Notes under the pieces: model-generated
Database searches by the model: none
The model's input: only the letters and a program-made list of their open reading frames with translations
What the model was told of the DNA's origin: nothing
Made by a program: the position numbers and the translations under genes
Assembly (NCBI RefSeq): GCF_902150025.1
Contig: NZ_CABFVS010000024.1
Span: forward strand, 1 to 64,000
Length of the DNA stretch: 64,000 nucleotides
DNA from: Bartonella massiliensis
Lineage (GTDB): Bacteria; Pseudomonadota; Alphaproteobacteria; Rhizobiales; Rhizobiaceae
Reading direction: 5' to 3'
In this document: piece after piece, positions 1-64,000 of the stretch
Numbering within the stretch: the first letter of the stretch is position 1
Layout: each line of letters opens with the position of its first letter

Positions 1-80
1 GAGGCTTAAAATGATCTTTGAAAGGTCTTTGAAGACCCTTTGAGAACCCCTTAAAAATCATGTGAAACAAAATAAATTGG

Positions 81-143
81 TACAAAACCTGGTGGCAAAA
101 TATACAAAACCTGCTGGCAAGCTACACTGCTGGCAAGCTACAC
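81..143. repeat. Short tandem repeat next to tRNA-Ser
   Basis: A 16-bp unit, tgctggcaagctacac, occurs twice in tandem at 112-127 and 128-143. Just before it, two looser copies start with tacaaaacct (81 and 103) and continue with g(g/c)tggcaa. It looks like a small decaying tandem array. I see no coding role. Confidence 0.7.
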
Positions 144-199
144 CGAACCTTAAAAAAACACCTATAAAATCAGTAAGTTATAGCACAACAAAAGTGCTG

Positions 200-289
200 T
201 GGCGGAGGGGGTGGGATTCGAACCCACGGTACAGTCTCCTGCACGCCGGTTTTCAAGACCGGTGCCTTAAACCGCTCGGCCACCCCTCC
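200..289 (-). tRNA. tRNA-Ser (anticodon UGA)
   Basis: Read on the minus strand, a 7-bp acceptor stem (GGAGGGG with CCCCTCC) is followed by discriminator G and an encoded CCA at 200-202. The anticodon loop is CTTGAAA, giving anticodon TGA, which reads UCA/UCG-type serine codons. The D-arm (GGCCGAGCGGTTTAAGGC) and T-loop (GGTTCGAATCC) are canonical. The long variable arm (GCAGGAGACTGTACC region) is typical of class II tRNAs such as serine. No integrase gene sits directly beside it. Confidence 0.97.
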
Positions 290-2133
290 AAATTAGATAT
301 GCTTTCTGACAAACTTCTTACAAAAGGTCAATCATTTTAATACGTCTTCTAAGATTTTTTTATAAAACTATTTAAGTTTTAACCAAAATAATTCTTTATA
401 AGCCAATTCTTTGAGTGTGTTACCTAATATTCTCATTTTTAAAAATTATAATTTTTTCTGAAAAAATGGAAGGCGGATATGGTATGTATTATTTCATTTT
501 CTTGTCTAAAAGTTTTTCAAAAAGAAATATTTTTAGTGCTAACTGTTGTTCTCGTAATGATAAGACATGTTCAGTTGAAGATATTTATAAGTTATATTAA
601 TTTTTTGTTGTCGTGCATTTTTAAGTTATTTTATCATTATATCTTGCTAAAAGAAAATGTTATTACTCTGATAGTTTATGAGAGATAAGAAGTATGACAG
701 ATGTGTCAGGGATGTTCAGGGTAAGTTTTTAATGAGTCTAAATGAGTATGATTTGATAAGAAAGCTCTTTAAAAAGTTTTAATTTTTTAATAAAAATATT
801 TAGATATCTCATACAGCTTAAGAGTAACTTGAAGAGAAAAGTTGATTTGCTCTCAGAGAGAAAAAACTAAAAAATTCAGCTAGAATCACGGTGAAATTTT
901 TTATTGGTTAACAGTATTTTTTGAGTACTTGCACTATTTTGATAAAATTTTATGCAAGATTTGCATTGATAATGTAAAGTTTCTTTCAGATATGACTGGA
1001 AGTTAGATATATTTATAACATTTTTTTCTATAAGGTTAACAAGAAGTTGGCTTGAATAGAAGAAAAATCTTATTAAGCAATACACTTAGTACGCTGTTTG
1101 TCTATAATTAGCCTATGTCTTATGCTGTGTCTTTAAATCTAGATGCTTCAATTTTGAAGAAATTTATTAAAAATTCTTTATTTATAGTGTCGTTTATAAC
1201 AAACAGTTTGTTAACTATAGCAACCAATTCACTAAGAGAGATAGGGGGAGTGCTAATCAGCTTTATTCCTAATACCTATAATTGTTATGGTGTTGTAAAT
1301 TATAAGTATAAAAAATAATTACTATTCATCTAATTCTATAAAAATTATCTTCAATAAGAACAAGAAAAAATGAAAATACCATTTAACTTGTTGATCTTAC
1401 TATTTTAAAAGTGTCATTGGATTTGTTATTGAAAACATCGATAAACTTTATCGAGGAAAGCTATATTTGTAGAATAAGCTAGGAACAGATTTCATTGAGG
1501 TAGGACATTGTTAGAATGTCGAAGGCCAACACTTTAAGATGAGGATTCCAGAAAGCAAAAAGGTAAGCACTCAGCCAAAAGCAATAATTTATGTTTTCCT
1601 GATTTGATTTTACTGTAAAGATAAATTGAGGGATTGGTGTGAGAGTTTTCAAAGAGGAAAATTTTCTGATTTTTCATCTTAGCGCTGTTATTTTACAAAG
1701 AATTATCAAGAACCACTTAAAATAGCCTTTTTGGTAGAATATAAAACTACATCTGAAAATGGAATTTAAGACTGCTGGCAATGGTCAACAGTTCTCATAT
1801 CCATGTATTTGTGACTTGTGCGGAAGGAAGCAATTCAACATTTTACGCTATTTAGCCATGGAGATAATAACTACAAGCCCAAAAAATTATAAAAATATCT
1901 GTTGCAATTATAATCAAAATATTAAAAATAATTATAAGCATAACGTGGATAGAATATGATTTTAGCGGTAATTTTGCCGTATTTTTGATACAATGTTTAT
2001 GAAATAGTTATCGGAAAGAGATAAATGTAATAAGGATTAATAATATCTATTATTGTTTTAAAAATGAAAAAACAGAATGTAAAATAATTTAATAAATTGT
2101 TTCGTAATATCAAAATTACTCAAGGATAGGAAA
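290..2133. other. Long intergenic region without recognisable genes
   Basis: About 1.8 kb of AT-rich sequence. Open frames here are short (about 60-70 codons), lack convincing ribosome binding sites and show no recognisable family. It is probably decayed DNA upstream of the lipoprotein genes. I see no RNA gene or repeat array in it. Confidence 0.5.
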
Positions 2134-2535
2134 ATGAAGCAGATTTTAAAATTATTAAGCGGGGTGGCCTTATTTGCTATGGCTGGGTGTTATCCAGAAC
2201 AGCCTCCTCGAACGGTTGTAGATGCGTGGGAAAAATCTGGTGCAGATCAACTTGAGGTCAAAAAAGCTTTGTTGGAATGCGGAATACAGTATCTTGATGG
2301 TCGTCTTGATACAGACAAAAGTATGGATGAGCGATTCAATGAAGAGGAAACTGTCAGTGTATGCATGATACAAGCAGGTTTCCAAAATAAAGTGGGAAGG
2401 GTGAAGTGGTGCGAGAAATATGAGAATCTTCCAATTTGTCAGTCTGATGCGGTTATTCCGCAGCGAAGTGTAGAGAGGCGCTTGAGTAGTCCTCATTGTG
2501 AAGAATACAAAGAACAACCTGAATGTCAGCCTTAA
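2134..2535 (+). CDS. Small lipoprotein, paralogue of the next gene
   Basis: This 133-residue protein begins with a lipoprotein signal: basic MKQ, a hydrophobic stretch, then a lipobox ending AGC with Cys19 as the expected lipidation site. It should therefore be anchored in the inner or outer membrane. The mature part is charged and Cys-rich (about seven more cysteines), with an ALWEK/AWEKSGAD-type segment near residues 32-40 shared with the protein encoded at 2700-3149. The start is preceded by a purine-rich aaggatagga sequence. No enzymatic motif is visible. I infer a genus-restricted surface or periplasmic lipoprotein of unknown role, possibly functionally linked to the autotransporter downstream only by location. 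Confidence 0.8.
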   Translation: MKQILKLLSGVALFAMAGCYPEQPPRTVVDAWEKSGADQLEVKKALLECGIQYLDGRLDTDKSMDERFNEEETVSVCMIQAGFQNKVGRVKWCEKYENLPICQSDAVIPQRSVERRLSSPHCEEYKEQPECQP

Positions 2536-2699
2536 GTATTGTGGCTGCTGTCATCAAAAAATTTCACATTCTTGTTCTTGAGTGTGGGAGGTGGGATCGT
2601 TTTTTCAATATCTATATGCTAACGGAAATCATCTTGTATGTGAGCAAATATTAGTAGGATTATCAGTCTTGATATCGTAAATATTTAAAGGAGGGAGAA

Positions 2700-3149
2700 A
2701 TGAAAAAAATATTGAAATTATTGAGTGCTGTAATTTTATTAAGCTCAGCTGGATGTGTTAGCAAACCTCCCCCATCGACTCTAGCATTATGGGAAAAGCC
2801 CGGTGTTGATAAGTCTGAGGTTCAGCAAGCATTGTCGAAATGTGGCTGGAAACCAATCTATGCTTCTTCTGAAAATATGAATTCGCGTGCGAGTGAGTTT
2901 GCAGCGACTTATGAGTGCATGACTAAAGCAGGTTATCGCTACAAGTTGCAAGATTCAAAGGGAATCTATTTTTCATCTGCGCCGCGAAGTGATTCATTTT
3001 TAGTCAATTTAATGATAGCAGGGTATCAGCAGGTTATGGATAATGATACTTTTGGTGTAACCAATTCGACAAAACAGGAGCGAGATTTGATGTTGCGTCT
3101 TGAGAATGATAAAAAACGCCAGAAAATAAAAAAAGCTTTGAAAAAGTAA
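2700..3149 (+). CDS. Small lipoprotein, second tandem copy
   Basis: 149 residues, with a signal peptide almost identical to that of the gene at 2134 (MK.ILKLLS...AGC) and a lipobox Cys19. Both proteins then have a Pro-rich linker, a W-E-K-x-G motif, a conserved V-x-x-A-L-x-x-C-G segment and a later C-M-x-x-A-G-(F/Y) segment. They are clearly diverged duplicates. The C-terminus here is different: a Ser/Arg region followed by a very basic tail (KKRQKIKKALKK). A strong Shine-Dalgarno, aaaggaggg, precedes the ATG. Function is unknown. The basic tail could bind acidic envelope polymers or nucleic acid, but that is speculation. Confidence 0.82.
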   Translation: MKKILKLLSAVILLSSAGCVSKPPPSTLALWEKPGVDKSEVQQALSKCGWKPIYASSENMNSRASEFAATYECMTKAGYRYKLQDSKGIYFSSAPRSDSFLVNLMIAGYQQVMDNDTFGVTNSTKQERDLMLRLENDKKRQKIKKALKK

Positions 3150-4044
3150 AATATTCATCTTTAAAGCAATAATTGAATGAAAGTATTATGGAGGAGAGGG
3201 AGAAATGGGCTCTTTTGCCTATAATATAGCGGTATTCATCAGCTTGGACAGTGCAAGAGTGTTATGATCAGATGATGATATTGGGGAATGTTTAGAAATT
3301 TATCCAGTATAAAAAGTGGCAAAAATAATTTTGTTAGAATATCTGCTTTAACGATAACAAGCAGATTGCTTTCGTAGAACTGATTTTGATGAAACTTTAT
3401 TTTGATGCTTTTCATTTTATGATTTGTTTTGAGATGATATCTTCTAAAGTATTTCATTAATTCATTCGAACTATTGATGATAGGGCATTTAAGAGAATTT
3501 TTTTGTGTTTATTTAATTTTTTGCTAGAGAACTGAAAACTTTAATGTAGAAATTTTGTACATAAGCTTATATATCATGTGCGCGTTTCCTTGGATTTTTG
3601 TTGTGGTTAAAAAATAATGCGATTATATATTTTACTGTATCTCATAATGTGATATTTTATTAATATATTTTGGTCATTTGAATCTTAAAAATTATTCTCA
3701 TTTTGTTACATTTTTATTTTTGGAAAACGAGATAAATTGAATATTCTATCTCTTCAAGACTTATATTTCTGCGCGTTTTTTTAAGATCAGTGCTCTAGTG
3801 CTTTGTGTTATAGCTCTCAGCATTTGTGGAATAAATCTTTAAAGAGATCGTTATTCTCAAGAGTATTTTTTATTGTTTGTTCTTTCTTTACATAAAATAC
3901 AAAACATATTATTAATACTGTCATTTACCAGAAAAAATAATAAAATAGCTTTGCTTATTTTATTCTTATTGTATTTAATTCGCAGTTTATTGTTTTGCCA
4001 GCATTTTTTGTTTTTTTGTTGAGAAAAGAAAGTTTTGAAAAGCA
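3150..4044. other. Intergenic region, possible remnant of a third lipoprotein copy
   Basis: No gene is recognised in about 900 bp. At 3190-3207 a good Shine-Dalgarno (ggaggagaggg) precedes an ATG that opens only 21 codons. The ribosome binding site resembles that of the lipoprotein gene just upstream, so this may be the leftover start of another tandem copy. The rest is very AT-rich and presumably contains the autotransporter promoter. Confidence 0.3.
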
Positions 4045-6798
4045 ATGATAATCAAGATATCTAATAATCGCTTGTATTCGTGTGTTTTTACAGCAGCTAT
4101 TTTTTCTTTTTTGTTAAATATAAATGTTGAAGCACAGTCGCACTCATTTGTAGCACTATCATGTGATGAAAACAAATTACCTTATGAATGCAGTGATGGT
4201 GAAAAACATACAATTAGTGATAAAATATATAAGTTCACGGGACCTGTTAAACTAAAGAATGGGGAGGAGAGTTCTCTCACATTGCCTGCCGTTATAGAAG
4301 TACAGGAGCCAAATACAGTTATTCAGGCAATACGTGTAGAGATTGAAGCTGCTGCGGGTATAGAAGATATTTATGGTGTGGTTGCATCACGAGGGGGAAA
4401 AATTATCTTGAGTGATTCAGCTTTTAAAAATCTGTCAATAGGTTTTAAAGCTGATAGCGGAGTAATTGAGATTGATCGTGGAACAATTAAGGCTTTTCAG
4501 GTTGCTGCTTATGCAGAGAAGCTAGGAGGATCTATTACGCTAACAGATACAAAAATGAAAGTAGAAGGCCAGGGGAATGATCGAGAGAGTGCTCTTTTCG
4601 TTAGTCATGATGCGAGTGTTCAAATGAAGGGGGGATCTATTGATGTGAATGATGCCGCTGCACTTTATGTAGGGAAAGGGGGACGTGCAACTTTAGATGG
4701 TGTTATCATTACTTCAAAACATCAAAAAACAGAAAATAAAGAAAATAAAAATGAAAAAATTGCGCATACAGTTTTCAATGTAAAATCGCAGAGCTCTGTT
4801 TATTTAAAAAATACGAATATTGTTTCTACAGATGTTCATATTTTAACAGTTGGACAAGATTTTAAAACACAATCTGATGTTGGAAGAGAAGGAAATTTTT
4901 TAATTTCACGGGTTAATATTGAAGATTCAACCATTAAGGCAATAGGGAACAAACATGGTATGCATTTTGAGATGGATGGGGAGAATAATGCATACGAGCA
5001 GGGGCTTGTCTTTTTGAAAAGGACAGCTTTTGAAGTTCTAGATGGAACAGCTATTCACAGTCATAACAGTCGCAGTTATATTGCAGTAACGGAAGGCACA
5101 AAAATTTCTGGTGATTTATTATTAACTGCTGAAAAAGGAGGAACTGTAGCAATTTTGGCCGATTCTTCTTCATTGATAGGAGGGACTCGTGTTGTCGATG
5201 ATTCTGTTGCTGAGCTTTATTTGACAGGAGGATCAAAATGGTTTTTGACAAGAAAAAGAGGGGTAGATTCGCACGTTGCAAATCGTACAAGTTCATTTAT
5301 TTCATTTGTAAAACTTTCTGATGGTTTTATTGCTTTTGAAACGCCAATGTTTCAGGAATATCAGACACTTTATATTGGGAAGGGAGAGAAAGAAGTTTAT
5401 AGTGCGCAAGATAGGGCAGATATTTATCTCAATACATATCTTGGGAATGATGGTTTGCTCGATAATAAAAAGACTGATCGCCTTTTGATTCATGGTGATG
5501 TTTCTGGAAAAACAACAGTTTATGTGCAATTTATTCTAGAAAGTCAGGGGGAGGTAGAAAAGGGTGAAAATGCTCATAGTATTTCACTTATTCAGGTTTC
5601 TGGAAAAGCAGCAGAGGATTCTTTTCAGTTAGATCGTGCTTATATTGCATTAGAGGGGGCGCCTTACCAATATTATCTTCATGCCTATGGTCCAGCTTCT
5701 TCTCTTGGGAATGCACAAACTTCTCAAAGATTGGTTGAAGGAGAGGGAGATTTTTGGGATTTCCGCCTTGAAAGTAAATATATTCAGCCTGCTTTAGGAA
5801 TGTCGGCTAGTCCTCATTCTGATTTAAAGATTAGGGACGTTGTTCCACAAGTTCCGACCTATCTTCTGTTACAAAATGCTTTGTTTCATGTGGGGATCAT
5901 GGATATCAGTAATCAACAAAAGCGGTTACAAGATATGCGATCTACTTCTCGTCAGTTATTAAAAGTTGAAGGGGATTTTGCTTTATCTGTTCAGGGTTAT
6001 GGTGGGAGTTATCGTTATGTCTCAGATTTGTCTCTCCTTGAATATGGGTACGATGGTAATGTTGATTATAATGCTGTAGAAATAGATATTTTACTTAAAA
6101 CAATAGAAAGAGCATCTAGTACGACATCTTTTGGAATTATGGGAACCTATGGAAAGCTTTCCTTACAGCCTTGTGGTGTGGAACAAAGTCAAAAGAGTCC
6201 GTTTAATAAATGGTCATTGACGGCATACGGTAGTATGGAACACAGCACTGGTTTTTATGTCGATGGTCTTTTATCTTATGGTTTGTTTAAAGGGGATGTG
6301 CTGACTCATGCTTGGGGTAAGGCGGCGACATTAAAAACAAATCCTCTGAATGTTTCGTTGTCTGTTGGTAAAGTGTTTATGACAGGGCGTGAAGGTTTTA
6401 TTTTTGATCCGCAGATTCAGCTTATTTATCAACATCTTCAATTTGATAAGTTTCGTGATATTGATGGATTTGATGTTGAGATGAAAAAAGCAGATCAATG
6501 GTTGATGCGTATTGGGGGGTATGTAAGTAAAATATTTAGGTCACATGAAAAGGATCGTATCATTTCTTTTAATGGCAATATTCATCTTGCACATCGTTTT
6601 GGTGAAAAACAATTTGCTCATCTAAAAGATGTTTTTCAGTTAGGTGCTTTTGGTTCTTCTTTAGAAACAGGTTTGGGTATTAAAGCGCAATTTTCTTCTA
6701 AAGTCACGCTTCATGGTGATCTTAGCTATCAGCATAAGTTAACTAAGGCAGGTTTTTCTGGTGTTCGTCTTTCTGGTGGATTGCGTTATCACTTTTAA
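4045..6798 (+). CDS. Autotransporter (type V secretion) outer-membrane protein
   Basis: A 917-residue autotransporter. Residues 1-31 form a Sec signal peptide (hydrophobic core, then VEAQS). The passenger, roughly residues 32-630, is made of repeating beta-strand-rich segments (G-G-x-I-x-L/T-D-S/T and DGVIITS patterns) as in pectin-lyase-like beta-helices. The last roughly 270 residues are the translocator barrel: a conserved VPTYLLLQNALFHVG entry, alternating aromatic strands, and a terminal strand ending R-Y-H-F, the usual C-terminal Phe for BAM recognition. The passenger is short of cysteine apart from a pair near residues 40-50. The architecture fits the inducible autotransporters of Bartonella thought to act at the host interface. 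The ligand is unknown, and no cleavage site or protease triad is visible. Confidence 0.93.
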   Translation: MIIKISNNRLYSCVFTAAIFSFLLNINVEAQSHSFVALSCDENKLPYECSDGEKHTISDKIYKFTGPVKLKNGEESSLTLPAVIEVQEPNTVIQAIRVEIEAAAGIEDIYGVVASRGGKIILSDSAFKNLSIGFKADSGVIEIDRGTIKAFQVAAYAEKLGGSITLTDTKMKVEGQGNDRESALFVSHDASVQMKGGSIDVNDAAALYVGKGGRATLDGVIITSKHQKTENKENKNEKIAHTVFNVKSQSSVYLKNTNIVSTDVHILTVGQDFKTQSDVGREGNFLISRVNIEDSTIKAIGNKHGMHFEMDGENNAYEQGLVFLKRTAFEVLDGTAIHSHNSRSYIAVTEGTKISGDLLLTAEKGGTVAILADSSSLIGGTRVVDDSVAELYLTGGSKWFLTRKRGVDSHVANRTSSFISFVKLSDGFIAFETPMFQEYQTLYIGKGEKEVYSAQDRADIYLNTYLGNDGLLDNKKTDRLLIHGDVSGKTTVYVQFILESQGEVEKGENAHSISLIQVSGKAAEDSFQLDRAYIALEGAPYQYYLHAYGPASSLGNAQTSQRLVEGEGDFWDFRLESKYIQPALGMSASPHSDLKIRDVVPQVPTYLLLQNALFHVGIMDISNQQKRLQDMRSTSRQLLKVEGDFALSVQGYGGSYRYVSDLSLLEYGYDGNVDYNAVEIDILLKTIERASSTTSFGIMGTYGKLSLQPCGVEQSQKSPFNKWSLTAYGSMEHSTGFYVDGLLSYGLFKGDVLTHAWGKAATLKTNPLNVSLSVGKVFMTGREGFIFDPQIQLIYQHLQFDKFRDIDGFDVEMKKADQWLMRIGGYVSKIFRSHEKDRIISFNGNIHLAHRFGEKQFAHLKDVFQLGAFGSSLETGLGIKAQFSSKVTLHGDLSYQHKLTKAGFSGVRLSGGLRYHF

Positions 6799-7536
6799 TC
6801 AATCTTTTTAAAAAATAATATATGTGATTTTTCAAATCTTATACTTTTGTTAAGAATTAAAAATATTGTTGGTACGGCATTTTAGTTCTTCTTTTGATAA
6901 TGACACCATGTGTTTTAATACATAGGAAAAGATCACCTTGTTTAATACTTTTTATCTGGTGGATGGGGGGCGCAAATATTTCAAAAAATTGTCGATGAAA
7001 CTCTAGATCTGTTTTATGTTGTTTTGGCTACAAATATATGAGATGTATTCGTCATAAGTTTTTTTAATAGCTGTATTATTATCCTATTATGTTGTAATAA
7101 TAACTATTGTTTGAGGTATGCTGATATCAAAAAGCAGACGGGATATTGGTTGCTGATTAGAAGGCTTTGTTATTAAGCAAAGATAGGTGATGTGTAAAAT
7201 GCACAGATTCATATTTTTGTGAGGTGTATTTTTTGCTTTGTTTTTTATGCTGTAAGGAGCATTTTAAAAACATGTGAGTGCGTGTAAATGCCTCGTTTTA
7301 GGTAGAAAGTATGCGGGATTATGGATAAATCATCACTATCTTGTTTGTTCAATAAATATGAAATACAATTCTTAAATCAGAGTGGAGTTGGGAAGTCTTT
7401 TTCCTTTTTTGAGGCGTGAGGAAAAGAGGTTGATCACGTTGAAAAAGTTTATTGCAAGTCTTTTTTATTATTTCAAATGTAGAAAATTTTGAAGAGTTTC
7501 TATTAAAATGTAGTTAAAAGTAGATCAGAAGCGTCC
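6799..7536. other. Intergenic region downstream of the autotransporter
   Basis: About 740 bp of AT-rich sequence. I find no open frame of useful length, no clear terminator and no RNA gene. It leads into prophage fragments. Confidence 0.4.
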
Positions 7537-7857
7537 TCAATCCTTTGTTTCTGAAATATGCATTTTTAAGAAAAAAAGTGTTGGCAGAGTTTTAGGCAAT
7601 CGCATGGTGATTTCATCTGTTTTGATGAGATTGATATCAAAGTTTAGGTTGAGTAGAAATTCTTTATCGGGTTACTGATCATCATGGTGTTTCCACAGGA
7701 TGCTTAAGGTATTATCAAGCCATTTATGGTAATCGCGTGCTTCTTGATCTGAGGCATGAATAGAGAAAATAAAACCAGGATATCCACCAAATGCTGGTGG
7801 AGGTGGTGCAATATGATCGGTTTCAAAGAAAATTAAGGTTTCTGGGTCTGCTTGTAT
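7537..7857 (-). pseudogene. Fragment of an unidentified phage-type gene with an in-frame stop
   Basis: One minus-strand frame reads continuously from about 7857 to a TGA at 7537-7539, about 106 codons. Its residues look protein-like, for example DPETLIFFETDHIAPPPPAF and SDQEARDYHKWLDNTL. It is interrupted by a single TAA after WKHHDDQ, after which the same frame continues sensibly (PDKEFLLNLNFDINLIKTDE). No start codon is visible, and the 5' end abuts the oppositely oriented fragment at 7844. I do not recognise the family. The composition and context suggest a prophage or accessory gene eroded by a nonsense mutation and a rearrangement. Confidence 0.5.
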
Positions 7858-8107
7858 TTACAGCAGTACAAAAATTTATGGACAAGCTGCAATCAAAGGC
7901 TTTGCAAAGATTTATGGCAATGCGATTGTGAGTGGTCGTGCCGCGGTTTATGGCTCTGTTTATGGGAATGCGAAAATCTCTGGTTCTGGTAAGATCTGGG
8001 GTCGTGCCTATGGTCGCGCAAAAATAGATACACAAAGTAAGATAAAATTGGTTCCCGATAATTATGAGGTCTATAAAAGCGATGAGGTTGTCAAGATTGA
8101 GAAATAA
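7844..8107 (+). pseudogene. 3' fragment of a hexapeptide-repeat phage-type protein
   Basis: The open frame ending in TAA at 8105-8107 encodes a run of short repeats of the form (I/V)-Y-G-x-A-x-(I/V)-x-G, for example STKIYGQAAIKGFAKIYGNA and SGRAAVYGSVYGNAKISGSG. It finishes with a charged tail, VPDNYEVYKSDEVVKIEK. Left-handed beta-helix hexapeptide repeats of this kind are common in phage-associated proteins. The start is missing: the frame opens inside the fragment that lies head to head at 7537-7857. It is best read as a truncated prophage gene. Confidence 0.6.
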
Positions 8108-9245
8108 AACAAATAACAGGCGTGGGGAGCGCCTTTAATGGCTATCAAACGTATTAATCATAACGCCCTTTTTTTAAAGAGATTCATTTGAAATAAAGCA
8201 CATAATCACAATGCTTCTTTAAAACGTTTTAAAACACTAAGCTTAAAATTGAGCTGAGTGAATTCAAATAACGCATTTTCTAAAATCAAACATATCAAAT
8301 AAATCAAGACGCTTTGTAGCTTTATCAATACAATCAAGAGAAAATGCCTATTAAGTGAAATGTCTATAACGAAACCCATTTTTACATTTACGCGTGTTGG
8401 TTTTTTAAAGCAGCTTTTCATAAGACAAATAAACAAATTCTTTTATCAAATGTAAGTTTTTTAAGATTTACTCTGCTGTGAAATCTAGATTTTCTTTTTT
8501 TCCTAAATGAAACGTTTTTTAAAACAAATGATAATAAGTTATAACTGTTATAAAAAGAGGTTTTAAACGTTTAAACATTCCCTTAAAGAGGTTCTTATAA
8601 GCGTATTTTTACTTTTCATTAAAACTTAATTTCTTTGCAAATTAACCAGCTCAAATTTGATCTCGTTATCTTTAGAATAGAGCATTCTTTAAACAATGCC
8701 GTTTTTTCTAAAAATTGAGTAAAATCCCATGTTTTGAGATTACAACGATTTTGAATTTTTCTTGCTTATCTTTGTTTCAATAGGTGCCTCCAAATTTGGA
8801 TTGACCCTATTTGATTTCATATTTTTAAACGATAACTTTTAAAACGTTTTTTATTACCATGTCTAAGGTATATAGTATTCTACTTTTACGGCATTATTCG
8901 CCTCCATTGTTTTGTGAAAGCGAATATAGTTCCGTTCTTAAAGAAAACCTGCATTATATTCATGAAAAGGTTTTCGTATCATGAGACATATATTGTGAAT
9001 TCCATTATCTTGATTTTCTACTCCGGTAAAAAAATACCGTGGTTATAAAATCTTATAAATTAAAACCTATAAGCTTATAAAAGTTTCAAACGATTATTTT
9101 CCTTTTAAGGTTTCGCTCAAAAAAGAGCAAAACACATACCATTCTTTAAACGCATGAAATTATGTTGTCGATAATTTCAAACGACTAAATTTTTAACAAT
9201 GCAATTTTGAATGATAAAAACGTATCATAAAATTTATGAACCGTT
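8108..9245. other. Non-coding stretch with clustered AAACGTTT palindromes
   Basis: About 1.1 kb with no supported gene. The octamer palindrome AAACGTTT occurs at 8222-8229, 8510-8517, 8565-8572 and 8842-8849, two of them inside longer palindromes (AAAACGTTTT at 8221 and 8841; TTTAAACGTTTAAA at 8562-8575). Single AAACG half-sites continue towards 9180. Just before the cluster, at about 8140, a short MAIKRINHN-like frame ends after 18 codons. This region lies immediately upstream of the radical SAM cassette. Confidence 0.4.
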
Positions 9246-10442
9246 ATGAATGATTTTCAGACTATTGTGCTTAATGATTCAGCTATAATTTTAATTAATT
9301 CAGTTTTTTACAGAATCAGAAAATTGAAACTGTTGCGGCAAAGCTTAATGTAGAGACAGAGATTTTAGCATCAGATTTTTCAACTTTGTTAAGAGAACTA
9401 GAAAAGAATGGTTTTCTTTTAAAGAAGGAAAATTTGATTAGTGCGTCAGATTCGATTTTTGATCTTAAAAAATTATGGGTGCCTGTAACACCTATTATAC
9501 ATATTATCCAGAATTGCAATAGCCCTTGTATCATGTGCGATTGCTGGAAGATTAAGGAAAAAAATTGGCATACTCCAGAAAGTTTAATACCCTTATTTAG
9601 AATGTTGAAAGAAAAAGGAGCTGCCTCAGTGATGCTTTCTGGGGGAGAACCTTTAATGCATCCGAAGCTTAAAGATATTTTATTAACGTTGAATGAACTA
9701 GGTTTACCTGTTGAATTAAATACCAATGGCATCTTATTGCATAAAAATTTATGGATTTTACAGTATGACATAAAAGAAATTGTTATTTCTATGGATTCGA
9801 CTAGTGTCCAAGGATATCATGATATACGGGGGCAAATAAATTTGATCGCGTGTGGAAAAACATTGAAACAGTTAAGAATCTTCAACCTTTGCAAAGTATA
9901 GGAATAAGAGCGACTGTTACCAAAGAGATTCTAGAAAATATTATTAATTTTATCGATTTTTGTATAAGCAAAGATGTCGATTATATCGGATTTAGCCCGC
10001 TCGATACGTCATCATTTAGTTTTTCTAGAAAAAATAATACAAAGGATCGATCTGAGGCTTTAAGAAACAAAACTTTTCCGCCAAATGCTTCACTTTTTCA
10101 TTTGAGAGATGAATTATCAAGGAAAGAATCCCCCTCCAGATTTATATAGATAAAAAGTTCCAAGAAAGGAAAATCTCATGGACGTCACAAAATTTTGTAA
10201 ATTGTATTAATTATTACTTAGGAGAAAATTCTACATACGTTTCGTCGCCATTAATGTGTTTATTTCCATTTTCATCCTTGGTATTGGACTATAATGGAGA
10301 TTTAAAAAATTGCTTTTATTCAGAAGCTTTTGGGAATCTACAAAATTATGAGGCAATAGATTGGTCTGCTCAAAGCGTTTTAAAATCTTTGAAAGAATCT
10401 GGCGCATGTAGCGGATGTCGTGGGAAGGTATTTTGTGGATAA
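9246..10442 (+). pseudogene. PqqD-like domain plus radical SAM/SPASM-type protein, frameshifted
   Basis: Pieced together, this encodes a roughly 400-residue radical SAM enzyme. The ATG at 9246 opens MNDFQTIVLNDSAIILINSV, which continues after a frameshift as QNQKIETVAAKLNVETEIL and LLRELEKNGFL. That is the pattern of PqqD/RiPP-recognition wing domains. Next comes the radical SAM core with the cluster motif C-x3-C-x2-C (CNSPCIMC, 9515-9538) and SGGEP near 9640. A Cys-containing C-terminal region follows (MCLFPF, NGDLKNC, CSGCRGKVFCG), like an auxiliary-cluster SPASM domain. Three frameshifts occur, at T6 (9304-9309), G5 (9828-9832) and C5 (10130-10134). One added base at each restores the frame. 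The stop overlaps the start of the MFS-kinase gene. The family points to peptide or small-molecule modification; the substrate is unknown. Confidence 0.85.
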
Positions 10443-12219
10443 GATTAAGCAATTTAAGATTTATAGTGTTAGCAAGTCTACTGCTCTAGTGGTTGCTATT
10501 TTACCACTTTTTTTGTCGGAAAAATTGCATTTGTCGCAAGCGGATATTGTTTTAATAGGTAGTTATTTTTTATTGCTTCCTTTGATCTTAGAAGTCCCCT
10601 TGGGTTTATTATCAGATGTTTATGGAAGTAAGCGCGTTATTTATATTGGGCTGTTTTTCTTTCTTTGCGGTTTTTTAGCTCTTTTTATGAATTATGCATA
10701 TTTTGCTTACGCCACTTATTTGTTGTGTATTACATTAGCAGCCGCTTGTTTCTCAGGTGCGGAAGATAGTTTACTCTTTTCTGTAGTACCAAAGCATCGC
10801 ACACTGTTTTCTGTTAAGTCCGAAGTGGCTGCTGTTACCTATAGTGTGACAACGGTACTTATTTTTTTAGGGGGAATACTTTATTATGTGCATCCTGCAT
10901 TGCCTGTGATTTTTCAAGTCCTTTCATTAATTTTTGCTATTTTTATGTTTTCAAAACTGACGAAGGGATTAGATAGTTTTCATATCAACGCTCATCCGAG
11001 TATTTTCACAGTTATGTGCGCCAGCCGTAAAGAAGTCAAAAATCCTTATCGCTTCACTCTTATTTTTTTAAGTGCAGTTTCAGCTTTTGCTATTTTGGTT
11101 AATAATCGAACTGTTTCTATCGCATTTTCTGATTTTTTGCCATTTCAACCTGCTATTTTGGTTTCAATTATTTTTATCATTGGGAATTTTTTTTCAGCAA
11201 GTTCCAATATATTGTTTCAGAAGTATTTTTCAAAGTTTCAAAATCCTATTTTTCCCGTCTTAATGATTGGTTGTATGGTAACGATTGCTTTTTTTCTCAT
11301 GTCATTTCAAATCATTGTGGCTCTTATATTAGGATTTTTACTGCTATGTGTTTTTAAATCTGCTTATCGATCTTATCTGTCGTCTCTTCTTATAAATTCA
11401 CTGATTGATCCCAAAGCTATCGCGACTGTTTTATCATTTACAGCCATTATTACAGCTGTTGTATCCTTTGCATTCAGTTTTTTATACGGTCATATTTTTT
11501 CAACATTCTGGCAAGCTAATTTGTGGTTGGCAGTGGTTATGGCTGTGATTTTTGGGGTGTCTGCTTTAATTATTTTTGTCAGAAAACAAGAAATCATTTG
11601 GTTACAGCCTGAAAATGCACAATCGTCAAAACAACATTTCTTGAAACGCAAGCATCAAGAGTTTTGCTATGGGCAAATTTATCCGGAAGCATCGTGCATT
11701 AATGAAAACATCAAGGATGGCTCTTTTCGACAAAGTCTCTATCCTGCACCAAATTTGATAACACTTTGCGATGAAGTAGTCGAATGGGAGTTTATCCGGG
11801 GTACTGTATTGAGCCAAATGGATTTGCTACATCAAAAGGCGATTATTGATCAAATCAATAAGATCTTTCAAGATCGATTAAGCAAGAATATAATCTTATC
11901 ACATGGAGATTTACATCCTGATAATATCATTGTTACTCCTGATAATTCTTTTATGGTAGTGGATTGGGATTTATGTCAAGACGCCAGTCCGGAATTGGAT
12001 ATCTTAACATTTTTCACCAGTCCAAGATTATCTCTCAATTTAGAAGAACGGATAGACTATATTTCTCATTTGCTGTCTATATCAAAGGATGAAGCTTTAC
12101 CAATGATAAAAGCGTTTGTAGCTAAAAAAATTTCTGATCTTTGTTTATACCAAAATATTTTCATGAAACAATTAGTATTGGATTATATGAACTTGAATGA
12201 GAAATTTCATGGGCGATAA
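10435..12219 (+). CDS. MFS transporter fused to an APH-type phosphotransferase domain
   Basis: Intact, 594 residues from the GTG at 10435. That start has Shine-Dalgarno gggaagg six bases upstream and overlaps the stop of the radical SAM gene. An upstream GTG at 10420 is possible. Residues 1 to about 390 are a 12-helix major facilitator domain, with the loop-2/3 signature GLLSDVYGSKRV near residue 60. After a basic linker (KQHFLKRKHQ), the C-terminal roughly 190 residues match the catalytic half of aminoglycoside/choline-kinase-like enzymes: HGDLHPDN at residues 490-497 (catalytic Asp and Asn) and VVDWD at 508-512 (metal-binding Asp). The usual N-lobe nucleotide-binding part is short or missing. 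Transport plus phosphorylation of one compound, such as self-protection or export of the cassette product, is inference. Confidence 0.85.
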   Translation: MDKIKQFKIYSVSKSTALVVAILPLFLSEKLHLSQADIVLIGSYFLLLPLILEVPLGLLSDVYGSKRVIYIGLFFFLCGFLALFMNYAYFAYATYLLCITLAAACFSGAEDSLLFSVVPKHRTLFSVKSEVAAVTYSVTTVLIFLGGILYYVHPALPVIFQVLSLIFAIFMFSKLTKGLDSFHINAHPSIFTVMCASRKEVKNPYRFTLIFLSAVSAFAILVNNRTVSIAFSDFLPFQPAILVSIIFIIGNFFSASSNILFQKYFSKFQNPIFPVLMIGCMVTIAFFLMSFQIIVALILGFLLLCVFKSAYRSYLSSLLINSLIDPKAIATVLSFTAIITAVVSFAFSFLYGHIFSTFWQANLWLAVVMAVIFGVSALIIFVRKQEIIWLQPENAQSSKQHFLKRKHQEFCYGQIYPEASCINENIKDGSFRQSLYPAPNLITLCDEVVEWEFIRGTVLSQMDLLHQKAIIDQINKIFQDRLSKNIILSHGDLHPDNIIVTPDNSFMVVDWDLCQDASPELDILTFFTSPRLSLNLEERIDYISHLLSISKDEALPMIKAFVAKKISDLCLYQNIFMKQLVLDYMNLNEKFHGR

Positions 12220-12742
12220 TATTGTAATTTGTAATGAAAATTGCAGTGCGGGCTGCAATCATTGTCCGTATTCGATGGAATGTATGGTGAGAGATGACGC
12301 GTTGCCTGAATCTTTATATACAATAAATGACATAAAATCTGATTTTATTATTCTTTCTGGTGGAGAGCCTTTTGAGCTCGATAATGATTTACTTCATAAA
12401 TATACTTGTATGTGTCTCATTTGTAAAAAATATTTTCGGATTGCAACAGGGGGGCACATCTATATTCAACCATATTTGAAGCTATTAAAGAGTAATCCGT
12501 TCTTTTTAGGGATACAAATAGGCACAGATGTTATTTCAGAGATAGGAAATCTAGACAGTAAAAAATATAAACAAAAGTGGGTGCGTAACATAGAATGTAT
12601 GAAAAAAGATAGCGTACCATATAGTGTGACGATTACTTTATCGGAGAGATTTGATTTGGCAGAAGTGCTAGCTCTAATATGTATCGCTACTCCCGAGTTC
12701 ATTTCAGTTAAATATGATACGGGATTTTTTTTCTGGCTGTGA
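12209..12742 (+). CDS. Short second radical SAM protein, probably frameshifted near its end
   Basis: The start at 12209 overlaps the last 11 bases of the MFS-kinase gene; an in-frame ATG also exists at 12197. The cluster motif CSAGCNHC supplies the radical SAM cysteines at residues 12, 16 and 19. ILSGGEPFEL follows as the SAM-binding GGEP motif, and IATGGHIYI and GIQIGTDV look like later barrel strands. The open frame ends right after a T8 run (12725-12732). Removing one T continues it as FSGCEIKYGYTHQSLHQ to a TAA at 12780-12782, exactly where integrase-derived sequence begins. The product is therefore about 180-190 residues, a minimal radical SAM core, and may be 3'-truncated by the integrase fragment. 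No PqqD or SPASM part is present. Confidence 0.75.
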   Translation: MGDNIVICNENCSAGCNHCPYSMECMVRDDALPESLYTINDIKSDFIILSGGEPFELDNDLLHKYTCMCLICKKYFRIATGGHIYIQPYLKLLKSNPFFLGIQIGTDVISEIGNLDSKKYKQKWVRNIECMKKDSVPYSVTITLSERFDLAEVLALICIATPEFISVKYDTGFFFWL

Positions 12743-12773
12743 GATAAAATATGGATATACGCATCAGAGTTTA

Positions 12774-12857
12774 CACCAATAAATAGGAACCATCACACTA
12801 TTTGCCAGTCCGCAATGTTGCGACAGATCTTGCATTAAGACGGTTCATAAGAGCCAT
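12774..12857 (-). pseudogene. 5' fragment of a phage integrase (tyrosine recombinase)
   Basis: The minus strand from ATG 12857-12855 reads MALMNRLNARSVATLRTGK, then an in-frame TAG, then CDGSYLLV. The same N-terminus, in diverged form, opens the integrase pseudogenes at 33346 (minus) and 43697 (plus). Only about 28 codons remain; the catalytic domain is gone. It points at the 3' end of the second radical SAM gene, so it marks one edge of the cassette. Confidence 0.75.
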
Positions 12858-13040
12858 TTTTAGTCCTTTCTTATACAAATTTGATCCACACATTCGTCCC
12901 GCTTTTGACGAGCAAGGGAATGATTTTGATTGATTCAAGATAGATAAGTTTGAAATGAGAGAATCTTACGTTATTCGAAGGTCTAATTCAATATGTAAAA
13001 CAGTAAATTATTATTCTAAATCAATACCTTATCAAGTTCA
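12858..13040 (-). repeat. Dispersed integrase-upstream repeat, copy A
   Basis: The sequence upstream of the integrase fragment is closely similar to 33347-33525, and the reverse complement of 43557-43696 matches its inner part. Shared blocks include cttatacaaatttgatccac, gattgattcaa and taaatcaatacctt. It presumably carries the promoter and perhaps the attachment region of the integrating element. Its outer end lies about 30 bases from the ndvA stop codon. Confidence 0.8.
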
Positions 13041-13073
13041 TTTGAGGAAGGGGCTTTGTGAAGCGTATCATTT

Positions 13074-14861
13074 TTATGACGCTATGGCTTCATGTAAGGG
13101 GATGACGTTTTCATTTTCTCCCTCTCTTTCTGGTGGTTGTATGGTTAAAGCACTTGCTTTTAAAAATTTAGAAAAACGGCCTCCTTTATCGATCAATTCT
13201 TGAAAGCTTCCTTTTTCAATTAAGTGACCATGTTCCAGAAAGAGTACCATATCAGCATTGCATACTGTTGAGAGGCGATGTGCTATAATGAAAGTAGTGC
13301 GGTTATGGCTTATGCAATCGAGAGCCTCTTTGACACGTGCTTCAGTTTCAACATCAAGAGCGCTTGTTGCTTCATCGAGAATGAGAATAGGGGCATTTTT
13401 TAAAACAGCACGTGCAATTGCTAGTCGCTGTTTTTCTCCCCCTGATAATTGGGATCCTCGTTCGCCTACCATGGTGTTATAACAATCAGCTTTTTTTAGA
13501 ATAAAATCGTGAGCTTCTGCTATTTTTGCTGCCTCATAAAGTTCTTCGTTTGTTGCATTTGCTTTTCCTATTGAGATATTGTCATGAATACTGCGGTTGA
13601 AAAGACCCGCATCTTGAAACACTGTCGCTAGAGATTTTCGTAAAGATTCACGATTGATCGAGCGTATATTTATTCCATCAATGGAGATATGCCCAAAGCT
13701 AGGATCATAGACGCGCTGCAGCAGATTGATTAATGTTGTTTTTCCAGCTCCTGTTGGTCCTACAATCGCAACAGTTTGTCCTGCTTCAACCTCAAAGGAA
13801 ATATCAAAAATACCTTGAGAAGAATTTGGGAATTTATAGGTAACGTGATGAAATTGTATAGCACCCTTAACATTTTGGAGAGAAGGAAGATTTTGTGGTT
13901 CGTTATTATGAAAGGTTGAGTCTTCCATTTCAAAAAAATCTTGCAGTTTTGCTTGTGAGGATATCGCACAATTAATAAAATTGCTCATTTGATCTAGACG
14001 GCTAATCATGAGTTGTGCAAACCCAACAAAAGCAACGACTTCACCTACTCTTAATTGACCTCTTGCAACAAAAAAAGCTCCAAGGAGAAGAACACAAACG
14101 ATTGAAACTGTTGAAGCCATTCGGTTTAAGCCACTGGCAAGCGCCCACCAATTGAGAACAGGATTTTGTGCTTTAAGAAGGTCATTTGTATGCTGATGCA
14201 GTATAGAAGTTTCTTCTTTTATTCGGTTATAACTTTGTACAATGGAAACATTAGAGATTGAATCACTGACATGTTTAAAAAGATTATGATGGTAACATTC
14301 TACAGCGGCTTGTCCGTCTTTTGTTTTTCGCATCACTAAACGGGCAATTAATCCATAGATGATGGCAAGCACAACCAAGACTGTTGAAAGACGCCAATTC
14401 ATGCTAAAGGCTGTGGGGATGAGAACCAATAAGGCGACAAGCGTTGAAAGGTGTTGGCGCATAAAATCAAGCCATATGCTTGACATGGCGTCTATCGCGC
14501 GCAAAAGTGTATGGAGCGCGTTAGAAGTTCCACGTTGTTGATGCCACATTAAAGGCATGGCAATGATACGTTCAAAAGATTCTGTTAAAACCGTTAAACG
14601 ACGTCTATGGGCTAAGCGGTCTGCACCACGAGCCACAAGGACATAAGCGATAATATGGGAAAGACCAAAACAAACCCAAATGGCAAGGGTAGGGATGATC
14701 CCTGATTTTTCTGTAATGGAATCAATAACGAGTCCAAATAAAATAGGTTCTGCAATGGTGATAATCGCTAACATAACATTAGCGGTACAGATTAAAAGAG
14801 ATGCCTTTTTTTCTCTGTTTAGGTAAGTGAGAACACGTGCATAAGTTTTGAATAAGGACAC
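13074..14861 (-). CDS. ndvA: Cyclic beta-1,2-glucan exporter NdvA (ABC transporter)
   Basis: A 595-residue fused ABC exporter. The N-terminal roughly 300 residues are a six-helix membrane domain with the NdvA/ChvA-like segment ARGADRLAHRRRL. The ATPase domain has Walker A GPTGAGKTT, signature LSGGEKQR, Walker B LILDEATSALD and the switch His in IIAHRLSTV. The family exports cyclic beta-(1,2)-glucan to the periplasm, where it aids osmoadaptation and host interaction. The start is GTG at 14861 with a ggag about nine bases upstream. It converges with the accessory cassette at 9.2-12.9 kb and is transcribed away from the pseudouridine synthase gene. A general lipid/glucan exporter is the alternative, but length and sequence character fit NdvA well. 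Confidence 0.9.
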   Translation of the reverse strand: MSLFKTYARVLTYLNREKKASLLICTANVMLAIITIAEPILFGLVIDSITEKSGIIPTLAIWVCFGLSHIIAYVLVARGADRLAHRRRLTVLTESFERIIAMPLMWHQQRGTSNALHTLLRAIDAMSSIWLDFMRQHLSTLVALLVLIPTAFSMNWRLSTVLVVLAIIYGLIARLVMRKTKDGQAAVECYHHNLFKHVSDSISNVSIVQSYNRIKEETSILHQHTNDLLKAQNPVLNWWALASGLNRMASTVSIVCVLLLGAFFVARGQLRVGEVVAFVGFAQLMISRLDQMSNFINCAISSQAKLQDFFEMEDSTFHNNEPQNLPSLQNVKGAIQFHHVTYKFPNSSQGIFDISFEVEAGQTVAIVGPTGAGKTTLINLLQRVYDPSFGHISIDGINIRSINRESLRKSLATVFQDAGLFNRSIHDNISIGKANATNEELYEAAKIAEAHDFILKKADCYNTMVGERGSQLSGGEKQRLAIARAVLKNAPILILDEATSALDVETEARVKEALDCISHNRTTFIIAHRLSTVCNADMVLFLEHGHLIEKGSFQELIDKGGRFSKFLKASALTIQPPEREGENENVIPLHEAIAS

Positions 14862-15066
14862 TATTAAAAATCTCCATTCGCGTTTAAGCGTAGAAGTTGT
14901 TGTTTTTTATAACTTCAATTTCTAGCTAATAAAATTTGAACGTTAAGAAAAGGCAATTTTGGAGACTCATTGTAATATGATGTGATAAAGCCAACGAGAA
15001 TATGAATTTTTATGTTTATCAAGGTGCAAAAATAGATCAATAAAATTATCAGGTAAGGGAACTTTC

Positions 15067-16050
15067 ATGGCAGGTGTAGAAATAAAAAAAGTTGACGTAG
15101 ACGAAAATGGGATGCGTTTAGACCGTTGGTTTAAAGCGCATTATCCAGGGCTTGGGTTTGGAGCTTTGCAAAAATTATTGCGTTCTGGTCAGATACGGGT
15201 TGATGGTGGACGTGTTAAAGCTGATAGGCGCCTTTGTATAGGGCAGTCTGTTCGTGTTCCACCTCTTCCTCTTGATGATACGATAAGTCTTCCAATAACG
15301 GATAAAACACTTCGTGGGCAGGATGATGAAGCTGTTTTGAAAAAAATGCTGCTGTATGAAGATCCAAAGATCTTTGTTTTTAATAAACCAGCAGGTCTTG
15401 CTGTACAAGGAGGCTCTGGTTTAACACGTCATATAGACAGTATGCTTGAAGTATGGCGCAATAAAAAAGGTGAAAAGCCGCGTTTAGTTCATCGTCTTGA
15501 TCGTGAGACGTCCGGTGTACTTATTGTTGCACGGTCAAGAGGAGCGGCGCAGGCTTTAACAGCGGCTTTCAGAACAAGGGAAACAAAAAAGACTTATTGG
15601 GCGTTGGTTCGGGGCGTTCCTAAAAAAAAGCAGGACAAAATTTCAACGTGGTTGGTTAAGGATATAACGGCACAAGGTGATAAAATGCGTGTTTGTGAAC
15701 ATGGCGAACCGGATTCACAGCATGCGGTTTCCTACTATCGCGTTTTAGATGCGCGAGGGCGGGCTCTTTCGTGGCTTGAAATGGAACCTTATACGGGGAG
15801 AACACATCAGCTTCGTGTGCATGCTGCCCATATGGATCATCCTATCATTGGCGATTCAAAGTATTTTTTTTCTGATAGTAATTGGACATTACCAGGAGGA
15901 ATTCAAAACCGTCTTCATCTTCATGCACGTCGTATTCGTATTCCTCATCCCTCAGGAGGCATATTGGATATCGTTGCTCCTTTACCACCTCATATGGTCC
16001 AAAGTTTTAATCTTTTGTCTTTTAGTGAGCGTGATGCTGAAATAGAATGA
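15067..16050 (+). CDS. rluC: RluC-family 23S rRNA pseudouridine synthase
   Basis: 327 residues. It has an N-terminal S4 RNA-binding domain (residues about 14-60, LDRWFKAHYPGLGFGALQKL) followed by the RluA-type catalytic domain with the motif HRLDRETSG, whose Asp is the nucleophile. Further conserved blocks are KTYWALVRG and GRTHQLRVHAAHMDHPIIGD. The S4 plus RluA order is that of RluC/RluD, which convert specific uridines of 23S rRNA to pseudouridine. RluC (positions 955/2504/2580 in E. coli) is favoured over RluD, but the exact target cannot be told from sequence alone. Shine-Dalgarno aggtaaggga lies upstream. It is divergent from ndvA. Confidence 0.88.
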   Translation: MAGVEIKKVDVDENGMRLDRWFKAHYPGLGFGALQKLLRSGQIRVDGGRVKADRRLCIGQSVRVPPLPLDDTISLPITDKTLRGQDDEAVLKKMLLYEDPKIFVFNKPAGLAVQGGSGLTRHIDSMLEVWRNKKGEKPRLVHRLDRETSGVLIVARSRGAAQALTAAFRTRETKKTYWALVRGVPKKKQDKISTWLVKDITAQGDKMRVCEHGEPDSQHAVSYYRVLDARGRALSWLEMEPYTGRTHQLRVHAAHMDHPIIGDSKYFFSDSNWTLPGGIQNRLHLHARRIRIPHPSGGILDIVAPLPPHMVQSFNLLSFSERDAEIE

Positions 16051-16856
16051 AAAAACTTCATTTGTTCTTTTTTATTGATATCAATTTTGTCTATAAATTT
16101 GATTGAGAGAGATAGGGCATGATTTGAAGAGAATTTTAGTAATCGCTATGAGAAAATGATGGTTTTGAGCGATAAATTTTTAAATATCATAAATTTTCTT
16201 TCTACAGTTCTTTATTCATATGATTGTATTGTTATTTTTAGTATAGGGCGTATTTTTTTATAATTTTGGCTTATGAAGCTGCTCCTTTGAATTATTTACA
16301 AGGGGGGCATATATTGGGGAGGTGTATCTGTTGAGAGAGATGAATGAGATAAAATCTGAAGAATATTTACTGAAAAGTAATGGCAGTTTTTGATTGTTTT
16401 TATGAGGAATAATTGGGGCATTTTACTGGAATGCTCAAGAAAAAACCTTCTTAAAAGAACCTTATTGTCAAAGAGACTTTTTTGTTATTGGCGTGGTTTG
16501 ATCTATTTATTATAGATGTACGGTTTGTCGCTTGGCTTACACAATGAGAACTGATGAAAAAGAGAGCTTATTAGCAAAGTGCTCTTTTCAATGATCAATT
16601 ATTCTTTTGCTTACTGAGTTTATCTGAAAGATTATCTTTTACAAAAGAGGAAACAAGTTTTTCGTATCTTAACGCTTCATTGAAGTGAATTCATCATATT
16701 GAAAAAATATGCCATACTAAAAATTGGAGAAAAAACGTCAGGTGCTTTTAGTGCTTTAAGGATAGCTTAAATACGTTCATTTTCCAGTGAAAAAACAAAT
16801 CTTTAAAGATTATAAAAATATTCCAAGAGGGGATAAGTTGAAATGAGGAGTGATTG
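16051..16856. other. Intergenic region, nothing recognised
   Basis: About 800 bp, AT-rich, without an open frame that resembles a protein. It should contain the promoter of the ABC-2 operon that follows. Confidence 0.4.
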
Positions 16857-17874
16857 ATGGGATCATTGTTGATTGACGTTAATAACGTCTCAAAAACATA
16901 CCGCAGCATAAACAGTGCCACTGGTTTTACCAACAAAGTTGTTTCTCTTTTTAGGCCTACTTATTCAAATTATCAGGTACTGAAAGAGATCAGTTTTACT
17001 CTCTTTTCAGGGAAAGCACTTGCAATCGTTGGTTCCAACGGAGCGGGTAAATCAACATTGATTAAAATACTTTCTGGCATACAAGCTGCTGATGAGGGTG
17101 ATGTTACAGTCCTAGGTTTTCATCCTTATAAAGCCAAAAAAATTTGTTTAAGTCTCTCAGTGTTGTCTTTGGTCATAAAAATTGCTTATGGTGGGATTTA
17201 TCTTTACGCTACAGTCTGGATATGGCTCGTCCTTTATATGATCTTGAAGCGCGCTCTTTTAACCGCGATCTTAAAGAAATTGCCGAGCTCTTGAACATTG
17301 AGCATATCATGGATAAGCCTGTGCGTATGTTAAGCCTTGGTGAGAGAGTAAAAAGCGAATTAGCATTTAATTTGTCTTTTAGACCTCAATTATTGTTTCT
17401 TGATGAGCCAACGATTGGTCTTGATATTACGTCTAAACATGAAATCAGGGAGCTGCTTAAAAAACTCAAAAAAGAGCAAGGTATGGGATATATCATCACC
17501 AGTCATGATATGGGAGACATTGATGGTTTGTCGATGATATTCTTCTTTTGCATAAAGGAAAAAAGAAGTTTCATGGCGATATTGATACATTGAAAGAGAT
17601 GATCCCCTCAAGTGTGAGAATAACGCTTTTTTGTGAACATTTGCCAACAGCTTCAACGCTTATAAAAGACATTGATGAACTCGCAATAAAATCGTCTACT
17701 TCTTTAAAAGAAAAATACTTTAATGATGAAAAGTGTACATTAGAAATTTCACTGTCGCGTGAAGATGTGCCACGTTTCATAAGAAAAATCGCAACAGAAA
17801 TTAACTGTCCTTTCTCTGTATCTACTCCCTCACTTGAAGAGATTCTCCGTGTTAAATTTAAAGAATTTCTCTAA
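16857..17874 (+). pseudogene. ABC-2 exporter ATPase subunit, two frameshifts
   Basis: The ATP-binding subunit of a three-gene ABC-2 exporter, in three frames. Frame one (start ATG 16857, Shine-Dalgarno gaggag) covers Walker A GSNGAGKST and ends near an A7 run at 17136-17142. One extra A continues it as KSLSVVFGHK and on to the signature MLSLGERVKSELA, Walker B LLFLDEPTIGLD and switch His in ITSHDMGDID. A second +1 shift near 17528-17532 (ggtttgtcg) gives DDILLLHKGKKKFHGDID and the C-terminal domain to TAA 17874. The enzyme would be about 340 residues. It resembles the COG4586 type paired with COG4587/COG3694 permeases. As read it cannot make a full ATPase. Sequencing undercalls in short runs are a real alternative. 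Confidence 0.88.
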
Positions 17875-18673
17875 CCATTGCTTTGCTCTCTTTCTCTTTC
17901 GTAAAAATGGGTTGCTCACAATTCTCAGTGACAGGGCAATGTTTTTTACCGATGTTGTTATGGGGACGCTATCACCTTTTGTCATTCAACTTCTGTTGTG
18001 GAATGCCCTTTTTTCTGATACGAACAACAGCATAAACGGTTTTGGCTTTCATGATATGATGTATTATTATGCCTTTGCCTTAATTTTCTCACGCTTAAAT
18101 AATGGTTATGGCATCATTCAATCCTTCTCTCAGCATGTTAAAGAAGGGAAATTAGAAGTTTATCTCACCAAACCATTTAGTTACATGATGCAAATGCTGT
18201 TTACTTTTTTGGGTGAAAGTGTGCTCTATGTCTTGCCCTTACTGGCTGTTTTTACTGTAAAGCTTAGTTTATCCTTTGAGAATATTTTAGGATTTGTTAT
18301 CGCTTTTCTGTTGCTTTTCCTCATTCTTGTTTTCTCGCAATTGCTGTGTTTTTTCCTCTCCTTTGCCATTGCTTTATTGAGTTTCTGGGTAATTGAATAC
18401 AATATTTTGCTCTCTTTTAGTATTCTCAGTTCAGCACTTTTAGGTGGTACTCTTCTACCCCCATCTTTTTGGCCAACATGGCTCATTCCATTGATGCAGT
18501 TTAATCCTTATCGTTTCACCATATCGGCTCCTGCCGAATTTCTTTCAATGCGTGATGTGAAGGTATTTCAGCAATTTATTTTGGGTAGTGTTTTTTATAT
18601 TTTGTGTCTTTTATTCTTCATTCAGATTGTTTGGAAAAAAGGGATGAAAGCCTATCATGGAGCGGGGGGATGA
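17849..18673 (+). CDS. ABC-2 type exporter permease (COG4587-like)
   Basis: About 275 residues with six predicted membrane helices, a long cytoplasmic HVKEGKLEVYLTKPFS segment and a conserved GTLLPPSFWP loop. These features belong to the uncharacterised ABC-2 permease family usually encoded between the ATPase and a second permease. The start is uncertain: GTG 17849 has gaagag upstream and overlaps the ATPase 3' end, and TTG 17834 is also in frame. The frame is intact even though the ATPase gene is broken. Substrate is unknown. Confidence 0.82.
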   Translation: MLNLKNFSNHCFALFLFRKNGLLTILSDRAMFFTDVVMGTLSPFVIQLLLWNALFSDTNNSINGFGFHDMMYYYAFALIFSRLNNGYGIIQSFSQHVKEGKLEVYLTKPFSYMMQMLFTFLGESVLYVLPLLAVFTVKLSLSFENILGFVIAFLLLFLILVFSQLLCFFLSFAIALLSFWVIEYNILLSFSILSSALLGGTLLPPSFWPTWLIPLMQFNPYRFTISAPAEFLSMRDVKVFQQFILGSVFYILCLLFFIQIVWKKGMKAYHGAGG

Positions 18674-19445
18674 AGTGAAAACAATCCTTTACTTTATCAG
18701 CATGAATATGCGCCGACAAATTGTTTACGGTAAAAATTTCACGGGAGAATTTATTCTTTCTCTATGCTATTATTTTATGCAATTTATCTTTATTGATAAA
18801 ATCTCTCGCTTTTCAGGAAACATTGGAAACTATAGTAGAGATGAAATTCATCTTATTTTTGTTGTCTTCATTTTACTTGGGATATTTTTGAATATTTTTA
18901 CCAGTTCTATTGAAACATTTTTTGAAAAAGTTGCAGAGGGTAAAATTGATGGATATCTGACAAAGCCGGTTTCAGTTTGGCTGTTAATCCTGTTTGGCTG
19001 GTGCAAACCTCTTTATCTGATCAAGCTCTTTATTGTTTATATGAGTGCATATGCATTTGTCTCGCTACCAGATATGTCAGAGATAAAGCTGAAATGGCTT
19101 TTCTTTATTGTTGCAGTCGTTTGTGTTTTTATCGTCAATTTATGTTTTTTCATGATGTTCAACTTTATAACATTCATCACTAGCCGTAAGATGCTCGTTG
19201 CCTATTTTCATGCAATGCTTTACCAACTTTCCTTTATCCCCATAGCAATTTATCCCTTAAATTTTGTGAAATGGCTGTTGTTTTTGCTACCTCTAGTTTT
19301 TTCTTCTTCCTTGCCTGTGTCCCTGTTGCTTGGTAAAAACGAATGGCATATCGGCTATCTTTTATTGAGCGCTTTTCTTTCCATTGCCATGACTTTTATG
19401 GCCTATAAAAAAACAATTCGTAAATTTAACGGATTAGGGGGATGA
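18657..19445 (+). CDS. ABC-2 type exporter permease, second subunit (COG3694-like)
   Basis: 262 residues, six predicted helices. It carries the same type of amphipathic VAEGKIDGYLTKPVSVW segment as the first permease, at the equivalent position (about residue 90), so the two permeases are distant homologues expected to form a heterodimer. It overlaps the upstream permease by 17 bases if ATG 18657 is used. GTG 18675, directly after the upstream stop, is also possible. The protein ends with FNGLGG*. It forms an operon with 16857-18673. Function depends on the frameshifted ATPase or on another ATPase supplied in trans. Confidence 0.82.
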   Translation: MERGDEVKTILYFISMNMRRQIVYGKNFTGEFILSLCYYFMQFIFIDKISRFSGNIGNYSRDEIHLIFVVFILLGIFLNIFTSSIETFFEKVAEGKIDGYLTKPVSVWLLILFGWCKPLYLIKLFIVYMSAYAFVSLPDMSEIKLKWLFFIVAVVCVFIVNLCFFMMFNFITFITSRKMLVAYFHAMLYQLSFIPIAIYPLNFVKWLLFLLPLVFSSSLPVSLLLGKNEWHIGYLLLSAFLSIAMTFMAYKKTIRKFNGLGG

Positions 19446-21383
19446 GATGAGAGTTGGCATGATTATAAAAATAAAAAAATTGAATGAATAATTCTATTGT
19501 GCCGTAAAATATTGTTATTGATGCTGGTTGTATGAGACAGAAAAATGTGTTTATGGATGTTTTTTATGAGATATATTGGCGAATAATATTGGCATGTTCT
19601 CACAGCCGCTAGTAAGGGATGTGAAACAGGAATTAGAAATTTAAACGACTTGATTTAGAGCAATTTATCTTTGAATTTAGATAACAGTTTGATGGCGAAA
19701 ACCAATGGTGAGATAGGGTATAATACCACTTCATAAGATGGGTGTCTGATTTGCTTTTTTACGGTTATAATGCTAGAAAATTAGCAAAAATGGGTGTTTT
19801 TTACATGTATCGAGTGTCGTTATAGTAAAATAGTGAAAATTTTGTTGGTGCATTGAATATATTGTTACGTGGGTGAATTTTTTCTTAAAAAATCCGAAAA
19901 TTAACTGAATAAAGCGCTCAAATAATCCGATAGAGTATTAAAAGATTTACTAAACACCATGATAGCAATTAGCAAGACAAGGTTATATAGAGACTTTTAG
20001 CAGGCTGAAAGGGAAAGCTTTAGTCAATAATCACGTGAAAAACGAAAGGATGAACCAAATTAGTCCGGTGTGAAACAATAGCAATGTAATTGAGTTCAAC
20101 AATATAATAAATATATTTCTAGTGTTTTTTTGTAAACCAAGAGAAGAATAGTCACTTCTCTTGTGAATGATTCATTTGAGTTTATTAAGAAAAAGAGAGC
20201 TTAGTATATCATATTTTAACAGTATTATTACTTATATCATATATAGTGTTTTTCTTGATATTATTTTAAAGTTATATTTGATAATTATCTAAAACGTATA
20301 CCAAGCATTTTAACTGTATCACTATAATGTGTTAAATAAAGTCGAATAAAAGGGGGCTTTCAAGCTCATCACATGATTTAAGTAGTCGTTCATATTTATC
20401 GAATTGATTTCACTCTGACAAGTTGTGATGTGGGTGATTATATGGTTATGACATGAGCATTAATGGTTTTCTGTGAGGTGGAAGAGAGGGCTACTCAGTG
20501 GTGTAGTCGTTGTAAGTGTTGGTCCTAGTTTTGGATTTATACGGCTCAGTAATAGAAACTTCCTTAGTACGTAAGATAAAAGAAAATAAAGTTATTAAAG
20601 CTGTTAATGCAATTATTGGAGTCATTAGCCTTTTAAAGGCAATTATTAGTCAATTTTCAGGAAAAAACGTTGATAAGATGCTCAAAAAGTAGCGGGTTTT
20701 ATAGAAATGGAGGCAGCGATTTTGGGTCTAATCGCATATCTTGTATATTTCTTTACTAGAAAGCCGTCGAGTCCTAAAAGAGCGACAGGTGGAAGAACAT
20801 TAGATGCTTTTAGTTATAGCGTATGGGTTCTTAGTTCTTGATGAATTTTAAATTGTTTTATTATTGAATGTTTTATATTAAATAAACCGTGATTAGACAT
20901 CATAGTTTATGTATTTTTTACTTTTAATGATATTAATAAATTTATCCTTTTATATCATTAATATATTATTTTCTGGATGGTAGTATAGAGTGCATTAAAT
21001 TATTAAATAATCAGCTGCTTTTTAAAGGTAGTAAAATTTTTTTCTTTTCAAAATACGCATTTGAGCTCGTTTGTAGTTTATATATTTTTTTATGATGAAA
21101 TGCATATGCTTTTATTGATATATCCGTTATTGAGATATCCTTAAGCTGTGCGTATCCATTAAAAAAATATAGGGTCATACAATCTGATGGTTATTGTGAA
21201 TTTTATTTTGATGAACTGAAAAGCATAGTGATACGTCTTACAAATATTTGCAAAAAAGGCTTTTATTGGAAGCTTTTAGTCTCTTTGTGGTTTACAATTT
21301 TTTTAATCATTTTATCTTAAGCAAAGAGGATATGGATTCAGTTCAATTTCTCGATTTTATCTGAGAAGGGTGGAGTTATACGA
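19446..21383. other. Long intergenic region upstream of divK
   Basis: About 1.9 kb without a recognised gene. The best candidates are two short hydrophobic frames in sequence: one ending IIGVISLLKAIISQFSGKNV at about 20690, and a 44-codon frame at 20707-20841 starting MEAAILGLIAYLVYFF after a weak gaaatgg context. They could be the two halves of a decayed small membrane protein. I cannot name a family. The last 150 bases hold the divK promoter. Confidence 0.35.
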
Positions 21384-21749
21384 ATGCCAAAAAAAGTCAT
21401 GATCGTGGAAGATAATGAGCTTAATATGAAGTTATTTCGTGATCTTGTAGAAGCGAGTGGCTATGAAACCGTTGAAACACGTAATGGTCTTATGGCATTA
21501 GATTTGGCACGTTCATCGATGCCATCTCTTATCCTTGTGGATATTCAGTTGCCGGAAGTCTCTGGAATAGATGTTATTAAACAATTAAAAGAAGATAAGG
21601 AACTGAGATCAATCCCTGTTGTTGCTGTAACAGCCTTTGCTATGAAGGGAGATGAAGAACGAATTCGTGCTAGTGGATGTGAAGAATATATGTCAAAGCC
21701 CATTTCCGTTCCTCATTTTATTACAATGGTAAAACATTTTGTGGACTAA
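21384..21749 (+). CDS. divK: Single-domain response regulator DivK
   Basis: 121 residues, a stand-alone receiver domain. The acidic pocket residues are E9/D10 and phospho-acceptor D53 (ILVDIQLP). A conserved T lies in [11 protein letters not shown] and K in YMSKPIS. Length and the MKGDEERI segment match DivK, the essential alphaproteobacterial regulator. DivK is phosphorylated by DivJ and PleC and controls the CckA/CtrA cell-cycle pathway through DivL. Shine-Dalgarno gaagggtgga precedes the ATG. The partner pleD, often adjacent in relatives, is not in this window, so divK looks monocistronic here. Confidence 0.93.
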
Positions 21750-22013
21750 AGTTTTGTCAAGAAATGATATAAAAAACATTGAAAAGTCTAATAAGATCAC
21801 TAAAGTTATCGTGCAAAACATTTTTCTATTTTAGCGCGTTGGTATATTTAAGTTACCAAAATAGACTTTCAAAATTGAAATGAAGTTTTTATTTTTTGGA
21901 TCTATATTTCTTAGTTTTTGTCTTAAGAGAAGCGGTTGTTTTGCATTTTTGTTTTCTTCTAATCGGTATAGTTTGTTCCTATATTTATCTAAACGTCTTG
22001 TTTTAGCAGGGTG

Positions 22014-22040
22014 AAAAAAAGCCCCGATGAAAACGGGGCC
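22014..22040 (-). terminator. Rho-independent terminator of rplM-rpsI
   Basis: On the minus strand a GCCCCG/CGGGGC stem with a seven-base loop is followed by T7 (the A7 at 22014-22020 on the plus strand). It lies 37 bases past the rpsI stop codon. Confidence 0.92.
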
Positions 22041-22076
22041 CTATATATTGTATAAAATATTGTACAAAAACTGTAA

Positions 22077-22562
22077 TTAACGTTTTGAAAATTGGAAAGA
22101 ACGACGCGCTTTTGCTTTACCGTACTTTTTACGTTCAACAACACGACTATCGCGGGTAAGGAACCCCCCTTTTTTCAAAATTGGGCGAAGTTCTGGTTCG
22201 TAATAATTTAAAGCTTTTGAAATACCATGGCGTACTGCACCAGCTTGTCCAGAAAGACCACCACCTGCAACGGTTGCAATAATATCAAATTGGGTATCCC
22301 TATTTGTTGCAACAATTGGTTGACGAAGAATCATTCTTAAAACAGGGCGCGCAAAATATTTGTCAAATTCTTTGTTGTTAATGGTAATTTTTCCAGAACC
22401 TGGTTTAATCCATACGCGAGCAACAGCATCTTTACGTTTTCCTGTTGCATAGGCACGCCCTTGTGAGTCAAGCTTTTGTACATGAACAGGAGCAATATTT
22501 TCATGAGCTTCCACAGTGTTTGTTACGACACTAAGCTCAGCAAGAGAATTAATTTCGGCCAT
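22077..22562 (-). CDS. rpsI: 30S ribosomal protein S9
   Basis: 161 residues from ATG 22562 ([10 protein letters not shown]). An in-frame TTG at 22568 would overlap rplM and is less likely. The conserved S9 core is present: [17 protein letters not shown], the [19 protein letters not shown] loop, and the basic C-terminal tail ending [17 protein letters not shown], which reaches the P-site tRNA. The N-terminus is about 30 residues longer than in E. coli, as usual in Rhizobiales. The ATG lies two bases after the rplM stop, so the two are translationally coupled. Confidence 0.97.
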
Positions 22563-22564
22563 AA

Positions 22565-23029
22565 TCAAGCAATCCTTTTGTTTTTGCGGTTTAAAGCACC
22601 AACGTCAAGAGACTCTGGCTGCTGTGCTTCATGTGGATGTTGGTTTCCAGCATAAACACGGAGATTCTTCAGTTGACGGCGACCTAGGGGACCGCGCGGA
22701 ATCATGCGTTCTACAGCTTTTTCAACAACGCGTTCGGGAAAACGTCCTTCAAGGAGCTGACGCGCTGTACGTTCTTTGATTCCACCAATATAGCCGGTAT
22801 GCCAATAATATTTTTTATCTGTATATTTTTTGCCGGTAAGAGCTATTTTATCGGCATTGATGACAATAACGTTGTCACCATCATCAACATGTGGCGTGAA
22901 TGTGGCTTTATGTTTACCACGTAAGCGATTCGCAACGAATGTGGCAAGACGACCCAAAACAAGGTTTTCTGCGTCAATAATAACCCATTTTTTTACCACT
23001 TCAGTTGGCTTTTGTGAAAAAGTTGCCAT
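22565..23029 (-). CDS. rplM: 50S ribosomal protein L13
   Basis: 154 residues with the L13 signature: [16 protein letters not shown] at the N-terminus, [16 protein letters not shown], and the [19 protein letters not shown] block. L13 is an early assembly protein of the large subunit. Shine-Dalgarno aaggat sits six bases before the ATG. It is the first gene of the rplM-rpsI operon, with rpsI starting two bases after its TGA. The 295-bp gap to recJ is divergent and holds both promoters. Confidence 0.97.
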
Positions 23030-23324
23030 AGAAGTATCCTTTATTAAAGCCCTTGTACTACGAGGGCATTTTGATTTTTGCGTTGAAAATTGTTATCACA
23101 GCGAAAATATTTAACGCGTCTTGTCTACTCTGATATAATGTCTTTTGTTTAACGTCAAGAGAAAATAAAAACTTTATAAAACAGTACTTTATAAACGGGG
23201 TATTATGATACCTTATATGGAAAGGTGCCTATGTCCATTTTATTGAGAATGAATGTTGCAAAGGGTTATTTTATCTTTAACGCATGATTGTATTTTATCG
23301 ATCTCCATTATAATATAAATAATA

Positions 23325-25109
23325 ATGCAGTCATCTCGTTATTTTCTCAATGTTGAATCTTCTGCTTGTGGTCAGGCTTGGCGAGATGCCCTTGATCGTC
23401 AAGGGATCAATAATGCGCGCGCTATTGCTCAAAAGTTTGGTTTCCCAGATCAGTTAGCACGAGTCCTTTCAGCAAGAGATGTCGATGAAGCTGAAGCGGT
23501 TGCTTTTATTAATCCAACACTGCGCACACTTATGCCTGATCCAGAAAGTTTTGTCGATATGCAATGCGCAGCAGAGCGCATTGTTAAGGCTCTTCTCAAT
23601 CAAGAACAGGTTGCAGTTTTTGGTGATTATGATGTTGATGGTGCTTGTTCATCAGCACTCATAGCGCGATTTTTTCGTTATTTTGGAGTTGAAGTAAAAA
23701 TTTATATTCCTGATCGTATTGTTGAAGGCTATGGGCCGAATGAACAAGCCATGAGAATGCTCGTTCAAGAAGGCGCTCGTTTAATTATTACTGTTGATTG
23801 TGGTGCAAACAGTCCAGATGCCGTAAGAGCAGCGAGGCTTGCAGGTGCTGATGTTGTGATTTTAGATCATCATCAAATGTCAGAGGTTCATCAAGAAGCC
23901 GTTGCTCTTGTCAATCCTAATCGCCCTGATGATTTTTCTGGACAAGGGCATTTATGTGCCGCAGGCGTTGTCTTTATTACGTTAGCGTGGGTTCATCATT
24001 TGCTGCGGAAAAAACAATTCAAAGGGCTGCTGCCGGATCTTCTCAGTATGCTTGATCTTGTTGCATTGGCAACCATATGTGATGTCGTTCCATTACAAGG
24101 TGTTAACCGTGCTTTTGTGATTAAAGGACTTCAAGTTGCTCGTTCTATGCATAATCTAGGAATAGCAGCTTTAACAAAGATTGCACGAATAGGGGAGCCA
24201 CTTAATAGTTTTCATTTAGGTTTTTTGTTAGGTCCTAGAATTAATGCAGGAGGGCGCATTGGCGACCAAGCTCTGGGAGCGCGTTTGCTGAGTTGTGAGA
24301 ATAAAGATGAAGCGGACAGAATAGCAGAACAATTAGATCAGCTTAATCAAGAGCGCCAAGAAATGGAGAATATTCAATTACTACAGGCGGAATCTTATAT
24401 TGCTTCTCTTTATAAAGATCAAGAAACACCATTGTCACTTGTCATTTCTCATCAAGAATGGCATCCAGGGATTATTGGTATTCTTGCATCTCGCCTTAAA
24501 GAGCGTTTTTTTTGTCCTGTTTTTGCTATTGCTTTGAAAGAAGATGGAAGTGGTGTGGGATCGGGACGCTCAATTCATGGCATAGATTTAGGTGCACTCG
24601 TTCGTGAAGCTGTTACACTCAATTTATTAGAAAAAGGAGGGGGACATGGTATGGCAGCAGGAATTACAATTCAATCAACAAAAATTGAAGTTTTTCAAAA
24701 ATGGCTAGAAGAAAAAGTCGCTGGGATGGTCTCACAGTTGCGGACAAACAAGTCTCTTAGTATCGATGGTTCTCTTTCTGCTTCTGGTGTCAGTCAAGAA
24801 CTATTTGAGTTGCTTGAAAAGGCGGGTCCTTTTGGGACAGGGAATGCAACCCCTGTTTTTGTTCTTCCCTCTCATCGATTAATGAACCTATCTGAAGTTG
24901 GTAAAGGACATCTTCGTCTCATTGTATCTAATGTGGAAGGCAAAAAACTGCAAGGAATAGCTTTTCGTGCTGTAGGGACAGTGCTTGGTGATTTTTTATC
25001 GAGAAATATTGGTGAAATGATTCATTTAGCAGGTCATCTTAGTTTGAATTATTGGAATGGAACGATCAATCCGCAGCTGCGCGTGATTGATGCTGCTGCA
25101 GTGATTTAA
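23325..25109 (+). CDS. recJ: Single-stranded-DNA-specific exonuclease RecJ
   Basis: 594 residues, near the usual RecJ length. The DHH phosphoesterase motifs are intact: DYDVDGACSSAL around residue 100 (motif I), VDCGAN near 154, LDHHQM near 182 (the DHH motif), and the DHHA1 motif GGGHGMAAG near 442. A C-terminal OB-like region follows. RecJ degrades single-stranded DNA 5' to 3' in mismatch repair, RecF-pathway recombination and base excision repair, using Mn/Mg ions. It is convergent with parE, with only 17 bases between stop codons. Confidence 0.95.
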   Translation: MQSSRYFLNVESSACGQAWRDALDRQGINNARAIAQKFGFPDQLARVLSARDVDEAEAVAFINPTLRTLMPDPESFVDMQCAAERIVKALLNQEQVAVFGDYDVDGACSSALIARFFRYFGVEVKIYIPDRIVEGYGPNEQAMRMLVQEGARLIITVDCGANSPDAVRAARLAGADVVILDHHQMSEVHQEAVALVNPNRPDDFSGQGHLCAAGVVFITLAWVHHLLRKKQFKGLLPDLLSMLDLVALATICDVVPLQGVNRAFVIKGLQVARSMHNLGIAALTKIARIGEPLNSFHLGFLLGPRINAGGRIGDQALGARLLSCENKDEADRIAEQLDQLNQERQEMENIQLLQAESYIASLYKDQETPLSLVISHQEWHPGIIGILASRLKERFFCPVFAIALKEDGSGVGSGRSIHGIDLGALVREAVTLNLLEKGGGHGMAAGITIQSTKIEVFQKWLEEKVAGMVSQLRTNKSLSIDGSLSASGVSQELFELLEKAGPFGTGNATPVFVLPSHRLMNLSEVGKGHLRLIVSNVEGKKLQGIAFRAVGTVLGDFLSRNIGEMIHLAGHLSLNYWNGTINPQLRVIDAAAVI

Positions 25110-25126
25110 AAGAGACATTTTTGATA

Positions 25127-27202
25127 TTAAATGTCTAAATTAGAAGCAAAAGTGGAATTTTCTTGTATGAAACGAAATCGTGCTTCTGCTTTTGTTCCCA
25201 TGAGACTTTCTACAGTTTTTTTTGTTTCTTGCATTTCCACGCTATCAATAGAAACACGCAGCAATGTACGCTTTTGAGGATGCATTGTTGTTTCTTTAAG
25301 TTGTTCTGCACGCATTTCACCCAGTCCTTTGAAACGCCCGATTTCAATTTTAGCTTTTCCTGTAAATTCAGTTTTGAGCAATTCATCCTTATGGATGTCA
25401 TCGCGTGCGTAAGCAACTTTTCCTCCTTGTGATATTCTGTAAAGGGGAGGAACGGCAAGATATAAATGCCCTTGATGAATAAGGTCAGGCATTTCTTGAA
25501 AGAAGAAGGTAATGAGCAGTGACGCAATATGAGCACCGTCAACATCAGCATCTGTCATGATGATAATACGTTCATATCTGAGATCTTTTTCACGATATTT
25601 AGAGCGTGTTCCACAGCCAAGAGCAAGGATAAGATCGCTAATTGTTTGGCTTGAGTTCATTTTTTCATGGGCAGCACTGGCGACATTGAGGATTTTGCCA
25701 CGAAGAGGTAAAATTGCTTGGTTTGCTCTATTTCTTGCTTGTTTGGCTGACCCTCCCGCAGAATCTCCTTCAACAATGAATAATTCAGCACCCGCAGCAT
25801 GGTTTTGGCTACAATCTGCAAGTTTACCGGGCAGACGTAATTTACGGACAGCCGTTTTTCGACTTATTTCTCTATCTTGACGTCGTCTAACACGTTCTTC
25901 AGCACGTTCAATAACCCAATCGAGAAGTTTTGTTGCTTCTTGGGGGGAGTTTGCCAACCAATGATCAAAAGGATCGCGGATTGCACTTTCAACAATACGT
26001 TGGGCTTCAATGGTTGCTAATCGATCTTTTGTTTGTCCAACAAACTCAGGGTTACTGATAAAGACAGAAAGTATTGCGGCTGTTGAAATCATAATATCAT
26101 CAGATGTAATGATTGCTGCACGCTTGTTTCCTATTAACTCAGCGTAGGACTTCAATCCGCGTAAAAGAGCTTGACGCAGTCCAGTTTCGTGCGTTCCCCC
26201 TTCTCCAGTGGGAATAGTATTGCAGTAAGATTGGACACAAGGATCACCACCATGCCAAGCGATAGCCCATTCAACACAGCCATGACCATTATTTTGTTGT
26301 GTTTTGCCAGAAAAAATTTCTGACGTTACGCGATATTCATCTTTTAGTGATGCAAGTAAATAGTCTTTAAGCCCATTGGGAAAATGAAAAACCGCTTTTT
26401 CAGGAATGTTTTTTACGCCTTCAAGTATGACGGGATCACAAGTCCAGCGAATTTTTACACCGCCAAAAAGATAGGCTTTGGAGCGCGCCATCTTATAAAT
26501 TTTTTCTGGATCAAAAGCTACTTTTTCACCAAAAATTTCATGGTCAGGATGAAAACGAACGCGCGTACCACGGCGATTATAAATATCTCCTAAATCTTCC
26601 AATTCAGATTGAGGGATACCCCGTGAGAAGCGTTGTCGATAAAGTTTTCGTTCCCGTGCTACTTCGACTTCCATATCATCTGAAAGAGCATTGACGACGG
26701 AAATTCCTACACCATGAAGTCCGCCCGCAGTTTGATAAGCTTTTCCATCAAATTTTCCACCTGAGTGGAGTTGTGTCATAATAACTTCAAGAGTCGATTT
26801 ATCTGGCATTTGGGGATGATTTTCAACAGGAATACCACGTCCATTATCTGTAACGGTTATATAACCGTTCCTCTCTAATGAAACCTCAATGGAGTCTGCA
26901 TAACCCGCAACAGCTTCATCCATCGCATTATCAATAATTTCGGCAAATAAATGATGAAGTGCTTTACTGTCTGTTCCACCAATATACATTCCAGGGCGTA
27001 AACGTACAGGCTCTAAACCCTCAAGTACACGAATAGAGAGGGCATTATAGTCATCATAGTCATCTTCTTGCGTCTCTTTCGCACTTTTTTTTAAAATCAT
27101 CGCTTTTGATTTTGTTGGAGATTGCAGAGTACTTTCTTTTGTATTTACCCGAGATTGGGCTTTATTTAAAATACTAAAAAGATCCTTGTTGTTATCGCTC
27201 AT
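25127..27202 (-). CDS. parE: DNA topoisomerase IV subunit B
   Basis: 691 residues. The GHKL ATPase domain comes first (EIIDNAMDEA near residue 90; DNGRGIP; GGLHGVGISVVNAL). The transducer domain follows, then the TOPRIM domain with IVEGDSAGGSA near 475 and TDADVDGAHI. The C-terminus ends with RFIQENSTFASNLDI, typical of ParE/GyrB. The length and the N-terminal leader of about 55 residues fit alphaproteobacterial ParE rather than GyrB. ParE pairs with ParC to decatenate daughter chromosomes. It is a quinolone/aminocoumarin target family. Confidence 0.95.
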   Translation of the reverse strand: MSDNNKDLFSILNKAQSRVNTKESTLQSPTKSKAMILKKSAKETQEDDYDDYNALSIRVLEGLEPVRLRPGMYIGGTDSKALHHLFAEIIDNAMDEAVAGYADSIEVSLERNGYITVTDNGRGIPVENHPQMPDKSTLEVIMTQLHSGGKFDGKAYQTAGGLHGVGISVVNALSDDMEVEVARERKLYRQRFSRGIPQSELEDLGDIYNRRGTRVRFHPDHEIFGEKVAFDPEKIYKMARSKAYLFGGVKIRWTCDPVILEGVKNIPEKAVFHFPNGLKDYLLASLKDEYRVTSEIFSGKTQQNNGHGCVEWAIAWHGGDPCVQSYCNTIPTGEGGTHETGLRQALLRGLKSYAELIGNKRAAIITSDDIMISTAAILSVFISNPEFVGQTKDRLATIEAQRIVESAIRDPFDHWLANSPQEATKLLDWVIERAEERVRRRQDREISRKTAVRKLRLPGKLADCSQNHAAGAELFIVEGDSAGGSAKQARNRANQAILPLRGKILNVASAAHEKMNSSQTISDLILALGCGTRSKYREKDLRYERIIIMTDADVDGAHIASLLITFFFQEMPDLIHQGHLYLAVPPLYRISQGGKVAYARDDIHKDELLKTEFTGKAKIEIGRFKGLGEMRAEQLKETTMHPQKRTLLRVSIDSVEMQETKKTVESLMGTKAEARFRFIQENSTFASNLDI

Positions 27203-27284
27203 AGCGTTTAACTATCTACCTCATAAAATATAATCTTCATTAAAATAAGTTTTATGCCTGTTTTTTATTTAAAAATCAATGAAC

Positions 27285-28022
27285 TTAGGAAACATCAATT
27301 GTTGGACCAAAAATTTGTTCAAAAGCCTGTTTGAGAGCAATATCAATATCATGCATTGTTACAGAACACCCTAACTCAAGCAGGCTGGTTACACCGTGGT
27401 TTGTAATTCCACAAGGAACAATTCCTGAATAATGGGCTAAATTAGGATTAACATTGATAGAAACGCCATGAAAACTTACCCATTTGCGCACGCGAATACC
27501 AATAGCCGCAATTTTATCTTCAGAAGAAAGATCACTTTGTTTTGATGAGCAATGAGACTGTCTAACCCAGACACCAACGCGATCTTCTCTGCGTTCACCT
27601 TTAATATTAAAGTTTGCAAGCATCTGTATGATCCATTCTTCTATTGCACTAATGAAAGCACGAATATCTTGTTTGCGGCGTTTAAGATCAAGCATAATAT
27701 AAGCAATACGCTGTCCTGGACCATGATATGTAAACTCACCTCCACGTCCTGCTTCATATACAGGGAATAAATGAGGTGATAAAAGATCTTTTTTATCTGC
27801 ACTCGTACCCGCTGTATAAAGGGAAGGGTGCTCAAGAAGCCAAACTTGTTCATGAGCAGTTTTTGCAAGAATTTTTTCTACACGTTCTTGCATATAATGC
27901 AGCGCTTCAGGATACTCGACCAACTGATCACTTATTTTCCATTCAACGGGTGGATTTCCTAGAATTGCATTAAAATGATGTGATAAGTGATTACGATCGC
28001 TATGTTTCAATTCAAATGTCAT
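27285..28022 (-). CDS. lipB: Octanoyl-(acyl carrier protein):protein octanoyltransferase LipB
   Basis: About 245 residues. ATG 28022 is preferred over the in-frame TTG at 28028. The BPL/LipB family motifs are present: [13 protein letters not shown], the [15 protein letters not shown] lysine-region block, and the catalytic Cys in [15 protein letters not shown]. LipB moves octanoate from acyl carrier protein to the lipoyl domains of pyruvate and 2-oxoglutarate dehydrogenases and the glycine cleavage H protein; LipA then inserts sulfur. A short insertion ([13 protein letters not shown]) lies before the catalytic region. It sits behind parE on the same strand. Confidence 0.95.
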
Positions 28023-28146
28023 TGGCAATATTTATCTTAATATTTAAGTTTGTATTATAATTTAAAAAAATAATAAGAACCTAAGATTAAGAGACAATTT
28101 ATGAGAAGTACAATGAATTTTATTTAAAAAATTTATTATATTTATT

Positions 28147-28998
28147 TTACCACTTTCCTGTTGCACCACCACCACCTGATGATCCACCACCACCTCTAAA
28201 TCCTCCCCCTCCTGAATGTCCACCAAAGATTCCGCCATAGCCTCTGCCACTTGCATTTAAATTTAAAAACCAAGGTGTGAAGATAAATCCCATCCAAAGA
28301 TACTTTTGTGGACCTACTTTTTTACCAAAAATCATAGCAAGGAGGGGTAAACCAAAGATGATAAAGAGAATGAGAAACATGATTGTATTTATAATCATTT
28401 CTTCTTTTTCAGCTTGTTTACGTTGTTCTTCAACAGCTTTAGCTTTTTGATTGATTCGAAAAGAAAAATCAGCATCACTTTGTGTGATCACTTTGATAAT
28501 TGCATGAATGGCTTCGACAATTCCTTTTTGATAATTCCCTTCACGAAAATTAGGAATCATGAAGCTATGAATGATGACAGAGGAAATGGCATCTGTTAGT
28601 TCTCCCTCCAGACCATAGCCTACTTCAATACGTGCTTCACGTTCATTGGGTGCAATGACGATTAATACGCCGTTATTGATCTGTTTTTGACCTAACTTCC
28701 ATGTGCGAAAAAGGGAGTTGCTGTATGTCTCTATATCATTGCCTGAAAGAGTAGGGAGCGTTACAAGAACAATTTGATCTCCTGTTTTTTTCTCGAGTGT
28801 AGCGAGCTTTTCCGTTAAATTTCTCTTTGTTGTATGATCGAGTAAATGAGCCATATCGTTGATATAGCCGATTAAGGGAGGAAACTTCGTGTGCGCGCAA
28901 GTGACATCCCAAAATGAGATGATCAGATAGAGAATGCTCAAAGAAATCCATAAACGTACAAAAATATGACGTTTTATGGAATGTTGAAATAGCTTCAT
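28147..28998 (-). CDS. TPM-domain membrane protein with Gly-rich tail (YgcG-like)
   Basis: 283 residues. An N-terminal membrane segment is followed by a periplasmic TPM domain (residues about 45-170; INDMAHLLD, GDQIVLVTL, IETYSNSLFRTWKLGQ, NGVLIVIAPNEREARIEVGYGLEG). Next come a charged helix, a second membrane segment near residue 215, and a Gly/Ser-rich tail. This is the usual partner of LemA. Its ATG shares one base with the lemA stop (TAATG), so translation is coupled. Family members have been linked to photosystem II repair in plants and to membrane stress in bacteria; the role here is unknown. Confidence 0.88.
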   Translation of the reverse strand: MKLFQHSIKRHIFVRLWISLSILYLIISFWDVTCAHTKFPPLIGYINDMAHLLDHTTKRNLTEKLATLEKKTGDQIVLVTLPTLSGNDIETYSNSLFRTWKLGQKQINNGVLIVIAPNEREARIEVGYGLEGELTDAISSVIIHSFMIPNFREGNYQKGIVEAIHAIIKVITQSDADFSFRINQKAKAVEEQRKQAEKEEMIINTIMFLILFIIFGLPLLAMIFGKKVGPQKYLWMGFIFTPWFLNLNASGRGYGGIFGGHSGGGGFRGGGGSSGGGGATGKW

Positions 28999-29642
28999 TA
29001 ATTAAAATTAACCTTTGGTGTTTGTTGGCTATCCGCATCGATGGTAAAAGTTGGCATAGGTTTAGCATCACGAAACCATAATTTAGCCCAAATCATTGTT
29101 GGCATTGTTTTGAGTGCTGTATTATAGGCACGGACTGTTTCGATATAGTCACGGCGCGCAACAGAGATACGGTTTTCAGTTCCTTCTAGTTGTGATTGAA
29201 GAGCAAGAAAGTTTTGATTTGCTTTAAGATCCGGATAGTTTTCAACAACAGCCATAAGCCGTGAAAGTGCGCTTGATAAATTGGCTTGATTGTTAAGATA
29301 TTGCTTTATTACTTCTGGATTATTCAACATATCAGCATTAATATTGACTTGCGTTGCTTTGGCGCGTGCTTCAATGACATTTGTAAAAACAGCTTGTTCA
29401 TGAGCTGCGTAAGCTTTAACTGTTTCTACGAGATTAGGAATGAGATCTGCACGGCGTTGATATTGATTGAGCACTTCACCCCATGCAGCTTGTGCTTTTT
29501 CTTCATTTGTTGGTATTGTATTAAATCCGCAGCCACTTAAAAATGGTATAAAAAGTGCCAAGAAAAAAGTGATTGAAAATTGTCTTAACATTTTAATTGA
29601 AGGGTAAGAAAATACAGTTGAAGCAATTTGTAAATTAAACAT
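28998..29642 (-). CDS. lemA: LemA family protein (probable lipoprotein)
   Basis: 214 residues from ATG 29642, which has a good ggag nine bases upstream. An internal ATG at 29591 would begin right at the signal peptide (MLRQFSITFFLALF). Either way the signal ends in a lipobox, LSGC, so it is likely a membrane-anchored lipoprotein. The LemA domain is clear: AWGEVLNQYQRRADLIPNLV, the AVFTNVIEARAKA helix, YPDLKANQNFLALQ, and the RRDYIETVRAYNTALKTMP block. It is all helical. LemA proteins occur with TPM proteins, as here. Their molecular function is not established. Confidence 0.9.
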   Translation of the reverse strand: MFNLQIASTVFSYPSIKMLRQFSITFFLALFIPFLSGCGFNTIPTNEEKAQAAWGEVLNQYQRRADLIPNLVETVKAYAAHEQAVFTNVIEARAKATQVNINADMLNNPEVIKQYLNNQANLSSALSRLMAVVENYPDLKANQNFLALQSQLEGTENRISVARRDYIETVRAYNTALKTMPTMIWAKLWFRDAKPMPTFTIDADSQQTPKVNFN

Positions 29643-29875
29643 AAAAATATCTCCACAGCCATTTTATATATTATATAGGATGTATTTTCTCAGTAAAAAG
29701 TATTTTAAAATTTTTAATATAAATGAGTTGATAAAAAAATTATATTATATGAATTTTTAGCTTTTTAGCGTCTTGAGTTGTTATAGAAATAATAATGCTA
29801 TTCTTATAAATTATATGTTTATCCTAAATAACATAATGCAATAATAAGGTATGACAAAGATTAGTATTTGATGAT

Positions 29876-30484
29876 CTAATACACCTTTATTTCTGAAATT
29901 AAAGTATTTTCGAGATATAATTCTATTTCATCAAATGGAGACAGTTTACCCACTCCTTGTGGCGTGCCTGTATATATGATATCTTCACTCTTTAACTGAA
30001 TGTAGCTGCTCAAAAAAGAAATTATTTTCTCAAAGCTAAAAATCATATTTTTCGTATTGCCAACTTGCCTCGTTTCACCATTCAGTTTCATTTCAAAGGT
30101 TATTGGATTATTTATTTTTTGTTTGTTTATGAAGTCAGAGACGTATGCGGCTCCTTTAAATCCTTTAGACAAAAGCCAAGGAAGCTTTTTTTCTTTTAAC
30201 TTTGTTTGTAAATCTCTAGCGGTTAGATCAAGACCTATTGCTACGGCATCGTAACATTTTTTAGCTTCTATCTCATTAACCATAAAAGTATCCTTTGAGA
30301 TTCTAAGCACAATTTCAGTTTCGAAATGAATTTCTTTAGAAAAATTAGGGAGATTAATTTGATTTTCTAAGACGAGTGAACTGTTGGGCTTGCTAAAGAT
30401 AACGGGTTCATCTTCAACAGCATTTCCCAATTCATAAGCATGTTCAACATAATTACGTCCAACACAGTAAATATTATTAATCAT
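29876..30484 (-). CDS. Fumarylacetoacetate hydrolase family protein
   Basis: 202 residues, the size of the minimal FAH-fold enzymes (YcgM/FAHD1-like). Metal ligands are visible in the HFETEIVLRI segment (E-x-E) and the Asp in AIGLDLTARDLQ. The catalytic-pocket motifs KGFKGAA and TGTPQGVG are present. Family enzymes cleave or decarboxylate 2-oxo acids such as acylpyruvates or oxaloacetate using Mg. It is followed by no operon partner. The 5' flank has a G-rich sequence (gggggggctcct) just before the ATG. The exact substrate cannot be told from the sequence. Confidence 0.88.
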   Translation of the reverse strand: MINNIYCVGRNYVEHAYELGNAVEDEPVIFSKPNSSLVLENQINLPNFSKEIHFETEIVLRISKDTFMVNEIEAKKCYDAVAIGLDLTARDLQTKLKEKKLPWLLSKGFKGAAYVSDFINKQKINNPITFEMKLNGETRQVGNTKNMIFSFEKIISFLSSYIQLKSEDIIYTGTPQGVGKLSPFDEIELYLENTLISEIKVY

Positions 30485-31329
30485 AGGAGCCCCCCCAATT
30501 TTTTATTTTTTGTACAAGAAAGATATCATTGTGTAAACAACATCTTTCCTGAATATTCAGAGGTAAGTTTTTATACCATTCATTCATTTGAGCTATAGCT
30601 TTTAACATGCGTTTTTACGTTTCACTTTTGAGACTAAAATAAAGCCTATATTAGTTAGATTTACTTTATTATACAAAGGTCATTTTATCATATAACGAGA
30701 TATAGCATACAGTATCTTCCTTTTAAGCCGGTACACACAAGGATAGTTTTACATGCGCTTTTTTATTAAGTGAGATGAGAAAGAATTTTATTCTTTGTAG
30801 GAGATCTCGAAGTGAATGTTATTCTAAAGAGTATTTATATAATCCAATCGTAACTTTTAAATAAAAAGAGGTGAAGAGCCAAAGAAAAGTGATCGCATTT
30901 TAGTCTATGATACTTAAGTATATTCGGTGGAGTATATTGAGTGTTTATCCGTTTGATGCGTTTGAGCTGCTTGCTTAATTTATTTTCTATAGGTTTGAAT
31001 ATATTCAAAGGAAGTCTTTGTCTTATTTTTAATATTATCATATATTATTAAATAATGTGCCAATTATATTGTTAAAATAAAAAAAATGTAAGAAGTTTGG
31101 CTATATATGTAGGGTATACAACACAGGAAAGAGACTTAACGCATCCATTGATGTTGACAATGAGTTGCTAATTGCTCTGTTGGCTCAGGTGATCTTCTTT
31201 TCTCCTCTAAGATAAGCACTGTTACAATGAAAGAGAATGCATATAGAAGGGAGGCTAGTTAAGAGGATGAGAGTAATGGGGAGAAAGGATAATCATTAAG
31301 GTTTTAATTATTTTAAAACTCCTGTGTTT
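30485..31329. other. Intergenic region, nothing recognised
   Basis: About 840 bp of AT-rich DNA between the FAH-family gene and the MFS remnant. Only short frames occur, and I see no RNA gene or repeat. Confidence 0.4.
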
Positions 31330-32450
31330 TTTTGGTTATTATGACCTTAGGAATGGGGGGGATGGTGTTTTTTCTATACAACCGGTATTGTCAGTTATGT
31401 TGGATGAAGGATTGTTTAATTTCATCAACTTTTTTATATAGTCAGCGCTAACGATGGTAGCTATTTAAGTTGGGAGTATGTTTTTTCCGTTTGGCAGAGT
31501 TTAAAAGATATCCTTTGTTCTTTGCATATTATTGGGTGTAGCTATAATGACGAGTGCGCTTATTGACGCTATGGCATTCATAACAAATTTTGATTTGGTT
31601 ATTTTAATTTGCTTTGCTGTTGGTATTGCGGGGGCAGCAATGATGTTTGGGGGGCTATTACACGAGATTATGCAACATAATTACAATGTAGCGGGTATGG
31701 CTTGGCTTTATACAGGTGTGGGCGTAGGTGTTTTACTGGGCAATGAGTATGTTAATATTGCTTTGGGAAAGTCGCTGAATGCGCAAAGTATTTTGGCTTA
31801 AGGTTAGTTGCATATCTTTTATATTTTTGTTTTTGTTGTTTATTTTGTTTCCATGTTATGTTGATGAGAGCAATTTTTTACACGTTATTGCCAAATGAAA
31901 ATATTGTTGATGTTTGTTGGGAACTGGCACTGCTTTATGGGGGTGCTGGGATCAGTTATATCATTGTCGCAACATATTTTCCTTTAATGGCAAAAACATT
32001 TCATTTCCATCTATTCGCTAAACATTTATGGTTACTGATTGGAATGGCTATTATTCTTAGTTTTTCCATTTGATTATGGTACAGATCGGTGAGGACGTAT
32101 TACGTTATCTCATGTTTAACGTTCTTGTTTAGGGAGAGTGCTTATTGCTAATACTCTTCAGTCAATCTCTTATCCTGATCGCTCTTGGTTGCATAGGGGG
32201 ATTTACCCTTTATGGAGAAAACATCTTTGGTTATGCCATTAGCTAAGCGTTTACATGCATCGTTTGGTATGAATTTTCTTGGTCTGGCGATTTTAACTTA
32301 CAGTTTTGGCCAAATGTTAGGACCTCTCTTGGCAAATTTTCTACAATTTGGTTCACATACCATTGCATTTTCGTTATATGCGGTGCTGTAACGCTCTTTG
32401 CAGCTGCTGGAATTGGTCAGTATTTTTTTGTAAAAGGGGGCATTTTATAA
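31330..32450 (+). pseudogene. YbfB-type MFS transporter, heavily decayed
   Basis: Three frames with several stops together spell an MFS permease. The order is TLGMGGMVFF near 31345, then IQPVLSVMLDEGLFNFINFF and MTSALIDAMAFITNFDLVIL. Next comes the intact block AGMAWLYTGVGVGVLLGNEY (31532-31801), then LLYGGAGISYIIVATYFPLM (31858-32073), and LIALGCIGGFTLYGENIFGY, ending AAAGIGQYFFVKGGIL* at 32450. The order and motifs resemble the YbfB/YjiJ family. At least three in-frame stops and two frameshifts are present, so the gene is dead. The multi-lesion pattern is not explained by homopolymer miscalls. Confidence 0.8.
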
Positions 32451-32548
32451 ATCTGCATGTTTCACTAAAATGTTAAAAAATTGATGAAGCTATTGTTAAA
32501 ACATTGGGGGGGGACGTTGAATTATTCTTATAAGGGGGAGACAGTGTG

Positions 32549-32745
32549 ATGCATTCTACAGTTGCTATTTTGGGCGTTGGTCTTGTTGAGACCAGTATTC
32601 TTGAACGCTTGCTCACGCTTTATGGTCATTATCCACCTTCTGGGGACATTGCTATTTTATTGATTGGTTTAAATGAGATGGGAACCGGTACTCATCGTGT
32701 ATATCAGTCCGACCATTTATGGGTTAACACTGTAGCTTTCCAGAC
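32549..32745 (+). pseudogene. 5' remnant of a FAD/NAD(P)-binding protein
   Basis: A strong Shine-Dalgarno (aagggggag) precedes ATG 32549. The first roughly 60 residues read as a dinucleotide-binding start (TVAILGVGLVETSILERLL) and continue to GTHRVYQSDHLWVNTVA, which resembles the conserved HLRLNTVA-type segment of FAD/NAD(P)-binding monooxygenase-like proteins. The first Gly motif is GVGLVE rather than GxGxxG, already imperfect. After about 32745 the frame runs into reverse-oriented integrase sequence, so the rest of the gene was replaced. It probably formed an operon with the MFS gene 100 bases upstream. Confidence 0.6.
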
Positions 32746-33346
32746 TCCCTTGTTTGCTTGTAAATCAACATCCAATCTCAAGGTAGCCGCATGTTTGAGA
32801 CAAAGATTAAGACATATCAATACTGTCTGAACAGTTCCTGCTTTTGTATGCCAAATGGGAGAAAGCGTATTGCGTATTTCTGTTTGTGTAATCTCTGAAA
32901 CGGGAACACAATCTAATTTAGGGAGAACATGAAGGTATAATGGTAAAAAACAATTCCCATTTTTACCATCACCTTTTAGTTCAGCTTTCCGACTTTCAAA
33001 AGCATCTAGAGCAATGTTTTTTTAATAATGGAGATTGCTTATTGCTTCACGCTTTTTTTGTTGCGTTCTTTAATGGGCTTACGATGCTCACGTAAAACAG
33101 AACGCCATTGGTTGATAAATTCACGGGCTTGTTTTAAAAAGGCATCTCTCAAAGCGTACACTGCACCCATTTCACGACGACGCCCGTGAATGGTATAACG
33201 GTAAAGCCCCCTTGGAATAATATAAAATCCATTGAGCACTCCCATCTTTATGCTTATGGATAATAAACCAGCACCATCACACACTTATGCCAGCCTTTGA
33301 GTGTTGCGACATCTCTTGGCGCGTAAGACGGTTCATGAAAAGCCAT
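32746..33346 (-). pseudogene. Phage integrase (DUF4102-type tyrosine recombinase) remnant
   Basis: From ATG 33346 the minus strand reads MAFHEPSYAPRDVATLKGW, shifts frame, then gives RYTIHGRRREMG and LKQAREFINQWRSVLREHRK, the N-terminal DUF4102 arm-binding domain. Further on, in shifted frames, are LDAFESRKAELKGDGKNG, PVSEITQTEIRN and LNLCLKHAATLRLDVDLQA, from the core-binding domain. The catalytic Arg-His-Arg-Tyr part is missing. The gene ends where the FAD/NAD(P) remnant begins. Confidence 0.85.
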
Positions 33347-33525
33347 TTTCAGTCTTTTCTTATACAAATTTGATCCACACACTCATTCCATTTTTAACGT
33401 GCAAGGGGATGATTTTTATTGATTCAAGATAAAGAGATTTGAAATGAAAGAAGCTTACGTTATTTGAGACTCTCATTTAACATATAAAACAGTGAATTAC
33501 CATTATAAATCAATACCTTGAACTT
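33347..33525 (-). repeat. Dispersed integrase-upstream repeat, copy B
   Basis: This lies directly upstream of the integrase remnant and matches copy A (12858-13040) almost end to end with scattered substitutions. The shared order is cttatacaaatttgatccac, then tgattcaagat, then tttgaaatga, then cttacgttatt, then taaatcaatacctt. Copy C (43557-43696, opposite strand) shares the inner part. Confidence 0.8.
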
Positions 33526-34335
33526 TCTAAAAGAAGTAAAAGCCTATAAGTTTTGGAGTGAAAAGGTTTTTCTAAATTTTTCAGACAATTTTCCATCTTT
33601 AAGGATAGGTTTGTTATAAATTGAAAAGATTTCAATTATTCTTGATTTTTCAGCAAAAAATATGTCTTTGAATTAAGAAAAAAGATAAACCACATACACT
33701 TTATCATTTGATTTCACTTTTTTAGCGAGAAGACGGTAAATATGCTTTATGACCAAGATGTATGATCATTGTTTTATAAACAAAGGCAGAAAGCAGTCCT
33801 TTAGCAAAAAGTTTTCTTTCTGTTGTTTGGAAGTTTCAGATAATTAGCAGCTTTAATCCATCAAATGTTTCAATAACATCATAAATGACTTTATTTTCGT
33901 GGATCGCAAAATAGATAATAAAAACAGTAAAGTTTATTCGATATTTTGAAGCTTTGTGCATTGTAATATTGGGTGCTAAAGCTCTACAACATAGCTCAAG
34001 AAGCATTAAGTGTAAATTCGTAAACTTTTAGAATAGCATAAAAGTTTGTTGTAATTAATATTGCAATATTGATTCGTTTGTGTAATCTTAGCGCCAATGC
34101 ACAGAAGTGTTTTATGGATAAGATTGCGTCAAACACGGGTGTGATGAAGAGGGGAATGCTATATCGGTGTATAAAATTAAAACGCACGTCGTAGTTTTTT
34201 CTCTAAATTTGACTTTTTTTTTTATATTGAAGTAAAACTTATAAAAATAAGTATAATTTAATAAATTTAAGTTGGAATTATATTTAATATTTTTTTGAAA
34301 TTACTTAAAAGCGCGTTGAAAGGATTAACTTAATC
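33526..34335. other. Intergenic region, nothing recognised
   Basis: About 800 bp of AT-rich sequence between the integrase-upstream repeat and the IalB-family gene. Only short frames without family character are present. The last roughly 100 bases should contain the promoter for the gene at 34336. Confidence 0.4.
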
Positions 34336-34947
34336 ATGTCGCATAAAAATGTTTATTCTGCTGTTTCAGTATTCGTTGGAGCCGCTGCCCTTTTTCTTAT
34401 AGCTAGTATTTCTGCAAATGCGCAAACTTTATCGCAAGGTTGGTACAAAGTTTGCAGTAAGCAGCATGATGTTGATATTTGTAATACAATGAATACGGTG
34501 TTATCGAATACCGGACAACCTTTAACGGCTTTTAATATTGTTGAAATAAAAGGGAAGCAAAATGAAAAACGTATAGGTATTCAAGTGCCTACAGGTCGTT
34601 TTTTGCCAGAAGGTGTTCTCATTAAAATTGGTGACGACTTCTCTAAAAAAATTCCTTATATCATTTGTAATGGACCAAGTTGTATTGCCAATGATGTCTT
34701 AGATAATAAGCTTATCGCAGCCATGAAAAGCGGTACAAAAATGGTTGTAACCACTGTTAATTTCCGTGGTTCAGTTAATCCTATTGAATTTTCTCTTAAT
34801 GGATTTACAGCTGCGTATACCGGTCCTGGTATGGAGGAAAAAGATTTTCAACAAGAGCAAATAAAGCTGCAGCAAGCCATTCAATCAAAGCAAAAAGAAA
34901 TTGAAGAGCGTATGCGGGCTGAGCAGGAAAAGGCAAAACAAAAGTAA
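34336..34947 (+). CDS. Invasion-associated locus B (IalB) family protein
   Basis: 203 residues. A Sec signal peptide ends near residue 29 (ISANAQT). The mature domain has the IalB pattern: GWYKVCSKQHDVDICNT, RIGIQVPTGRFLPEGVLIKI, YIICNGPSCIAND and FSLNGFTAAY. Two Cys pairs could form disulfides in the periplasm or outer membrane. In Bartonella, IalB contributes to erythrocyte invasion; this genome probably has the ialA/ialB locus elsewhere, so this is likely a paralogue. A Glu/Lys/Gln-rich coiled-coil tail (residues about 172-203) is unusual compared with the core domain. A strong terminator follows. Confidence 0.88.
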   Translation: MSHKNVYSAVSVFVGAAALFLIASISANAQTLSQGWYKVCSKQHDVDICNTMNTVLSNTGQPLTAFNIVEIKGKQNEKRIGIQVPTGRFLPEGVLIKIGDDFSKKIPYIICNGPSCIANDVLDNKLIAAMKSGTKMVVTTVNFRGSVNPIEFSLNGFTAAYTGPGMEEKDFQQEQIKLQQAIQSKQKEIEERMRAEQEKAKQK

Positions 34948-35002
34948 GACACACGGTGCCATGGAATTAATTAAATTTTTTCTATAGTTTCTTATTTAAT
35001 TT

Positions 35003-35034
35003 AACCGCCACAGTTTTCTGTGGCGGTTTTTTTT
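35003..35034 (+). terminator. Rho-independent terminator after the IalB-family gene
   Basis: An 11-bp stem AACCGCCACAG/CTGTGGCGGTT with a TTTT loop is followed by a run of T. The A/T-rich sequence on both sides means it could also serve rne, whose stop codon is at 35039 on the minus strand. Confidence 0.92.
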
Positions 35035-35038
35035 ATTC

Positions 35039-37639
35039 TTAATTTTTTGTAAGAGTTCTGCGTTTCCACCAACCAACACGCTCAGTTTTGGGAACATCAT
35101 TAGGTGTTGATGAGATAACAACGGGTTGGTTAATTATTTCTTCAATTGGGGAAGGAGAGGATTCGATAACTTTCTCCAGTTCCATGACTGTTTCTTTCTC
35201 TAAAGTTTTTTGTGTTGTCTCTTTAGAGGATGATTTTTTGCGTGTTTTCCGTGTTGATTTTTTACTGTTTTCAAGAATTTTATCCTCTACATCAATGGAT
35301 TTATCTTCTTTTTTTGTTTTAGTTTTGCGTATCAAACGGGTTTTAGGCTTTTCTTCAAAAGATTTTTGTCCTGCAGTATTTTGATCATTCTCTAGAGAAC
35401 GATTATTTTCTACCGCTTTTGAAGAACGTGTTTTACGTTTTTTGGGTTTAACACTTGTATCAACTTTTGTCGCTTCATCTTGCTGTTGTATATTGAGAGC
35501 TTGTGTATCATTTTTCATTTCTTCAAGTTGAGAAGATGGAACACGACGTTTGCGATGTTCTGCTTTAATTTCTGCTAAAGCCTGTTTAGCAAAATCCCCT
35601 ACTGGTTCTGCGTAAGGAATGCGCATCTGATAAGAACTATTATCTTGATTACGTCGACCACCTCGACGTCCTCGGCGGCGTCCTCGACGATAAGAATCAT
35701 TACTCAACGTATCATCTTTTTTATGAACGATGGAGAGAGAATGATCAGTAACTTCATCATGATGATTTTTGCGCTGGCGCTTTTTGTTCGTTTCAATAGG
35801 AGAGGAGTTTTCAACAGATTGTCTCTTTATGAAAATAGAATCTTCAATTTCTTGCTTATTATCATCTTCCAATGAAGATTGAGACATGCTCTGTGCTATT
35901 GTACCTTTAGAAATGATAAGATGTTGCGTTCCAATACTATCATCTGCTTCAATACTAATATTAAGTTTAAAGCGAGCTTCTAAATTAACAAGAATATTGC
36001 GCTTATGATTTAACACATAAAGCGCTGTTGCGACGGGTGTGCGCACAATAATATTATATTGCGAATTGTGAAGAAGATATTCTTCAATTGAGCGCATGAC
36101 ATGTAAAGCAATTGATGATTCAGAACGTATATTTCCTGTTCCCGCGCAATGGGGGCAGGGCTGTGTTGTACTTTCTAAAACTGATATGCGAATACGTTGA
36201 CGACTCATTTCTAAAAGGCCAAAGTGTGAAATATGACCAACTTGAATACGAGCACGATCGTTTTTTAAACAATCTTTTAATTTTTTTTCGACCAGTCGCA
36301 CATTGCGTTCTTCAAGCATGTCGATAAAATCAATCACAATTAAGCCGGCAAGATCACGTAAGCGTAATTGACGGGCAACTTCTTCTGCAGCTTCAAGGTT
36401 CGTTTGTAAGGCTGTTTTTTCAACAGAGAATTCTTTAGTGGAGCGGCCAGAGTTTACGTCAATAGCAACAAGGGCTTCTGTTTGATTGATAACAAGATAA
36501 CCACCAGATTTTAAGGAAACCTGCGGTTGCAACATTTTATCAAGTTGAATTTCAATATTATTTCTTGCGAAAATGGGGATTGGATCGCGATAAGGTTGTA
36601 CAACTTTTGCATGACTTGGCATAAGCATACGCATAAAGTCTTTTGCCTCACGATATCCTTGGTCTCCCGAGACAAGAATTTTACTAATATTTTTATTATA
36701 AAGATCTCGTATAGAACGCTTTATGAGATTGCTTTCTTCATGAATAAGGCATGGGGCTGTTGATTTGAGCGTCAAAGTGCGAATGGTATCCCATAACCGC
36801 ATAAGATATTCATAATCACGTTTAATTTCAGCTTTTGTTCTATTGGCACCAGCGGTTCGTAGGATAACGCCCATACCCTTTGGAACGGCTAATTCTTTTA
36901 CGATTTCTTTAAGACGCTTACGGTCTTGCACATTGGTAATTTTTCGTGAAATGCCACCGCCACGCGCTGTGTTGGGCATGAGAACAGAATAACGACCTGC
37001 CAAAGAGAGATATGTTGTAAGGGCAGCACCTTTATTACCACGTTCTTCCTTGATGACTTGCACCAGCAAAATTTGACGTCGTTTAATGACTTCTTGAATT
37101 TTATACTGGCGCCCTTGTTTTCTTTGATAAGTTGGAAGCTCTTCACGGATATCTTCAGCACCAACCATTTCAATCTCATCATAAGAATCATCGGCTTCTT
37201 CTGTGTCATCAACTGCTGCTTCGGATGTGACATCATTTTCAACATCAGCTGCTATGACATTGTTTTTTTCTTTTTTCTTTGTTTTTCTGGAACGCTTTTT
37301 ATTTTTAGTGACTTCTTCCGTAAAGGAATCGGCAGAATTTTCTCCTACAGCTGCTTTTTCTTCTTCTTCAAGGAGAGCAAGACGATCAGCAACAGGAATT
37401 TGATAATAATCCGGATGAATTTCAGAAAATGTCAAAAAACCATGACGATTTCCACCGTATTCAACAAAAGCTGCTTGGAGAGACGGTTCCACACGCGTAA
37501 TACGTGCAAGATAAATATTCCCCTTGAGCTGTTTTCTATGTTCTGATTCAAAATCAAGTTCTTCAATTTTGTTGCCGTGAACAACAACAACACGCGTTTC
37601 CTCCGGATGGGAGGCATCTATAAGCATTTTGTTTGACAT
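35039..37639 (-). CDS. rne: Ribonuclease E
   Basis: 866 residues. The catalytic half (to about residue 520) has an S1 RNA-binding domain (GNIYLARITRVEPSLQAAFV) interrupted by a long acidic/basic insertion, which is typical of alphaproteobacterial RNase E. Next come the RNase H-like region and the DNase I-like domain with metal-binding Asp residues in VAIDVNSGR and IVIDFIDM. The zinc-link CPHCAGTG follows. The C-terminal roughly 350 residues are disordered, Lys/Arg/Ser-rich and include an RRGRRRGRRGGRR stretch, an RNA-binding and degradosome scaffold. The protein ends with GWWKRRTL. It starts mRNA decay and matures rRNA and tRNA. Confidence 0.95.
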   Translation of the reverse strand: MSNKMLIDASHPEETRVVVVHGNKIEELDFESEHRKQLKGNIYLARITRVEPSLQAAFVEYGGNRHGFLTFSEIHPDYYQIPVADRLALLEEEEKAAVGENSADSFTEEVTKNKKRSRKTKKKEKNNVIAADVENDVTSEAAVDDTEEADDSYDEIEMVGAEDIREELPTYQRKQGRQYKIQEVIKRRQILLVQVIKEERGNKGAALTTYLSLAGRYSVLMPNTARGGGISRKITNVQDRKRLKEIVKELAVPKGMGVILRTAGANRTKAEIKRDYEYLMRLWDTIRTLTLKSTAPCLIHEESNLIKRSIRDLYNKNISKILVSGDQGYREAKDFMRMLMPSHAKVVQPYRDPIPIFARNNIEIQLDKMLQPQVSLKSGGYLVINQTEALVAIDVNSGRSTKEFSVEKTALQTNLEAAEEVARQLRLRDLAGLIVIDFIDMLEERNVRLVEKKLKDCLKNDRARIQVGHISHFGLLEMSRQRIRISVLESTTQPCPHCAGTGNIRSESSIALHVMRSIEEYLLHNSQYNIIVRTPVATALYVLNHKRNILVNLEARFKLNISIEADDSIGTQHLIISKGTIAQSMSQSSLEDDNKQEIEDSIFIKRQSVENSSPIETNKKRQRKNHHDEVTDHSLSIVHKKDDTLSNDSYRRGRRRGRRGGRRNQDNSSYQMRIPYAEPVGDFAKQALAEIKAEHRKRRVPSSQLEEMKNDTQALNIQQQDEATKVDTSVKPKKRKTRSSKAVENNRSLENDQNTAGQKSFEEKPKTRLIRKTKTKKEDKSIDVEDKILENSKKSTRKTRKKSSSKETTQKTLEKETVMELEKVIESSPSPIEEIINQPVVISSTPNDVPKTERVGWWKRRTLTKN

Positions 37640-38262
37640 AAGTTAATATCCTGAAGGCGACATGCACAATTTTATTCAAACGAATGGTATAATTATTCGT
37701 AAACATAAAAGGTTGTCTGCCATAAAAGGGAGGTACCAGAAAAACAGGACGGAATACCATGTGCAGATGCATAAGTGCATTTACACCATTTCTCATCATT
37801 ATCTCCATCCGTTTTGTATGACTCATATTTTTTAAAAGTCTCCGGTAAAATAATCTTTAAAACAGTTCGGATACCCGAACCAACGAATCTTAAGTGATGC
37901 AATCCTAATGTTATAACATAGAAATTTTTCATCCATAACAAAGTCTCAACGCATAATATGCAACAATCCCTCTGAAGACAACTTACTATACGTTATAGAT
38001 AATTTAGATGGCTATTATCAGCTAGGAAGCATAAATATTCTTTTATGTTGATATCATGCATTTGGCAAGTAACAATATAAATCATATACCATGATAATAT
38101 CTTTAATTACCTTAAATTTCGTTTTGGGGTTTTTATAATGAAGAGAGTGAGTATTTATAAAAAATAAAGAATAAATTGGTTCATCGTTTTTATACAACTA
38201 AAATAAATGATTATAAATGGCCAAAATAAATTATTATAAATAGAATGTAGAGTATTTTGCTT
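37640..38262. other. Divergent rne/amidase promoter region
   Basis: About 620 bp. The part next to rne is probably its 5' leader; long rne leaders mediate autoregulation in other bacteria, but no conserved hairpin is obvious here. A minus-strand open frame at 37693-37941 (82 codons) has no recognisable family or convincing start and is not called. Confidence 0.4.
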
Positions 38263-39492
38263 ATGATAAGAGTTTTTTTTACCAAAAGTCTGACAACAGC
38301 CTATTGGAACATTATTGTGAAATTCACATATTTTTTATTATTTTTTTTGGCATTCCAAATCAGTGTTCAAGCAGCAGATTCTTTGAGACTTATTAATTTT
38401 CGAACCATTGGAGATAATGCTCACACACGTATTATTGGGGTTTTCAATTCAAAACCAAATGTTCGTTTGCAGATTTTGGATAGGCCTGCACGTTTAGTTA
38501 TTAACTTACCGACAATTGACTTTTCGAGGCAAAATGCATCTTTAAAGAAACAGAATACATTATCGGTTATGCTCTTAGATATGCGTTATGCTTTCTCTGA
38601 CATACAGACTTCACGCATTATTTTGACAAGCAAAACAGCTTTTGTTATTGAAAGAAGCATCATAAAAAAATTAGATAATGGCTTATGGCAGTTGCTGATT
38701 GATATTCGTAAAAGTACACAAGAAAAATTTGATGAGATATTAAAGAATCAACAAAAAATTGACTTTGATACAAAAACGCCATTATTTCCAGTTCAGAACT
38801 TTCGTGTTGTTCTTGACCCTGGTCACGGTGGTATCGATGGTGGTGCACGGGGTGTAACTGGAATCTTAGAAAAAGATGTAACTTTAGATTTTGCGCGTGC
38901 ATTGCTAGATGAATTACAAAAGGCCCCTCATATCAGTGTTGTTTTAACGCGTGATTCCGATATCTTTTTAAGATTAAGTGAAAGAGTAAAAAAAGCGCAA
39001 GAGTTTGATGCTGATCTTTTTATATCCATTCATGCGGATACGATTGATGTGCATTCTCTTCGCGGAGCCACAGTATATACCATATCAGATAAAGCTTCTG
39101 ACGCGATTGCAAAATCTTTAGCTGAAAGTGAAAATAAAGTTGATTTGCTTGATGGTTTGCCAGCAGATGAAACGCTTGAAGTTACAGATATTTTGATGGA
39201 TCTTACGCGGCGTGAAACGCATACGTTTTCGGTTAATTTTGCGAATAGTGTTATTTCAAATTTATTAAAGAGTCATATTCATTTGATCAATAACCCTCAT
39301 CGTTATGCTAATTTTCAAGTTTTAAGAGCTTCAGATATACCCTCTGTCTTGATAGAGATAGGATATTTATCCAATAAAGAGGATGAAAAGTTATTAAACG
39401 ATCCTCATTGGAGAAAACAAATGGCAGCCTCTATTGCTTATTCTATTCGTCAATTTGCTGATTATAGGCAGAAAATGGTACAGCCTCTTTAA
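38263..39492 (+). CDS. amiC: N-acetylmuramoyl-L-alanine amidase (AmiC type)
   Basis: About 409 residues from ATG 38263; an upstream in-frame TTG is at 38257. The signal peptide or anchor (hydrophobic residues about 20-36, ending VQAAD) is followed by an AMIN domain (residues about 40-150) that targets peptidoglycan/septum. The Amidase_3 domain follows with zinc ligands: H in VVLDPGHGGIDGGARG, E in ILEKDVTLDFA and H in FISIHADTI. The catalytic Glu is in VLIEIGYLSN. It cleaves the amide between MurNAc and the stem peptide during daughter-cell separation. It is followed on the same strand by a bifunctional penicillin-binding protein gene, which supports a cell-wall role. Confidence 0.93.
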   Translation: MIRVFFTKSLTTAYWNIIVKFTYFLLFFLAFQISVQAADSLRLINFRTIGDNAHTRIIGVFNSKPNVRLQILDRPARLVINLPTIDFSRQNASLKKQNTLSVMLLDMRYAFSDIQTSRIILTSKTAFVIERSIIKKLDNGLWQLLIDIRKSTQEKFDEILKNQQKIDFDTKTPLFPVQNFRVVLDPGHGGIDGGARGVTGILEKDVTLDFARALLDELQKAPHISVVLTRDSDIFLRLSERVKKAQEFDADLFISIHADTIDVHSLRGATVYTISDKASDAIAKSLAESENKVDLLDGLPADETLEVTDILMDLTRRETHTFSVNFANSVISNLLKSHIHLINNPHRYANFQVLRASDIPSVLIEIGYLSNKEDEKLLNDPHWRKQMAASIAYSIRQFADYRQKMVQPL

Positions 39493-39657
39493 ATTTGTAA
39501 GAAAATAGAGTAATCAATATGGGATTTTAGTGTATCCTAATCTAAATAAGATAGAAAACAATTTTTTTATCTCAATCTTATGGTGATATCTACGCAATGT
39601 GGTTGAGGTAACGTATTTTTTCTGTGATCAATTCTTAAGAAAGCGATAGCTGTTTTT

Positions 39658-42123
39658 ATGATGATTTTTTTAAGGTATATTCTTCGTTTTTTTGTTGCTA
39701 CTGGACTTTGTGGCGCGATAATATGGGGTGTTATGACCAGTGGTCGAGCAAATGCACTTCCTGATTATGAAGTTCTTTCACTTTATGAGCCACCGGTAAT
39801 GACTCGTGTCCATGCTGCTGATGGAAGTCTTATGGCAGAGTTTGCAACAAAACATCGCCTCTATTTACCGATTCAATCCATACCAAAGCTGGTTAAAGAT
39901 GCTTTTATTTCGGCTGAAGACAAAAATTTTTATCATCATTTTGGTTTAGACCCTGAAGGGCTTTCTCGGGCTTTGATCAACAATATTCGTAATATTGGTT
40001 CTGGAAGACGTCCAGAGGGCGCATCAACCATAACACAACAAGTCGCTAAAAACTTTCTTTTAAGTTCAGAAACAACATTAGAGCGTAAATTTAAGGAAGC
40101 TATTTTAGCAATGCGTATTGAGAAAACTTACTCCAAAGATCATATCTTGGAACTTTATCTCAATGAAATTTACTTAGGTCGAGGTACTTATGGTATAGCC
40201 GCTGCTTCTTTGACCTATTTTAATAAATCCGTCAATGATCTGACGTTGGAAGAGTGTGCTTATTTGGCTGCTCTTCCAAAAGGACCAGCCAATTATGATC
40301 CATTTAAGAATACACAGCGTGCTACTGATAGGCGTAATTGGGTTATAGACCGGATGGTTGCAAATGGGTATGTAACGCGTGAACAAGGTGAAAAAGCAAA
40401 AGATAAGCCTTTAGGAGCGATAATCCGAGGAAGTGATAACTATGTTTTCGCGGCTGATTATTTTACTGAAGAAGTACGCCGTCGTTTAATGCATCGTTAT
40501 GGGGCGAAAACACTTTATGAAGGTGGGTTATCCATCCGTACAACGCTTGATCCGCATTTACAACTTATTGCTCGGCGAGCTTTGCACAATGGATTAATTA
40601 AATTTGATCATTCGCAAGGATGGCGTGGAGCTTATGCGCATATTGATAAGAAAGGTGATTGGGGGGAAGAGCTTGCGAATATCACGGGATTAAGTGATGT
40701 TCCTGAATGGCGTTTAGCCGTTGTTCTCTCTGCTAGCTCCAATAAAGTAGAGATTGGTTTACAGCCACAGCGCAAAGCTTCGGGGATGCTTTCAAAAAAA
40801 CGTGAAATTGCCACTTTATCTGAAGCGGATTCAAAATGGGCACTCCATGTTGTGAAGGAAAATGGTTATCGAAGAACTGTTCAGAGCTTGTCTCATGTTC
40901 TGAACGTTGGAGATGTTATTTTTGTTGAAAAGCTATCCAATACAAATAACATTTATCGTTTACAACAAATTCCAAAGGTTGAAGGTGCCATTGTTGCTAT
41001 GGAGCCTCATACGGGACGCGTTCTTGCGATGGTAGGAGGTTTTTCTTTTGCAGCATCTGAATTTAATCGTGCAACACAAGCCTATCGTCAACCCGGGTCT
41101 GCTTTTAAGCCTTTTGTCTATGCGGCCGCACTTGATAATGGATATACGCCAGCATCGGTTATTTTAGATGGTCCCATCGAAGTTCGCCAATATAATGGTG
41201 AAGTTTGGCAACCTAAAAATTATGGCGGTACCTTTGCAGGACCTTCAACATTACGTTATGGTATTGAACGTTCTCGTAATCTTATGACAGTAAGGCTTGC
41301 CAATGATATGGGAATGCCTCTTGTTGCTGAATATGCAGAACGTTTTGGTATCGTCGATAAACTACAGCCTTATCTTCCCATGGCTTTAGGAGCTGCTGAG
41401 ACAACAGTATTACGAATGGTTACAGCTTATTCTGTTATTGCCAATGGGGGACGTTCTATTAAACCTTCTCTGATAGACAGAATTCAAGATCGTTATGGGA
41501 AGACAATTTATCGTCATGACGATCGGATTTGTGAAAATTGTAATGCTCAGACATGGAATAATCAACGTGAGCCCACATTGATTGATGAAAGAGATCAAGT
41601 TCTTGATCCTATGACAGCTTATCAGATTACTTCGATGATGGAAGGGGTTGTTCAACGCGGTACTGCAGCGCGTTTACGTTATCTTAATCGACATATTGCG
41701 GCTAAAACGGGAACAACCAATGACTCTAAAGATGTCTGGTTTATGGGGTTTACGCCGGATCTCGTCGTTGGTGTTTTTGTTGGTTACGATCAACCAGCTC
41801 CATTAGGATATAATGGAACAGGAAGTTCATTAGCAGCACCTATTTTTGGTGAGTTTATGGCAGATGCTTTGAAGGGAAAGCCAGATGTTCCCTTTAAGAT
41901 GCCAAACGGTATGATTTTAATGCCCATTAATCGGAAAACAGGAATGCTTGCAGAAAGAGGAGATCAAGATGTCATTATAGAGGCATTTAAACCAGGAACT
42001 GGTCCTGCTGATATATATCAAGTCATTGGAGGTACGAATTCTTTTCAAGAAGGTGTTCCTGCAGTAACCACTTCTCCACAAGTCAATAAAGCTCTTGAAA
42101 GCGGGACAGGTGGTCTGTATTAA
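39658..42123 (+). CDS. mrcA: Penicillin-binding protein 1A (bifunctional)
   Basis: 821 residues with an N-terminal membrane anchor. The glycosyltransferase (GT51) domain has the catalytic Glu in SAEDKNFYHHFGLDPEG, GASTITQQVAKN and LELYLNEIYLG. The transpeptidase domain has SxxK in PGSAFKPFVYAAA, SxN in ERSRNLM and KTGTT in AAKTGTTNDSKD. An OB-like insertion lies between the two domains. It polymerises and crosslinks peptidoglycan in the periplasm. The order amiC then mrcA is common in Rhizobiales. The Cys pair in RICENCNAQ within the transpeptidase region is a small lineage feature. Confidence 0.95.
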   Translation: MMIFLRYILRFFVATGLCGAIIWGVMTSGRANALPDYEVLSLYEPPVMTRVHAADGSLMAEFATKHRLYLPIQSIPKLVKDAFISAEDKNFYHHFGLDPEGLSRALINNIRNIGSGRRPEGASTITQQVAKNFLLSSETTLERKFKEAILAMRIEKTYSKDHILELYLNEIYLGRGTYGIAAASLTYFNKSVNDLTLEECAYLAALPKGPANYDPFKNTQRATDRRNWVIDRMVANGYVTREQGEKAKDKPLGAIIRGSDNYVFAADYFTEEVRRRLMHRYGAKTLYEGGLSIRTTLDPHLQLIARRALHNGLIKFDHSQGWRGAYAHIDKKGDWGEELANITGLSDVPEWRLAVVLSASSNKVEIGLQPQRKASGMLSKKREIATLSEADSKWALHVVKENGYRRTVQSLSHVLNVGDVIFVEKLSNTNNIYRLQQIPKVEGAIVAMEPHTGRVLAMVGGFSFAASEFNRATQAYRQPGSAFKPFVYAAALDNGYTPASVILDGPIEVRQYNGEVWQPKNYGGTFAGPSTLRYGIERSRNLMTVRLANDMGMPLVAEYAERFGIVDKLQPYLPMALGAAETTVLRMVTAYSVIANGGRSIKPSLIDRIQDRYGKTIYRHDDRICENCNAQTWNNQREPTLIDERDQVLDPMTAYQITSMMEGVVQRGTAARLRYLNRHIAAKTGTTNDSKDVWFMGFTPDLVVGVFVGYDQPAPLGYNGTGSSLAAPIFGEFMADALKGKPDVPFKMPNGMILMPINRKTGMLAERGDQDVIIEAFKPGTGPADIYQVIGGTNSFQEGVPAVTTSPQVNKALESGTGGLY

Positions 42124-42293
42124 TTGATAAAATCTCCTTTGCCATAAGTCTTGGTTTTTATCTGTTTTTTAATAGCATTGGTTCTGTAAATAGAATGACG
42201 AATCCACGCCATTTCTTTCTAGAATCTATTAAATGTGTGTAAAATATTAAGAGACGTAACCAGAAAGAGTATAAAAAAATACGGTGTTGAATT

Positions 42294-43422
42294 ATGCGAG
42301 CAGAAATAGAAACATTAGTTGATGAAATTCAGAAAGCAATTCAATTGCTAAGGGGGCATCTTTGACTGGGATCAATCATTAAAGCGTCTTGAATATCTTA
42401 ATCAAAAAGCAGAAGATCCTACATTTTGGGATGATGCGCAACAAGCACAGGATATGATGCGTGAGCGTCAACGTCTTGATGATTCAATCAATGGTCTTTT
42501 ATCATTTACAAAAACACTTGAAGAATGCATAGAGCTCATTGCGATGGGTGAAGAAGAAAGTGATGTTGAAATTATCGCTGATGCGGAAAATGCTATACGT
42601 AATCTTAAAAGTGAAATCGATAAAAGGCAGATTGATATGCTTCTTTCAGGAGAAGCTGATCCCAATGATACCTATTTAGAAGTTCATGCTGGGGCAGGAG
42701 GAACAGAAAGCCAAGATTGGGCTTCTATGCTCTTGCGCATGTATATGCGCTGGGCTGAACAGCATGAAATGAAAGCTGAGCTATTAGAAATTCATGATGG
42801 AGAAGAAGCAGGAATAAAATCAGCAACTATTCTTGTAAAAGGGCATAATGCTTATGGATTGTTGAAAACAGAATCAGGCGTTCATCGCTTGGTACGAATT
42901 TCTCCATTTGATTCGAATGCAAAGCGTCATACCTCTTTTGCGAGCATTTGGGTTTATCCGGTTATTGATGACAATATTGAAGTTGATGTTTCAGAAGCAG
43001 ATGTGCGTATTGATACATATCGTGCATCGGGAGCAGGAGGACAACATGTTAATACGACAGATTCTGCTGTTCGCATCACACATATAAAAACAGGTATTGT
43101 TGTTCAATGTCAAACTGAGCGTTCTCAGCACAAAAATCGTGCTACGGCTTGGTCGATGTTACGGGCACGTCTTTATGAAGAAGAGCTCAAAAAAAGAGAA
43201 GAAGAAACCAATGCTGTTGAATCTTCTAAAACAGAAATCGGATGGGGACATCAAATTAGATCTTATGTGCTTCAACCTTATCAACTTGTAAAAGATTTGC
43301 GCACAGGCGTTGAAAATACGGATCCACAATCCGTCCTTAATGGGAACTTAGATGCATTTATAGAGGCAGCACTTTCTCAACGTATTTATGGAAAAGACAA
43401 AGAAATTGAGGATATTCGTTAA
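42294..43422 (+). CDS. prfB: Peptide chain release factor 2 (programmed +1 frameshift)
   Basis: The gene starts at ATG 42294. After 23 codons the zero frame hits TGA (42363-42365). A +1 shift onto GAC 42364 continues for 352 codons, giving about 375 residues. The product has the RF2 stop-codon recognition tripeptide S-P-F (RISPFDSNAKR) and the catalytic GGQ in SGAGGQHVNTTDSAVR. It releases peptides at UAA and UGA. Frameshifting at its own UGA makes synthesis self-regulated: low RF2 favours the shift. Integrase-derived sequence begins about 135 bases downstream. Confidence 0.96.
42351..42366 (+). promoter_or_regulatory. prfB programmed frameshift site
   Basis: The sequence AGGGGGCATCTTTGAC contains an internal Shine-Dalgarno (AGGGGG), the slippery CTT codon and an in-frame TGA followed by C, a weak stop context. 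This matches the conserved bacterial RF2 autoregulatory element, in which the ribosome slips from CUU to UUU. Confidence 0.95.
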
Positions 43423-43556
43423 TCCCTTCTTCAAGCTGTGCAGATTTGTTTCTTTAAGCTATTCGTTTTATTGATACCATGACGTACAGATAGCTTTTGA
43501 TACGTAAAAGGTTCAAAGAGATATTTTTCTGTTCCTTTTTTCAAGTTTTTGCTCAC

Positions 43557-43696
43557 ATGCCAATCTTTCTTATACAACCCATTGATTTATAATGATAATT
43601 TATCTTTTTGTATGTTGAATCAATCAAAATCATATTTTTTGCACATAAAAAGCGGAATGAGTGTGCGGATAAAAACTGTATAAGAAAGGATTTAAA
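43557..43696 (+). repeat. Dispersed integrase-upstream repeat, copy C (opposite orientation)
   Basis: The reverse complement of this segment matches copies A (12858) and B (33347): cttatacag..., tccgcacactcattcc, gattttgattgattcaa and ataaatcaat. As in the other copies, it lies immediately upstream of the integrase start codon, here on the plus strand. Confidence 0.75.
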
Positions 43697-44504
43697 ATGG
43701 CTTTTATGAATCGTTTCAATGCAAAGTCTGTTGTAACATTCTAGGGCTGGCCAATATCAAAATAATGAATGACATCGGCTTGCTCCTTTATAAGTGTAAA
43801 GATGGCGGTGCGCAATGGATTTATTGCTATTCACGGGCGTCGCCATGAAATGGGATTATTAGATGCCTTAAGAGATGTCTCTTTAAAACAAGTCCATGAA
43901 TTGGCAACTGGGTGGCACTCTGTTCTTCGTGAGAGGCGTGAACCCATAAAAGAGCATGAGAAACAAAAGTGTGCGGCAATGAACAATCTCCATTATTTAA
44001 AAGACATTGCTTTATATGCTTTTGAAAGCCGTAAAGAAGAGTTAAAAAATGACGGTAAAGATGGAATCTGTTTTTCATCTTTGCGGCTTTAGATTTTACC
44101 CCAATTAAGCTACCTGCCCATTTCAGAGATTACACAAACAGAAATACGCAATCCTCTTGTCCCCATCTGGCATACAAAAGCTGGAGTTTCTTACAAAGCT
44201 TTCATTCGTCTCAATCTTTGTCTCAAACATGCAGTTGCATTGGGATTGAATGTTGACTTACAAGCAACAGAAAAAGCACGCGCTCCTTAACGTCATAAAA
44301 CTATTAATAGACCAGCTATGAATTGGAGAAACATTCCAGCTTTTTATCAAACACTTTGTCAAAAAATAAACATAACGAACTTAACTTTGCACCTGCTTAT
44401 CTTTACAGACGTTCGCACACGTTCCTTGCGTCATATTCATAGAGATCAAATTGATAATAGATATATCGATCATCCCTGCTAAAAATATGACGAGCGCAAG
44501 TTAA
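43697..44504 (+). pseudogene. Phage integrase (DUF4102-type tyrosine recombinase), decayed
   Basis: ATG 43697 opens MAFMNRFNAKSVVTF and a stop. Shifted frames then give AIHGRRHEMGLLDALRDVSL and LREREPIKE-like arm-binding sequence (43769-44092). These are followed by PISEITQTEIRNPLVPIWHT, LNLCLKHAVALGLNVDLQAT, MNWRNIPAFYQTL and LIFTDVRTRSLRHIHRDQI, which reaches the first catalytic Arg region. The sequence ends at about 44504 (IIPAKNM...). The His-x-x-Arg and Tyr of the active site are absent. It is the longest of the three integrase remnants in the window. Confidence 0.88.
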
Positions 44505-44695
44505 TTTTTCGTTTCATTCAAGATAAGAAGGATCTGAAAGGAGAGAATTTTATAAAATTCAAGAAACTAATTTAAATGATAAATAATCAGTTATCCTTAT
44601 AAAGCACGACATATTGTCAACATTGAACTCGTTGGAAAAATAAAACAAATTGGAGAGGGAAGCTGTTGCTTTTTAAAGTAAATTAAATACTCAAT

Positions 44696-45181
44696 TTACA
44701 AGTCATTATGACGATGTAAAAGGGTTGCTGCAGCTAAAACATTTTCAGCATGTCCAGATACGCTGACTTTGCGCCATTCTTCTGCTATTTTTCCATTTAC
44801 ATCAATTAAAAAAGTACTCCGTTCAACACCCATATATTTGCGTCCATACATGCTTTTTTCTACCCAAACACCATAAGCTTCAAGGATTGTTTTTTCTTCA
44901 TCAGAAACCAAAATGACATCAAGTCCATGTTTTACTTTAAATTTATCGTGTTTTTTTACATTATCTGGAGAGATTCCAATAATAGTAACACCAATTTCAT
45001 CAAATTTCGTCTTTAATTGTGTGAAATCAAGTGCTTCAGTTGTGCATCCGCTGGTGTCATCTTTAGGATAAAAATATAAAACAACTGGTTTTCCTTTAAA
45101 GTCAGAAAGACAGACTGTTTCTCCTCCATCGCGTGGCAAATTAAAATTGGGAGCAAGAGTCCCTTTCAGTGATTTTGTCAT
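44696..45181 (-). CDS. bcp: Thioredoxin-dependent peroxiredoxin Bcp
   Basis: 161 residues, peroxiredoxin Q/Bcp family. The peroxidatic Cys is residue 46 in KDDTSGCTTEALDF, with the conserved Thr two positions before it changed to Ser (TSGC). The expected resolving Cys five residues later is absent; the only other Cys is residue 24 (ETVCLSDF). It may therefore work as a one-Cys enzyme or use a partner thiol. It reduces H2O2 and alkyl hydroperoxides in the cytoplasm. Monocistronic as far as can be seen, with the integrase remnant downstream. Confidence 0.93.
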   Translation of the reverse strand: MTKSLKGTLAPNFNLPRDGGETVCLSDFKGKPVVLYFYPKDDTSGCTTEALDFTQLKTKFDEIGVTIIGISPDNVKKHDKFKVKHGLDVILVSDEEKTILEAYGVWVEKSMYGRKYMGVERSTFLIDVNGKIAEEWRKVSVSGHAENVLAAATLLHRHNDL

Positions 45182-45398
45182 TTTTTTTATCTTTCTTTTT
45201 GCGTGAAAAGATCAATGCCTAGCATACAGAGAAGGAATAAAGTTTCAACTCTCTAGAATAACATTATTTCAAAGATCTTTCGCGATCATACAAAAATTAT
45301 TCTGCCATAAAAACACAATGAAAAAAAGCGAGAAAAAAGCACGAAGAACATCACTAACATGGATAAAAATCTATAGAATGAATAAGACATCAATTAAA

Positions 45399-46652
45399 TT
45401 ATAGCGGTTTGATCAATACATGTTTTTTCTTACCAAAAGAAAGTTTAATAATTCCTTCATCCGTAATATCTTTTTCAAGAACAAGGTGTGTTTCATCCTT
45501 TATGACTTGATCATTAACACGTATCCCTCCGCCTTGAATATGACGGCGCGCTTCGCTGTTAGATTTTGCAAGTTCTGCTTTGACTAAAAGAGAGAGCAAT
45601 CCAACCCCTGTTTTTAATTTTATTGCATCCATTTCAACCGTTGGAAGATTTTCTCCAAGGGTTTTTTCTTCAAATGTTTTGCGGGCAGTTTCTGCGGCTG
45701 CATTAGCAAGAGCACGCCCATGCAACATTGCTGTAATTTCTGTTGCAAGAATTTTTTTGGCTTCGTTAATTTCAGTTCCTTGTAATGAAGAAAGTTTAAC
45801 GATTTCACCCATTGGCAATGTCGTATAAAGCTTTAAAAAGCGTGTTACATCGGCATCTTCTGTATTGCGCCAATATTGCCAGAATTGATAAGGTGAAAGC
45901 ATATCAGCATTCAGCCACACAGCACCATTCAATGATTTGCCCATTTTGGCACCGGAAGAAGTCGTCAGTAATGGTGATGTTAATGCATACAATTGCGGTG
46001 TTCCTAAACGATGCCCCAATTCGATCCCGTTAATAATGTTCCCCCATTGATCAGAGCCCCCCATTTGCATACGCAAGCCATAACGTTTATAAAGTTCAAC
46101 AAAGTCATAAGCTTGCAGAATCATGTAGTTAAACTCTAAGAAGGACAAAGAGTGTTCACGCTCAAGCCTCAATCTGACAGAATCAAATGACAACATACGG
46201 TTGACAGAAAAATGTTTTCCTACATCACGCAGAAATTCTAAATAGTTTAAATTGCATAACCATTCAGCATTATTCACAATACAAGCATCAGTTTCTCGAT
46301 CACCAAAGGTCAAATAGTTAGAAAATACCTTTTTAATACCATTAATATTTGCCGCAATATCATCTTGTGTCAAAAGACGTCGTGCTTCATCTTTAAAGGA
46401 AGGATCACCGATCAATCCTGTCCCTCCGCCCATCAAAGCAATGGGGCGATGACCCGTTTTTTGGAGCCAATAAAGCATCATAATCTGAAGAAGACTTCCA
46501 GCATGTAAGCTTGATGCTGTTGGATCAAATCCAGTATAGGCGCTTACAGTTTCTTTTAAAAAAAGATCATCTAAGCCTTTTTCATCCGAAATTTGGTGGA
46601 TAAAACCACGTTCGCTCATAATATGTAAAAAATCAGATTTAAAGGCAAACAC
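45399..46652 (-). CDS. tyrS: Tyrosyl-tRNA synthetase
   Basis: 417 residues, class I synthetase of the TyrRS type. The HIGH-like motif is in [16 protein letters not shown]. The tyrosine pocket shows YMILQAYDF and GGSDQWGNI. The KMSKS-type loop is [11 protein letters not shown]-terminal S4 domain (about residues 350-417; [16 protein letters not shown]) binds the tRNA. It attaches tyrosine to tRNA-Tyr. The start [16 protein letters not shown] aligns with the usual alphaproteobacterial N-terminus. Confidence 0.96.
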
Positions 46653-46971
46653 AGATTCAATTTCCTTATTAATAGGGTGTATTTATTATTATATAATAGA
46701 TGATTATATAATGGGTCCTTAATACCTTATCTACTATAAATAACGTAAATCTCACAAGAGAATGAGATATATTGGTCATGAAGAAATAAGATAGATTATC
46801 CTTCTTTTACGCTAAACTAAAGAGATGATTTAATAATAAAAAAGGTATTTTCATCTTCACTTTTATTATGAAAAACAATTTAAGAAAAGCCGAAAAGATA
46901 GTCTAAAAATAAGTTACTTCTTCATACCTAGAAATAGGCTTTGCTGTTTTTATCAATCTCTCGTGCTTTTT
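46653..46971. other. Short intergenic region, nothing recognised
   Basis: About 320 bp, AT-rich, between tyrS and the hydrolase gene, both on the minus strand. It should hold the tyrS promoter. I see no T-box-like or other RNA element. Confidence 0.4.
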
Positions 46972-47652
46972 CTAAGTGAGTGAAAGTATTTCCGGAGGAG
47001 GAGCGATAAGTTCATGGGTGATATGACTATCTAAATAGTGGGCACATCGTTCAATAAGTTCCTCATGACATCCACTAAAAAAGTGATTAGCCCTTTCCAG
47101 TATTTCTTGCGTAATGACGATACCTTTTTGTGTTTTCAATTTATCGACAAGTATTTGGACATCTTTTGGAGGGGCAACTTTATCGATACCACCATGAATG
47201 ATAAGCCCAGAAGAGGGACAAGGTGCAAGAAATGAAAAATCATAAACATTAGGCTGCGGGGCAACAGAGATAAATCCCTCAATTTCCGGTCTGCGCATTA
47301 AAAGCTGCATACCAATCCATGCTCCAAATGAATATCCTGCTACCCAGCAATTTTTAGAATCTGGATGTTGTGTTTGCACCCAATCAAGAGCCGCAGCAGC
47401 ATCTGAAAGTTCTCCTATCCCATAATCAAATTCACCTTGACTACGACCAATACCACGAAAGTTGAAACGTAAAGCTGTAAAGCCACGTTGTTGGAACATA
47501 TAAAAGAGATCATAGACAATTTTATGATTCATTGTTCCACCAAATTGGGGATGAGGATGCAAAATGATCGCAATGGGGGCATTTTTTTGTTGTGAAGGTT
47601 GATAGCGCCCTTCGAGCCGCCCCGCGGGACCGTTAAAAATAATTTCTGGCAT
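46972..47652 (-). CDS. Alpha/beta hydrolase (COG2945-like)
   Basis: 226 residues, a small alpha/beta hydrolase. The nucleophile elbow GYSFGAW (Ser) lies near residue 106, with an acid after SSGLIIHGGIDKVAPP and the His in RANHFFSG. It has the characteristic opening HPHPQFGGTMNHK and FNFRGIGRSQGEFDYG of this family, which is common beside the SUF/cysteine desulfurase genes in Rhizobiales. The natural substrate is unknown; esterase or acyltransferase activity is inferred from the fold. It is divergent from the cysteine desulfurase gene, with 161 bp between them. Confidence 0.9.
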   Translation of the reverse strand: MPEIIFNGPAGRLEGRYQPSQQKNAPIAIILHPHPQFGGTMNHKIVYDLFYMFQQRGFTALRFNFRGIGRSQGEFDYGIGELSDAAAALDWVQTQHPDSKNCWVAGYSFGAWIGMQLLMRRPEIEGFISVAPQPNVYDFSFLAPCPSSGLIIHGGIDKVAPPKDVQILVDKLKTQKGIVITQEILERANHFFSGCHEELIERCAHYLDSHITHELIAPPPEILSLT

Positions 47653-47813
47653 AAAAGGCTCCTTAAATGCTATAAAAGGCTCTCATTGACCTTGGTCGAC
47701 TTTTACCATAGAATCTCTTAAATAATCATTAGATATTCTTTTTTAAATGCATTTTTCAAGCAAATTGCATTATTTTTTAAATCAATTCAGAAGATGGATA
47801 ATGGCGATGTAAA

Positions 47814-48959
47814 ATGGTTATAAAACGCCGATATTTTGATCATAACGCAACAACACCGCTTAAAAAAGTAGCGCGGATGGCGTTACTGGAATCTTTAGAT
47901 ATATTTGGTAATCCTTCATCGGTTCATAAGGAAGGGCGTGCTGCTAAAACTTTATTGCAAAAGGCGCGCCGACAAATTGCTGAAAATCTTAAAACAGATC
48001 CAGATAATGTTGTTTTTACTTCTGGTGCAAGTGAAGCAGCAATGACTTTGTTAACACCCTTTTACACGATGGGGAAAACAAAGGTTCAATTTTCTCATCT
48101 TTACCTTGGTGCAACTGAACATCCTTCTGTTGCAGAAGGAGGGCGTTTTCCAAAAGAGTTGATAAGTGTCATTGCTGTTGATCAAGATGGGCTTATTCAA
48201 CAAGATAAATTAACATCACTCTTAAGGGATCACGATAAGACAAAAGGTTTACCTCTTGTTGCTATTCAAGCTGCCAATAGTGAAACGGGTGTTATTCAAC
48301 CGTTAAAAGAAATAGCTGTGATTGTTCGGGATTTAGGAGGTACTCTTATTGTTGATTTGACACAATATGTGGATAAAAATTTTGTTGATATTCATCAGCT
48401 AGGAGGAGACTTTTTCATACTGTCTGCACATAAAGTTGGCGGTCCTAAGGGAGTGGGTGCTTTTGTTTCATGTGGTAATCTTCTCATGCCACATCCTCTT
48501 ATTATCGGAGGGGGACAAGAAAAAGGTTTACGTGGAGGAACAGAAGCATTGCCTCTTATTGCTGCTTTTGGAGCAGCAATGGTTGACTGTTACAGTCAAG
48601 AAGAGATAAAACAGTTAATGTATTTACGCAATAAATTAGAAGATGGACTCCAAAAAATAAGTCCAAATATTGAAATTTTTGGCAAAAGAGTTCAACGTTT
48701 GCCAAATACAACCTACTTTACTGTAAAAAATATCAAAGCTGAAACGATGCAAATTGCTTTTGATTTAGAAGGGTTTTCTGTGTCTGCTGGTTCTGCTTGT
48801 TCTTCGGGAAAAGTAAAACAAAGCAAAGTTTTAGAAGCAATGGGATATGATGTTTCAACTGGCGCCATTCGCATTTCAATAGGGCGTGACACAACTTCTG
48901 AAGATATTGACGACTTTTTATTGTTTTTTTCTCAAATGATAAGCAAGAAAAAAGGATAA
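47814..48959 (+). CDS. Cysteine desulfurase (NifS/IscS-like), first gene of the SUF region
   Basis: 381 residues, a PLP-dependent class V aminotransferase. The cofactor Lys is in ILSAHKVGGPKGVGAF, and the catalytic Cys is in the long flexible loop SAGSACSSGKVKQSKVLEAM. That loop is the NifS/IscS (type I) signature, distinct from the SufS-type enzyme encoded at 52861. The N-terminus RRYFDHNATTPLKKVAR is standard. It takes sulfur from cysteine for Fe-S clusters. In alphaproteobacteria a type I desulfurase often opens the suf operon, as here. It precedes sufB by 173 bp. Confidence 0.92.
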   Translation: MVIKRRYFDHNATTPLKKVARMALLESLDIFGNPSSVHKEGRAAKTLLQKARRQIAENLKTDPDNVVFTSGASEAAMTLLTPFYTMGKTKVQFSHLYLGATEHPSVAEGGRFPKELISVIAVDQDGLIQQDKLTSLLRDHDKTKGLPLVAIQAANSETGVIQPLKEIAVIVRDLGGTLIVDLTQYVDKNFVDIHQLGGDFFILSAHKVGGPKGVGAFVSCGNLLMPHPLIIGGGQEKGLRGGTEALPLIAAFGAAMVDCYSQEEIKQLMYLRNKLEDGLQKISPNIEIFGKRVQRLPNTTYFTVKNIKAETMQIAFDLEGFSVSAGSACSSGKVKQSKVLEAMGYDVSTGAIRISIGRDTTSEDIDDFLLFFSQMISKKKG

Positions 48960-49132
48960 AATTTATTATGAGAAAATTATAAAAATTAGAATTATTTTAA
49001 AAATAAAATAACTTTGATTGAAATTTTCGCACTTTACCTATAGCCTTAAGAAATAACTTGCTTAACTTTACTCTTGTAAAAAAACAAGGCTTTTAGTTAC
49101 CGGTTTTTGATACCAAAAAATGGAGAAAATTT

Positions 49133-50644
49133 ATGCCGGCAGTACAAGAAACGATACGCCAAGTCCGTGAAATAGATGTTGATCAATATAAATATGGCTT
49201 TGAAACGAAAATTAAAACGGATAAAGCGCCCAAAGGTTTGAATGAAGATATTATCAGATTTATTTCTGCTAAAAAAAATGAGCCTGAATGGATGCTAACA
49301 TGGCGCCTACAAGCTTATCGCCGTTGGCTGACAATGCAAGAGCCTCATTGGGCGCGTCTTGAGTATCCTAAAATTGATTTTCAGGAGCTTTATTATTATG
49401 CGGCTCCGAAAAATCATACAGGGCCCAAATCTTTGGACGAAGTGGATCCTGAATTATTAGCAACATACGAAAAACTTGGCATTCCCCTTAAAGAACAAGA
49501 GATTTTAGCAGGGGTAAGAAAACAGTCAGATCCCTCTATGTTTGATGACAGTGTATCTGCATCGGGGCAGGTGGCTGTTGATGCGGTTTTTGATTCTGTT
49601 TCTGTTGTGACAACATTTAAAAAAGAGCTGGCACGTGCTGGTGTAATTTTTTGCTCTATTTCAGAGGCTATTATTGAACATCCAGAGCTTATTAAGCAAT
49701 ATTTGGGAACTGTTGTACCAGTGGGGGATAACTATTATGCAGCCTTAAATGCAGCTGTCTTTACAGATGGCTCATTTGTTTATATTCCCAAAGGGGTTCG
49801 TTGTCCTATGGAGCTTTCAACTTATTTTAGGATTAATGAACGCAATACAGGGCAATTTGAGCGAACATTGATTATTGCCGCTGAAGATTCCTATGTTTCT
49901 TATCTTGAAGGGTGTACAGCCCCCCAACGTGATGAAAATCAACTTCATGCAGCTGTTGTTGAGCTTATTGCTCTTGAAAATGCAGAGATTAAATATTCTA
50001 CAGTACAAAATTGGTACCCTGGCGATAAAGATGGAAAGGGAGGTATTTATAATTTTGTGACGAAGCGTGGAGATTGTCGAGGGGACAACTCCAAAATTTC
50101 ATGGACACAAGTTGAGACCGGTTCCGCGATTACTTGGAAATATCCATCCTGTTTACTTCGCGGTGATAATGCGCGTGGAGAATTTTATTCCATTGCTGTT
50201 GCCAATGGGCATCAACAAATTGATTCCGGTACAAAAATGATTCATTTAGGAAAAAATACTTCCAGTCGTATTATTTCCAAAGGCATTTCTGCTGGCTTTT
50301 CAAATAATACTTATCGAGGAGAAGTCACAGCCCATCGAAAAGCACAGAATGCGCGTAACTTTACGCAATGTGATAGTTTGTTAATTGGGAATGATTGTGG
50401 GGCACATACAGTTCCTTATATTGAAGCAAAAAATGCAACAGCTCAGTTTGAACATGAAGCCACAACATCAAAAATTTCTGATGACCAACTTTTTTATGTT
50501 ATGCAGAGAGGAATTCCCGAAGAAGAAGCAATTGCATTAATTGTCAATGGTTTTGTAAAAGAAGTTATTCAAAAACTTCCCATGGAATTTGCTGTTGAAG
50601 CGCAAAAGCTTATTGGTATTAGCCTTGAAGGTAGTGTTGGATGA
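49133..50644 (+). CDS. sufB: Fe-S cluster assembly scaffold SufB
   Basis: 503 residues, SufB length. Diagnostic blocks are [20 protein letters not shown], the VPKGV-type [59 protein letters not shown] and the ISKGISAG...YRGEV beta-helix core. Conserved Cys residues lie in SYLEGCTAP and [14 protein letters not shown]. SufB, with SufC and SufD, forms the SufBC2D complex on which Fe-S clusters are built; sulfur arrives from the cysteine desulfurase. It is the second gene of the operon that runs to sufT. Confidence 0.96.
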
Positions 50645-50780
50645 TTTTATTTAATAAGATAAATAGAAGACTTGATGCAAAAAGGCTGTAACAATAGAAA
50701 ATAATGTAAAAAAGTGACTTCTATGGCGATTACCAAAAGAAGCTGTATGCTAAAGCATACGCATTGATATCTGAAAAAAA

Positions 50781-50816
50781 ACAGCCAGAATAGGATTTAC
50801 AGCCAGAACAGGATTT
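50781..50816 (+). repeat. 18-bp tandem duplication in the sufC leader
   Basis: acagccagaataggattt (50781-50798) is followed by acagccagaacaggattt (50799-50816), one mismatch in 18. Each copy contains an AGGAT Shine-Dalgarno-like core. The second copy sits just before the sufC ATG (50818), so the ribosome binding site itself has been duplicated. Confidence 0.85.
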
Positions 50817-50817
50817 A

Positions 50818-51576
50818 ATGATGTTAGAGATAAAAAATTTGCACGCCCGTATTGCAGGGACGGATACAGAAGTTATTCGTGGTTTAAACCTGACAGTTCA
50901 AGATGGAGAAGTTGCTGCGATCATGGGGCAAAATGGTGCTGGAAAATCAACTTTGTCTTATTTGCTTGCTGGTCGTGATGATTATGAAGTAACACAAGGT
51001 GATATTCTCTATAATGGACAATCACTTTTAGAGCTGGATCCAGCAGAACGTGCGGCATATGGTATTTTTCTTGCATTTCAATATCCAATGGAAATACCAG
51101 GGGTAGCAACGATGGAATTTTTAAAAGTCGCGATGAATTCTCAGCGCAAAGCACGTGGTGATGAAGAGCTTAAAGTTCCTGAATTTATAAGATATGTTAA
51201 AGATGTTTCAGCCAAGCTTGAAATAGATATGGACATGCTAAAACGTCCATTAAATGTAGGTTTCTCAGGGGGAGAAAAAAAACGTGCTGAAATTTTACAA
51301 ATGGCACTTCTTGAACCTAAACTTTGTATTTTAGATGAAACGGATTCTGGTTTAGATATTGACGCATTAAAAATTGTTGCAGATGGTGTTAATAAACTTA
51401 AAGATTCCAATCGTTCATTTTTGGTGATTACCCATTATCAACGGCTACTTAATTATATTATTCCTGATACGGTACATGTTCTCCATAAAGGACGAATTAT
51501 CAAAAGCGGAGACAAATCCTTAGCGCTTTATTTAGAGCAAAATGGGTATGCTGATCTTATCAGAGAAGCAGTTTAA
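50818..51576 (+). CDS. sufC: SUF system ATPase SufC
   Basis: 252 residues, an ABC-type ATPase without membrane domains. It has Walker A GQNGAGKST, the Q-loop AFQYPMEIPG, signature FSGGEKKR, Walker B LCILDETDSGLDID and switch His LVITHYQRL. SufC binds SufB and SufD, and ATP binding reshapes the complex for cluster assembly. ATG codons occur at both 50818 and 50821. The 18-bp duplication described separately supplies two possible Shine-Dalgarno cores. It is 174 bp after sufB and ten bases before sufD. Confidence 0.96.
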   Translation: MMLEIKNLHARIAGTDTEVIRGLNLTVQDGEVAAIMGQNGAGKSTLSYLLAGRDDYEVTQGDILYNGQSLLELDPAERAAYGIFLAFQYPMEIPGVATMEFLKVAMNSQRKARGDEELKVPEFIRYVKDVSAKLEIDMDMLKRPLNVGFSGGEKKRAEILQMALLEPKLCILDETDSGLDIDALKIVADGVNKLKDSNRSFLVITHYQRLLNYIIPDTVHVLHKGRIIKSGDKSLALYLEQNGYADLIREAV

Positions 51577-51587
51577 GGTTATTGAAT

Positions 51588-52850
51588 ATGAATGCACAGC
51601 AAAAATTGTTAGCGGTTGAAGAAGATATTATCAGTAATTTTAATCAGTATATCAATGAGTTACCGGGTGATAAAGTCGTGTGTGAAATTCGCAAAAAAGC
51701 TCTTGAGAAGTTTCAAGCGGCACGTCTTCCTTCCCGTAAAATCGAAAATTGGCATTATACTAATTTGCGCACGTTACTGAAATCTGTAAGCAATTTTTCA
51801 AAAGATCAAGACAATCAATCGGTCGATGCATTACTTTCAAAAAGCGCTGTTTTTTCCATGAACAATGGAAAAGTAGCGACACAGTCAAAGGTTGACGAGA
51901 TTACAGTAAAATGCCTTTCAGAGGCATTAGAAGATAATTCTGTAAAGATAGATCAAAATATTTCTGATGAAGATTTTATTGGGCAATTAAATACAGCTTT
52001 TGTTACAGATGGTTGGCTTTTTCACATTCCGGAAAATACAAAATTAAATACTCCCATTGAATTACAAAATATACAAATGGGAGGACAATCTCATACTTTT
52101 TCAGACATAAAAGTTGATAAAAATAATCAAGTTATGTTTGTTGAACGTCAGGTTGGTAATGATCAAGATACTTTTGTCAGTTCAGTATTTTCATTAAATA
52201 TTGCTGCTCATAGTGAGGTTACGTGGATTCTGATTCGCAATCGTGGCTTTAATTCTACGCAATTTGGCCGCTTGCGTGCTATTCTTGCTCAAGGAGCGAA
52301 GTTATCACTTTATGTCATTAACATAGGGAGTCAACTCAATCGTCAGGAAGTCGATATTGAGTTACAGGGGGAGAAATCTGATTTTCAATTACGTGTTATA
52401 AATTTATTATCAGGACAAACACATAGTGATCTTACAATGACTGTTCGTCACGTAGAAGAAAAATCAACGTCAACAGAAATTATACGCAACGTGGTTACAG
52501 ATAAAGCTGTTGGTGTTTTTCAAGGCATCATACGTGTTGCTCAAAAAGCGCAAAAAACAGATGCACGCATGGCCTGTAATAGCCTTATTCTTTCAGATGA
52601 TGCTGAATTTAATGCAAAGCCTGAGCTGGAGATTTTTGCTGATGATGTTGCCTGTGGTCATGGTGCAACAGTTGCGAATATTAATCATGATTATCTTTTT
52701 TATCTCATGGCGCGCGGTATCCCCTTTAAAACGGCGCGTGCACTTTTGATTAAAGGATTTATTGCTGAACTCATTGATGACATCAAGCAAGATAATATCC
52801 AAACTGTTTTGGAGAATATCATTGGTCAATGGCTTGAAAAAAATGTTTAA
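51588..52850 (+). CDS. sufD: Fe-S cluster assembly protein SufD
   Basis: About 420 residues from ATG 51588; TTG 51582 is in frame but less likely. The N-terminal helical part includes LPSRKIENWHYTNLRTLLK, which is typical of SufD. The C-terminal beta-helix resembles SufB, with VGVFQGIIRVAQKAQKTDAR, DAEFNAKPELEIFADDVACG and the His in GHGATVANINHDYLFYL. SufD pairs with SufB and SufC2 and helps iron entry. It lies between sufC and sufS in a tight operon. Confidence 0.95.
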   Translation: MNAQQKLLAVEEDIISNFNQYINELPGDKVVCEIRKKALEKFQAARLPSRKIENWHYTNLRTLLKSVSNFSKDQDNQSVDALLSKSAVFSMNNGKVATQSKVDEITVKCLSEALEDNSVKIDQNISDEDFIGQLNTAFVTDGWLFHIPENTKLNTPIELQNIQMGGQSHTFSDIKVDKNNQVMFVERQVGNDQDTFVSSVFSLNIAAHSEVTWILIRNRGFNSTQFGRLRAILAQGAKLSLYVINIGSQLNRQEVDIELQGEKSDFQLRVINLLSGQTHSDLTMTVRHVEEKSTSTEIIRNVVTDKAVGVFQGIIRVAQKAQKTDARMACNSLILSDDAEFNAKPELEIFADDVACGHGATVANINHDYLFYLMARGIPFKTARALLIKGFIAELIDDIKQDNIQTVLENIIGQWLEKNV

Positions 52851-52860
52851 GAGAGAAAAA

Positions 52861-54105
52861 ATGGAAAATAACGTACAAACATTTAATTATAATGTTGAAG
52901 AAATTCGGCGTGATTTTCCTCTTTTACACCATAAAGTTTATGGAAAACGATTAGCATATCTCGATAGTGGTGCTTCTGCTCAAAAACCGCAGTCAGTACT
53001 CAATGCAATGAATCATTATTATCACTATAATTATGCTAATGTACATAGGGGAATGTATTTTTTGGCTAATACAGCAACACAGTTGTATGAAAATGCTCGT
53101 GAAACTGTTCGTATTTTTTTAAATGCGCAAAAAGCTGAGGAAATTGTTTTTACGAAAAATGCAACAGAAGCGATTAATACGGTTGCTTATGGTTGGGCGA
53201 TGCCTAAACTCAAGGAAGGTGATGAGATTATTCTAACGATCATGGAACATCATTCCAATATTATTCCTTGGCATTTTCTGCGTGAACAAAAAAGTGTAAA
53301 ACTTGTTTTTGTGCCCGTTGATGAAAATGGTGTTCTGCATATTGAAGATTTCCAAAAAGCTTTAAGTGAAAAAACGCGCCTTGTTGCTATAACGCATATG
53401 TCCAATATATTAGGAACGGTGCCCCCTGTTAAAGAGATGATTAAGCGAGCTCATCAAAATTCTATTCCTGTTCTTGTTGATGGTTCTCAAGGAGCCATAC
53501 ATTTAACTGTTGATGTGCAAGATCTCGATTGTGATTGGTATGTTTTTACAGGACATAAACTTTATGGTCCCACCGGTATAGGTGTTCTTTATGGTAAGGA
53601 ACATCGGTTAGAAGAAATGCGTCCTTTTCAAGGAGGAGGGGAAATGATTGAGGAGGTAACAACCGATAAGGTTCTTTATAATGCTCCTCCTTACCGTTTT
53701 GAAGCCGGAACGCCTCCTATTGTTGAAGCTATTGGATTAGCAGCAGCTATTGATTATATACAAGAGAAAGGTCGTAGTGCAATTCATGCCCATGAAATGT
53801 CCCTTTCAGCTTATGCGCATGAAAAACTGAAAACGGTTGAGTTATTGCGTATTTATGGTCACTCTCCCAATAAAGGCGCTATTATATCATTTGCAATTGA
53901 AGGAGTTCATGCCCATGATATCGCTATGTTTATTGATAGAAAAGGGGTTGCAATACGTGCGGGAACGCATTGTGCACAGCCTTTATTACAGCGCTTTGGT
54001 CTAACATCTATTTGTCGTGCATCGTTAGCCATGTATAACACTCAAGAAGATGTCGATCAATTAGTCGAAGCATTAAGAGAAACAAGGACATTTTTTAATG
54101 GCTGA
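52861..54105 (+). CDS. sufS: Cysteine desulfurase SufS
   Basis: 414 residues from ATG 52861, which lies ten bases past the sufD stop with agagagaaaa upstream. The open frame extends further 5' but that part reads as sufD in another frame. The PLP Lys is in VFTGHKLYGPTGIGVLYG, and the catalytic Cys is in IRAGTHCAQPLLQRFG, the short-loop type II (SufS) arrangement. It donates sulfur to SufB, usually helped by SufE, which is not in this window. It overlaps sufT by eight bases. Confidence 0.95.
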   Translation: MENNVQTFNYNVEEIRRDFPLLHHKVYGKRLAYLDSGASAQKPQSVLNAMNHYYHYNYANVHRGMYFLANTATQLYENARETVRIFLNAQKAEEIVFTKNATEAINTVAYGWAMPKLKEGDEIILTIMEHHSNIIPWHFLREQKSVKLVFVPVDENGVLHIEDFQKALSEKTRLVAITHMSNILGTVPPVKEMIKRAHQNSIPVLVDGSQGAIHLTVDVQDLDCDWYVFTGHKLYGPTGIGVLYGKEHRLEEMRPFQGGGEMIEEVTTDKVLYNAPPYRFEAGTPPIVEAIGLAAAIDYIQEKGRSAIHAHEMSLSAYAHEKLKTVELLRIYGHSPNKGAIISFAIEGVHAHDIAMFIDRKGVAIRAGTHCAQPLLQRFGLTSICRASLAMYNTQEDVDQLVEALRETRTFFNG

Positions 54106-54499
54106 GTTAATAGAAGAGCATCATTCTACAGAATCTGTTGAAACTGTAAGTGAAAATGAAAAATCTTACGTGTCAGCAATCCCAGCAGACGAAATTGATC
54201 GTATGACGAATGATATTATTGCTGCTCTTAAAACAGTTTATGATCCAGAGATTCCTGCTGATATTTATGAGTTAGGACTGATTTATCGTATTGATATTGA
54301 AGACGATCGTTCAGTAAAAATCGAAATGACTCTTACAGCACCGGGCTGTCCTGTTGCGGGTGAAATGCCAGGATGGGTAGAAAATGCTGTCAGTGCAGTT
54401 GAAGGGGTTTCGCATGTTGAAGTTACTATGACTTTTGATCCACCATGGACACCTGAGTGTATGTCAGAAGAAGCGCAAATTGCTGTCGGATGGTACTAA
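54098..54499 (+). CDS. sufT: SufT-like DUF59 (MIP18 family) protein
   Basis: 133 residues. A roughly 35-residue acidic leader is followed by the DUF59 domain, with DPEIPADIYELGLIY, the ligand region MTLTAPGCPVAGEMP and FDPPWTPECMSEEAQIAVGWY. SufT proteins help Fe-S cluster maturation or delivery and usually sit at the end of SUF operons. ATG 54098 overlaps the sufS stop. The A-type carrier gene sufA commonly next in relatives is absent; a decayed restriction-modification locus begins 57 bases later. Confidence 0.93.
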   Translation: MAELIEEHHSTESVETVSENEKSYVSAIPADEIDRMTNDIIAALKTVYDPEIPADIYELGLIYRIDIEDDRSVKIEMTLTAPGCPVAGEMPGWVENAVSAVEGVSHVEVTMTFDPPWTPECMSEEAQIAVGWY

Positions 54500-54556
54500 C
54501 AAGACTGTTCGTGAATACATCGTTTTTCACAAACAGTTAGATTTAAAAGCGGTCAC

Positions 54557-56185
54557 ATGCGTTATAATAAACCAAAATTAGAACTTAATTGGATTGGAAA
54601 AGAAAAACGCCCCAAATTAAAATCGCGTATCTTATTAGAAGATCTTGAAAAATCTTATTATGCTTCGCATCAAATATCATCTCAGGATATTTTTGATAAT
54701 AAACTTGTTTTTGGTGATAATTTGCTCGCACTCAGAGTACTGGAGCAAGAATATAGGGGGAAAGTAAAATGCATCTATATCGATCCACCTTATAATACAG
54801 GCAATGCTTTTGAGCATTAAAGATGGCTTGGAACATTCCATATGGCTCAGCCTTATGAGAGATAGGCTAGAATTGTTATATCATTTGCTTGCAGATGATG
54901 GCAGTATCTGGATATCAATAGATGATGATGAACAAGCCTATCTGAAAGTGATGATGGATGAAATTTTTGGTCGCCAAAATTTCATCAACAATATTATTTG
55001 GCAAAAGAAATATGCCCCACAAAATGATACAAAATGGTTTTCTGATAACCATGATTTTATAATGGTTTATGCCAAAGACAAAACGATTTGGCGTCCTCAC
55101 TTACTTCCTCGTTCAAGCGATATGGATGCCCGTTATAAAAAACCTGATAATGATTCGCGTGGTCCTTGGAAATCTGGAGACTTATCCGTAAAAAGAGTAA
55201 CTCCTAAGGATATTTATGAAATCACCACACCTTCTGGACGAAAAGTAATGCCTCCTCATGGCAGAAGTTGGGCTGTGAGTGAAAAAAAATTCTCTGAATT
55301 ATTGAAAGATAATCGCATTTGGTTTGGTCCAATTGGGAGCAACATTCCCTCATTAAAGCGTTTTTTATCAGAAGTAACAAATGGTATGATTTCAATGACC
55401 ATTTGGTCCTATACGGAAGTAGGGCACAATCAAGATGCCAAAAGAGAAGTCAAAGCCTTTAATTCTGATCATGTTTTTACACCCCCAAAACCTGAGCGAT
55501 TGATAGAACGCATCATTCAACTCGCAAGTAAGCCCGGTGTCTTATCCTGGAATTCCTTTGCAGGTTTTGGCACGACCGGTGCTGTTGCTCATAAAATGGG
55601 ACGCAAGTGGATTATGATTGAACTTGGTGAACATTGTCATACCCATATTATCCCTCGTTTAAAACAAGTGATTGATGGAACGGATCAAGGGGGAATTTCC
55701 AAAAATGTCAATTGGCAAGGTGGTGGTGGATTTCGTTATTATCGCCTTGCACCGTCTCTATTGTAAAAAGATCCATGAGGACAATGGATTATTAGTCGCC
55801 AATATAATGCGGCGATGCTGTCAGAAGCAATGTGTAAACATATGAGATTTATCTATGCGCCGGATGAAAATCATTATTGGATGCAAGGATATTCCACGGC
55901 AACAGATTATATTTATGTAACAACCAGCGCTATCACTCATGAACGACTGCGTATTATAAGCGAAGAGGTAGGTTCTCATCGTACATTGCTGATTTGTTGT
56001 ACCGTCTTTGATACAAAATCAGCATTCTTTGAAAATTTAACAACTAACTAAAATTCCTTGTGCAGTATTAGAAAGGAAGGGATGATTACAGTTTAAATAT
56101 CGCCAATCTTGAATCAATGATTGTGGTAAAAGAAGGAAACAAAGATAAAGATAATGCGCAAGCAGAATTAGATCTATTTGAATAA
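54557..56185 (+). pseudogene. Type III restriction-modification adenine methyltransferase (mod), decayed
   Basis: The reading starts at ATG 54557 and reaches the methyltransferase motif DPPYNTGNAFEH, then breaks at 54810-54820 and resumes as KDGLEHSIWLSLMRDRLELL. It continues through DDGSIWISIDDDEQAYLKVM and the AdoMet motif FAGFGTTGAVAHKMGRK. Further lesions are in-frame stops (TAA 55764-55766 and TGA 55776-55778, before GQWIISRQYNAAMLSEA) and a frameshift near 56080 before DDYSLNIANLES. The ancestral stop is TAA 56183-56185. The order of motifs (DPPY before FxGxG) is the beta class, and the following res remnant shows a type III system. With four lesions it is not functional. Confidence 0.9.
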
Positions 56186-56190
56186 TATAT

Positions 56191-56786
56191 AAAAATCAGC
56201 ATAAACTTAATAAATTTATTGTTGCACAATTAAGAGAACATCAATGGGAAACAGAAACGGATTATGAGGTCAAAGTGACACGAGGTTTTACAACTTTAGC
56301 ACTTATCCATTATGTGTTGCCGCAAGGGACATCTCCTGTTGATTTTCGCAGTATTCCTGCCATTAAAAGCAATATTTAAAAACTTGTATTTAGCAGTTTT
56401 AGAAAATGCTGTTATCCTTTGCAAAAGTTTGATTCAGTAGAAGGAAAATTACGATTTTCTCAAATATTAGAGGATGATGCACAAGTATTGAAATGGATGA
56501 AACCCACTCGAGTTTTTTTTAATAGAATATGATAAAGGCTCAATTTATGAAAATGCAAAATATCTTTGTGAGCTTAAAAAAACTCTGAAGTGCAAAACAC
56601 TATTGTTAAAAAAAACGAGAGGAAGCAGTTCAATGGTGTTGTCATGCAACGCATTATACAGCTACTTATGGCGGTAAAAAATGGCATTATGTGCTTATAC
56701 CTCATGATGCTATTCAAGCAAGTAGGAGTTTTGAAGGTTTATGCACAAAGTTTACTCTTTCAGAATCTATAATTGAGGATTCATAA
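56191..56786 (+). pseudogene. C-terminal remnant of type III restriction endonuclease (res)
   Basis: Fragments in two frames match the end of Res subunits: VTRGFTTLALIHYVLPQGTS, VDFRSIPAIKSNI, FSSFRKCCYPLQKFDS, RFSQILEDDAQVLKWMKPTR, EYDKGSIYENAKYLCELKK and, last, EEAVQWCCHATHYTATYGGK with YVLIPHDAIQASRSFEGL, ending at TAA 56786. The helicase motor domain expected upstream is missing altogether, so most of the gene was deleted. It lies six bases after mod, the usual mod-res order. Confidence 0.85.
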
Positions 56787-57222
56787 CTTTTCGTTTCAAA
56801 AATAAAATATATAAGTTTTTTTACTTGACGTATGCGAGGCATAATAAAGTGTTTAAATATTATTTTTAATTTTGCGTGCTATTGCACCATTAATTTAAAA
56901 TATTAGGGATCGCTTAAATTATAAAATTATTTTTTATAAGTACATGAAAATAAAATGAAAAATTTATAAAAGCGTTATACTAGATTATGCTTTTTTATAA
57001 ATCTTACGGTTCATTAACAGTTTTTGATGAAAATACAATATTATTTTCTTTATATGAAAACAATCCTTGAGATTATACTTATAAATTTAGAAAAAATATT
57101 TAATTTTATTGAGTAATCTCAAAAATATGCTTTTTTCAAAAAACTTAAACAGTTTAGTTTTTTTCTTTTAAAGAATCTGAATAGAGTGGAATATTTAGAG
57201 GTTAAAGGAATTAATTTTATAT
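56787..57222. other. Gap between res and HrgA remnants
   Basis: About 435 bp of strongly AT-rich DNA without a recognised gene. It may carry the promoter of the HrgA-type gene; a purine-rich gttaaagga lies before its ATG. Confidence 0.35.
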
Positions 57223-58095
57223 ATGACTTTGAATTTAACAAATACTGTTTTTAATTTTTTAAAGAAAAACCCGTCAAAAAAATTTACAGCGCGAGAAATT
57301 GCGCAATGGATATTTGAAAATTATCCAGAATAATGCCGCCAAAAACAGAAATGTTCAACGGCAACAATCACTCCCCTTAAGAATGATGCCGCTCTTATTC
57401 AGCAGATTGTCGCTGAAATAGGATCTAAGCGACCTCAGTTATAAAGGCGTTATACAGAAATTAAAACCACTGAAGGACGACCACGGCAATATTATTTTAC
57501 AAAACAAACAGATAGTGCTGAAATTGATGCAGCAAAGGATAATGCAGAGAATAGAGCAGAAAATGGTTCTGTTAAAGAGCATGATCTTTATCTATTATTA
57601 TCTAAATTTTTAGATACAAGATTTAAGCAAAGAATGGAATCGTGAAATCAAAGACTGCGTTTTGCAATATTTTGATAAAAAGACGAAGCTTTGGTCTCTT
57701 GACGTCAAAATTCTCATCAATCGTTCAAATTTACGAAAGGCATTTTTTCAAACAGTGAGCAATTCTTCATGGGCTAATTTTAGTTATTTGGTTGCGAGTG
57801 AAATTGAAGGTGTAATACATTAAAAGAGCTTCGGATGCTTTCAAGCTTGCATGGAATTGGATTTATAAGACTCGACAAGGAAAACGCTTCCGAGAGTGAG
57901 ATCATAATTCCAGCTAAAGAACGCAGTGATATTGATTGGGATACTGCTAATAGATTAGTGGAGGAAAACAAAGGCTTTCTTCATTATATTAAGCTCATTC
58001 GTCAATTTTATCAAACTGGCGAGATGCGTTTATCCGATTGGGATCATATGGAGCCGAGCCATGAAGGGTATTTGAAAAAAGGCTCTATTGTTTAA
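57223..58095 (+). pseudogene. HrgA-type (COG2958) restriction-linked protein, decayed
   Basis: ATG 57223 opens NTVFNFLKKNPSKKFTAREI, a helix-turn-helix-like start, then a stop after WIFENYPE. The same frame continues with CRQKQKCSTATITPLKNDAA and, past another stop, RRYTEIKTTEGRPRQYYFTK. After an apparent internal deletion near 57600, shifted frames give LRMLSSLHGIGFIRLDKENA and IIPAKERSDIDWDTANRLVE, ending QFYQTGEMRLSDWDHMEPSH. I recognise the pattern of HrgA-like proteins, which often accompany restriction-modification genes. Stops, a frameshift and a deletion mean it is inactive. Confidence 0.7.
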
Positions 58096-58609
58096 AAGCT
58101 CTTTGTTCAGAGTGATAAAAAATTACAATCACTGTTTTATTTGACTGATTATATTGATGTATAATGATAACGAGTTTTTTTAATTTAAATGAGAGATTAG
58201 AATATTGTAGCATTCAATCGTTTCAAGCTATCTTATGGAGAGGCGAATAAAATTTTGTTTTAGACCTGCTCTATTTTGTGCATGAGGCGTGATTTCATGA
58301 GATGCTCGATTTAATGATTATAACTCATCACAAATTTGCTATTGTAAAAAGTGAAATCCAATCTTTGTTACTTTATTTACTCAAACATTGCAAATATTTC
58401 TTGCTCATATCAAGAAACCTTCTTACGGAGAATTTATATTTGTACCTTCTTAGTTCCGATTGTTGCTCGTTTTGATTATTGTTAAAAGAAATATCAATTT
58501 TATAAAATATTCCCATCGTTTATTAATCTCTTGAAGTGGATTTAAAAAATAAGTTTCTCTCACATCTTATGATAAAGAGAGTGTATATGATACCGTTTAC
58601 CATAATAAT
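58096..58609. other. Intergenic region, nothing recognised
   Basis: About 510 bp of AT-rich sequence between the HrgA remnant and sodC. No open frame or RNA gene is evident. Confidence 0.4.
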
Positions 58610-59134
58610 TTATTCAATAATACCGCACGCCAGACGTGCACCACCTCCGCCAAGCGGTAATGGTTTATCTGATTGATTATCACCTCCTAAATGAATTATT
58701 AATGAGTGCCCTGTAACTTCAGAAATTTTCTTCAATCGTGGAGCAAGAAGGCTCATCGTGGCATTCCCTTGCTTATCAACATAAAGTGCTGGTAAATCAC
58801 CAAGATGACCATCGACATTATAAGGTCCTAAATGTTTTCCGGTATGTTCAGGATCATAATGTCCACCTGCGCCTCCACCAATTATGCCTTCTTTTGTATC
58901 ACATGAAGGATTTATATGTATATGAAAACCATGCAGCCCTTCTGGTAAAGTCGATAAATGAGGGATGAAAACCAAACCATATGTATTTTCTTCAATTCTA
59001 ACACTACCAATAGCCTTTTTGGAATTATTATCTTCTAGTTTGTAAATATTTACTGTTGTTGATAGTGCTAAGGCAGAGTTTTTATAGTTTAAAAATACTG
59101 TAAAAGCTAATAGTGATAGTAGTATTCTATTCAT
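58610..59134 (-). CDS. sodC: Periplasmic Cu,Zn superoxide dismutase
   Basis: 174 residues with a Sec signal peptide (residues 1-23, ALALSTT region). Copper and zinc ligands are visible in GLHGFHIHINPSCD, GGHYDPEHTGKHLGPYNVDGH and SLIIHLGGDNQSD. The Cys of PSCD and the Cys of GGARLACGII can form the conserved disulfide. It converts superoxide to H2O2 and oxygen in the periplasm, protecting against the host oxidative burst. Bordered by decayed DNA on one side and two small envelope genes beyond 59.5 kb on the other. Confidence 0.95.
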   Translation of the reverse strand: MNRILLSLLAFTVFLNYKNSALALSTTVNIYKLEDNNSKKAIGSVRIEENTYGLVFIPHLSTLPEGLHGFHIHINPSCDTKEGIIGGGAGGHYDPEHTGKHLGPYNVDGHLGDLPALYVDKQGNATMSLLAPRLKKISEVTGHSLIIHLGGDNQSDKPLPLGGGGARLACGIIE

Positions 59135-59510
59135 AAAATGCCTTATTTAAATAATATAAAAATATATATAATTTTACTTAAGTGAAATTTTCTAAAAACT
59201 AATAAAAAATATTAGTAACTATAAAAAATAAATAATTTAAACTTTATAAAATTAAAATATACGTTTTATTTTACATTTATATTTAATTAAAAATATTTTA
59301 TGGAGAGATAACTATATCTCATCTACATTTTTTCAAGAGATGCGTTGCAAAAAAATCTATTTTTTTGAGATATAATCAAAACTTAAGTAAGAACTTGAAT
59401 AAGTTAGCGATGATTTTATTTATAATATGATGAGTCTTTCATCAAAAAACTGCATATATAATTGGTTGATAATTTTAATTTTTGTTCATAGAAAAAATGA
59501 CGAAAACTTT
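59135..59510. other. AT-rich gap upstream of sodC
   Basis: About 375 bp with very low GC. It should include the sodC promoter. No gene is seen. Confidence 0.35.
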
Positions 59511-59849
59511 TTATTCATTGTGAAATTTATAAGAGAAAGGACTATTATAATTCATATAAATTTCCCATAAAATACAGCATATACCGATAGCCCCCCCCAT
59601 TCCTGCTCCTATCAGTGCTCCTGTGACTATTCCAGCAGAAAGTGCTATTCCTATACCCATTGCGATAACTGGACCAAAACCTGGAAGAGCAATATAACCA
59701 TAAGTAGCAAGAATTGCTGAGATTGCTCCTGATATGCTACCGTTTAAGCCGCCAATAAAAGCAAATTCTTTAATAGAATAGCAGCACTTTTTGAAAAAAT
59801 TGCTCTTATAACGATGGCAAGAGACATTGTTGTAAATTTTAAAATTAAT
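59511..59849 (-). CDS. Small Gly/Ala-rich membrane protein
   Basis: 112 residues if ATG 59849 is used. That codon overlaps the stop of the gene upstream (ATGATTAA), which suggests coupling; in-frame starts also exist at 59864 and 59897. After a basic Cys-containing N-terminus, residues about 35-100 are a long hydrophobic region rich in small residues, with glycine-zipper spacing (GGLNGSISGAISAI and GALIGAGMGGAIGI). There are probably two membrane helices and a short polar tail. The composition resembles small channel-forming or bacteriocin-like peptides and glycine-zipper envelope proteins. No family is assigned. Confidence 0.6.
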   Translation of the reverse strand: MNFKIYNNVSCHRYKSNFFKKCCYSIKEFAFIGGLNGSISGAISAILATYGYIALPGFGPVIAMGIGIALSAGIVTGALIGAGMGGAIGICCILWEIYMNYNSPFSYKFHNE

Positions 59850-60189
59850 CATATTTTTTTCTTTCATTTTGAATGCTAACTGTTCCTGCGTAGTCAACGG
59901 ATACGAGAAAATGGGATTTTTTAAATTTTACTAAAGCACGCCAAATGCCTTTGTCATCTAAACGCAATCGTTTAATGTTTTCAAAACCATTTTGCATAAG
60001 ACAGTTTTTAACTTGTGAAGCAGTAAATGAGTTTTGTCCTATTTTAGTGATATTTTGAGTAGAGCTATAGGTAAAAGCTCTACAGTAAGGAAGATAAAAA
60101 AAATTACTAATTGAATGCGTGACGAGCAATGAAACACATACAATCATCATAAAAAAAATACTTAATTTAAAAACTTTATTTAGTTTCAT
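59845..60189 (-). CDS. Small exported protein with signal or anchor
   Basis: 114 residues. The N-terminus (MKLNKVFKLSIFFMMIVCVS) is a signal peptide or single membrane anchor. The rest is a small periplasmic domain with TASQVKNCLMQNGFENIKRL followed by DDKGIWRALVKFKKSHFLVSV, a helix-then-strand pattern reminiscent of PepSY-type modules (a helix and a beta-hairpin reading DYAGTVSIQ). It forms a two-gene unit with the Gly-rich membrane protein at 59511. I do not recognise a specific family; a role in envelope regulation or as a partner or inhibitor of the membrane protein is a guess. Confidence 0.6.
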   Translation of the reverse strand: MKLNKVFKLSIFFMMIVCVSLLVTHSISNFFYLPYCRAFTYSSTQNITKIGQNSFTASQVKNCLMQNGFENIKRLRLDDKGIWRALVKFKKSHFLVSVDYAGTVSIQNERKKYD

Positions 60190-61035
60190 CTTGTCACCAT
60201 CTATTGAAACAATACTTCATTAACCTTTGTATTGCGAACAGGTTCCCAAGATGATTTTATTTTTAATATTATACTTAATAACAAAACTTTTTGAAAACTT
60301 ATTGATTAAATAAAAGTACTTTTTATTTTATTTAGTAGTAAAAATTTTAAATTATATTATAATGCTATTATATAAACTATAATTTTGATTATTATACAGT
60401 ATTATAAAAATATATATTATATTTTCTCTTATTTTTATATAATTTTTTTAAATATATATGTTACTTTTTTAGAAAGTATGCGGTATAAAAATATTAATTT
60501 TTATATATTATTATACAAACTCAAATAAATATGATTCAAATTATAGAGTGATTATATTTCTCATTTATAACACATAAGTTTATCATAATAATTCATTATT
60601 TTATATGTTAAATAAGCGTCTCAAATATCGTACATACATACAAAAGGGCAGCTGGTATGTGAGTAGTATAAAGAAATAAAACGCTTCTTAGAAATGTTTT
60701 TAAAATATAAAGAGATCAAAACATTAGAATGGCAAAAAACTATAATACGTACGGGTTTTTAGATTCATAAGTGTAAAAATGATAGTTCAATAGCTTTCTG
60801 TTTATACAATTAAGAGGGAGGGCTATTGCGAAACGCGTTTAAGTGTTAAATGTTACTTTAAAACAAGCGCATAAATTAATAAAATATTATTTTTTACTGA
60901 ATAGACATACTTTAAAATACATTTTTAGAAATGATTACTTATTAGGCTATTTATTCCTTATGCTTTTATTACTATTTTTTAGTTTTCATGAGTAATTTAG
61001 AGCCAAAGTTAGCGTTTATCTTCCATTATTATCCC
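60190..61035. other. Very AT-rich intergenic region
   Basis: About 850 bp, with long A/T runs around 60300-60560. No open frame, tRNA or repeat array is recognised. It could hold the promoter for the small exported protein and sequence 3' of the hydroxylase gene. Confidence 0.4.
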
Positions 61036-62268
61036 TTATTTTTCGATAGAATTTTTAGACGATTTTGTTGAAAATATTTGCATCATTTCCTTAAAGCCGT
61101 AACCGGGATACATTCCTTTGCGCATAAATAAATTACGTAGTGGCGAGCAATTATGTAATAGACCAAGCCCAATACCGCGCATGATATGAACAGGCAACAT
61201 ATGAGAAAGTAAAGAAGAGTTGAGGGTATGAACAGCTTTACTGCGGATTAATATATCTGGTTTGCGGTATTGGTTATATCGTGTCACAATCATTTCAGAA
61301 TTAGAAGCGGATATTTGATTGGGTAAAATATCAATCAAAGTTTGAACATCACGGAATCCTAAATTTAATCCCTGTGCTCCAATAGGGGGAAAAACATGAG
61401 CAGATTCACCCACGAGGATTGTTCGATTAGCAGCAAAATGATGAGAGAGAAGTCCTGAAAGCGGCCACGCTTGAATTGATGTTTCTAAGGTTAGTTTTCC
61501 AAGCATTGATTGCATTTGGTTTTCGATTATTTTTGCAACTTCTTTTGAGTTTATATTCAATAACTCCTCAGCACGAGAAGGGTGAACAACCCATACAAGA
61601 CTAGATCTTCGCCCTAGTAGCGGAACCTGTGTAAATGGGCCATGTTCTGTATGAAATTCAGTTGATGTATTTTGGTGAGAAAATTCATGAGAAAAGTTGA
61701 GAACAATTGCTTTTTGTGGATAGTTCCACTGTTTGACAGTTATTCCTGCTGCTGCACGCGTAAGAGAATGTCGTCCATCAGCAGCAATAACAAGTGGTGC
61801 TTGAATGACTCTACCGTCAGCCAGCGTAATAGATACATGGCTTTTTGTGTGATGAAACGATTTGGCTTCAGAAACAAATCTTTTAATATTGGGCATTTGT
61901 GTAACAGCATCATTTAAAGCATTGTTCAATTCTACATTGGGTATATTATAGCCAAAAGCTTTTTCACCAATTTCAGCAGAAGAAAAATGCACCGTAGGAG
62001 CACGCACAATCCTAGCAGTTATATCGATAATTCTTATGCACGATAAAGCCGAAGCCTGTTTTTGAAGACTATTCCAAATATTAAGTTTTTGAAGTGTGCG
62101 TATTGCAGGCATCATAAGAGCTGTTGTTCGTAACTCATCTGTATGAGCAGAAGGGCCAACAAGAAAAACAGAAAAACCCTTACGCGCAAGCCTCAACGCG
62201 GCTAACATCCCAACAGGACCTGCACCAATAACAATAATGTTTTTATACTCTTTCTTTTCAATGATCAC
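61036..62268 (-). CDS. UbiH/UbiF-family FAD-dependent hydroxylase
   Basis: 410 residues from GTG 62268. The FAD-binding GxGxxG is IVIGAGPVGMLAALRL at residues about 11-26. The second motif is IAADGRHSLTR, and the third FAD motif LVGESAHVFPPIGAQGLNLG has GES in place of the usual GDA. The family hydroxylates the ubiquinone ring at the membrane surface using FAD, NAD(P)H and oxygen. Alphaproteobacteria often have one or two such enzymes (UbiH, UbiL), so the position hydroxylated is not certain. It is divergent from pcs. Confidence 0.9.
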   Translation of the reverse strand: MIIEKKEYKNIIVIGAGPVGMLAALRLARKGFSVFLVGPSAHTDELRTTALMMPAIRTLQKLNIWNSLQKQASALSCIRIIDITARIVRAPTVHFSSAEIGEKAFGYNIPNVELNNALNDAVTQMPNIKRFVSEAKSFHHTKSHVSITLADGRVIQAPLVIAADGRHSLTRAAAGITVKQWNYPQKAIVLNFSHEFSHQNTSTEFHTEHGPFTQVPLLGRRSSLVWVVHPSRAEELLNINSKEVAKIIENQMQSMLGKLTLETSIQAWPLSGLLSHHFAANRTILVGESAHVFPPIGAQGLNLGFRDVQTLIDILPNQISASNSEMIVTRYNQYRKPDILIRSKAVHTLNSSLLSHMLPVHIMRGIGLGLLHNCSPLRNLFMRKGMYPGYGFKEMMQIFSTKSSKNSIEK

Positions 62269-62447
62269 AACAATTTGAATCTTTCCTCATTGCGCAAATA
62301 TTTTAACGTTTCCAAATGATTGCTCTCTTTTTATTGTATGAAGCTTTTCTATTATATTATGATAAATAATACGATATAAAAAAGTAACCTTTTTATGATT
62401 TTTTTTATGCTGAGTCATAATCATGGGTAAAAATGGCATATTGGTAA

Positions 62448-63266
62448 ATGGATGAAGATTTTAAAAACGAGGATACAAAAACCTTGAAACGTAAACTAAC
62501 AAAAAAAATCAAAACAAATGCTAAATTGTTACGTCATAAAAAAGTAACAATGCCACAAGCAAAAGCTTTTTCTGTTCATTTACTCACAGCTTCGGGATCT
62601 TTTTTAGCGTTTCTTTCTCTTATATCGGCTTCTCAAAAAGAATGGACAGCGATGTTCTGTTGGCTTGGACTTGCGCTTCTCGTTGATGGTATAGATGGAC
62701 CCATTGCACGCAAACTTGATGTTAAATATGTACTTCCAACATGGTCAGGAGAACTATTAGATAATATCATTGATTACGTAACTTATGTTTTAATTCCTGC
62801 TTTTGCACTTTATCAAAGTGGTTTTATGGGAGTAGGGTTATCATTTTCATTGAGTGCGATCATTGTTATTTCATCGGCTATTTATTACGCTGATACGGGT
62901 ATGAAAACAAAAGAAAACTTTTTTAAAGGATTTCCTGTTGTTTGGAATATGATGGTTTTTACGCTTTTTATCGTAAGACCAGCGGAGTGGATTACTTTTA
63001 GTATCATTGTTTTATCGGCAATTATATCTTTTTTGCCAATTTATTTTATCCATCCCGTAAGAGTTCTTCGTTTGCGGAAAATTAATTTTCCAATTTTTCT
63101 CTTATGGTGTTTTTTTGGTGTTTCTGCGTTCTTTTATCGACTAGAGGCTCCATATTGGGTTAAAATAGGAATTTCAATAACGGGGATTTATATATATTGT
63201 ATTGGCGCGGTCATGCAAATATTTCCGCAGCTTGGGGCAAAAAATATAAAAAGAACAATAAAATAG
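62448..63266 (+). CDS. pcs: Phosphatidylcholine synthase
   Basis: 272 residues, CDP-alcohol phosphatidyltransferase family. The signature D-G-x2-D-G-P-x-A-R...G...D...D is visible in LVDGIDGPIARKLDVKY and SGELLDNIIDYVTYV. There are eight or so hydrophobic helices after a basic N-terminal leader (about 40 residues). Length and the conserved KAFSVHLLTASGSFLAFLSL start match Pcs, which makes phosphatidylcholine directly from CDP-diacylglycerol and choline. This is a hallmark of host-associated Rhizobiales and yields a membrane lipid shared with host cells. The next gene starts 24 bases after its stop. Confidence 0.93.
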   Translation: MDEDFKNEDTKTLKRKLTKKIKTNAKLLRHKKVTMPQAKAFSVHLLTASGSFLAFLSLISASQKEWTAMFCWLGLALLVDGIDGPIARKLDVKYVLPTWSGELLDNIIDYVTYVLIPAFALYQSGFMGVGLSFSLSAIIVISSAIYYADTGMKTKENFFKGFPVVWNMMVFTLFIVRPAEWITFSIIVLSAIISFLPIYFIHPVRVLRLRKINFPIFLLWCFFGVSAFFYRLEAPYWVKIGISITGIYIYCIGAVMQIFPQLGAKNIKRTIK

Positions 63267-63289
63267 TTGTTTTTAAGAAGGGTGTTAAG

Positions 63290-64000
63290 ATGAAAATTGA
63301 TTTTGGAGCAGGTGATGATATTTCTTTTACGAAAGAGGGCTGTGCTGGTATTATAAAGCTCACACGTCCTTTAGCATTAAATGCTCTTAATCAACGAATG
63401 GTTTTCGCTTTTAAAAAAGCTCTCAAAACATGGGAAACAGATGATGATGTGTCTTGTGTCCTAATTGAAGGGGAGGGCCGTGCTTTTTGTGCTGGTGGAG
63501 ATGTTGTAGAAATTTACCATATGGGGAAAAATGCCTCTGCTTATCAATATTTTAGGGATGAATATAGTTTAAATGCTTATATTAAACGTTTTTCAAAGCC
63601 TTACATTTCTTTTTTAAACGGTATTTGGATGGGAGGAGGGGTAGGGATTTCACTTTATGGTTCTCATCGAATTGTTACAGAAAATACACTTTTTGCTATG
63701 CCAGAAGGAGCAATTGGATTTTTTCCAGATGTTGGTGCAAGTTTTTTCTTTCCTTCTCTTCCCAATTATTTTGGTATCTACCTTGCATTAACTGGCGCAC
63801 GTATAAAGTGGGGAGATTGCTTAAATCTGGGATTAGCAACACATGCTGTTCCTGAAGTTGAATTAGCATCCATTAAAAAGGCTATTATTGAGCAAGGAAA
63901 TCCTAGTTTGGCTTTAGAGGAGTGTGCAAGGGTAAAAGACTATGAAACGAGTCATGAAATACGTGGTCTTATTAAAACTTGTTTTAGTGTCCAGACATTA
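63290..64000 (+). CDS. Enoyl-CoA hydratase/isomerase family, probably 3-hydroxyisobutyryl-CoA hydrolase (partial)
   Basis: The frame runs from ATG 63290 (Shine-Dalgarno gaaggg) past the end of the window, 237 codons so far. Crotonase-fold motifs are TRPLALNALN, the oxyanion-hole region GEGRAFCAGGDV and WMGGGVGISLYG, and AMPEGAIGFFPDVGASFFF. The E...D pair in that last block and the LALTGARIKWGDCLNLGLA segment fit the hydrolase branch (HIBYL-CoA hydrolase, valine breakdown) better than a hydratase. It is close behind pcs and may share its transcript. Confidence 0.9.
   Translation, partial: MKIDFGAGDDISFTKEGCAGIIKLTRPLALNALNQRMVFAFKKALKTWETDDDVSCVLIEGEGRAFCAGGDVVEIYHMGKNASAYQYFRDEYSLNAYIKRFSKPYISFLNGIWMGGGVGISLYGSHRIVTENTLFAMPEGAIGFFPDVGASFFFPSLPNYFGIYLALTGARIKWGDCLNLGLATHAVPEVELASIKKAIIEQGNPSLALEECARVKDYETSHEIRGLIKTCFSVQTL

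What the first reader, a model, noticed from the sequence alone, without database searches (positions are those of the whole stretch)
9246..12782. PqqD/radical SAM - MFS-kinase - radical SAM cassette
Three adjacent, overlapping genes: a radical SAM enzyme with an N-terminal PqqD-like domain and a Cys-rich SPASM-like end, an MFS transporter fused to an APH-type kinase domain, and a second, minimal radical SAM protein. Their overlaps (stop of one on start of the next) show a single transcript. PqqD-like domains bind leader peptides in RiPP maturases, so the set looks like a peptide-modification and export module with two radical SAM enzymes. I know of no described system with this exact combination. 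No precursor peptide is obvious; candidates would be very small frames in 8.8-9.25 kb or elsewhere in the genome. Seen: motifs and overlaps. Inferred: peptide natural product and joint function.
Basis: partly seen in the sequence, partly recalled or inferred. Interest (0 to 1): 0.82.

Follow-up and report, generated by a model that had tools for sequence, protein, structure and literature searches.

The report
Decayed peptide-antibiotic cassette, transporter-kinase kept
The window holds the wreck of a small mobile gene set that, in related Bartonella, looks able to make a chemically modified peptide; here the peptide gene and one enzyme are gone, another is broken, and only the transporter-kinase is clearly whole, possibly kept as protection against the relatives' product.

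Summary
Motifs and gene order are real, but the window's cassette is a remnant. Gene 1 (radical SAM/SPASM) is 5'-truncated and frame-broken; gene 3 (small radical SAM) has an altered end; the 599-aa MFS-kinase is whole. Sixteen of 71 genus genomes hold the cassette. Two are complete: five genes on 5.46 kb, adding a 29-aa peptide gene with ribosome site and YxxPxV motif, a hairpin, and a 330-aa, possibly enolase-superfamily protein. The window lacks both added genes. Distinct frameshifting indels: 29 in the other three enzyme genes, two in the MFS-kinase, both in one locus; substitution ratios do not separate them. A 51%-identical MFS-kinase in another genus has no radical SAM neighbour. Best reading: a mobile RiPP cassette whose export/self-protection gene outlives biosynthesis. 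Product and protection are inferred.

The parts
9249..12785 (+). Remnant of the mobile cassette: everything in the window homologous to the 5.46-kb cassette of relatives
   Evidence: blastn against the G247 copy: window 9249-12711 at 98.1% and 12700-12785 at 100%; upstream part and gene 4 absent
9249..10442 (+). Gene 1, radical SAM/SPASM enzyme with N-terminal PqqD-like (RRE) region: broken (5' truncated, three frame changes)
   Evidence: three pieces at 93, 92 and 81% identity in three frames; frame from 9246 stops after 35 codons; 3 frame-changing indels
9302..9901 (+). Longest gene 1 piece: part of the RRE-like region and the radical SAM core (CX3CX2C at 9515, GGEP at 9641)
   Evidence: Pfam Radical_SAM E 4.5e-14; motifs
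10254..10442 (+). Gene 1 SPASM end
   Evidence: TIGR04085 E 8.5e-5, 22.9 bits against a 27-bit cut-off; Pfam SPASM E 0.0042, 17.8 bits against 21.5; both below cut-off
10420..12219 (+). Intact MFS transporter fused to an APH/RIO-type kinase domain, 599 aa (HGDLHxxN at 11902)
   Evidence: Pfam MFS_1 E 2.4e-14 and APH E 1.8e-7; open frame without stops
12197..12742 (+). Gene 3, small radical SAM protein (CX3CX2C at 12242, GGEP at 12359); last part differs from relatives because of a frame-changing deletion
   Evidence: Pfam Radical_SAM E 3.9e-5, below cut-off; 1 frame change against the 204-aa relatives
12786..13025 (.). Island-end sequence, about 240 bp; related sequence lies in the flanks of other cassette loci, next to the integrase in G260
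   Evidence: 86% identity to the G217 flank 3623-3862, a stretch that matches the flanks of other loci including G260; integrase identified in G260
13074..14861 (-). Host ABC transporter gene bordering the remnant; the same flank as in G217
   Evidence: Pfam ABC_membrane/ABC_tran; G000_dn 266-2071 matches G217_dn at 92%

Best explanation
The window carries a decayed copy of a mobile RiPP cassette. In the complete form, a 29-aa precursor (MSYKKPQVIGTVNSATLTCYKPLVRDRKK) would be bound through its YxxPxV leader by the PqqD-like domain of gene 1. Gene 1's radical SAM/SPASM core would then modify the C-terminal part (TVNSATLTCYKPLVRDRKK, invariant in the seven copies). The small radical SAM (gene 3) and the enolase-superfamily-like enzyme (gene 4, perhaps an epimerase or isomerase) would carry out later steps. 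The MFS-kinase would export and/or phosphorylate the product and so protect the producer. In the window, precursor and gene 4 are gone and gene 1 is broken, so the product should not be made, yet the MFS-kinase is whole; the likeliest reason is that it still gives immunity to product made by relatives. SHOWN: cassette anatomy, decay, retention of the MFS-kinase frame, island genes beside a complete copy. INFERRED: the RiPP chemistry, the order of steps, the antibiotic nature of the product, and the protective role.
For: Precursor gene with ribosome site just upstream of gene 1 in 7 of 16 loci; 5 codons with synonymous change against 2 replacements plus one ATG-to-GTG start, residues 11-29 invariant. 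Hairpin between precursor and gene 1 in all 7 despite base changes, -18.5 to -25.5 kcal/mol for the segment. N-terminus of gene 1 aligns with 20 PqqD domains in register (HHalign probability 14.9-19.4%, P 0.0018-0.0012) and 30 shuffles reach 2.1% at most. Best PDB match is 5v1q, chain name 'Radical SAM', aligned from residue 16, E 1.7e-9 (that it is SuiB is recalled). Overlapping genes. Distinct frameshifting indels per well-aligned kb: gene 1 0.64, MFS-kinase 0.07, gene 3 1.81, gene 4 0.95. MFS-kinase full length and open in 15 of the 16 cassette genomes. Searching with gene 1, gene 4 and the precursor region found no further cassette without the MFS-kinase. Integrase and DUF3987 genes adjoin the complete G260 copy.
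Against: No NCBIfam model matches the precursor, and none matches the N-terminal 97 residues; Pfam's best there is a winged-helix model of MCM8 (E 0.0081) and not PqqD, both hits below cut-off. My own PqqD profile gives only 1.8 bits, E 0.013 for one sequence. AlphaFold models were unusable (pLDDT 34.3 and 33.2). pN/pS does not separate decayed gene 1 (0.276) from the MFS-kinase (0.27) in the same nine decayed loci, so only indels and truncations show retention. Gene 4's enolase match is weak (E 0.0047; Pfam E 0.3; HHalign 2.8%), and its third metal ligand and last lysine did not align. No product, target or immunity assay exists. The protective role rests on retention alone.
Confidence: 0.62

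Rival explanations
1. The MFS-kinase is kept for its own reason (uptake or salvage of a nutrient or nucleoside that it phosphorylates on entry, or resistance to an unrelated drug) and was only passively part of the cassette.
For: A 51%-identical copy in another genus stands without radical SAM genes, beside an ATP-grasp and a second MFS gene and an integrase. The frame is preserved in loci where biosynthesis genes are broken.
Against: In the genus sample the 16 genomes with a real fusion are the same 16 that hold gene 1 sequence, in the same order where examined; the other 55 lack it, apart from one weak partial MFS match.
Confidence: 0.3
2. The cassette makes a small redox cofactor or signal (PQQ- or mycofactocin-like) rather than an antibiotic; the MFS-kinase moves or traps it.
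For: PqqD-like region, SPASM enzyme, very short precursor and few enzymes resemble cofactor RiPPs; a group of RREs that includes PqqD reads W/Y/LxxP/L/I motifs (PMC12710340, passages seen).
Against: The precursor has no glutamate and does not end in Val-Tyr. No PqqB/C-like hit in the cassette proteins. It lies beside island genes, is found in 16 of 71 genus genomes, and 14 of these 16 copies have at least one broken or missing part.
Confidence: 0.12
3. It is an anti-phage module carried by a satellite-like island, with gene 1 as a viperin-type enzyme.
For: Gene 1 matches PADLOC viperin models (E 4.9e-16); island integrase and DUF3987 genes adjoin it in G260.
Against: The match covers the radical SAM core only (residues 98-250); NCBIfam viperin score 47.7 against a cut-off of 180, and W_rSAM and MoaA models score higher. 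A precursor gene and RRE-like region have no place in viperin systems as I recall them.
Confidence: 0.06
4. The breaks in the window are assembly errors and the set is intact and functional there.
For: The window's genome is a draft of 90 contigs, and frame changes can be sequencing errors.
Against: Loss of the start of gene 1, the precursor and gene 4 is not a base-calling error. The own genome gave no match to gene 4 or the precursor region. Breaks or losses occur in 14 of 16 copies, also in near-complete assemblies (G235 one contig; G222, G223 and G262 two contigs each).
Confidence: 0.03

Closest known systems
RRE-containing radical SAM/SPASM RiPP maturases (streptide type, TIGR04080; SuiB recalled as 5v1q)
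   Same: N-terminal RRE-like region, radical SAM core, C-terminal Cys-rich end, short precursor directly upstream; best PDB match 5v1q and a TIGR04080 match over residues 15-261
   Different: Below the curated cut-off in each of the 25 NCBIfam rows shown of 57; no KxxxW core in the precursor; a second minimal radical SAM gene, an MFS-kinase fusion and an enolase-like gene instead
PQQ biosynthesis (PqqA-PqqD-PqqE)
   Same: PqqD-like region joined to a radical SAM/SPASM enzyme; small precursor with an aromatic-xx-Pro leader motif
   Different: No Glu in the precursor; PqqE model 33.2 bits against a cut-off of 381
Lasso peptide leader/RRE recognition (YxxP)
   Same: YxxPxV in the leader; YxxP is named there as the lasso recognition motif (PMC12710340, passages seen)
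   Different: No lasso cyclase or leader protease domain among the Pfam hits of the four cassette proteins
Enolase-superfamily dipeptide epimerases / DgcA racemase
   Same: KxK, DxN and EQP positions align; an ADE and a later lysine are present by eye
   Different: Very weak scores; third ligand and last lysine unaligned; no RiPP use named in the two paper searches, which gave one paper
APH/RIO/Bud32-type small-molecule kinases (e.g. spectinomycin phosphotransferase)
   Same: HGDLHxxN...DWD core
   Different: Fused to the C-terminus of an MFS transporter; N-lobe looks short by eye

Membership tests
RiPP biosynthetic cluster | Ribosomal precursor peptide gene beside the modifying enzyme | tested here: met
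   29-aa gene with ribosome site in 7 of 16 loci, mostly synonymous changes; absent from the window's genome. That it is expressed and modified is not shown
RiPP biosynthetic cluster | Leader-binding RRE (PqqD-like) domain | tested here: inconclusive
   In-register PqqD profile match above all 30 shuffles but low probability; no PqqD family hit; structure model unusable
RiPP biosynthetic cluster | Modified peptide product | not testable with these tools
   needs mass spectrometry
Radical SAM superfamily (gene 1) | CX3CX2C and GGEP, Pfam score over cut-off | tested here: met
   Radical_SAM 58.4 bits against 29.5 in the intact copy; motifs in the window
Radical SAM superfamily (gene 3) | CX3CX2C and Pfam score over cut-off | tested here: inconclusive
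   motifs present; 25.6 bits against 29.5
PQQ pathway | PqqA Glu and Tyr to be cross-linked (recalled); PqqE over cut-off | tested here: not met
   precursor has no Glu; PqqE 33.2 bits against 381
Mycofactocin | Precursor ending in Val-Tyr (recalled) | tested here: not met
   precursor ends RDRKK
Lasso peptide | Asparagine-synthetase-like cyclase and leader peptidase in the cluster (recalled) | tested here: not met
   no such domain among Pfam hits of the four proteins
Viperin (pVip) | Score over the curated viperin cut-off | tested here: not met
   NF038283 47.7 bits against 180
Enolase superfamily (gene 4) | Two-domain match with KxK, three acidic metal ligands and a second lysine | tested here: inconclusive
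   KxK, DxN and EQP align; third ligand and last lysine do not; HHalign 2.8% against shuffle maximum 0.2%
MFS + APH fusion | Both domains over Pfam cut-off on one frame | tested here: met
   MFS_1 53.4 against 33.4, APH 31.6 against 23.2

The most novel reading that the evidence does not exclude
A new RiPP type on Bartonella mobile islands: a 29-aa YxxP-leader precursor is worked on by an RRE-radical SAM, a minimal radical SAM and an enolase-superfamily epimerase, with immunity from a single MFS-kinase fusion; the lineages that lost production keep only that gene whole and live as immune non-producers.
Probability: 0.33. Interest if true: 0.8.

Novelty: new variant of a known kind. Interest (0 to 1): 0.6.

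Why it matters
Ten papers of the searched library hold both 'Bartonella' and 'radical SAM'; by title and abstract start none is about such a cassette, though I opened none of them. If the reading holds, it gives this genus a peptide weapon, a defined precursor and enzyme set that can be tested in E. coli, a RiPP use of the enolase fold that I found in no paper searched, and a natural series of complete, broken and transporter-only loci that shows how a self-protection gene outlives its pathway. The MFS-kinase fusion would be a candidate immunity type to look for elsewhere.

Tried and rejected

Wider relatives: two viral-contig scans, which reach close relatives only, found none for gene 1 or gene 4. 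Plasmids: gene 1 met only a radical SAM core at 26.6% identity (six records, one of them annotated agnC7); the MFS-kinase, gene 4, gene 3 and precursor met none. Phages: gene 1 gave three partial matches at about 27%; gene 4, the MFS-kinase and the precursor none. Order sample, gene 1: 1 of 397 genomes, the window's own. Phylum sample, MFS-kinase profile: 1 of 398, its own. Class sample, gene 1: 7 of 385, its own and six that match the radical SAM core only at 25-31%. Genus of G076: one genome held, G076 itself. These are samples; absence elsewhere is not shown.

First pN/pS estimate withdrawn: decayed gene 1 first gave 0.527; after masking badly aligned stretches it is 0.276, no different from the MFS-kinase at 0.27. 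I do not claim selection on the MFS-kinase from substitution rates.

Precursor in the other-genus locus L034: none recognised by eye among small frames; tblastn gave one 11-residue match, E 0.09, taken as chance. Rfam: no match on L084 3000-9000. Promoter scan: 37 found against 26.9 expected (sd 4.4), not used.

Parts used: 20 of 25 PqqD places and 20 of 49 listed enolase places went into the profiles. Rows dropped: G253 (weak partial MFS match only) and G208/G237 (30-base matches) were left out of cassette counts. In one search only indels with good flanks and away from gene ends were counted, and stop codons were not. MFS-kinase frame changes counted in G214, G222 and G251 were not counted as breaks, because one search shows these frames open from residue 2-3.

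Ten paper searches were made. Searches held 27 and 120 papers, of which 8 and 15 were listed; neither was followed up. Passages of two papers were seen; no paper was read whole.
Full report
WHAT IS IN THE WINDOW. The MFS-APH protein is a single open frame of 599 aa, with both Pfam domains over cut-off. But gene 1 is not an open gene. From the proposed start at 9246 the frame stops after 35 codons, similarity to the intact gene lies in three pieces in three frames, and there are three frame-changing indels. Gene 3 carries one frame change and a different end.

RELATIVES. One scan of genome contigs gave 10 named Bartonella loci with the MFS-kinase at 96-98% identity, among them B. grahamii, B. 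elizabethae, B. tribocorum, B. florencae and B. gabonensis. In the genus sample of 71 genomes, 17 match the MFS-kinase: fifteen (the window's included) full length without stops, G217 broken, and G253 with only a weak partial MFS match. Gene 1 is found in 16 of 71, the same genomes without G253. Gene 4 is found in 8 of 71, all among the 16. In the family sample of 199 genomes, 20 match the MFS-kinase: the window's own, G076 of another genus with a full-length relative (51%), and 18 with short matches in the MFS half only.

THE COMPLETE CASSETTE. In G247 and G260 the cassette is whole. It spans 5.46 kb, positions 3096-8560 of L084. Its parts are: (a) a 29-aa frame, MSYKKPQVIGTVNSATLTCYKPLVRDRKK, behind a GGAGGA ribosome site; (b) a 12-pair hairpin; (c) gene 1, 412 aa; (d) the MFS-kinase, overlapping gene 1; (e) gene 3, 204 aa, overlapping the MFS-kinase; (f) gene 4, 330 aa, overlapping gene 3. 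The window matches only positions 3794-7374 of this copy, so precursor, hairpin, the start of gene 1 and gene 4 are missing. They were not found elsewhere in its genome at the thresholds used.

THE PRECURSOR. The precursor region was found in 14 of 71 genomes: two are 30-base matches of chance type, five end at or within ten bases of the peptide's start, and seven span it. Among the seven, five codons show synonymous change, two residues are replaced (K4Q, G10S) and one start is GTG; residues 11-29 are invariant. Variable sites are 19 of 81 upstream, 8 of 90 in the peptide gene, 8 of 58 in the hairpin stretch and 0 of 49 in the start of gene 1. The hairpin folds in all seven, -18.5 to -25.5 kcal/mol for the segment, despite base changes. 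YxxP is named as a characterised lasso recognition motif, and W/Y/LxxP/L/I motifs as those of a group of RREs that includes PqqD (PMC12710340; passages seen).

GENE 1 N-TERMINUS. Against 20 PqqD domains taken from family genomes, windows starting at residues 1, 16 and 31 give HHalign probability 14.9, 17.2 and 19.4% (P 0.0018 to 0.0012), with residues 40-71 on PqqD columns 44-75. The window from 46 gives 5.5%, those from 61 onward 0.4% or less, and 30 shuffles 2.1% at most. This is weak in absolute terms but in the right place and register. An HMMER profile of the same domains gives only 1.8 bits. No Pfam or NCBIfam PqqD hit appears; Pfam's best for the 97 residues is a winged-helix model of MCM8 below cut-off. 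The AlphaFold model was unusable. The best PDB match, 5v1q (chain name 'Radical SAM'; that it is SuiB is recalled), aligns from residue 16.

GENE 4. Only weak matches: NF042940 DgcA at E 0.0047, Pfam MR_MLE_C at E 0.3, PDB 3r0k 'Enzyme of enolase superfamily' at E 0.054. HHalign to 20 enolase-superfamily proteins gives 2.8%, shuffles at most 0.2%; HMMER gives 5.5 bits. In a joint alignment the KxK, DxN and EQP positions coincide; the third metal ligand and the last lysine do not, although an ADE and a YKP follow in the sequence. The two lysines and the enolate mechanism of the superfamily are described in PMC5808125 (passages seen). I hold the enolase label at about 0.7, from the motif pattern.

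DECAY AND RETENTION. Against the G247 copy (itself counted), gene 1 is undisturbed in 3 of 16 loci, gene 3 in 4 of 16 and gene 4 in 4 of 16, while the MFS-kinase is open in 15 of 16. Counting distinct frameshifting indels with good flanks: gene 1 has 10 in 15.5 kb of well-aligned sequence, MFS-kinase 2 in 28.6 kb (both in G217), gene 3 13 in 7.2 kb and gene 4 6 in 6.3 kb. The loci were not chosen by the MFS-kinase alone: gene 1, gene 4 and precursor queries found no further cassette. Against this, substitution ratios do not separate the genes: in nine decayed loci pN/pS is 0.276 for gene 1 and 0.27 for the MFS-kinase, with overlapping bootstrap ranges. Decay may be too recent for substitutions to show it.

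MOBILITY. Beside the complete G260 copy lie a tyrosine integrase in two adjoining frames (one part below the Pfam cut-off), a DUF3987 protein and a DUF7146 protein, and a 3.9-kb island stretch is repeated at 99.3% on both sides of the cassette. Only G260 was scanned with Pfam; other Bartonella loci are judged by their DNA similarity to these flanks. By shared flanks the 16 loci fall into groups: G214/G222, G223/G245, G250/G262/G263, G247/G249/G260/G218 (island sequence shared; some contigs are too short to place), G000/G217, and the rest. The window's remnant is followed by a 240-bp stretch also found beside the cassette elsewhere, and then by a host ABC transporter gene.

THE DISTANT COPY. 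In G076 the MFS-kinase stands beside an ATP-grasp protein and a second MFS protein, with an integrase and a phage lysozyme nearby. tblastn of gene 1, gene 3 and gene 4 against the 19.9-kb stretch found nothing at E 1, and it has no CX3CX2C in any frame over 80 codons.

HOW IT MOST LIKELY WORKS. Shown: anatomy, decay pattern, island genes beside a complete copy. Inferred: the RRE holds the leader; gene 1 modifies the invariant C-terminal part; gene 3 and gene 4 finish the product, gene 4 perhaps by epimerising or isomerising a released fragment; the MFS-kinase exports and/or phosphorylates it, protecting the cell. In the window this gene alone survives whole, which fits a self-protection gene useful against producing neighbours. 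The main rival is an independent use of the MFS-kinase.

NOVELTY. Four paper searches aimed at such a cassette gave 1, 0, 10 and 0 papers; by titles and abstract starts none describes it, and none was opened. Two enolase/epimerase searches gave the same single paper, on peptide epimerases. A search for Bartonella with natural-product clusters and genomic islands gave two papers on other organisms. Papers outside this library were not searched. I rate the cassette a new variant of a known kind (RRE-radical SAM RiPPs), with a possibly new immunity type.

Noticed in passing
L034 7482-11694 (G076): Divergent MFS-kinase beside an ATP-grasp protein (best model NF002563 at E 3.9e-22 but 78 bits against a cut-off of 625) and a second MFS gene, near an integrase and a phage lysozyme: a different possible biosynthesis/export set.
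   Followed up: partly
L070 1-19901 (G260): A 3.9-kb island stretch with integrase and DUF3987 genes is present on both sides of the complete cassette at 99.3% identity, as if the island were duplicated or the cassette inserted between tandem copies.
   Followed up: no
L084 3500-3545: Mostly conserved inverted repeat (TTTACAATTATAAAGTTGTAAA) upstream of the precursor gene (seen), possibly an operator.
   Followed up: no
L077, L072, L078 (G250, G262, G263) and L074, L075 (G222, G251): Two deletions shared by groups of genomes (one removing the precursor and the start of gene 1, one removing the precursor and about half of gene 1), useful for tracing the history of decay.
   Followed up: no
window 17834-19445: Two adjacent ABC-2-like membrane protein frames, perhaps a second export system near the remnant; judged by eye only.
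   Followed up: no
window 4045-6798: 917-aa autotransporter with an autochaperone domain upstream of the remnant.
   Followed up: no
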